Positions 1 to 33,910 of a DNA stretch of 33,910 nucleotides are shown here, piece by piece; within the stretch, counting starts at the first letter, position 1, and every line of letters starts with the position of its first letter. Both the position numbers and the translations under genes were made by a program. This DNA comes from Acidobacteriota bacterium (GTDB taxonomy: Bacteria > Acidobacteriota > Terriglobia > Acidiferrales > UBA7541): contig QHYS01000101.1 in NCBI GenBank assembly GCA_003223325.1, positions 1 through 33,910 on the forward strand, in the 5' to 3' direction. The notes beneath the pieces are model-generated. The model searched no databases, had not been told where the DNA came from, and was given only the letters and a program-made list of their open reading frames with translations.

Positions 1-408
1 GAGGCGCTATGCTTCGGATGGGTCGACAGCCTCATCAAACGACTTGATGATGACCGCTACGCCCGAAAGTTCACGCCCCGCCAGCCCGCTAGCAAGTGGT
101 CGGAGACGAATCGGAAGCGCTGGATGGAACTCAACGAGGCCGGGCTCCTTAGCCCTGCTGGCTTAGCGGCAGCACCGACCGAGAACACATACGCGCCGCG
201 GCCCACGATTCCGGACCTACCTGCCTACATTGCCGAAGCACTGAAGGCGAATCCGAGAGCCTCGAGCTTCTTCCAGGAGTTAGCGCCAACTTACCGGCGT
301 CACTTTGTGGCTTGGATTCATTCGGCCACGCGGCCGCAAACGCGAGAGAAGCGGATTGGCGAATCGATGGCTCTGCTGGCGGCGGGCAAAAAGCTCGGTT
401 TGAAGTGA
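1..408 (+). CDS. YdeI/OmpD-associated family protein, 3' part
   Basis: The reading frame is open from base 1, so the gene starts outside the window. It begins with EALCFGWVDS, the conserved core of the YdeI (DUF1801-like, bacteriocin-protection/OmpD-associated) family, followed by a Lys/Arg-rich stretch ending in NRKRW. The C-terminal part contains the typical block around FVAWIHSATRPQTREKRI and a terminal helix with AAGKKLG, which matches how this family usually ends. About 135 codons are present, so roughly the N-terminal third is missing. Reading only from the first ATG at 124 would cut off the conserved core. The molecular function of the family is poorly known. The gene converges on the FecR-type gene at 531-2831. 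Confidence 0.82.
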   Translation, partial: EALCFGWVDSLIKRLDDDRYARKFTPRQPASKWSETNRKRWMELNEAGLLSPAGLAAAPTENTYAPRPTIPDLPAYIAEALKANPRASSFFQELAPTYRRHFVAWIHSATRPQTREKRIGESMALLAAGKKLGLK

Positions 409-473
409 GAAGGATCGGTTTCCGACATCGTGCTCGTAAATAATCCGCCGGGGCGCTTGCAGCAAAGAGAGCA

Positions 474-503
474 GCGCGGCCTTCCGAAGCAGGAAGGTCG
501 CGC
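474..503. terminator. Strong hairpin between convergent genes
   Basis: A 12-bp stem with one G-T wobble (474-485 with 492-503) closes a 6-base loop. It lies between the ends of the convergent YdeI and FecR genes, where it could stop transcription from both sides. There is no clear T-tract on either strand, so a bidirectional terminator is an inference from position and stem strength. Confidence 0.45.
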
Positions 504-530
504 CACTCTGCTACTGCTCGGCTTTAAGTT

Positions 531-2831
531 CTAGCGGCCGCGCGAGGAGCCTCCGGAAGCATGCCCGCCGGAAGAACTGCCTCCCCGAGAACCGCCTCCG
601 CCGTAACTGCCGCCACCACCGTAACTACCGCTTCCACCACCACCACGATCTCCGCCAGAGCTACCCGGGCCATATGACCGAGGCGCGGGAGCGCTTCGAT
701 AACTTGGCGCGGGATTCGAGGGATAGCTGTGATAACTCGGAGCGGAGTTATGTGGAGCCGAATAGCTCGGCGCGGAATAGGGAGAGCTACGGTAGCTTGG
801 CTCAGAGTAATTCGGAGCCGGACGATATGCCGGCGCAGCGTTGCTCCGATTCGTTCCGGCGGAGCTATCGCCGTTGTTGCGGTAAGACCGCTCGTTCACG
901 ATGGGCTTGTTCATATCCAGTGTGGGTCGGCCGCCACTGGATGGCGCACTGTACCCACGGTTTGGTGCCGTCGCAGCTCCATTCGACCTCGAGAAGCGTC
1001 GCCAAACTTCTGACGATGGTTGATTACCTCGATTCAATACACCATTCGATCCCGTGGCAGGGCTCCCGTTCGAGCGAGACTCCTGCGGCGCCGGCGATTG
1101 CCGGGCCGCGGAATGAGCGCCGTTATTTCCAAAGCGCTCCCATCCGTTAGCGCTCTGGCCCCCGGCGGCCTGCCCTTGAACGATACCGCGATTCCCCGGT
1201 GATTCAACGGGCTGCCTGCTCTGCGCCTGACCTCGCACTGCCGAAGACGAACCCGTCGCTGTCCGAATATTGTCGTTCGTGAACCGGGGCGTTCGCGAAC
1301 CATTAATGGCCCGGAACTGGGCGTTGCGCTGGATGGTTTCTTTGAGGTGCGCGGCTTGGGAAGAAAACGACTCCGCCCGCGCGGCTGGCATTCTCTTAGA
1401 GAAGAAGGTGTGTTGTGTGCTCATTCGCGAAGCAACCGCCGAATTGACCGGCCGGTCGGACGCACGCAAACTGTCATGGCTCGGCACAACCGGCAGATTG
1501 CCCGTCATCATGTGCCCGGCACGCAAATCCGAGGCGGCTACACTCCGTGCTATCCCTGTGCTGCGCCCAAAGCTTTCCGACGGAACGCCCGAGACGCCTT
1601 GGCGCACGCGTTCGTTGATCAGCATGCTGTGAAGATTCGAGAATTGATTGCCGGCATGCAGCGGAGCGATCCCATTATTGATGCTGTTGACGTTGGTGAT
1701 GTTGTTGACGTTCGTGATGTTCGTGACACTCACAACGCCAAAGTGTTCCCGAAAATCGCCCCACCAGGGATGGAAGAAATCACAGGGCCCTATGGGCAGC
1801 CAGCCAATGGAGCCGAATCCGAACCCGACGCCGAAGCCTGCGCCTCCGCCAAATCCGAAGAAGGAGACGTATGCCGGAGCCCAAATCGGCCGGTACGCCG
1901 GATAGATCGGTCCGGGCCACCAAGCCCATGATCCACCCCAGAGGAACCAACGGCCATAGTGATAGGGCGCCCAGCCCCAAGCCTCGTAGGAAACCCAAGT
2001 CCAACCCCAATACGGCTCCCAGACCCAATGACCCGCGCGATATGGCGCCCAACCGTAATCAACTTGAGGAACCCAGACCGAGCCGTAGTCGGGAACCTCG
2101 GTCCAGGTGCCGTAGGCATCAAGGTCGCCGGCCCCCGTATAGTAGTGATTTGTTTTGCGGTAAGCGGTCGCGTTGTAAACGATGTTGTCGCGATCCTTGT
2201 TCCACTTGTCCCAATCGTCAGTGTCAGGGGCCTCGGTGACTCTGTACTGCGCCTCAGTACCTGTTCCCTTCACGGTGATGAGCTGGTACTTCTTGACTGT
2301 AGTACTGCCTTCAGAAGTGGAAACTTGAGCTTCACCATCATTGACCGTTACGAGAGTGTCGCCATCGGAATTCACCTGCACCCGATAACGCCCCTCGCGA
2401 ACCGGATGAATCGAAACGTTGGGCGTGTCAATTTCGACGTCCGCCTCAGAGCCTCTGAGCATGGAGTAGTTCGCCAAGCCCTGACCAACCTGAACCTGAA
2501 TGCGGTTTCTATCGAGCGTCGCGATGCTCGCTTGGGCGTTTAGATCCAAGCGCAGGATATTCGCGTAGTCGAGCTGGAGTTCTGTTCGGGAGGCGCCCCC
2601 CGTAGCGACCTTGTCTCCGGCCACGAGCGGCGTATTCAAAGTCACTGCGGTGAAATCGCCGGAATCACCGCGCTGCATGGTGACGTCGCCGTGTATAAGG
2701 CTTACCCGGGCGACGCCGGAATCATTTTGTGCCTCAGTTTGCTCTGCACCGGGCGCTTGGGGAGCTGCCGGAATGACCGCGAAAAGCACCACAGTCCCAA
2801 TCGCCAATAGACCAACTGGGTTTGTTCTCAT
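531..2831 (-). CDS. Secreted FecR-domain / DUF6600-like protein with low-complexity tail
   Basis: 766 residues. A signal peptide (about residues 1-28) precedes a FecR-like beta-rich domain (about 40-190), here with no adjacent FecI/anti-sigma context. Residues about 215-320 carry repeated Trp/Tyr-rich units (YGSVWVP, YGWAPYRAGHW, GWTWVSYEAWGWAPY) typical of the DUF6600 family found with FecR in Acidobacteria. An Asn-rich stretch with ITNVN repeats follows. The last about 130 residues are Ser/Tyr/Pro/Gly-rich, with SAPSY-like repeats and a Gly-rich end. This suggests an exported, possibly surface-attached structural protein; the exact role is unknown. The ATG at 2831 has a good Shine-Dalgarno sequence (AGAGGTGG). 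It lies downstream of the kinase/regulator pair on the same strand, with its own sigma-54-like promoter. Confidence 0.85.
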   Translation of the reverse strand: MRTNPVGLLAIGTVVLFAVIPAAPQAPGAEQTEAQNDSGVARVSLIHGDVTMQRGDSGDFTAVTLNTPLVAGDKVATGGASRTELQLDYANILRLDLNAQASIATLDRNRIQVQVGQGLANYSMLRGSEADVEIDTPNVSIHPVREGRYRVQVNSDGDTLVTVNDGEAQVSTSEGSTTVKKYQLITVKGTGTEAQYRVTEAPDTDDWDKWNKDRDNIVYNATAYRKTNHYYTGAGDLDAYGTWTEVPDYGSVWVPQVDYGWAPYRAGHWVWEPYWGWTWVSYEAWGWAPYHYGRWFLWGGSWAWWPGPIYPAYRPIWAPAYVSFFGFGGGAGFGVGFGFGSIGWLPIGPCDFFHPWWGDFREHFGVVSVTNITNVNNITNVNSINNGIAPLHAGNQFSNLHSMLINERVRQGVSGVPSESFGRSTGIARSVAASDLRAGHMMTGNLPVVPSHDSLRASDRPVNSAVASRMSTQHTFFSKRMPAARAESFSSQAAHLKETIQRNAQFRAINGSRTPRFTNDNIRTATGSSSAVRGQAQSRQPVESPGNRGIVQGQAAGGQSANGWERFGNNGAHSAARQSPAPQESRSNGSPATGSNGVLNRGNQPSSEVWRRFSRSNGAATAPNRGYSAPSSGGRPTLDMNKPIVNERSYRNNGDSSAGTNRSNAAPAYRPAPNYSEPSYRSSPYSAPSYSAPHNSAPSYHSYPSNPAPSYRSAPAPRSYGPGSSGGDRGGGGSGSYGGGGSYGGGGSRGGSSSGGHASGGSSRGR

Positions 2832-2863
2832 GGGCCACCTCTTTCAATCTCTCAGCACAGAAA

Positions 2864-2881
2864 GGGCACGCGGCATGCCAA
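2864..2881 (-). promoter_or_regulatory. Candidate sigma-54 (-24/-12) promoter for the FecR/DUF6600 gene
   Basis: Read on the minus strand, TTGGCATGCCGCGTGCCC has the TGGCA-type -24 block and the invariant GG-N10-GC spacing of sigma-54 promoters; the -12 block (GTGC) is weaker than the consensus TTGC. Transcription would start near 2852, about 20 bases before the start codon. The neighbouring regulator has the GAFTGA motif needed to activate sigma-54. The match itself is seen; its function is inferred. Confidence 0.5.
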
Positions 2882-2978
2882 ATCGGCCAGATTCGCGAAC
2901 TTCTATTTCTTTATCTTCAGTAGCTTAGGCGGGGCGCCCTCTTCCGGGGTTCGATTGCTGTGGCCAGAATCCACCAAC

Positions 2979-2999
2979 GTGGTGGTTTTCAACCACCAC
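2979..2999. promoter_or_regulatory. Perfect inverted repeat, candidate enhancer (UAS) for the NtrC-type regulator
   Basis: GTGGTGGTT and AACCACCAC, separated by 3 bases, form a perfect 9-bp inverted repeat. It lies about 100 bp upstream of the sigma-54-like element, the normal distance for an NtrC-family enhancer. It is also 18 bases past the stop codon of the regulator, so a terminator role is possible, but no T-tract follows on the minus strand. Confidence 0.45.
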
Positions 3000-3016
3000 A
3001 CGGATGTCCGGACCCA

Positions 3017-4393
3017 TTACCCTTGCGGGGCCTTCGAGGACTCGTCGGCGATGCCGATTTTTTCGAGCCTGTAGCGCAGCGCATTGCGGGAAAGACCAAG
3101 CATGCGGGCCGCCTCGCTCTTGTTTCCATTCGCGCGGCGGTAGGCCTCGCGAATAAGCTCGTCTTCCCACTGGTCGAGCGTTTTGCCTTCAGGCAAAAGC
3201 GGCGCTTGGCCTAACTGGTTTCGGTCCGGCAGGTGGTCGATTTGGATATCGCCGGGTCCAATGAAGGAGCCCGTAGCCAGAGCGCATGCGCGCTCGACGA
3301 TGTTCTCTAACTCTCGAACATTGCCGGGCCAATGGAAAGCCATGAGCTTACGGAGAGCTTCGGGTTTGATGCCCTCCAGCTTCCTCTGGGATTTCTGCGC
3401 GAGCCGCGAAAGGAAGAGATTCGCTAGATCCGGAATGTCTTCTTTGCGCTCCCGAAGAGGCGGTATATCGATGGGCACGACATTCAACCGGTAGTAAAGA
3501 TCTTCACGAAATGTTCCTTGTTCGAGCGCCTCGCGCAGATCGCGATTGGTAGCCGCAATGAGCCGCAGATCCACTTTGATGGTGCGCGTGCCACCCAGCC
3601 TTTCAAATTCGCGTTCTTGCAGAACGCGCAGAAGCTTGACCTGTGTGGCTGCGGGAACATCTCCAATTTCATCGAGAAACAGCGTGCCCTTGTCGGCGAG
3701 CTCGAATTTTCCCGGCTTGCTCGTGGTGGCGCCGGTAAAAGCTCCTTTTTCGTAGCCGAAGAGCTCGCTTTCTAGGAGATTCTCCGGAATGGCCGTGCTA
3801 TTGATCTTCACAAATGGACCCGACGCTCGGCTGGATCGCTGATGAATCAGGTGCGCGATCAAGTCTTTTCCCACGCCACTCTCTCCGCCGATGAGCACCG
3901 TGGAAGACGTCGCCGCGACCCGCTCCCCCAGGGCCAACACCTCCTGCATCTTCGCGCTGCGGGCGACGATATTGGGGTAGCTGTAGTGGTGACCAAGCGC
4001 TTCTCGCAGGCTGCGGTTTTCCTCGCGCAGACGCCGAACGTCCAGCTCTTTTTGCACCACCAGCCGCATTTCCGCGAGCGAGAAGGGCTTGAGAACGTAG
4101 TCACTGGCCCCGGCCTTCATGGCTTCAACAGCGGTTTCGACTGAGCCGTAGGCGGTCATGACCACGACCGGCAAGGCTCCGTTGAGACGCTTGGCGGCTT
4201 GAAGGAATTCCAACCCGCCCAGGCCGGGGAGCTTTAAATCGGTGAGCACCAGATCGATCTGCTCGCGGCCCAGCAGGTCCAGACCTTTCTCGGCATCGGC
4301 AGCCGAAAATGTCTGATATCCGGCCTCGTTGAGGTCCAGCTCCAGCAAACGGCGCATCCGGGCTTCATCTTCGATGATCAGAATGGCGGCCAC
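3017..4393 (-). CDS. NtrC-family sigma-54-dependent response regulator
   Basis: 458 residues with the full three-domain layout. The receiver domain (1-120) has acidic residues E8/D9, phosphoacceptor D52 in LVLTDLKLPG, and a Lys in the LKPF motif. The AAA+ sigma-54 interaction domain (about 145-380) has Walker A GESGVGKD, the sigma-54 contact loop GAFTGA, and Walker B TLFLDEIGD. A Fis-type helix-turn-helix (about 415-450) contains NKSEAARMLGLSRNALRYRL. Start is GTG at 4393, only 4 bases after the kinase stop codon, so the two genes are co-transcribed. It should bind an enhancer and activate sigma-54 RNA polymerase when phosphorylated. The nearest plausible target is the FecR/DUF6600 gene just downstream. 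Confidence 0.95.
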   Translation of the reverse strand: MAAILIIEDEARMRRLLELDLNEAGYQTFSAADAEKGLDLLGREQIDLVLTDLKLPGLGGLEFLQAAKRLNGALPVVVMTAYGSVETAVEAMKAGASDYVLKPFSLAEMRLVVQKELDVRRLREENRSLREALGHHYSYPNIVARSAKMQEVLALGERVAATSSTVLIGGESGVGKDLIAHLIHQRSSRASGPFVKINSTAIPENLLESELFGYEKGAFTGATTSKPGKFELADKGTLFLDEIGDVPAATQVKLLRVLQEREFERLGGTRTIKVDLRLIAATNRDLREALEQGTFREDLYYRLNVVPIDIPPLRERKEDIPDLANLFLSRLAQKSQRKLEGIKPEALRKLMAFHWPGNVRELENIVERACALATGSFIGPGDIQIDHLPDRNQLGQAPLLPEGKTLDQWEDELIREAYRRANGNKSEAARMLGLSRNALRYRLEKIGIADESSKAPQG

Positions 4394-4397
4394 GCAA

Positions 4398-5699
4398 TTA
4401 AGCCTTGTATGCCGCTTCGGCTTCAGGAATTGCGGCCTGCGCCGCCAGCGGCAGGAATATCAGGAAGCAAGCGCCGGACTCTCCCCCGCTCGGCTGGCGA
4501 TCGAGAAGTTCGATAGACCCGCGATGTTCGTCCACAATTTTAGAGACGATGGAAAGCCCAAGGCCCACGCCGCTCTTTTTCGTGGTGAAAAACGGATTGA
4601 AAATTTGGTCGCGAAGCTCGGCACGGATTCCCGGCCCGGAATCCAGCACTCGCACTTCGATCCCGGGCCGCTCGCCTCGCGCGCCTAGAGCGATCGCAAT
4701 GCGCAGTCTGCCACCACTCTCGCTCATGGCATCGTATGCGTTCTGTATGAGATTGACGAAAACGTGTTCGCAAAGATTCTCATCCACGGCGGCGTTCGGC
4801 AGATCTCTTTGAAAATGGCGCTCGACTTTGATCTCCGGCCCGCTCCAATTGGCGGCCACCGCGCGGAGCGCCCGATCCACAATCTCGGAAACCGAACACG
4901 CTCGTGATTCGATACGAAGGGGGCGGGCGAAGTCTAGAAAACGGCTCACCAGAGCGCTGAGGCGATTCACTTCTGTGGAAATGTACCCTGCCAATTCAGC
5001 CACCAGCGGTTCCGCAGTTCGGACCCTGTGGTTCAGCATTTCAGCCGAACCTTTAATGATGCCCAAGGGATTGCGAATCTCATGCGCCAACCCGGCGGAA
5101 AGCTGGCCCAGGGCAGCAAGGCGTTCGGAACGGCGCGCTTCCGCCTGAGCTTGTTCGAGTTCTTGATTTGTCCTCGCGAGTTGCTCCGCGACCATCTGAT
5201 ATCGCCGGGTCTGGCGACTGTTTTCGATGGCGAACCGGTTGACCACCATGGCCGCAAGAAAAAAGAAAAGGATGCGGAGGGCCAATTCCTCCATCGCGCC
5301 CGGCGCCAGTTCATATTCCTGAAGGGCCGGCAAAAGATAAGAGCCGTAAGCGGCGGAGGCGATGAGCGTCCACGCAAGCGTTAACCATGGGTCGAAATAA
5401 ACCGCGGCGGTGACAATGGGGAGATAAAAGATCGGGTAGTAGCTGCTATTGATGCCCACATCCCCCGTATGGCTGATCAACAGCATGGCCAGCAGAATCT
5501 TTAACAGCACCGCATAGCTCTGGCCTCTCTTCGGTAGGAGCTCGACAAGCCGTCTTTCCAAAAGCTGGAAAACGCCTATCGCCAGGAGAATGATTTGCTT
5601 GTGTACCTCGCGGACTGGGGGAAGCAACGCCAGTCCCAGCAAAAATAGGAGCCAAAGCAGATCCATCCAGCCGAGCTTGCTGTGTCGCTCCGCGCTCAC
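4398..5699 (-). CDS. Membrane sensor histidine kinase
   Basis: 433 residues. The N-terminal 155 residues contain about five to six hydrophobic segments, forming a membrane-embedded sensor with no large periplasmic domain. A coiled-coil linker (about 160-195) leads to the HisKA domain with LAHEIRNPLG, phosphoacceptor H206. The ATPase domain has the N-box NLIQNAYDAM, G1 DSGPGI, F-box FNPFFTTK and G2 VGLGLSI. Start is GTG at 5699. It pairs with the sigma-54 activator immediately downstream. The signal is unknown; membrane-buried sensors of this type usually respond to membrane or cell-envelope conditions, which would fit a secreted-protein target. Confidence 0.93.
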   Translation of the reverse strand: MSAERHSKLGWMDLLWLLFLLGLALLPPVREVHKQIILLAIGVFQLLERRLVELLPKRGQSYAVLLKILLAMLLISHTGDVGINSSYYPIFYLPIVTAAVYFDPWLTLAWTLIASAAYGSYLLPALQEYELAPGAMEELALRILFFFLAAMVVNRFAIENSRQTRRYQMVAEQLARTNQELEQAQAEARRSERLAALGQLSAGLAHEIRNPLGIIKGSAEMLNHRVRTAEPLVAELAGYISTEVNRLSALVSRFLDFARPLRIESRACSVSEIVDRALRAVAANWSGPEIKVERHFQRDLPNAAVDENLCEHVFVNLIQNAYDAMSESGGRLRIAIALGARGERPGIEVRVLDSGPGIRAELRDQIFNPFFTTKKSGVGLGLSIVSKIVDEHRGSIELLDRQPSGGESGACFLIFLPLAAQAAIPEAEAAYKA

Positions 5700-5741
5700 A
5701 CTGCCTCCCGCCAGGTCAAACCAGTCTGCGGCCAGTGCTGA

Positions 5742-6036
5742 CGAATCGCCGCCGGCTCATATTCTAATCCCGAACAGCTGGTGCAAAGCCTTGCGGCAGA
5801 TTTCAATCCCCAAGGAATATCGAAACGAATTTCAGAAGCGGCTCAATGCCTTGGTTGCCGCCAAATCGAAGGGTCGATCGATCGCGGCCGCGCCGGAAGC
5901 GCCGCGTGCTCCCGTGATCAACATCGTGCAGGCCTTGAGAAAAAGCCTGGCCGCTGGTAAGAAGGAGGAGGGTCCGGCAGAGGTCAGTCGGCCGGCGCCC
6001 GCCGTGGCACGCGGGCGGCGCCGCAAAGCGGGTTAG
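5742..6036 (+). pseudogene. 3' remnant of a Ku (bacterial NHEJ) gene, frameshifted
   Basis: Two frames together read like the C-terminal end of bacterial Ku. One frame gives NPEQLVQSLAADFNP (from about 5766). After a C4 run at 5808-5811 the next frame gives KEYRNEFQKRLNALVAAKSKGR and later PVINIVQALRKSLA, ending in a basic tail RGRRRKAG. Removing one C from that run joins the parts into the standard Ku motif (S-L-x-x-x-F-[DN]-P-x-x-Y-x-[DN]-[EX]). A stop codon at 5739 and the divergent kinase start at 5699 leave no room for the Ku core, so this is a truncated leftover. Dimerisation and DNA-binding regions are absent. No ligase D gene is nearby. Confidence 0.7.
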
Positions 6037-6135
6037 AATGGAAGTGCTGTAGGAAACCGCACTCGGTCAAAAGCGGCTGTTTTTTCCGTGTAACTGAACA
6101 AGTGTTGAAATCATCTCCTCTCTAGGACAATCCAC

Positions 6136-7515
6136 GTGGAATCTGATCCTCTGGAACGAGGGGCCGAAATTAGCCAGCCTCGGGTCATCGAGCCCGGCTA
6201 CACGATCTCAACCGTAACCGACAAGATCAGCTCGATCGTTCTGGGCCAGCGAACGCGGCCCGGATGGTTTCTGGGATTTGGCGCTTCTTTTCTGCTGCTG
6301 TTGATTCTGCTCTACGCAGTGACTGTTCTTTTTGCGATTGGCGTCGGGATTTGGGGAGTGAACATCCCGGTTGGATGGGGCTTCGCCATCGTGAATTTTA
6401 TCTGGTGGATCGGAATCGGGCATGCGGGCACCTTGATTTCCGCAATCTTGCTGCTCTTGCATCAGAAGTGGCGTACCTCCATCAACCGTACCGCCGAAGC
6501 AATGACCATATTCGCGGTGCTCTGCGCGGGGATGTTTCCAGTGCTCCACCTAGGGCGACCGTGGCTCGCTTATTGGCTGTTCCCCTATCCCAATACGATG
6601 TGGTATTGGCCGCAATTCCGAAGCCCTCTGGTCTGGGATGTGTTCGCGGTCTCCACCTACCTGACGGTTTCGCTCTTGTTCTGGTTCGTCGGACTGATTC
6701 CGGATCTGGCCACCTTGCGCGACCGTGCCCGCACACGTGCGAAGCAGATCGTCTACGGGTTTCTGGCTATGGGTTGGCGCGGCTCGGCTGTTCACTGGAA
6801 GCGCTACGAAATGGCTTCGCTCCTTCTCGCCGGCCTCGCGACCCCGTTGGTGATCTCCGTGCACACGGTGGTGAGCTTCGACTTCGCCATCGCGATCTTA
6901 CCCGGATGGCACACGACCATCTTTCCTCCCTATTTCGTCGCGGGCGCAATCTATTCGGGATTTGCCATGGTCCTCTGCCTGGCGATTCCCTTGCGAAAGT
7001 TTTATGGACTCGAAGACTTCATCACCATGCGCCACCTCGACAACATGGGAAAGATCATGCTGGCCACCGGGCTGATCGTGGCTTATGGCTACATGATGGA
7101 AGCCTTCATGGCCTTCTATGGTGCGGATATCTATGAGCGCTACGTCACGCTGAACCGCATGGTCGGCCCCTACGCCGCCGTCTACTGGTCTCTAATTGCC
7201 TTGAACATCGTGATTCCGCAGGCGCTCTGGTCACGACGGGTGCGCACAAGCGTGGGGGCGCTTTTTGCCGTGGCGTTGATCGTCAATTGCGGCATGTGGC
7301 TCGAACGGTTTGTGATTGTGGTGATCAGCTTGCACCGCGATTTCATGCCGTCCATCTGGCTGATGTACGCGCCGACCAGATGGGACTGGATGACGCTTCT
7401 CGGATCGATCGGACTCTTCCTGACTTTGCTTTTTCTCTTCATCCGCTACCTGCCGATGATCTCGATTTTTGAAATGAGAAGCCTAGTTACGGAGACAGAG
7501 GGCGAAAGGACATAG
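6136..7515 (+). CDS. actC: Alternative complex III subunit C, NrfD-like quinol-binding membrane protein
   Basis: 459 residues and about ten membrane segments, matching the NrfD/PsrC-like ActC subunit. Features include the conserved stretch near WWIGIGHAGTLISA (TM2-3), LHLGRPW after TM4, and a conserved periplasmic region FPYPNTMWYWPQF. ActC is a membrane subunit in which menaquinol/ubiquinol is oxidised; electrons pass to the ActB iron-sulfur centres. Start is GTG at 6136 with a short AGGACA-like ribosome site; no in-frame ATG is near. It is the first gene of the respiratory operon, 24 bases before actA. Normally actC follows actB, so its position here is unusual. Confidence 0.92.
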   Translation: MESDPLERGAEISQPRVIEPGYTISTVTDKISSIVLGQRTRPGWFLGFGASFLLLLILLYAVTVLFAIGVGIWGVNIPVGWGFAIVNFIWWIGIGHAGTLISAILLLLHQKWRTSINRTAEAMTIFAVLCAGMFPVLHLGRPWLAYWLFPYPNTMWYWPQFRSPLVWDVFAVSTYLTVSLLFWFVGLIPDLATLRDRARTRAKQIVYGFLAMGWRGSAVHWKRYEMASLLLAGLATPLVISVHTVVSFDFAIAILPGWHTTIFPPYFVAGAIYSGFAMVLCLAIPLRKFYGLEDFITMRHLDNMGKIMLATGLIVAYGYMMEAFMAFYGADIYERYVTLNRMVGPYAAVYWSLIALNIVIPQALWSRRVRTSVGALFAVALIVNCGMWLERFVIVVISLHRDFMPSIWLMYAPTRWDWMTLLGSIGLFLTLLFLFIRYLPMISIFEMRSLVTETEGERT

Positions 7516-7539
7516 AGGCAAGCAGCCTGGCGGCGATTT

Positions 7540-8190
7540 ATGGCGCAGGTCTTCCATCACAGCACGAATTTGATTTCGCGGCTCACGATCTACGGCTTCT
7601 TTCTGCTCGTCGCTGTGGGTGGCTTTATTCCCTACTGGATCGATGGTTCGCCGTACGTTACAGAAGCCAATGTGCCGAAAGCGCAGCCCGTGCCTTTCAG
7701 CCATAAGCATCACACCGCGGAACTGGGAATCGATTGCCGCTACTGTCACACCTCCGTCGAGCAATCCTCCTTTGCCGGGTTGCCGCCGACCGAAACGTGC
7801 ATAACCTGTCACTCTCAAATCTGGAAAAACAGCCCGATGTTGGAGCCGGTTCGCCAAAGCTTTCGAGAGAATCGGTCGATCGAATGGGTGCGAGTGAATG
7901 CGCTTCCCGAGTTCGTTTATTTCGATCACAGCATCCACGTGGCCAAGGGGATCGGTTGCACGACATGTCATGGCCCCATCGGGGCGATGCCCCTCACCTG
8001 GGCCGCAAACTCACTGAAGATGTCCTGGTGTCTCGATTGCCACCGGCACCCGGAAAATAATGTGCGGCCGAAGGACGAGGTGTTCAGCATTTCCTATCAG
8101 CCGCCTGCGCATCAAATCGAGTTCGGTACCAAGCTCGTGAAGGAATACAAAATCTATTCGCTCACCGACTGCTGGACCTGCCACCGCTGA
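7540..8190 (+). CDS. actA: Alternative complex III subunit A, pentahaem cytochrome c
   Basis: 216 residues with one N-terminal membrane anchor (about 12-30, LTIYGFFLLVAVGGFIPYW) and five CXXCH haem c motifs in order: CRYCH, CITCH, CTTCH, CLDCH and CWTCH, the last at the very C-terminus. The conserved lead-in FSHKHH supplies likely axial histidines. Length and haem count match ActA, the periplasmic pentahaem subunit that receives electrons from ActB and passes them to cytochrome c or the caa3 oxidase. It lies between actC and actB in the same operon. Confidence 0.95.
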   Translation: MAQVFHHSTNLISRLTIYGFFLLVAVGGFIPYWIDGSPYVTEANVPKAQPVPFSHKHHTAELGIDCRYCHTSVEQSSFAGLPPTETCITCHSQIWKNSPMLEPVRQSFRENRSIEWVRVNALPEFVYFDHSIHVAKGIGCTTCHGPIGAMPLTWAANSLKMSWCLDCHRHPENNVRPKDEVFSISYQPPAHQIEFGTKLVKEYKIYSLTDCWTCHR

Positions 8191-8236
8191 GGGGAGCCGT
8201 CGTGCGAGCGAATCGCCACTGAATTCATGTTGACAG

Positions 8237-11215
8237 ATGCATGCGGAACCCAAAACGCCACTTGATGTTCAAGTGATCGCTGCGAACCTCAAGCACGATG
8301 GCGCGCGACGCCTGTGGCGCAGCTTGGAAGAGCTTGCCCGCACGCCGGAATACGACGCGTTCCTGCACGATGAATTTCCCAACGATCCAGAGAAAGAACC
8401 AAAGCCCGCCCGACATGGTCTGAACAGGCGCGAGGTACTAAAGCTGATGGCCGCTTCCGCAGCGCTTTCCGGCCTCACCGCGTGCACAAAATTGCCGACC
8501 GAAAAAATTGTCCCCTATGTCCGCGCTCCCGAAGAAGTCATTCCCGGCAGGCCGCTATTTTACGCCACGTCCATGGTGGACCGCGGCGTGGCCGTCGGTC
8601 TCCTGGTGGAAAGCCATATGGGGAGACCCACTAAAGTGGAGGGAAATCCCGACCATCCGGGAAGCTTAGGCGCCAGCAATATTTTCTGTCAGGCATCGGT
8701 GCTTACGCTCTGGGACCCGGATCGCTCGCAGGTGGTCCTCCGCGAAGGCCGCATCAGCGACTGGCCGGCATTCCTGGCCATGGCGGCTGATCTGCGCGCG
8801 AATTTTACCAGCACCAAGGGCGCTGGGCTGCGCATGCAATTCCCGAAGGCAAAGTGGTATACGCACGAACCATGCGGCAACTACGCGGCGCGTCAGGGAG
8901 CGCGGATGGCCTTTGGCCGCAATGTGAATTCCGTGTACCGATTCGATCAGGCGGCCGTGGTCGTCTCCCTCGATTGCGATTTTCTCAACGATGGCGCAGC
9001 CAGCGTCCGCTATGCCCGCGATTTCGCTAATTGGCGGGAAATCGAAACGCCGCGTGCGCAGATGAACCGGCTCTACGTCGTCGAGAGTACGCCCTCGATT
9101 ACCGGCGCTATGGCTGATCACCGGCTCCCCATTCGCTGCGGCGAAATCGAGATCTTCGCGCGAGCTCTCGGCGCCGCGCTGGGCCTTCCGCTGCGAGGCG
9201 CAAGCTCCGCTGTTCCTGATTCGTGGATGAAAGCAGTCTCGCGGGACCTGCAAAACCATCGCGGATCTTCTCTTATCGTGGCGGGAGCTTCGCAATCTCC
9301 CTCAGTGCACGCGTTGGTGCACGCCATAAATGCTTCACTCGGCAATGCAGGCCAAACCGTCATTTATACCGACCCGATCGAACTGAGCCCTGAAAACGAT
9401 TCGCTCTCGGAATTGGTGAAAGAGATCGAAGCCGGCCAAGTATCGACATTGCTGATTCTCGACAGCAATCCCGTCTTCACGGCGCCTGCGGATTTGCAGT
9501 TCGCACAACAGCTCTTGAAAGTTTCGCTGCGGATTCACTGCGGTCTCTACGACGATGAAACTGCGGAACTCTGCCATTGGCATATCCCTCAGGCTCATTT
9601 TCTGGAATCCTGGAGTGATGCTCGCGCTTACGACGGCACTGTCGGCATCGTGCAACCGCTGATCGCCCCGCTCTATCACGGCAGGTCGCTGCACGAGCTA
9701 CTCGCTCTGTTTACCGACGACATCGGAGAATCCGACCACGCTCTCGTCCGCGATTACTGGAGACGTGAGCACTCGCAGCCGTCCGCGGAGCAGTTCGGGA
9801 ATTTGTGGGAAAAAACTTTGCACGATGGGGTAATGGCCGGAACCGCTCTTCCCGCTCTTTCCCCCAAGCTGATCCTTGACTACGGCAAATTGCCGGACGT
9901 GCCTGCGCACAATGAGCAATCCATCGAGGTTGTCTTCCGGCCCGACCCCACAATCGGCGACGGTCGTTGGGCCAATAACGCGTGGTTGCAGGAGCTGCCC
10001 AAGCCACTCACGAAAATTACCTGGGATAATTTTGTGGCGCTCAGCCCCGCGACCGCGTGGCGTCTCGGCCTGACGACCGGCGACGTCGTCAATTTGAATA
10101 TCGGAGGTTGGAAAGCTAGCGGGCCAATGTGGGCTCAGCCCGGGCACGCGGACAACTCCGCAACCGTCACCCTGGGGTATGGGCGCAAGCGCGCGGGCCA
10201 CGTCGGCACAGGATTCGGGCTCAATGGCTATCTCCTGCGCACCTCCTCGGCACCCGCGATTGCCAGTGGACTTCAGATCGAAAAAACCGGCAAGACTTAC
10301 CTTATGGCGGCGACCCAAATCCATCACCCGATCGAGCGCAATAATCAGCAGGTCGAGGAAGAGAGCGAAAACGCTTTCGCCCGCGACCTTGTGCGTATCG
10401 CCACGCTCGAGGAATTTCGCAAGAATCCGCAATTTGCCAGGGAACCTGAAAAAGAAGTCGCGACAGGCCTTTCGCTTTATCCACCATTTAAGTACGAAGG
10501 ATATGCCTGGGGCATGTCCATCGACCTGAGCCGCTGCACGGGTTGCCAGGCCTGCGTGATCGCGTGCTACGCTGAAAACAACATCGCGGTCGTCGGGAAA
10601 TACGAAGTCATGGCGGGTCGCGATATGCAGTGGATTCGCGTCGATAATTACTATCGCGGGAGCCTGGAAAATCCCGAAACCTACTTCCAGCCCGTTCCTT
10701 GCATGCACTGCGAGCAGGCGCCCTGCGAAATCGTCTGCCCCGTCGGCGCCACTCTCCACAGCCCGGAAGGACTCAACGAAATGGTTTACAACCGCTGTGT
10801 CGGCACGCGTTATTGCTCCAACAATTGCCCATACAAGGTGCGGCGTTTCAATTTCAAACTCTACTCAGATTGGGTCACCCCTAGCCTCTATGGCCTGCGC
10901 AATCCGGACGTAACGGTGCGCAGCCGCGGGGTCATGGAGAAATGCACCTACTGTGTGCAGCGGATCAACGCAGTGAAAATCAACGCCGAGAAAGAAGATC
11001 GCCTGGTACGCGACGGCGAAATTCAAACGGCATGCCAGCAGGCCTGCCCGGCGCAGGCCATCATTTTCGGTAATATCAATGATCCTGACAGTCGCGTTTC
11101 CAAGCTGAAGCACCAAACGCGTGACTACAGCTTGCTCGCGGAACTCAATACCCGGCCGCGCACTACATACCTAGCAAAGCTAAGGAATCCTAACCCGGAG
11201 ATTTCGTCTACCTGA
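8237..11215 (+). CDS. actB: Alternative complex III subunit B, iron-sulfur / molybdopterin-oxidoreductase-like fusion
   Basis: 992 residues. An internal Tat-like signal (RRE at about 65, then a hydrophobic stretch and LTAC) fits the 'TAT-variant' type of this family, with a long N-terminal leader before the twin arginine. Residues about 90-700 resemble a molybdopterin oxidoreductase catalytic subunit but lack a recognisable cofactor or FeS-binding N-terminal Cys set, as known for ActB. Residues about 755-975 are a ferredoxin-type subunit with Cys clusters CTGCQACVIAC, CMHCEQAPCEIVC, CVGTRYCSNNC and CTYC...CQQAC, for up to four Fe-S clusters. It carries electrons from quinol to the ActA haems. 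Start ATG at 8237. Confidence 0.95.
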   Translation: MHAEPKTPLDVQVIAANLKHDGARRLWRSLEELARTPEYDAFLHDEFPNDPEKEPKPARHGLNRREVLKLMAASAALSGLTACTKLPTEKIVPYVRAPEEVIPGRPLFYATSMVDRGVAVGLLVESHMGRPTKVEGNPDHPGSLGASNIFCQASVLTLWDPDRSQVVLREGRISDWPAFLAMAADLRANFTSTKGAGLRMQFPKAKWYTHEPCGNYAARQGARMAFGRNVNSVYRFDQAAVVVSLDCDFLNDGAASVRYARDFANWREIETPRAQMNRLYVVESTPSITGAMADHRLPIRCGEIEIFARALGAALGLPLRGASSAVPDSWMKAVSRDLQNHRGSSLIVAGASQSPSVHALVHAINASLGNAGQTVIYTDPIELSPENDSLSELVKEIEAGQVSTLLILDSNPVFTAPADLQFAQQLLKVSLRIHCGLYDDETAELCHWHIPQAHFLESWSDARAYDGTVGIVQPLIAPLYHGRSLHELLALFTDDIGESDHALVRDYWRREHSQPSAEQFGNLWEKTLHDGVMAGTALPALSPKLILDYGKLPDVPAHNEQSIEVVFRPDPTIGDGRWANNAWLQELPKPLTKITWDNFVALSPATAWRLGLTTGDVVNLNIGGWKASGPMWAQPGHADNSATVTLGYGRKRAGHVGTGFGLNGYLLRTSSAPAIASGLQIEKTGKTYLMAATQIHHPIERNNQQVEEESENAFARDLVRIATLEEFRKNPQFAREPEKEVATGLSLYPPFKYEGYAWGMSIDLSRCTGCQACVIACYAENNIAVVGKYEVMAGRDMQWIRVDNYYRGSLENPETYFQPVPCMHCEQAPCEIVCPVGATLHSPEGLNEMVYNRCVGTRYCSNNCPYKVRRFNFKLYSDWVTPSLYGLRNPDVTVRSRGVMEKCTYCVQRINAVKINAEKEDRLVRDGEIQTACQQACPAQAIIFGNINDPDSRVSKLKHQTRDYSLLAELNTRPRTTYLAKLRNPNPEISST

Positions 11216-11235
11216 TCGCAATCTGCCATTGCTCA

Positions 11236-11784
11236 ATGCCAGACGTCATGGCCACCAAACGCATTTACGGATTAGTAGCGGAGTTCGAAAGCCCCGACCA
11301 GCTTCTCAGCGCCGCTCGCCGGACGCGCGAAGCGGGCTATCGCAGCGTCGATGCTTTCTCGCCCATGCCCATCGAAGGGCTCGCCGAAGCCGTGGGCTTC
11401 CATAGCACGCGACTTCCGCTGGTTGTCCTGCTGGCCGGAATGTTTGGCGCAGGAGGCGGCTTTTTTCTGCAATGGTATGCGAACGTCGTGAGCTTCCCGT
11501 TGAACGTGGGTGGCAAGCCGTTCAATAGCTGGCCCGCGTTCGTACCAATCACGTTCGAGTTTACGATTCTTTGCGCCGCGCTAGCAGCTGCCTTCGGAAT
11601 GCTGGCGCTCAACGGTCTGCCGACGCCTTATCATCCACTGTTCAACGTGCCGCGTTTTGTAATGGCCACGCGGGGGCGCTTTTTTCTTTGCATCAAAGCA
11701 CGGGATAAGAAATTCCATGTGGACGCTAGCAGGCAATTCCTGGAGAGCCTCATGCCGTTTGGCGTTTATGAAGCTGAACTCTAA
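11236..11784 (+). CDS. actD: Alternative complex III subunit D (DUF3341)
   Basis: 182 residues. An N-terminal soluble domain with IYGLVAEFESPDQLLSAARRTREAGY and the conserved DAFSPMPIEGL is followed by two membrane segments (about 57-78 and 95-120) separated by a loop containing GGKPFNSWPAFVPITFE. These are standard for DUF3341/ActD. It is a small structural subunit of ACIII with no cofactor. Either ATG at 11236 or at 11248 could start translation. Its 3' end overlaps the start of actE. Confidence 0.92.
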   Translation: MPDVMATKRIYGLVAEFESPDQLLSAARRTREAGYRSVDAFSPMPIEGLAEAVGFHSTRLPLVVLLAGMFGAGGGFFLQWYANVVSFPLNVGGKPFNSWPAFVPITFEFTILCAALAAAFGMLALNGLPTPYHPLFNVPRFVMATRGRFFLCIKARDKKFHVDASRQFLESLMPFGVYEAEL

Positions 11785-12382
11785 ATCGCGCAAATCCTCG
11801 CCCGGCGCAAACAATGCACTGTGGGTCTTTGCGGTCTTCTCCGCCCTCATGATGTCCGGCTGCCGCCAGGACATGCATGTCCAGCCGAGATATCAACCGG
11901 AAGATCCCAGCACCTTTTTCGCTGACGGCCGTTCCGAACGGCCGGCCGTCGAAGGAACTGTCGCGCGCGGGCAACTGCGCACGGACGAGTTACTCTATAC
12001 GGGCAGAGTCAACGGCCTGGTCGCCAATCTCTTCCCCTTCCCCATCACCGCTGCCGACCTGGGCCGCGGCCGCGAACGATACAACATTTATTGTTCTCCT
12101 TGCCACGATTACAGCGGCAGTGGAAATGGAATGATCGTGCAGCGAGGTTTTCCATCGCCGCCTTCGCTTCACATAGAACGGTTGCGGCAAGCTCCCTCCG
12201 GTCATTTCTTTGAGGTCATGACCAATGGATTCGGGCTGATGTACGGCTATGCCTCGCGAGTTTCGGCCGAGGACCGCTGGCGCATCGCCGCATACGTCCG
12301 CGCATTGCAGTTGAGCCAGCATGGCTCGACCGCTGACATTCCTGAATCGCAGAGGAGCGCGCTGGCGGGGGAAGAGCAATGA
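11768..12382 (+). CDS. actE: Alternative complex III subunit E, monohaem cytochrome c lipoprotein
   Basis: 204 residues from the ATG at 11768, overlapping the end of actD by 17 bases. An earlier ATG at 11717 would add 17 residues that spoil the signal peptide. The leader ends in a lipobox MMSGC, so C32 is probably lipidated and the protein membrane-attached. The mature part begins DMHVQPRYQP, the typical ActE opening, and has one haem c motif CSPCH (C109-H113). NGFGLMYGYASRV probably supplies the axial Met. It is expected to relay electrons within or out of ACIII. The stop overlaps the actF start as ATGA. Confidence 0.93.
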   Translation: MKLNSKSRKSSPGANNALWVFAVFSALMMSGCRQDMHVQPRYQPEDPSTFFADGRSERPAVEGTVARGQLRTDELLYTGRVNGLVANLFPFPITAADLGRGRERYNIYCSPCHDYSGSGNGMIVQRGFPSPPSLHIERLRQAPSGHFFEVMTNGFGLMYGYASRVSAEDRWRIAAYVRALQLSQHGSTADIPESQRSALAGEEQ

Positions 12383-13554
12383 TGGCAACCGACACGTTCG
12401 GCGCTCGCTTCGATCGCACCCAGAGGCGCGCCTTCATTCTGGGAATAGCGGCACTGATCCTCGCGGTTCTCGACGGCCTACGCGCGCCAGAGCAATTTTT
12501 CCGCTCCTACCTGCTGGCCTTTGTTTTCTGGCTGGGCTTTCCGTTAGGTTGCGCCGCGTTTCTAATGGTGCACCACCTGACCGGCGGATTTTGGGGCTTG
12601 CCGATTCGGCGACCATTGGAAGCAGGTACGCGCACTCTGCCGTTGCTTACAGCTTTAGCTCTTCCCCTTCTCTTGGGTCTGAGCCGCCTATATTCGTGGA
12701 CGCATTCGGATCTTGTGGCCGCAGATGCCGCTCTCAAGTTCAAGCAGCCCTATTTGAACCTACCGTTTTTCCTAATTCGCAATGTGATCTATTTCGCTGT
12801 GTGGTGGACTCTGGTGCGCAGATTGAACCGCTGGTCTGACGAGCAGGACCGCACCGGCGATCCACTTCTAGCCGCGCGCCTGGAAAATATGAGTGGGCCG
12901 GGATTGCTGCTTTATGGCTTTACCGTGACGTTCTTTTCGATCGACTGGATCATGTCGCTCGAGCCGCACTGGTTCTCCACAATTTTTGGCATGATCTTCA
13001 TGGTCTTGCAGGTGCTCGGCGCGCTGGCCCTGGCCATTCTGGTGGCGGGCCTGCTCTCCCAGCGCGAACCCGTCGCGAGTGCCGTTACTCCGGACCGTTT
13101 CAACGATCTGGGAAATCTGGTCCTGACGTTCGTAATGCTCTGGGCCTACCTTGCCTTCTGTCAATTCCTCATCATCTGGGCAGGGGATTTGATTCAGGAG
13201 ATTCCTTGGTACGTGACGCGGGCGCAAGGCGGCTGGGCCATCGTCGCCCTAGTTATGATTTTTCTTTCGTTCGCAACCCCCTTCTATCTTCTGCTGATGC
13301 GCCCAATCAAACGCAGCGTCCAGACCCTTGCCACCCTGTGCGGAGCACTGATCGTCATCAATTTTCTAAATGTCTACTGGATGGTAGTGCCGGCCTTCGA
13401 GAAGTCCGGTCCGCGTTTCTACTTGCTCGATCTCCTCTTGCCAATGGGAATGGGTGGAATTTGGGTGGCGACCTTTCTGCGCCAACTCAAGAGCCGGCCC
13501 TTGCTGCCTCTGCACGACCCCAGATTCGAAGGAGCACTCGAACATGCCGACTAG
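12379..13554 (+). CDS. actF: Alternative complex III subunit F, second NrfD-like membrane protein
   Basis: 391 residues with about ten predicted membrane segments, shorter than ActC but of the same fold. The conserved features include FWLGFPLGCAAFLMVHHLTGGFWG, the region FFSIDWIMSLEPHWFSTIFG, and FLIIWAGDLIQEIPWYVTR. These match the quinone-binding subunit 2 of ACIII. Start ATG at 12379 overlaps the actE stop (ATGA), and an alternative ATG lies at 12382. The end overlaps the next small membrane protein by 11 bases, showing tight translational coupling. Confidence 0.93.
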   Translation: MMATDTFGARFDRTQRRAFILGIAALILAVLDGLRAPEQFFRSYLLAFVFWLGFPLGCAAFLMVHHLTGGFWGLPIRRPLEAGTRTLPLLTALALPLLLGLSRLYSWTHSDLVAADAALKFKQPYLNLPFFLIRNVIYFAVWWTLVRRLNRWSDEQDRTGDPLLAARLENMSGPGLLLYGFTVTFFSIDWIMSLEPHWFSTIFGMIFMVLQVLGALALAILVAGLLSQREPVASAVTPDRFNDLGNLVLTFVMLWAYLAFCQFLIIWAGDLIQEIPWYVTRAQGGWAIVALVMIFLSFATPFYLLLMRPIKRSVQTLATLCGALIVINFLNVYWMVVPAFEKSGPRFYLLDLLLPMGMGGIWVATFLRQLKSRPLLPLHDPRFEGALEHAD

Positions 13555-14005
13555 CACGAAGGTGGCCCCGCACGGAGGCTACGAGAGAAGCGATGCCAGT
13601 CCACGTGGCTTGCTCTATTTCGCTCTTTTAATGGCCGCGATTCTGGCCGCCGCTTCGTTCTCGCTCCTCTGGCTGTTCAAATACTTTCAGAAGGCCGACA
13701 ATCCCGGCTCTTTCGTTGCCGCGCCTTTCGCCACGGAGCGGCCGATGCCTCCTCCGCCGCGCATTCAGCCAAACCCCGGCGCGGATCTGCAGGACTACTA
13801 CCAATCGCAACAGAAGCTTCTCAACAGCTACGGTTGGATCGATCGCCAAAACGGGATCGTGCGGCTGCCACTCGACCGCGCCATGGAACTGCTTCTCGAG
13901 CGAGGACTGCCTACGCGCCCAGCCCACACACCCGAAACGGGCACGGCTTCTCACAAAGGAAATGCTCCCACGAATAACGCGAAATCCAGAGGTTCCGCGC
14001 GATGA
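13544..14005 (+). CDS. Small single-span membrane protein of the ACIII-caa3 operon, function unknown
   Basis: 153 residues from ATG 13544, overlapping the end of actF by 11 bases. Cytoplasmic N-terminus, one strong membrane helix (about 23-47, LLYFALLMAAILAAASFSLLWLF), then a Pro-rich linker (PMPPPPRIQPNP) and a conserved-looking segment QSQQKLLNSYGWIDRQNG followed by IVRLPLDRAMELLLERGLP. The tail is disordered. There are no cofactor motifs. Proteins with the same SYGWID...IP-DRAM pattern are known to me from ACIII gene clusters, but I know no function. Position between actF and SCO suggests an accessory subunit or assembly factor. Its stop overlaps the SCO start. Confidence 0.85.
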   Translation: MPTSTKVAPHGGYERSDASPRGLLYFALLMAAILAAASFSLLWLFKYFQKADNPGSFVAAPFATERPMPPPPRIQPNPGADLQDYYQSQQKLLNSYGWIDRQNGIVRLPLDRAMELLLERGLPTRPAHTPETGTASHKGNAPTNNAKSRGSAR

Positions 14006-14841
14006 AATCGCAACCTATACAGCTATCGATTCGGGCCTTTGCGTTTGTTGCGTGCCTCTTCGCTAGCCCTGCACATGCTCAGCTGGATGATAGACCGCTA
14101 GAGACCGCGGGGGTACGCCCAGTGCTGTTGCGCGACGTTGGTTTGGACCAGAAACTCGGCAGCTCGATTCCTCTTGATCTCACTTTTCGCGACGAGCATG
14201 GCCACGCCGTAGCGCTGCGCCAATTTTTTGGGCAAAAGCCGGTGGTGCTGACGCTCGTCTATTACCAATGCCCGATGTTGTGCACTGAGGTGTTGAATGG
14301 TCTCTTACGGAGCGCTAAAGAATTGCCTCTGGAGATCGGGAAAGATTTCACGATCGTGACCATAAGTATTGATCCTACCGAACGACCCATCCTCGCGAAT
14401 GTCAAACACGAGCTTTACAGCGGGCTCTATGGCCGGTCGGGAGGCTCGCAGGCATGGCACTTTTTGACCGGAGACCAAGCGCAGATCAAAACCGTGGCGC
14501 AGTCCGTAGGCTTCCGTTACGCCTACGATTCCGCTTCCGGCCAGTTCGCGCACCCGAGCGGAATCATCTTGCTCACCCCCGAGGGAAGGCTGGCGCGCTA
14601 TTTCTACGGCATCAGTTATCCCTCGCGTGATCTGCGGCTGGGGCTCGTGGAGGCTTCACATGAGAAGATCGGCTCTCCCATCGATCAGATTTTGCTTTAT
14701 TGCTATCACTATGATCCGGCGACCGGAAGGTACGGCCTGCTGATCGCGCGCGTGATCCAGGCTGCCGGAGTGCTGATGGTGTTGTCGCTTGGGCTGGTGA
14801 TGGCAATTCTGTTTCGCCGTGAGAACTACGAGCTTCCCTAA
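14002..14841 (+). CDS. SCO1/SenC-family copper chaperone
   Basis: 279 residues with a signal peptide ending near AHAQ (about 27), a thioredoxin-fold SCO domain, and a C-terminal membrane anchor (about 250-272). The copper site motif CPMLC (C90, C94) and a later conserved His in FAHPSGII are present. SCO proteins deliver copper to the CuA site of cytochrome oxidase subunit II, which is the next gene. Start ATG at 14002 overlaps the preceding stop (ATGA). A C-terminal anchor in addition to the signal peptide is common in this group. Confidence 0.92.
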   Translation: MKSQPIQLSIRAFAFVACLFASPAHAQLDDRPLETAGVRPVLLRDVGLDQKLGSSIPLDLTFRDEHGHAVALRQFFGQKPVVLTLVYYQCPMLCTEVLNGLLRSAKELPLEIGKDFTIVTISIDPTERPILANVKHELYSGLYGRSGGSQAWHFLTGDQAQIKTVAQSVGFRYAYDSASGQFAHPSGIILLTPEGRLARYFYGISYPSRDLRLGLVEASHEKIGSPIDQILLYCYHYDPATGRYGLLIARVIQAAGVLMVLSLGLVMAILFRRENYELP

Positions 14842-14964
14842 CGGGACGCTTGAGCGCGAGAAGAAAGGCAGGCGGCAAACCTGGACAGTAGGATCATCGC
14901 GGGAGTTTTCGTCGCGCAATGGCCGCAGCTTCGGCCGATAGACGCCTCCACGGCGGCCGACCGC

Positions 14965-15861
14965 GTGGACCATCTCTATTTTTTCCTGACTGGCCTCACG
15001 CTGTTTTTTACCTTTCTCATTTTCGCTACGATTTTCTATTTCATGATCAAGTACCGCCGGCGCTCGGAACAGGAACGGCCCCCGGCCACGCAGCAGTCCC
15101 TGCCTCTGGAGATCAGCTGGATCGCTATTCCCAGCTTGATTTGCGTATTTCTTTTTCTCTGGGGAGCCAGTCTCTTCTTTGCCGCCGCGCGGCCGCCCCA
15201 AGGTGCCATGGAAATTTTTGTCGTTGGCAAACAATGGATGTGGCACCTGCAGCATCCCGAAGGACAGCGCGAGATCAACCAACTGCACATCCCCGTGGAT
15301 GTTCCTGTACGGCTGACAATGACCTCGGAAGACGTCATTCACGATTTCTTCGTGCCCGCTTTCCGCATGAAGATGGACGTGCTTCCCGGGCGTTACACCT
15401 CGGAATGGTTTCAAGCGACCAAACCGGGCAGCTATCACCTTTTCTGCGCGCAATACTGCGGCACGCTACATTCGGGAATGACCGGGACAATCGAAGTGAT
15501 GACCCCCACCGACTACGCGCAGTGGCTGCGCGACAACGCCTCCACGAGATCCATGGCCGAGAGCGGCCAGGAGCTCTTCACGCGCCTCGGTTGCGACACG
15601 TGCCATCTTGCAGACGGGTCCGGCGCCGGACCGGTGCTGCAGGGCCGATTTGGCAAGCAGGTAACGCTTCGAGATGGCCAAAATCTAGCCATGGACGAAG
15701 CTTACACTCGACAAGCGATCCTCGATCCCGCTTCTCTTCCTCTGCCAAATTATCGGCCCGTCATGCCCACGTTTCGCGGGCAAGTCAGCGAAGAGCAGAT
15801 TCTGCAATTGATCGCCTACATCAAATCGCTCGGTTCGGGAGAAAGGACGCAGGTACCATGA
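14965..15861 (+). CDS. coxB: Cytochrome c oxidase subunit II with fused cytochrome c domain (caa3 type)
   Basis: Two membrane helices near the N-terminus are followed by the CuA domain with the binding motif [12 protein letters not shown] and a C-terminal cytochrome c domain with CDTCH and a likely axial Met in RPVMPTFRG. This makes it a caa3-type subunit II. The start is uncertain. GTG 14965 gives 298 residues, but the same frame is open back to 14854 and upstream codons read [21 protein letters not shown] in pieces that resemble the normal N-terminus of this family. No ATG or TTG is there; CTG 14881, behind AAAGGCAGG, is a possible non-standard start. The stop overlaps coxA (ATGA). Confidence 0.92.
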
Positions 15862-17486
15862 GCACGGCCATAGCCGAAGTCCCGGTCGAGTCGCGCATGC
15901 ACTACCTGAATGCCAGCTACGGAATCAAATCGTGGCTTTTTACCACCGACCATAAGCGCATCGCGCTGTTATATCTCGGCTCTATTACGCTGATGTTTTT
16001 CATTGGGGGCGCCGCCGCGGTCATGATGCGGCTGCATTTGATCGAGCCGGCCGGTGCTTTGGTACAGCCGGAAACGTACAACAAGCTCTTCACCATGCAC
16101 GGCGTGATCATGGTCTTCTTCTTTCTCGTTCCTTCCATCCCCGCAACGCTGGGCAACTTTCTCGTGCCGATGATGATCGGCGCGCGTGACCTGGCTTTCC
16201 CCCGCCTGAACCTGCTCAGCTGGTATGTTTACATCACCGGCGGGGCAATCACGCTCTATGCGTTGATTTCCGGCGGGGTGGACACCGGCTGGACTTTCTA
16301 CGCCCCGTTGAGCACTCACTATGTCACGACGCATGTCATTGCGACATCTCTCGGCGTTTTCATTAACGGATTCTCGTCCATCCTTACCGGCCTGAACTTC
16401 ATCGTCACCATTCACAAAATGCGCGCCCCGGGCATGACCTGGAAGCGCATGCCGCTGTTCCTCTGGTCCATGTATGCCACGAGCGTGATCTTTGTGCTGG
16501 CGACGCCGGTGATTGCCATCGCCATGGTCCTGATCGGAGCCGAACGTCTTCTCCACGTCGGTATTTTCGACCCTGCGATCGGCGGCGATCCGGTCTTATT
16601 TCAACACCTGTTCTGGTTTTACTCTCATCCCGTGGTGTACATCATGATTCTGCCAGGAATGGGCGTGGTCAGCGAATTGGTCACCTGCTTCGCGAAAAAG
16701 AAGCCCTTTGGATACATCTTCATCGCCTATTCGAGCCTGGCGATCGCGATGATCAGTTTTTTCGTCTGGGGCCATCACATGTTTGTGTCCAGCCAATCCG
16801 TGTATGCGGGGTTTATCTTCTCGGCGCTTAGTTTTGCAGTTGCCATTCCCTCTGCGATCAAAGTCTTCAATTGGACCGCGACCCTCTATAAGGGCTCGAT
16901 CTCCTATCAAGCGCCCATGCTTTACGCGCTTGGCTTCATCGGACTATTCACCATGGGCGGCCTCACGGGACTCTTTCTGGCCTCGCTCGCGACCGACGTT
17001 CATCTGCACGACACCTACTTTGTGATCGCGCATTTTCACTACATCATGGTCGGAGGTGCGGTGATGGCTTATTTGGGCGGCATCCACTTTTGGTGGCCTA
17101 AAATTACTGGCCGCCTCTATCACGACGGCTGGGCCCGCCTCGCTGCGCTGGTGATTTTCGTCGGCTTCAACCTCACTTTTTTCCCGCAATACATGCTGGG
17201 CTACTTGGGGATGCCGCGCCGCTACGCCGTCTATCCCGCCGAGTTTCAGGTGCTCAACGTCCTGTCCTCCGCCGGCGCTTCGATTCTCGGCATGGGCTAC
17301 TTGATTCCGTTCGTCTATCTTCTCTGGTCCATCCGCTACGGACCTGTAGCCGGATCGAATCCCTGGGGCGCCAAAGGCCTGGAGTGGGAGACGCCATCGC
17401 CGCCTCCTACGGATAATTTCGAAGAGACGCCGCGGATAACCGAAGAGCCCTACGGCTACGCCGAGCCGGAGCACGCGCATGTCTGA
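15858..17486 (+). CDS. coxA: Cytochrome c oxidase subunit I, A2-type haem-copper oxidase
   Basis: 542 residues and 12 or more membrane helices. Haem a/a3 and CuB ligands are visible: the first His in [10 protein letters not shown], the CuB/Tyr motif YSHPVVY, the HH pair in WGHHMFV, and [15 protein letters not shown]-channel Lys appears in SAIKVFNW. The A1-type glutamate is replaced: the YSHPxVY motif defines A2-type oxidases. ATG at 15858 overlaps the coxB stop. The same frame is open a further 939 bases upstream inside coxB, but that part has no oxidase-like sequence. It reduces O2 to water and pumps protons. Confidence 0.96.
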
Positions 17487-18150
17487 GAGCGCAGCCGGCA
17501 GCTCTTTGGCCGGGACGTCAGGGCGCAGCGTCAGTCCCGCACTGCATCATCAGTTCGAAGATATCGAACAGCAGCGCGAGGCCGGCAATTTCGGCATGTG
17601 GGTTTTTCTGGCCACGGAGATGCTGTTTTTTAGCGGAGTGTTTACCGGCTACATCATCTACCGATCGCTCTATTACTCCGGGTTTGCAGCCGGAAGTCAT
17701 GTACTCGAAGTGGATCTCGGCGCGGCCATGACCGCTGTGCTGCTGGCCAGCAGCTTCACCATGGCCATGGCCGTTCACGCCGCGCGCCAAGGCAATCGCG
17801 CGATGCTCCTCGGATTCCTATCCTCAACAATCATTCTCGGCATCGCCTTTCTTGGAATGAAGTTCACCGGCCTGAACTTTCATCCCGCCGTCGACGCCTT
17901 GCGCGGAGCTCCGGAGCATACCGTCGAATTATTTATGTGTTTTTACTTCTTTATGACCGGCCTGCACGCGCTGCACATGATCATCGGCATCGGCCTCCTG
18001 GGTGTTATGGCCATCCTTGCGTGGCGGGGCAAAATTTCAGCGGAACATTACAATCGCGTCGAAGTCTCCGGACTATACTGGCACTTCGTGGATATTATTT
18101 GGATTTATCTCTTTCCTTTGCTCTATCTCATCGGCGGTCGCTACAAATGA
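17479..18150 (+). CDS. coxC: Cytochrome c oxidase subunit III
   Basis: 223 residues, five membrane helices as in the short bacterial subunit III. Recognisable stretches are [20 protein letters not shown], the conserved Glu of helix III region, and the C-terminal [22 protein letters not shown], the hallmark of the family. It stabilises the catalytic core of the oxidase. The start ATG overlaps the end of coxA by 8 bases. Confidence 0.96.
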
Positions 18151-18446
18151 ACACACAAGACCCTTCGGTGGGAACCTATGTTTTCGTTTTCGCTGTCCTC
18201 CTTCTTCTGGCAGCGTTAACGACCGGAATTGCTTATATAAATCTCGGCCCGTTCAACACCGTCGTAGCGCTGGCGATTGCCGCCGTAAAAATGTGCCTGG
18301 TGGGACTCTTCTTTATGCATCTTTGGTACAGCCGAGGGCTCGCGCGGATTGTCGTTTTGGCCGGATTTTTCTGGCTCGCCCTGATGGTTTCGTTCACCCT
18401 GGCCGATGTCTTCAGCCGCTCCTGGATCAAACCACCCGGCCCCTGA
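18147..18446 (+). CDS. coxD: Cytochrome c oxidase subunit IV (small membrane subunit)
   Basis: 99 residues and three membrane helices, with the family pattern of AALTTGIAYINLGPFNT and VALAIAAVKMCLVGLFFMHLWYS. This matches the prokaryotic subunit IV found in caa3 oxidases. Start ATG 18147 overlaps the coxC stop (ATGA); a longer upstream reading frame in coxC is a shadow. It is the last gene of the respiratory operon. No hairpin plus T-tract is clear directly behind it. Confidence 0.93.
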   Translation: MNTQDPSVGTYVFVFAVLLLLAALTTGIAYINLGPFNTVVALAIAAVKMCLVGLFFMHLWYSRGLARIVVLAGFFWLALMVSFTLADVFSRSWIKPPGP

Positions 18447-18674
18447 GAGCGTTCGATTTTAGACAGCAATGAAGTTCATCTACTGGAACTCCGTGATAAG
18501 CAGGTTTTCGCGCCAGAGCACAACACAACGAACCAGCGTTCGCGATTCTCAACGTATAACCGCCACATCGTCGGTGACCAAGGGCTTGGAGGCTATCAGC
18601 TAGACCATTAACGGGCGCCGGGAACCTACTCCTCGCAGCTTCCGCGGTCCCCCGATTTCGGCAAATCTCAGCTC

Positions 18675-18917
18675 ATGCTGGCGCGGCAATATTTGAATGG
18701 CCATGTTCAGCCGCGCAATCCTACCGTGGCCTCGCAGTTGCTCTGGTCGGCGGTGGAAAAGGGAAGTTCCGCGGCAGAAATGGACCTCGCTGATTTGTAT
18801 CTGCACGGGGACGGCGTGGCCAGAAATTGCGATCAGGCGCGCGTGTTGCTGTCTGCGGCCTCCCGTAAGGGTAATGTGGAAGCGATGCACGACCTAAATC
18901 GGACCGGCTGTCGCTAA
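18675..18917 (+). CDS. Sel1-like repeat fragment, probably the end of a decayed gene
   Basis: 80 residues with one and a half Sel1/TPR-like units: MLARQYLNGHVQPRNPTVAS and AEMDLADLYLHGDGVARNCDQA. The same frame extends upstream of the ATG to 18612 with plausible sequence (GTYSSQLPRSPDFGKSQL), broken by TAA at 18609. Beyond that, the frame is open again up to the coxD stop, including GDQGLGGYQLDH just before the break. This looks like the C-terminal part of a longer secreted or scaffold protein with a stop codon and lost 5' end. Whether the short ORF is still translated is unknown; no good ribosome site precedes the ATG. Confidence 0.5.
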   Translation: MLARQYLNGHVQPRNPTVASQLLWSAVEKGSSAAEMDLADLYLHGDGVARNCDQARVLLSAASRKGNVEAMHDLNRTGCR

Positions 18918-19035
18918 GCGATTAAAGTCCACTGCCGCGCGCCCCCTCTCCAAATCCAGCCCTCTTTTCTGTTTGCCAATTGACATGTAGCCTGAGAGGA
19001 TCAACTTCCTAAACCCAATGGAAGGAACAGAGTAG

Positions 19036-20196
19036 ATGTCTCCATCGGCCGCGAAGGGACTTTTTGACGAACTCAAGATCCGCGATGTACGGTTGGTGAA
19101 CCGAATCGCCGTCTCACCGATGTGCCAATACTGCTGCGAGAACGGCCTGGCCACGGATTGGCATCTCGTGCACCTGGGAAGCCGCGCCGTCGGCGGAGCG
19201 GCCTTGGTTATGGTCGAAGCCACGGCTGTTCTGCCAGAGGCGCGCATCAGTCCTCAAGATTCCGGGATTTGGAGCGAAGCTCACATCGAACCGCTGGGGC
19301 GCATTACGAAATTCATACATTCCCAGGGCAGTGTGGCGGGTATCCAGATTGCCCATGCTGGGCGGAAAGCGAGCACAATACGCCCCTGGGACGGCACCGG
19401 CAAACTCGCCGAAAACGAAGGCGGCTGGAGCGACATTGTCGCGCCCAGCGCCGTTGCCTTTGCTCCCAACTACCCGATGCCGGCGGCTGCCACCTCCGAC
19501 CGTATCGCCGCGATTGTGGAGGCCTTCGGGAAAGCCGCACAACGCGCCCTCGACGCCGGTTTTCGTCTGCTCGAGATTCACTCCGCGCACGGATATTTCC
19601 TCCACGAGTTCCTTTCACCTCTTAGCAATCACCGCTCTGATCTCTATGGAGGTTCCTTCGAGAACCGCACGCGAATCGTTCGGGAGGTGGTTGGCAAGGT
19701 CCGCCGCTTTTGGCCAGAAAGACTGCCGCTGTTTATTCGCATCTCCTCGACAGACTGGGTGGAAGGCGGCTGGGATATCGAGCAGGCCGTGGAATTGGCT
19801 CGAAACCTGCGCACGCTGGGTGTGGACTTGGTGGACTGCTCTTCCGGAGGCAACGTCGCCGACGCAAAGATTCCGATGGGACCGGGCTATCAGGTGACGT
19901 TTGCGGAGCGGATTCGCCGCGATGCCCGAATCCTTACCGGCGCTGTGGGCCTAATCACCGAAGCGCATCAGGCAGACGAGATCATCCGCAGCGGACACGC
20001 GGATATCGTTCTGCTGGCTCGCGAGATGCTGCGCGATCCCTACTGGCCGCTTCGTGCCGCCGCTAAGCTTGGCAAGTCAATATCGTGGCCTGCGCAGTAT
20101 CTTCGCGCAGCGCCGCCCGGAACCCCGGCGCGCGGGCCGGCCGAAGGGATCGAGTCGGTTCCAACTGTTGCTGAGTCCTTGAGAATGAGAGACTGA
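19036..20196 (+). CDS. Old yellow enzyme family NADH:flavin oxidoreductase (YqjM-like)
   Basis: 386 residues, a single FMN-binding TIM barrel. The YqjM/thermophilic-like subclass is shown by the redox-tuning Cys in SPMCQY (C30), the substrate-binding His pair in EIHSAHGYFLHEFLSP, and the C-terminal phosphate-binding segment LAREMLRDPYW. Such enzymes reduce activated C=C bonds with NAD(P)H. ATG 19036 follows a GGAAGGAA ribosome site. It stands alone on the plus strand between the Sel1 fragment and an alpha/beta hydrolase. The physiological substrate cannot be read from sequence. Confidence 0.93.
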   Translation: MSPSAAKGLFDELKIRDVRLVNRIAVSPMCQYCCENGLATDWHLVHLGSRAVGGAALVMVEATAVLPEARISPQDSGIWSEAHIEPLGRITKFIHSQGSVAGIQIAHAGRKASTIRPWDGTGKLAENEGGWSDIVAPSAVAFAPNYPMPAAATSDRIAAIVEAFGKAAQRALDAGFRLLEIHSAHGYFLHEFLSPLSNHRSDLYGGSFENRTRIVREVVGKVRRFWPERLPLFIRISSTDWVEGGWDIEQAVELARNLRTLGVDLVDCSSGGNVADAKIPMGPGYQVTFAERIRRDARILTGAVGLITEAHQADEIIRSGHADIVLLAREMLRDPYWPLRAAAKLGKSISWPAQYLRAAPPGTPARGPAEGIESVPTVAESLRMRD

Positions 20197-20336
20197 GCCA
20201 GGCTCTCTACGGGACCCCTTTTGGCATACTTGCCGTATTGCGATCTATGAACCGATGAGAGTATCGTAAGTTCCAGCAAATCTGAACAACTTGCTCCGAA
20301 TTGAGCCGCCTGGGTTTCGGAGTTAGGAGAGAAGCT

Positions 20337-21413
20337 ATGACGCCCAGCATTTCCGAATCCTCTCGACGTTCCTTTCTCTACCGTTTAGGATTCGCAGGCG
20401 CGGGTCCGGCGATCCTGAGCCTTCTGGGCCGCAATTCGTTCGCCGCGCCCAAAGTGGCGGCTCAAAAGGACGATGAAGCGCCCTCCGCTGCCCCAGACAA
20501 GAAAATCTGGAGTAACGAATATTGGGCTCAACGAGGCAATCTCAAGCTCTACCTCTTCCGAAAACGTCTGAATCCTCCACATTCACGGCAAGGCGTGACG
20601 CCTGTGCTATTCCTTGTTCACGGCTCATCCATTTCCGCGCGGCCGACCTTCGATCTCAGTGTTCCAGGCCATGGCGAATACTCGCTGATGAATAAGTTCG
20701 CCGAGTATGGATTCGATGTGTGGACCATGGACTTTGCAGGATACGGCAGATCCTCGGCGGGTGACGGCAATTCCAACATCGCCGATGGCGTCGCGGACCT
20801 TAAAGCGGCAGTGGAAGTAGTGGCGCGCGAGACCGGCCAGCAGCGCTATCACTTTTTTGGTGAATCATCGGGCGCGCTTCGCGCCGGCGCTTACGCCATG
20901 GAGCAGCCCCAACGCGTGAACCGCCTCGTCCTTACGGCTCTTACTTATACGGGTGAAGGTTCGCCCACACTCGCAGATCGCGCCAAGCAACTTGAGTTCT
21001 ATCGCACGCATAACCGGCGCCCGCGCGACAGCGCCATGATCCACAGCATTTTTACCCGTGATAAGAGCGGAACTTCCGAACCCGCCGTGGGAGATGCGCT
21101 GGCGGATGCGGAGCTGCGCTTCGGCGACAGCGTTCCCACCGGCACCTACCTCGATATGACTGCTAACTTGCCGGTTATCGATCCGCAAAAGATTCATGCG
21201 CCGGTTCTCGTTGCGCGCGGCGAATATGACGGCATCGCCACCGACGAGGATTGCCTCAATTTTTATCGCAAGCTGCAGAATTCCGACCGGCACTTTGCCA
21301 TTTTACCGGGCATGGCACATTCCCTCGTCCTCGGATTAAATCGTCACCAGTTATGGCACGTTACGCGCGCTTTTCTGGAAATGCCGCCCAGGCTGGATTC
21401 GTTGAAAGCCTGA
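20337..21413 (+). CDS. Tat-exported alpha/beta hydrolase
   Basis: 358 residues from ATG 20337, which has AGGAGAG just upstream; a TTG at 20301 would add 12 residues and push the signal inward. The N-terminus has a twin-arginine motif (SSRRSFLYRLGF) and a hydrophobic segment ending near FAAP. The hydrolase fold shows an oxyanion-type HGSS, nucleophile motif GESSG (S177), an acidic residue in ARGEYDG and the catalytic His in GMAHS. It is probably a periplasmic esterase or related hydrolase; substrate unknown. It converges on the dienelactone hydrolase gene. Confidence 0.88.
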   Translation: MTPSISESSRRSFLYRLGFAGAGPAILSLLGRNSFAAPKVAAQKDDEAPSAAPDKKIWSNEYWAQRGNLKLYLFRKRLNPPHSRQGVTPVLFLVHGSSISARPTFDLSVPGHGEYSLMNKFAEYGFDVWTMDFAGYGRSSAGDGNSNIADGVADLKAAVEVVARETGQQRYHFFGESSGALRAGAYAMEQPQRVNRLVLTALTYTGEGSPTLADRAKQLEFYRTHNRRPRDSAMIHSIFTRDKSGTSEPAVGDALADAELRFGDSVPTGTYLDMTANLPVIDPQKIHAPVLVARGEYDGIATDEDCLNFYRKLQNSDRHFAILPGMAHSLVLGLNRHQLWHVTRAFLEMPPRLDSLKA

Positions 21414-21464
21414 TGGCGCCGCTTAGCAGTCCAAAGCCTCCGCAGCAGTCTATTTGCAAGAAAA

Positions 21465-22220
21465 TTACGACCGCGCCGAAGCGCGCTGTTCCTGTGCCGC
21501 CGTGTAGGTGTTGAGGAACGCCAGTGTGAGCGGCCATGCTTGCGCCGCAGCGACCGGGTTGTAACTTGGGCGCGCGTCACAGAAGAAGCCGTGGTCGCCT
21601 TCAGAGAATTCCACGATTACATAACTCTTTCCAGCGGCCTTCAAGCCATCCGCCACGGCGGCCCTTTGATCCGGAGTAATGTGCTGGTCCCGAGCACCCC
21701 AGAAAAGCAGCACCGGCGCCTTCAAATCCTTGATGCGATTCAGAAAGCCCGGATTCATTGGATTTGGCGCGATGCCACCGCCATAGAACGAAACCGCGCA
21801 TTCCAGCGGCAGCGTGATTGCCGCCAAAACAGCGGCCCGGCCTCCCATGCAGAAGCCGACCGCTGCGATGGGAGAGCCGGCGGCGAGGCCATTGGCTCGT
21901 AGCCAATCGTAAGCGGCTCGAAAATCAGCCTCCAAGGATGGATCGCTAAGTGCCCTCAAATGAGGCATGGCTGAGGGAAAATCCTCGTATCGCCCCTCGA
22001 ATCCGGCACCGGTGCGATGGTAGAGCTCGGGCGCCACGGCCAAAAATCCCTCCCGCGCGAAGCGCTCGGTAATATCGCGGATATGTGCGTTGACACCGAA
22101 AGCTTCCTGCATCACCAGCAGGCCGCGCGCGGCGACCGAACCCACTGGCCGCGCTGCGTACAGTCGCATGGCCGTGCCGTCGCTTACTCTTGTCGTAACA
22201 AATTCGCGCTTAATTTCCAT
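21465..22220 (-). CDS. Dienelactone hydrolase family protein
   Basis: 251 residues from ATG 22220, preceded by a strong AGGAGGAG. A longer frame to 22334 exists but would place this ribosome site inside the gene. Cys nucleophile in GFCMGG (C124), E39 in VMQEAFG, Asp in WGARDQH and His in EGDHGFFCD are the expected dienelactone hydrolase catalytic set. The family hydrolyses dienelactones in aromatic breakdown, but many members act on other esters. It follows the protoglobin and cytochrome c genes on the same strand, 165 bases after the latter. Confidence 0.92.
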   Translation of the reverse strand: MEIKREFVTTRVSDGTAMRLYAARPVGSVAARGLLVMQEAFGVNAHIRDITERFAREGFLAVAPELYHRTGAGFEGRYEDFPSAMPHLRALSDPSLEADFRAAYDWLRANGLAAGSPIAAVGFCMGGRAAVLAAITLPLECAVSFYGGGIAPNPMNPGFLNRIKDLKAPVLLFWGARDQHITPDQRAAVADGLKAAGKSYVIVEFSEGDHGFFCDARPSYNPVAAAQAWPLTLAFLNTYTAAQEQRASARS

Positions 22221-22385
22221 TGCGCTCCTCCTAAAGGTTTTAACGAAGTCTGGCTGCTTCGTCAGTCTCGACTGAACTACCGAATATGGCTGGCCGGACG
22301 CCGCAGAATACACACCGCTGCGTTCCTTGTCCACCCAGGAAAGTTCGCAAAACGATTTATATCTCGACCAGGTAAACCGATGAGG

Positions 22386-22835
22386 TTAGTGGCTCTTGGG
22401 GCTCGGCACAGAACGCAAATAAGCGATAACCGCCTGCGCATCGCTGTGATTCAAGTGGTAAATATGCATCGGTGGTTGAATCTCGCGCCCGGTCGCCGAC
22501 TGGCCCTTTTCCAGCACCCGCTCCATCTGCTCGTCGCTAAGGCTCGGCAACCCAGCAAGCGGCGGCGCAAATTGAGCCCAATTGGAGACAGGACGGACCG
22601 GCTCGATCCAAATCGACGCCCCCTGAAGCCAGCGCGAACGATCAAGCTGATTCTCCTCGTCCCGAGGCGTGTGGCATTCCGTGCATTGCGCGACTTCTTC
22701 GACGAGATAGTGCCCTCGGCCAGCTTGAGTCTCCCCATTTCGGGGCTGGGCATTTTGCGCACCGCTTACGATGATTGAAGATCGCGCGCCGAGAAATAGC
22801 AGAACAGAAAAAGCCGTCAGGAGAGTCGCTCGCAT
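22386..22835 (-). CDS. Small periplasmic monohaem cytochrome c
   Basis: 149 residues from ATG 22835, with AAAGGAG 5 bases upstream. A signal peptide (about 1-27) is followed by one haem c site CTECH in VEEVAQCTECHTPRD and a likely axial Met in IQPPMHIYH, then the usual C-terminal helix DAQAVIAYLRSVP. The sequence resembles the c-type domains paired with periplasmic dehydrogenases, but no dehydrogenase is here. It follows the protoglobin gene by 65 bases on the same strand, suggesting a shared transcript. Confidence 0.9.
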   Translation of the reverse strand: MRATLLTAFSVLLFLGARSSIIVSGAQNAQPRNGETQAGRGHYLVEEVAQCTECHTPRDEENQLDRSRWLQGASIWIEPVRPVSNWAQFAPPLAGLPSLSDEQMERVLEKGQSATGREIQPPMHIYHLNHSDAQAVIAYLRSVPSPKSH

Positions 22836-22900
22836 AATCAGCTCCTTTCTGTGGAGTGTTCTAAAGCCGCACATCGGACTCGATTCTGACCCAGTGCGAA

Positions 22901-23545
22901 TTACCACTCGTTCGGAGCGAGGCTACTGTCTGCGTATGGCTCACTCCACAAGGCAATTTGCAACTGCACGGACTTGCACCACGCGCGGTGCATACTCTCA
23001 ACTTCCTCCGGCGAGTGACCCTTCGCGCCGAGAAATGGTTTGACCGCATCGTTGATTACTGCCGTAAAGGCAATCACATATCTCAACGGAATGTAAGTTG
23101 CCGATTCGACGTGGTCGGTCTGGTTCTTTTTGACACTGGTGTGACGCAGAGCGATCTCCTGCTGATAATTGAGCCAATCCTGATCGTACCGGCGGAAACA
23201 GGTATCGAGAATCCATTGCCGAAATCGCAGCCCGCTTTCCGCGGAATAGTGCGGCTCCGGTTTTCCTTCCGGGCCCAGCGAATATTGGGCCAAATGTGGA
23301 TTGGCGGCAATGACGGCGCGCCATTTCTTCACCACTTCCTCGGTTTGATCCGCGAGGACCTCGCCGGCCATGCGGAGATAGCTCTGGTCTTCGGCTGTGA
23401 AATTTACGGTCCTCTTCAAAAGTTCTAGATCGGCTAGCGAAACAGGCGACCTTGCTGCCTCTGAGGTCCCATAGGTGTATCCGGGAATCTCGCTCGCGAC
23501 CTTTCTAGTTGCTTCTGAGGCGGCTGCTTGTTTAGGGTTCATCAT
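22901..23545 (-). CDS. Protoglobin
   Basis: 214 residues, one globin domain with no signalling output domain. It has the protoglobin opening IPGYTYGTSEAARSPVSL, then LRMAGEVLADQ, the FRQWILDTC stretch, and the proximal His in QQEIALRHTSVKKNQTD (H135). Its C-terminal helix ends in LQIALWSEPYA. No signal peptide, so a cytoplasmic haem protein binding O2, NO or CO. ATG 23545 with a GGAGGA ribosome site; a second ATG follows at once. Protoglobins have been studied in Methanosarcina and as sensor domains; the stand-alone bacterial form has no clear role. Confidence 0.93.
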   Translation of the reverse strand: MMNPKQAAASEATRKVASEIPGYTYGTSEAARSPVSLADLELLKRTVNFTAEDQSYLRMAGEVLADQTEEVVKKWRAVIAANPHLAQYSLGPEGKPEPHYSAESGLRFRQWILDTCFRRYDQDWLNYQQEIALRHTSVKKNQTDHVESATYIPLRYVIAFTAVINDAVKPFLGAKGHSPEEVESMHRAWCKSVQLQIALWSEPYADSSLAPNEW

Positions 23546-23642
23546 CTTAGTTCCTCCGCATCTATTCGCAAAAACACCCCGAATCCAGACGCAATCGAGC
23601 GGAACGAGAGCCGGCTAGTTGTCTCTAGTGGTCCTGTTGCCC

Positions 23643-23672
23643 TTGACCTAGGTATGCCATGCAATGTACAAT
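23643..23672 (+). promoter_or_regulatory. Candidate sigma-70-type promoter
   Basis: TTGACC and TACAAT are 18 bases apart, close to the consensus -35 and -10. Transcription would begin near 23679, about 9 bases before the short ORF at 23688 and about 340 bases before the TonB receptor. Two near-consensus boxes in a GC-rich genome are notable, but activity is inferred. Confidence 0.45.
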
Positions 23673-23687
23673 CTCTTGGTCGCTTCT

Positions 23688-23762
23688 ATGATGCAGAACT
23701 CAGGAAAATCCGCTCTTTCTTTCGCCGTCATGGGCCTAAGCCGCTGTTGTTGTCGCCCCTAG
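23688..23762 (+). CDS. Putative Cys-run leader peptide ahead of the TonB receptor
   Basis: 24 codons: it starts MMQNSGKSALSF and ends GLSRCCCRP before TAG. There is no Shine-Dalgarno sequence, but the predicted transcription start is only about 9 bases upstream, as in short-leader mRNAs. Three Cys codons (TGT TGT TGT) just before the stop resemble poly-Cys leader ORFs, which in mycobacteria work as cysteine-responsive attenuators. The receptor gene starts 259 bases downstream. This may equally be a chance ORF; there is no homology evidence I can give. Confidence 0.3.
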   Translation: MMQNSGKSALSFAVMGLSRCCCRP

Positions 23763-23940
23763 CCGCTGTCCGTCCTTCGTCGGCACATCCGCGCCACCTA
23801 CATTAGAGCACACACCCGCAGTTGTTTTTGCGTCATCGAGGGATCTGATCGTGAAGCCGTACAACGAATCGAAGACAGGCCAAATCCAGGTTACCGCTTC
23901 ATTCCTCTCAAAGGACGCCCCGCGGCGCTGTTGTTGAACC

Positions 23941-23952
23941 CACTCTAGAGTG
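23941..23952. repeat. Perfect 12-bp palindrome upstream of the TonB receptor
   Basis: CACTCTAGAGTG reads the same on both strands and lies 69 bases before the receptor start codon. It could be an operator for a dimeric repressor. No other copy was noticed elsewhere in the window. Confidence 0.3.
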
Positions 23953-24021
23953 CCGATTCGATCGCGACATCGGCATCCCAGCAAACAGTACAAATTCAGC
24001 TGACTAAGAGAAAATTTGGAA

Positions 24022-27000
24022 ATGCCAAGCAGCAGAACAATTGCAGAACACCAATTGTGGTACCGTTCGCTGTTATCTTTATTCTTCATCTTGATTTTGT
24101 TTGCCTTTAGCACGAACCCGTCCCGGGCCCAGGATGGCGCATCGATTCGTGGCACGCTCAACGACGCAACAGGAAGCGCCATAGCCGGTGGCACGGTCAG
24201 AATCAAGAATGTCGAGACTGGCTTAGTTCGCACGTTGATCACCGATGATTCCGGCCGTTATGAGGCGCCCGCGCTTCCCGTGGGCGCCTATGAAATATCG
24301 GCTGAGAAGGCCGGATTTCGGCCTGCGCGAGCAAAGGTAAGCTTGGTGCTAGGACAACGAGCTACCGTCGATCTTGCACTAGCGGTCGCGGAATTGCAGC
24401 AGAGCGTTCAGGTGCAGGAGACCGCTATTTCCGCCGATGTAACCACCATAGAAACCTCCGGGCTGGTTGGCGATCGCCAGGTGAAGGATCTGCCTTTGAA
24501 CGGCCGCAGTTACGACCAGCTGGTCACGCTCAATCCCGGAGTCGTGAACTATACATCGCAGCGGGCGGGAGGCATCGGCACTTCGAACTCGGTCGTGGGC
24601 AACATGTTTTCGGCATCCGGACGCAGACCCCAGGAGAATCTTTATCTGCTCAACGGCGTGGAATATACGGGGGCTTCGGAGATTAACAACACTCCGGGAG
24701 GAGCCAGCGGCCAACTCCTGGGTGTGGATGCGGTCCGAGAATTTTCCGTTATAAAAGACGCGTATGGCGCCGAATACGGCAAGCGTCCCGGCGCGCAAAT
24801 CAATATCGTCACTGCTTCTGGCACAAATGGCGTTCATGGCAGCGCATACGAATTTCTGCGCAACAGTTCGCTGGACGCGCGCAACTTCTTCGATCACGGC
24901 GCAATCCCGCAATTTCAACGGAATGTATTCGGCGGATCCCTGGGAGGGCCACTCAAGAAGGACAAAGCTTTTCTCTTCGCAAATTACGAAGGCTTCCGCC
25001 AAAACCTAGGGCTGAGCTATGTCACGCTTGTGCCGGATGCCACGTCGCGCGCCAGTGCCGTTGCCGGTGTGCGGCCGCTGCTCGCGCTCTGGCCGGTGGC
25101 CAATGGCCGGGAGCTTCTTACCTCTACGGGAGCGCCAAGCGGGATTGCCGAAGCCTTCTGCAATCCATTACAGAGCGTCCGCGAAGACTTCGGAACGGCG
25201 CGGTTCGACCAAACTCTCTCGAGCAAAGATTCCTTCGCCGCCGTTTACACTACCGACGACAGCACCGCTCATTCACCCGGCAATAATCCGTTCACATTGG
25301 CCGATATTTTCTTGAGAGAGCAAGTGCTGTCCCTCAATGAGACTCACATCTTTTCTCCCCACATGCTGAACCGCGCTACGTTTGGCTTTTCGCGTGCACG
25401 ATTCTATTTCGATAGCGGAACCAGCGTGAATTTGCCCTCCTGGGTTAATCCCAGCCAGCCCGTCGGTGCTGTGGTTGTCGGCGGCGGTACCACGCTAAAC
25501 GGAGCATCGCAGATCACCAATGGCGGAACGAATGCCGGAAGCAACCTCCGCGCGGTGCGCAATCTGTTTACCGCAGAAGACCACCTCACACTCACCCGTG
25601 GCAATCACCTCTTCGATATCGGAGTGTGGTTCGAGCGGGTGCAGTCCAACGACAGCCTGGTGCAGGATCAGTACGGTCAGATATCCTTCGCCAGCTTGAA
25701 GACATTTATCGAACAAGGCATCGTAACCACGTACACCTACGCGCCGTCTTATACGCCATTAGGCTGGCGTTCGTCCGAAGGTGCGTTCTATGTGCAAGAT
25801 GCCGTTAGGCTGAAGCCCTCATTCGAGCTACGCATCGGCTTTCGAGGCGAATTCACCAATGGGTGGAACGAGGTCGACAGCCGCGCGTCCAACTACGGCT
25901 TCAACCCCGCCGGAGTGATGCTTACCGATCCCACTATCGGAAGCTCAGCGCTCGCGGTAAACAACGCCAAATTCTTGCCTGCTCCGCGCCTGAGCATTGC
26001 GTGGGCGCCCCTCGCCTCAAAAAGGACAGTGATCCGTGCGGGTGTTGGCCTTTACTACGCCCTGCTCGATAACCTGAGTTACCGCCTAGATCAGAATCCG
26101 CCTTACAACACGGTTTACGCAGTCAAGAACATTCCGTTTTCCGACATCGCTCCCAACACAACTTATGCCGGCGCGAAAATCATACCCAGCGGCGTGCAGC
26201 CGGATCTGCAAACGCCGGCGGTAGAGTCCTACACGCTGAAAATTGAGCAAGAAATCGCGCCGAGCACGGTTTTGAGCGCGGGCTATATAGGTTCGCATGG
26301 CTACCACGAATTGCTGTCCCTTGATACCAATCTCCCTGTTCGGACGATCTGCCCCGCTTCGCCCTGCCCCACCGGCTATGCCGCGGGCGCGTTCTACTTT
26401 CCTGCGAATGCGCCGTTGGCCAACAACGCCGTCTGGAACACGACGGACTGGTTCTCCCAAGGCGTCAGTTCTTATAACGGCCTCGAGGTGGATGTGAATC
26501 ACCGCATGGCTCACGGCTTGCAATTCCGCGGTGCCTACACGCTCTCGAAGGCGCTCGATGACGGCGATAACATGAACACGAGCGTGGCCACGAATTCGCC
26601 TGCATTCGTCGCCAATCCGCTGCAGCCGGAAGCCGACTATGGCCGCGCCTCGTTCGATATTCGCCACAGCGCTGTCGTCAACGCGACGTACGATCTTCCC
26701 TTTGGGCATGGCAATGCAATTCACGGCAGGCCGTGGGTCGATAGGCTGATCGAAGGATGGCAACTCAGTGGGATCGAGACCGTGCAATCGGGCCTGCCCT
26801 TTACCCCGCAGCTTTCGTACAACCCATCGAACGACGGCGACACCCGCAATCCCGTTCGCCCCTCCTGGAATCCGGCTTTCACAGGTCCGGTCGTGCTTGG
26901 TCTTCCCGGCGAATACTTCAATCCCAACGCTTTCATTCCGCCCTTGCCCGGTACCTACGGGAATGTCGGCCGCAATGTCTTGCAGGGTCCCGTATTGGCG

Positions 27001-27222
27001 GAGCTGGATCTGTCACTCGCGAAAAAATTCTTCCTCTCAGAGAGATTCAATTTGCAATTTCGGGCTGAATCTTTCAATTTGCTCAATCGTGCCAACCTCA
27101 ATGCCCCGAATCCGGTCGTCTTCACCTCAGCAAGGGGAGGCCCGTCGCCCACTGCCGGTGTCATCACCTACACGTCGACGAGTTCGCGTCAGCTCCAATT
27201 CGGGCTGAAGCTGCTTTGGTAA
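24022..27222 (+). CDS. TonB-dependent receptor with carboxypeptidase-regulatory domain (Oar-like)
   Basis: 1066 residues from ATG 24022 (a TTG two codons earlier is less likely). Signal peptide about 1-37, ending near SRAQ. A carboxypeptidase-regulatory-like beta-sandwich (about 40-120) contains IRGTLNDATGSAIAGGTVRI and SGRYEAPALPVGAYEI. The plug region (about 135-250) includes VKDLPLNGRSYDQLVTLNPG and REFSVIKDAYGAEYGKRPGAQ. The rest is a long outer-membrane barrel with DARNFFDH and GGSLGGPLKKDKAFLFANYEG blocks typical of Acidobacteria, ending in QFGLKLLW with the terminal aromatic residue. It probably imports or displays large ligands; substrate unknown. No SusD or peptidase partner is next to it. 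Confidence 0.94.
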   Translation: MPSSRTIAEHQLWYRSLLSLFFILILFAFSTNPSRAQDGASIRGTLNDATGSAIAGGTVRIKNVETGLVRTLITDDSGRYEAPALPVGAYEISAEKAGFRPARAKVSLVLGQRATVDLALAVAELQQSVQVQETAISADVTTIETSGLVGDRQVKDLPLNGRSYDQLVTLNPGVVNYTSQRAGGIGTSNSVVGNMFSASGRRPQENLYLLNGVEYTGASEINNTPGGASGQLLGVDAVREFSVIKDAYGAEYGKRPGAQINIVTASGTNGVHGSAYEFLRNSSLDARNFFDHGAIPQFQRNVFGGSLGGPLKKDKAFLFANYEGFRQNLGLSYVTLVPDATSRASAVAGVRPLLALWPVANGRELLTSTGAPSGIAEAFCNPLQSVREDFGTARFDQTLSSKDSFAAVYTTDDSTAHSPGNNPFTLADIFLREQVLSLNETHIFSPHMLNRATFGFSRARFYFDSGTSVNLPSWVNPSQPVGAVVVGGGTTLNGASQITNGGTNAGSNLRAVRNLFTAEDHLTLTRGNHLFDIGVWFERVQSNDSLVQDQYGQISFASLKTFIEQGIVTTYTYAPSYTPLGWRSSEGAFYVQDAVRLKPSFELRIGFRGEFTNGWNEVDSRASNYGFNPAGVMLTDPTIGSSALAVNNAKFLPAPRLSIAWAPLASKRTVIRAGVGLYYALLDNLSYRLDQNPPYNTVYAVKNIPFSDIAPNTTYAGAKIIPSGVQPDLQTPAVESYTLKIEQEIAPSTVLSAGYIGSHGYHELLSLDTNLPVRTICPASPCPTGYAAGAFYFPANAPLANNAVWNTTDWFSQGVSSYNGLEVDVNHRMAHGLQFRGAYTLSKALDDGDNMNTSVATNSPAFVANPLQPEADYGRASFDIRHSAVVNATYDLPFGHGNAIHGRPWVDRLIEGWQLSGIETVQSGLPFTPQLSYNPSNDGDTRNPVRPSWNPAFTGPVVLGLPGEYFNPNAFIPPLPGTYGNVGRNVLQGPVLAELDLSLAKKFFLSERFNLQFRAESFNLLNRANLNAPNPVVFTSARGGPSPTAGVITYTSTSSRQLQFGLKLLW

Positions 27223-27301
27223 ACGAATTACGGGAGACCAGTGGACGCGGCTCCGGTGTTGGTACCGGGCGATTTCTCTGATATGGTTTCAGCCCGAATT
27301 G
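27196..27301. repeat. 14-bp perfect inverted repeat at the end of the TonB receptor gene
   Basis: CAATTCGGGCTGAA (27196-27209), inside the last codons of the receptor (Q-F-G-L-K), is repeated exactly inverted at 27288-27301. The second copy, read on the minus strand, again encodes AQFGLKPYQ, like the last beta-strand of a TonB receptor. This could be a leftover of a second, convergent receptor, or a stem with a long loop. Confidence 0.5.
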
Positions 27302-27325
27302 AGCCACCCGTACGTAGGAGGCATC

Positions 27326-27758
27326 TTGCCCCAGATTCGCCACGCCATATTCGTCGCTGCGCCAGCCGAACGCGTTCATGCGCTGGTATCCACTCCATCA
27401 CGGTTTCTCCCAATGGTGGAGCGAAGACGTGACGGAGAATAAGGCTGCGCGCACGGTAGAGCTGGGCTTTTTTAATCGCGCCACGGTTTACCGGTTGAAC
27501 TCTGTGCGCATGGCGGCGCCAGAAAGCGCTGAATGGCTCTGCGAATCCGGCCAGGAATGGCAGGGCACGAGGCTCATATTTGACACCGCATCCAAGAACG
27601 GCGGCACCATGCTGCAATTCGCCCATGCGGATTGGAAGGCCGAAACAGATTACTTCATCAATTGCAACACAACCTGGGGAGAGCTGATGTTTCGCCTCAA
27701 AGCATGTGCCGAAGGGAAAGCGCCCGGACCACTTACGCGCAACGCTATGGTCTATTAG
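27326..27758 (+). pseudogene. SRPBCC (AHSA1-like) gene with a one-base frameshift
   Basis: A TTG at 27326 behind TAGGAGG opens with PQIRHAIFVAAPAERVHAL, the typical N-terminus of an SRPBCC ligand-binding fold. At the C3 run 27409-27411 the frame changes: removing one C gives FLQWWSEDVTENKA and then GFFNRATVYRL, ESGQEWQGTRLIFD, MLQFAHADW and FINCNTTWGELMFRLKA, a complete family C-terminus to TAG 27758. The intact product would be about 143 residues. Either the gene is inactivated or the run length is a sequence error. It follows the receptor gene by 103 bases. Confidence 0.7.
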
Positions 27759-27845
27759 CGCGGGGCTGCCGCAGTTCAATTTTTGCGTTCGGCGACACGC
27801 GGCGAGGTGCAATGAATTGGTACCGCTGCCCCACAGATACACGTT

Positions 27846-27995
27846 TCAGGTCACACCCTTTCGATTGGTCTTGTAGGACTCTATCCGCTCTTGTAACCCA
27901 GCATGGTATAACTCTCGACACAACATCAAATGGGTGTCGAGCATCATTCGCTGTTTACGATTGGGATAGAGTCGATATTTGAAAATTCTGTGCAT
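27846..27995 (-). mobile_element. N-terminal fragment of an IS200/IS605-type TnpB
   Basis: 49 codons starting MHRIFKYRLYPNRKQRMM and containing LCRELYHAGLQERIESY, the standard N-terminal helix-turn of TnpB/OrfB. It ends at TGA 27846. The rest, including the RuvC catalytic residues and zinc finger, is missing, so it cannot be active. The ATG follows in frame directly on the methyltransferase remnant, with no left-end sequence between them. Confidence 0.75.
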
Positions 27996-28244
27996 AGCTC
28001 GGCGGGCAGCTTCCACCATCCCCAGAACAGCATCTATGCCCAGAACTTTGCCTTCACCTAATGAACTCGGCAATGGTCAGCACCGGTTCTGCGGGGCCCG
28101 TCACGTCGAGCACACTGCTGCGGCCGGTGACTGTGCGGCCTCGATCAGCGCCTGAGTGACCGGCGCAAACATCTCCCGCATAACCCCGCCGTACTTTTCC
28201 CAATACGGCGCCGTTTCGCTCCACCGGCTAATCACTTCTTGCAT
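27996..28244 (-). pseudogene. SAM-dependent methyltransferase remnant (two frameshifts, truncated)
   Basis: Three frames join into the first about 85 residues of a class I methyltransferase. From ATG 28244: SRWSETAPYWEKYGGVMREMFAP. After a frameshift near 28125-28135: TGRSSVLDVTGPAEPVLTIAEF, which contains motif I (LDVTGPAEP, degraded from the usual D-x-G-x-G-x-G). After another near 28057-28065: LGEGKVLGIDAVLGMVEAARRA, motif II with the ribose-binding acidic residue. The sequence then runs straight into the TnpB fragment and the rest of the fold is absent. It follows the MBL-fold gene on the same strand. Confidence 0.7.
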
Positions 28245-28349
28245 AAATGGGTAGGGCTCACGGACGCGGCCCTGCTTCGATTTGCGTTCTGGCCTCTCCC
28301 AGATCCTTTGAGACGCGTCGGCTCGGGACGGGCGCGTTGGCCGCGGCGC

Positions 28350-29972
28350 CTATTTCTCGCTTGTCAGAGTCTTGCCGACTAATTTTACAAACTCATCATT
28401 CGCCGCCACGCGGCCGTGGATGGGAACATGTTGAGCAACATCCAGCTTTAGCATCAGCATGTTCTGATAAAGCGTGCGCATTCCCGGAGTAGAAGCCGTC
28501 GGGGCTGCGCCCTGCGCCGGTGGCGAATAGAGATCTGCGTTCACGAGAATTCTTTCCTTGGGCAAATAGACCATCAGCATGTCGTTGCTGTGGTTTCCTT
28601 GCCTATACGAAGTATCGCCCAGGTCGTAGGCCACGTCCAGGACATGAAAGACTTCCATCATGCGCGCGCCATCGGTAACAACGTAGGGCGCAGTCATACG
28701 CGTGTCTCCGGACACCGTCTCGATCGGCGCCGGCCGCCTGCTAATCATATACATCGGGTCGTACTTCGCCAGCCGGTCAGGTTGCAGCGACCACCCGCCG
28801 GGGTGAAAAAGGATGGCCAGGTAATAATCCTTGTTCGTCTCATGGGTCACGATCGTGGTTCCCTGGGAAAGAAAAGTGCGTAGTCCGCCCGCGTGATCGA
28901 AATGATGGTGCGTATTGATGACGTACTTGATCTGCTTGTTCGGCACCAGTCGGCTCACTTCATCGATCACCGCTAGCGACCTTGCCTCGTTGACAGGAGC
29001 CTCGACCAGCGCGATGAAATCGTGAAATTCCATAACCAAACTGTTGTAATTCGCAGCCCCAAGCACCCATACCCCATCCCCGAGCTTTTGGGTTTCCACC
29101 TTAGGCGCCGGCGCGGTGGCTGTGCGCACCGCGTCCGGGACGGCCTCGACCGGGACCTTCACATTCACTTGCACGTCGTTCACTTTGATCTCGTAATAAT
29201 TGTGCGCTGGGTTCAGGATCGGGTCGCCTTGGTGGACGTGGACTAGAGTCGGAAATTTGACTCCGCCGAAGTCTTTATACTGCGTGTAGCGCATCTCGTA
29301 GTTCATATCTCCGTAGACCGGATTAGGGAACCACGTGTCGACGAGTTCCACCAGATTCTGGTCATTGATGGTCCCGTTGATTTTGTATTTCCCTCCTAGC
29401 GCCGTAAAGGAGACGATCGTCACCTTTCTGCCATTTTGTGACAGGCCGTAATCCGCTGCACCCACGATGGGCAGGGAGATGGCCGTGGCGTCCGACGCTG
29501 CCAGGGCCGCGCGGAGAAATCCGTGCGGCGTAATCATGATTTCGAGCTGGCGGAGATCTGAAACCGATACGCCGTCGAGATACGGTCTCGTTTGGGGCAC
29601 GACTTTGTCGCCTTCGACATTCCAGGTGAAGGTGCCGTTCAGGAAATTGACGATGTGCTGCTCCGGTATGGGCACCCTGCCGAGCGTGGGATAGCTGCCC
29701 TGTCGGCGTGTGTACTCTTCGCGCGAAAACTTGCCATCGTAATCAATCGTGCGCGTGTACGGATTGACTTCATAGTGCGGCCAATCTTCATTCAGGCCAT
29801 AGGTTTGCCCAATCATGGAGAACCATCCGCCGCCGGAATACTGAATGGTCCGCAGGTTTGCGAGACCCATGGCTTTGGCGGAAGATTGCAAAACGCTGCG
29901 AACGTCTTGCGCGGATGCTGTCGCCGCCACGAGACACAGCAGTGCAATCAGAATGCTCACGCGCCGCGTCAT
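28350..29972 (-). CDS. Secreted metallo-beta-lactamase-fold hydrolase
   Basis: 540 residues with a clean signal peptide (about 1-21, ending TASAQ). Residues about 25-275 form a beta-rich domain, possibly LolA/outer-membrane-lipoprotein-carrier-like, without a clear motif. Residues about 290-530 are an MBL fold with the zinc motif HHHFDH (355-360), an upstream Asp/Glu pair and a later His region (HSNDMLMVY; VPIHGRVA). It is expected in the periplasm or outside the cell; substrate unknown. ATG 29972 has a strong AGGAGGAG. Related two-domain proteins are common in Acidobacteria. Confidence 0.9.
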   Translation of the reverse strand: MTRRVSILIALLCLVAATASAQDVRSVLQSSAKAMGLANLRTIQYSGGGWFSMIGQTYGLNEDWPHYEVNPYTRTIDYDGKFSREEYTRRQGSYPTLGRVPIPEQHIVNFLNGTFTWNVEGDKVVPQTRPYLDGVSVSDLRQLEIMITPHGFLRAALAASDATAISLPIVGAADYGLSQNGRKVTIVSFTALGGKYKINGTINDQNLVELVDTWFPNPVYGDMNYEMRYTQYKDFGGVKFPTLVHVHQGDPILNPAHNYYEIKVNDVQVNVKVPVEAVPDAVRTATAPAPKVETQKLGDGVWVLGAANYNSLVMEFHDFIALVEAPVNEARSLAVIDEVSRLVPNKQIKYVINTHHHFDHAGGLRTFLSQGTTIVTHETNKDYYLAILFHPGGWSLQPDRLAKYDPMYMISRRPAPIETVSGDTRMTAPYVVTDGARMMEVFHVLDVAYDLGDTSYRQGNHSNDMLMVYLPKERILVNADLYSPPAQGAAPTASTPGMRTLYQNMLMLKLDVAQHVPIHGRVAANDEFVKLVGKTLTSEK

Positions 29973-30331
29973 ATGCTCCTCCTCACTGGCTGTGTTTTGC
30001 TTGAACTTCGATCTCTTGCCCTGCGCGATGAACTGGCCTGCGCCATACTAGTGCCGTGCCAACTCGCTGTCAATCTGCCCTGCGCCAGAGCGTTCAGCCC
30101 TGACTGCGGAGGCAGGGTTGCGCGGTTGAGTACACCCCGCAAAACAATCACTATGTGTCTGGCGAGGGCAGCGTAGCCCAAGCTGCAGCCGCATTGGCCA
30201 CGAGCGATTGAGGTTGCGGCCGTGAGTCGTCTATATCTGAAGTTCCGCTCAACGCGGTACTAAGGTTCTATGGTTTGCATCTCTCGGTCAGAGCAAACTG
30301 TAGGTGGACGAGTGCCACGAGCTTAGTCGCT
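29973..30331. other. Divergent intergenic region
   Basis: 359 bases between the divergent MBL-fold and PilZ genes. No convincing gene, repeat or known RNA is visible. Promoters for both genes must lie here but no box pair stands out. Confidence 0.5.
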
Positions 30332-30844
30332 ATGCCCGATACCAAAGAGAAACTGCGGCGGCGCAGCCAACCCCGCCAGGCTATTACGGCGAGTGCACTG
30401 GTCTTCGAACCCCAATCGGAAACGTTGCTGCGCGCTCGCACTGCGGACCTCGGGCCGGATGGCTGTTTTATTGATACTTTGAACCCTTTCGCTCGAGGGA
30501 CCATGGTGAAGGTGCGCATAGACAAAAGTGGTGCGTCCTTTGAGGCTTGGGCCAACGTGGTCTACTCCCTAACCTCGATGGGAATGGGTCTCGCCTTCTA
30601 CCCGGTCGCGCCGGAGCAGCTATGGGTGCTGCACGAATGGCTGGGCGATGCGGGCGCTGTGCCGATGCCGGATATCAGCCTCCCGCTTGCCGCAGAAGAC
30701 CTTCCCCCCGCAGCGTTTTTGATCGCCGACAGAAAAAAAGACGTTTACTGCGGAGCCCTCAGTAGGCTCATCGAGGAACTAATGGCCCAGGGGCTGCTTT
30801 CCCAAGAAAAAGGCAACGCCATCCTGCAGACACTTGTTAGTTAG
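30332..30844 (+). CDS. PilZ-domain protein
   Basis: 170 residues from ATG 30332. The PilZ fold (about 8-100) shows the opening Arg cluster LRRRSQPRQ (RxxxR for c-di-GMP phosphates) and the second motif region TADLGPDGCFIDTLNPF, a variant of D/NxSxxG in which the Ser is replaced (DLGPDG). A C-terminal helix follows, ending in LIEELMAQGLLSQEKGNAILQTL. It is probably a c-di-GMP effector or a degenerate one. No strong ribosome site precedes the ATG. The stop codon lies in a TTAG repeat. Confidence 0.82.
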   Translation: MPDTKEKLRRRSQPRQAITASALVFEPQSETLLRARTADLGPDGCFIDTLNPFARGTMVKVRIDKSGASFEAWANVVYSLTSMGMGLAFYPVAPEQLWVLHEWLGDAGAVPMPDISLPLAAEDLPPAAFLIADRKKDVYCGALSRLIEELMAQGLLSQEKGNAILQTLVS

Positions 30845-30856
30845 TTAGTTAGTTAG
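30837..30856 (+). repeat. (TTAG)x5 tandem repeat over a stop codon
   Basis: Five perfect TTAG units span the last codons and the stop of the PilZ gene. Slippage by one unit would change the frame, but every frame of this repeat soon meets TAG, so the C-terminus would hardly change. Confidence 0.85.
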
Positions 30857-30875
30857 CTGCTGCCCTGAAAAATAG

Positions 30876-30912
30876 CTGACGCGCGGGCTCGCTCCTCCGC
30901 CCTCAGCGTCAG
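30876..30912. terminator. Hairpin between convergent PilZ and ABC permease genes
   Basis: CTGACGC (30876-30882) and GCGTCAG (30906-30912) form a perfect 7-bp stem with a 23-base GC-rich loop in the 96-base gap between the two gene ends. A bidirectional terminator is plausible from position; no T-tract is present. Confidence 0.35.
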
Positions 30913-30940
30913 TCTATAAGACCCCCCCAGGCTACGGAAC

Positions 30941-32116
30941 TTACGTCCAGCGGAACCAACTCAGCGCCAGCAAAAAGGAAACGGCCGTCCAAATGACGAG
31001 CACCGCCAAACGTCCCGCCTGGGCCGCGAGCGGCGCGCCCTCGAGAATCGTAGCGCGCAGGGCGTCATTGAGCGCCGTCAGCGGCAGTGCGCGAATCAGA
31101 GGATGTACGACGGCGGGAAAGCGCTCGTAAGAGAAAAAGACGCCCGAAAAAACCCACATGGGCATCATCACCAGATTGATCAAGCCGCTGACGGTTTCGA
31201 TCTTCTGCGCACGGCTGGCGGTGAGTAGGCCCAAACCCGCAAAGGCGGCTGCGCCGAGCGCTCCGAGCAACACGATGCCCAGCCACGATCCCACCACGCG
31301 CATATGAAAGACGAAGATGCCGAAGCCGAGGAGCAATGCCAGCTCTATGATCATCAATACGAGACGGCTGCTCGTAAGGGCGAGAAGGAAATCGCTGCGT
31401 CGCATCGGCGTGGCCACGTAACGCTTCAGCAATTTGCGCTGGCGATAATCCACCAGAGCAAAGCCCACCCCCCACATGCCCGAATTCATCAGGTTCATAC
31501 CCACCAAGCCGGGAATTAGAAAATCGATATAGCGTGCTCCGGGCTCGCTGGAAGCTTGGGCCGAAGTTCGCAACGGATTTGCCCGGCCCGCGGCCGATTG
31601 CAAGACATCGTCGGCCTGCACGCGCGCGAGAACGCTCTCCGGTCGCGCTGGGTCGTAGCGATATTCGATCGCGCCGCTGCCCGGCCCGCCCTTGTCGGGC
31701 CCGCTACTCGCAAGAATGATCACAAGATCGTATCTGCCGAGGCGGAAGCCGTTCAGGGCCTCGGCTTCGGGAACGATCTGCGCACGCAGGGACTGCGGCG
31801 GACGCTGGGCCATGTCCAGCACGGCATTCGCACCGGGACCCGCCGCGATGGCCACGCTGGGAGCGCTTGCCGGCCGTGAGCGAAACGCGATTCCTAATCC
31901 AAATGCCAGCAGAAGAGGAAAGAGAAAAACCCAGAAGATCACTTCCGGCTCGCGCTGCATCTCCTTGGTTCGAGCCAGAAGAAGATGCCTGTAGGCCGAC
32001 CAGCGGCCATTCTGTTTCGCAACGGCGCGTCTTCCGGCGCCGCCTGCAGGGATGCCGCATTCTGCGCCAGCCGCAGCAGCTCCATTCGCTTCATCTGTTC
32101 TCAATGGAGCGCTCAT
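30941..32116 (-). CDS. ABC-2 type transporter permease
   Basis: 391 residues. A Gly/Ala-rich N-terminal tail (about 1-45) is followed by the first helix at about 58-80 (VIFWVFLFPLLLAFGLGIAF), a periplasmic domain of about 130 residues, then five further helices ending near the C-terminus. The segment IDFLIPGLVGMNLMNSGMWG and YRQRKLLKRYVATPMRRSDFL are characteristic of ABC-2/DrrB-like exporter permeases. The start overlaps the ATPase stop (ATGA), so the two are translated together. It probably exports a lipid, polyketide or drug; the substrate cannot be told. Confidence 0.93.
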   Translation of the reverse strand: MSAPLRTDEANGAAAAGAECGIPAGGAGRRAVAKQNGRWSAYRHLLLARTKEMQREPEVIFWVFLFPLLLAFGLGIAFRSRPASAPSVAIAAGPGANAVLDMAQRPPQSLRAQIVPEAEALNGFRLGRYDLVIILASSGPDKGGPGSGAIEYRYDPARPESVLARVQADDVLQSAAGRANPLRTSAQASSEPGARYIDFLIPGLVGMNLMNSGMWGVGFALVDYRQRKLLKRYVATPMRRSDFLLALTSSRLVLMIIELALLLGFGIFVFHMRVVGSWLGIVLLGALGAAAFAGLGLLTASRAQKIETVSGLINLVMMPMWVFSGVFFSYERFPAVVHPLIRALPLTALNDALRATILEGAPLAAQAGRLAVLVIWTAVSFLLALSWFRWT

Positions 32117-33063
32117 GATTCTTCCCGCAAGTGTCGGCCCGTGAGCCGGACAAAGACGTCTTCGAGGCTGGCCTGCCGCGTGGTCAGGTGCAGCAGTTTG
32201 GCGCCTTGCTGCGAAACCACTTCGAGCAGCGCCGGAATAGTGACGTGGGGCTGGCGAACCGTCAAGCAGACCAGGCCATCATCGGAGCGCACCGACTCCA
32301 CTCCCGGCAGGACGCGCCAAAGTTCTTGCTGCGTGCCGCCCTTTGATGTCTCGTGTGAATTACCGCTGACGGCAAACTCGACGACGTGTTGACCGCCTAG
32401 CCGGTTTATCAATTCCGCCGGTGTGCCCGCCGCGATGATCTGGCCGTAGTCGATGATGGCCAGGCGATCGCACAAGCGTTCGGCTTCGTCCATGTAGTGC
32501 GTGGTCAGGAGCACGGTCCCTCCGTGGCCCTGAAATTCACGGATAATCTCCCAAAGCTGGCGGCGGCTCTGCGGATCGAGTCCGGTGGTGGGCTCGTCAA
32601 GAAACAAAATGCGAGGATTCGCCACGAGCGCCGTGGCTACGGCCAGCCGCTGGCGCTGGCCCCCGGAAAGCCTGCCCACCCAAGCGTCCGATTTTTCCGC
32701 CAGCCCCAGCTCGGTCAGGACCTCTTTAGTCGGTCGCGGCTGGCGATAGAAGCTCGCGAAGAGTTCGATGGTTTCGCGCACCGTCAGCTTGTCCGCGAGG
32801 CGAGTCTCTTGCAAGGAGATGCCGAGCCATTCGCGCAACTCGCGCGCGTCGTTTTGCCAGTTGTGGCCGAGGATGCGCACTTCACCCGAAGTGGGCTTGA
32901 GCAAGCCCTCGAGAATCTCGATGGCCGTCGTCTTGCCGGCGCCATTCGGTCCGAGCAAGCCAAAGCATTCGCCTTCGCGGATCTCGAGATCGAGACCTCG
33001 CAAGGCTTCCACCTTGCCCTCGTAGGTCTTGCGCAGACCGCAGCACTCGATCGCCAGCTTCAT
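32113..33063 (-). CDS. ABC transporter ATP-binding protein (DrrA/CcmA-like)
   Basis: 316 residues with all nucleotide-binding motifs: Walker A GPNGAGKTT, Q-loop ISLQETR, signature LSGGQRQRL, Walker B ILFLDEPTTGLDP and the H-loop TTHYMDEAE. A C-terminal extension of about 90 residues after the ATPase core, with LEDVFVRLTGR near the end, is typical for exporter ATPases of the DrrA group. ATG 33063 has an AAGGAA ribosome site. It energises the overlapping downstream permease. Confidence 0.95.
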   Translation of the reverse strand: MKLAIECCGLRKTYEGKVEALRGLDLEIREGECFGLLGPNGAGKTTAIEILEGLLKPTSGEVRILGHNWQNDARELREWLGISLQETRLADKLTVRETIELFASFYRQPRPTKEVLTELGLAEKSDAWVGRLSGGQRQRLAVATALVANPRILFLDEPTTGLDPQSRRQLWEIIREFQGHGGTVLLTTHYMDEAERLCDRLAIIDYGQIIAAGTPAELINRLGGQHVVEFAVSGNSHETSKGGTQQELWRVLPGVESVRSDDGLVCLTVRQPHVTIPALLEVVSQQGAKLLHLTTRQASLEDVFVRLTGRHLREES

Positions 33064-33085
33064 AGAAAATTCCTTGCGCCGGAAA

Positions 33086-33105
33086 CCCCTGACTTCAGTC
33101 GGGGG
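33086..33105. repeat. IS200/IS605-end-like hairpin
   Basis: CCCCTGAC-TTCA-GTCGGGGG folds as an 8-bp stem with one wobble and a 4-base loop. The form (C-run, GAC, TTCA/TTTA, GTC, G-run) resembles the right-end hairpins of IS200/IS605 elements, which also form the 3' end of TnpB guide RNAs. No tnpB gene is next to it; it lies 23 bases before the ABC ATPase start codon. Confidence 0.4.
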
Positions 33106-33461
33106 AGGAGGCGTTTGTGTGTTAAGGTGTGGCCGTCAAATGGCACTGCCGCTTGTGTTTTGCCGGAGCGATCCGGACGCCCCGCGATGGGACCTAGGCG
33201 CGGTCGCAAGCGAATGCCGCCTTCGCCGTCGTAGGTTTGACCAACGGCGACCGGGCTGGTCGCCCGGTGTAAACCGGCACAACGGCCTTCGGGGAACGCA
33301 GGTGCCGAACCCGAGAGGGGGCGTTTACCCTCCCAATTCTAGCGAATTGATCGGCGATATGGCCCGACTGTTTGGAGTTTCCGCCTAACAATATGCGCCT
33401 ACCGCCTCCCCTCTTCGGCGAGTGTTCATTTTGCCGGCTTTAAGGCCGGTGGAGTCTGCCG

Positions 33462-33494
33462 GGCGCGAAACCCAGGCACAAGGATGCCTGCGCC
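33462..33494. repeat. Interrupted hairpin in non-coding DNA
   Basis: GGCG (33462-33465) pairs with CGCC (33491-33494), and CAGGCA (33473-33478) with TGCCTG (33485-33490), around the loop CAAGGA. It may be a repetitive extragenic element or part of a structured RNA. Confidence 0.3.
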
Positions 33495-33910
33495 GCTAAA
33501 CGCGGGAAATCGCTCGGCGAGCCGTTGGATGCCAGAACCGCTTTTATTGATCCGCCACGGCAGCGCGGAGCAAGCCGGAACCTTGCGTGAGACGGTTGTG
33601 GCGGAATCGTAGCGGGTGGAACCGGGCAGGTTAGCCTTCGGTTATAAACAGGCTACGGTACGAGAACGCTTTCCTTACAGATTTACTGAGTAATTCATCT
33701 AAAGAAATTTGGGTGTGGCTACTTTTTGGCAACGAGAAAAAGCCCGAAAAATCAGGTGATTTTGAGCAACGCCGCTGTGACGATGACCGGAAACTCCCGG
33801 GTTATCGAGGAGAACGCGGAATATCCCCGGGGTTAAGCGCTGCTTTTTGGGGTTTTTCAGCCTGCAGCAGGTGGCGGCGAGCCTTTTGTGAAACGCCGTG
33901 CATCTGCTGG

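Follow-up and report, generated by a model that had tools for sequence, protein, structure and literature searches.

PEP-CTERM proteins, which are exported surface proteins, are under the sigma-54 control of PrsK/PrsR, a transmembrane kinase and an NtrC-like regulator encoded in tandem, and their genes, mostly single-gene units, have long upstream regions that carry a conserved activator motif, sometimes repeated, together with a -24/-12 element (Haft et al. 2006, PMC1569441). The dependence of a PEP-CTERM gene on RpoN has been established, with its start mapped (Xia et al. 2023, PMC9850573). At a more general level, sigma-54 has been proposed to be a controller of the bacterial exterior, with AtoC-like activators as the dominant subgroup (Francke et al. 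2011, PMC3162934). In the literature that we searched, which largely leaves out subscription journals, the term DUF6600 was not found, and no work on any sigma-54 regulon in Acidobacteria was found either. The locus described here lies in a stretch of 33,910 nucleotides from an Acidobacteriota bacterium, hereafter the window. We consider it very probable, from sequence comparison, that a membrane kinase and an NtrC-family regulator control a DUF6600 gene via a paired enhancer and a sigma-54 promoter. The DNA elements and their conservation, the intact signalling motifs, the presence of rpoN and the co-occurrence of the regulator with its sites can all be read directly from the genomes. The features of the locus are as follows.

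531-2831, minus strand: target gene, encoding a 766-aa exported protein with a signal-like N-terminus, a weak FecR match, DUF6600 and a low-complexity C-terminal half
2838-2844, minus strand: probable ribosome-binding site AAAGAGG, purine-rich, 6 nt before the ATG, read from the sequence
2865-2881, minus strand: predicted sigma-54 -24/-12 promoter TTGGCATGCCGCGTGCC, with GG at 2879-2878 and GC at 2867-2866
2901-2931, minus strand: AT-rich stretch between enhancer and promoter, from the AT content over 33 loci
2961-2976, minus strand: probable enhancer site 2, TGGTGGATTCTGGCCA, kept in the genus alignment
2979-2999, minus strand: enhancer dyad 1, candidate activator site, GTGGTGGTT-GAA-AACCACCAC, matching TGGTGGYTGAAAWCCACCA at 19/19 positions
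3017-4393, minus strand: NtrC-family response regulator, 458 aa, with a receiver, an AAA+ domain with GAFTGA and a Fis-type HTH
4398-5699, minus strand: membrane histidine kinase, 433 aa, with at least four predicted membrane segments, HisKA and HATPase

The genes are read from the minus strand in the order kinase, regulator and exported protein, with a gap of 185 bp between the last two (2832-3016). An earlier note, made from the DNA letters of this stretch, had described in this gap a GG-N10-GC element 33 bases before the start codon and a perfect 9-bp inverted repeat about 100 bp further upstream. The element is present in TTGGCATGCCGCGTGCC, where ten bases separate GG and GC, with the correction that its GC is separated by 34 nt from the ATG at 2831. 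The repeat was found as described, a perfect dyad with arms of 9 bp whose centre, at 2989, lies 110 bp 5' of the -24 GG. Site 2 is placed around 20-22 bp, or two helical turns, downstream of dyad 1. The note's GAFTGA-bearing activator and kinase were also recovered: the motif occupies residues 217-222 of the regulator, and the kinase gene is 4 nt from the regulator gene. The phospho-Asp (residue 52) and the Walker motifs of the regulator are equally intact, and the combination of a receiver, an AAA+ sigma-54 interaction domain and a Fis-type HTH places it in the NtrC family (group I). In the kinase, the domain search recognised nothing beyond a normal HisKA/HATPase core, and in particular no sensor domain; its predicted membrane segments make sensing at or within the membrane plausible. 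The genome carries a single rpoN gene, located elsewhere. The features that characterise a sigma-54 enhancer-promoter, namely a -24/-12 element, an activator site about 80-150 bp upstream, rpoN and a GAFTGA activator, are all present. No comparable promoter was found upstream of the kinase gene in the window, and there is thus no sign of autoregulation via the same site. The closest named loci, in Candidatus Sulfotelmatobacter and Acidobacteriaceae MAGs, encode regulators that are 71-76% identical. More distant regulators, 58-61% identical, occur in Bryobacterales (L037-L040, L079), with a kinase partner in L037-L040; neither DUF6600 nor the dyad was seen within the fetched flanks of these five loci.

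Relatives of the DUF6600 gene were looked for in 89 genomes from the window's family, and loci from many genera were retrieved, giving a set of 33 primary orthologues with the window included. Conservation of the two elements, on which the earlier note had staked its reading, is complete: the -24/-12 element and the dyad are both present in 33/33 loci. The match to TGGTGGYTGAAAWCCACCA reaches at least 14/19 in every locus and is situated 106-129 bp 5' of the -24 GG. In the alignment, every locus has TGG at -24 and TGC at -12, and the TGG, the central A and the right-half CC of the enhancer are likewise invariant; many loci have a degenerate outer left arm. In other genera, most loci have a second half-site, GAAA-CCACC-like, at 19-22 bp downstream of site 1, and the alignment restricted to the window's genus shows the same blocks standing out against a poorly conserved gap. 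In one orthologue (G058), the promoter is weaker, TGGCC-N7-TGCC, and the gene is split in the assembly. The AT content 20-50 bp 5' of the -24 element has a mean of 59-70%, against about 38-50% elsewhere in the 33 loci, and this AT-rich stretch may possibly form a DNA-bending site between enhancer and promoter. The kinase-regulator-DUF6600 order is kept in most loci long enough to judge, and the kinase adjoins the regulator in most complete loci; the search for this trio that the note had advised shows it recurring across many genera. The combined enhancer and promoter score of the window is 19.0, compared with a maximum of 15.2 among 1500 dinucleotide shuffles, and each of the 33 orthologous regions outscored all of its own 100 shuffles, bearing in mind that the consensus behind the enhancer half of the score was built from these very loci, so that the shuffles are not fully independent. 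A pattern search across the class is therefore the more independent evidence.

Two such patterns were used, each with its reversed form as a control. The loose pattern, a half-site plus a spaced promoter, was run over the 89 genomes, with counts taken by hand from the tables. Among the 31 regulator-positive genomes, it matched 50 times, compared with 3 for the control. The figures were close to background, at 15 and 9, in a sister genus (g2) represented by 36 genomes, where DUF6600 relatives are present and the regulator is absent. With the strict pattern, which includes both half-sites, 14 matches were obtained in 399 genomes of the class, and none with its control. Twelve of these belong to the window's family, and the other two, from two further families (G333 and G173), directly precede DUF6600 genes. 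In G333, the kinase and the regulator are also upstream of the DUF6600 gene; in G173, they were not seen in the 10 kb fetched. The promoter is absent from DUF6600 paralogues, that is, from tandem second copies and from the genes of the sister genus. In two assemblies, G061 and G063, sites are present and the regulator was not found; these assemblies are 81% and 73% complete, and incompleteness is the only explanation that we can offer for them. Within the window's own genome, the pattern-based scan returned a second candidate enhancer with one mismatch (C95:7010), which has no -24/-12 element and is thus regarded as a chance match. Other matches were located inside long open frames where checked (C300, C45), and C98:38287 was left out. 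A weak enhancer and promoter match was also observed in a non-coding region of the same genome (L290, C69:33013-33150, minus strand), the nearest downstream gene, around 0.7 kb away, being N-acetylmuramoyl-alanine amidase-like by eye.

The same switch precedes, in relatives, small Gly/Tyr-rich and Gly/Ser-rich secreted proteins. The former include a small exported family, widespread in the window's family, with the core CAYGYYxYYPYACAPYGYYGPxWFxGGVFIGAGPW (L193, L196-L199, L202-L206) and tails that are mostly Gly-rich (Gly/His-rich). The pattern also reached Gly/Ser-rich proteins (L194, L195, L201) and one small protein that is PEGA-like by eye (L207). Upstream of the CAYGYY-core relatives, the switch is found in most of the regulator-positive genomes scanned and is absent from the regulator-negative ones scanned, except for G061 and G063. 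The repeat, which the note had proposed to look for before other genes, is found before repetitive secreted proteins in relatives and not convincingly in the window's genus, where the DUF6600 promoter is the only convincing target. The note's two-component system driving one secreted low-complexity protein is supported by the conservation of the sites and the recurrence of the trio, and has to be widened as regards the number of targets, of which relatives carry more. In the window, the target matches DUF6600 (PF20245) with 80.1 bits against a curated cut-off of 27 (E 1.4e-22), and its low-complexity C-terminal half is Ser/Gly-rich. Judging by its composition, the product probably becomes part of the cell surface or matrix. 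Structure prediction for the FecR-DUF6600 part, for which three sequences were used, gave a poor model (mean pLDDT 47.8). The first DUF6600 gene often has another in tandem behind it (L117-L120, L123, L127, L129, L131, L134, L139, L272); such second copies have no sigma-54 promoter of their own in the scanned loci and may thus be read through from the first.

The inverted repeat could be read differently, as the terminator of the kinase-regulator operon, with only the -24/-12 element serving the DUF6600 gene. It lies 17 nt past the regulator stop codon and can be folded as a strong RNA hairpin; however, it is not followed by a T-run and is absent from the output of the terminator scan. In four loci (L126, L129, L141, L142), intervening opposite-strand genes put the repeat 0.6-4.9 kb away from the regulator, and the distance to the promoter is kept. 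The repeat remains with the promoter when displaced from the regulator gene, which argues for an activator site and not for a terminator. The repeat is also found before Gly/Tyr-rich genes that are remote from any regulator, and what is conserved is sequence and not pairing, as seen in the degenerate outer left arm. With the displaced loci and the missing T-run, we rejected the terminator, which we regard as very unlikely. Palindromes are a common operator shape, and the repeat might belong to an unrelated repressor or activator, the -24/-12 match being a coincidence. Such a coincidence is extremely improbable given the invariant TGG and TGC of the 33 loci, the constrained spacing to the repeat and the outcome of the promoter scan of the gap region, in which no sigma-70-type promoter was found.

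It can also be asked whether the promoter is sigma-54 dependent and the protein acting at the repeat is an enhancer-binding protein other than the neighbour, each genome of the family having from 27 to 131 first-look activator candidates. Against this stand the gene order, conserved over many genera, and the rise of the site pattern above background only where the orthologue of the neighbouring regulator occurs, so that we hold the involvement of another activator to be unlikely. As regards the target, a FecR-like domain was detected with an E of 1.9e-4, and the protein might be an anti-sigma-type signal-transducing regulator that feeds back, instead of a surface or matrix product. The score of this domain, 22.3, is nevertheless under the family cut-off of 24. 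The only strong hydrophobic segment of the protein is the N-terminal signal-like one, the remainder being FecR-like, Trp/Tyr-rich and of low complexity; no membrane-spanning anti-sigma layout was seen, and no sigma-factor gene adjoins the target in the window. The repetitive, secreted nature of the other targets is plain, and we judge a feedback role of the FecR-like protein to be highly improbable.

We therefore retain control of the DUF6600 gene by the adjacent kinase and regulator, and propose the following mechanism by analogy with the NtrC family. On a signal that is probably perceived at or within the membrane, the kinase would phosphorylate the regulator, which would bind the paired dyad sites (2961-2999) two helical turns apart. 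The DNA would then loop over the AT-rich stretch, bringing the regulator to the sigma-54 RNA polymerase at 2865-2881, and ATP hydrolysis coupled to the GAFTGA loop would open the promoter of the FecR-like/DUF6600 gene. In many relatives, the regulator would control a small regulon consisting of DUF6600 and small Gly/Tyr-rich or Gly/Ser-rich secreted proteins. These products most likely form part of the cell surface or matrix. For the DUF6600 family, to which no function has been assigned, this provides a probable regulator, a predicted binding site and a likely regulon, in an abundant bacterial class for which few genetic tools are available. As a sigma-54 promoter stays silent unless its activator is present, direct tests of the regulon and of the exported repetitive proteins are possible.

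Placed among known systems, the closest precedent is PrsK/PrsR, and the present system, as predicted, works alike yet is not a member. Both have a tandem membrane kinase and NtrC-like regulator, an activator site with a -24/-12 element, and exported products. However, the regulator scores 419 bits against the PrsR cut-off of 502.6 (TIGR02915), and the kinase 77 bits against the PrsK cut-off of 300 (TIGR02916). The candidate activator motif, a TGGTGG-CCACCA dyad, is situated 106-129 bp upstream, whereas that of the PrsK/PrsR system ends in TTTACA and lies on average 63 nt upstream. The targets are DUF6600 and Gly/Tyr-rich proteins instead of PEP-CTERM proteins; in the window protein, whose C-terminus is GGSSRGR, no PEP-CTERM signal was seen and no such family matched. 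The architecture of the regulator and the kinase core are also similar to those of AtoS/AtoC and ZraS/ZraR, AtoC being the best-scoring named family, but the regulator is under the curated cut-offs (502/714 for AtoC and 389/760 for ZraR), as is the kinase for the AtoS/ZraS-type families (203/646 and 178/479), and the N-terminal membrane part and the target differ. Exported surface products under sigma-54 are in line with the proposal of Francke et al. (2011, PMC3162934), in whose text Acidobacteria are not named. We tentatively suggest, as a serious possibility rather than a probable outcome, that this class of Acidobacteria has a system apart from PrsK/PrsR. In it, a kinase sensing the envelope or membrane would place repetitive exported matrix or coat proteins (FecR-like/DUF6600, Gly/Tyr-rich and Gly/Ser-rich) under tight sigma-54 control, and the system would be a counterpart of the PEP-CTERM regulon that evolved independently.
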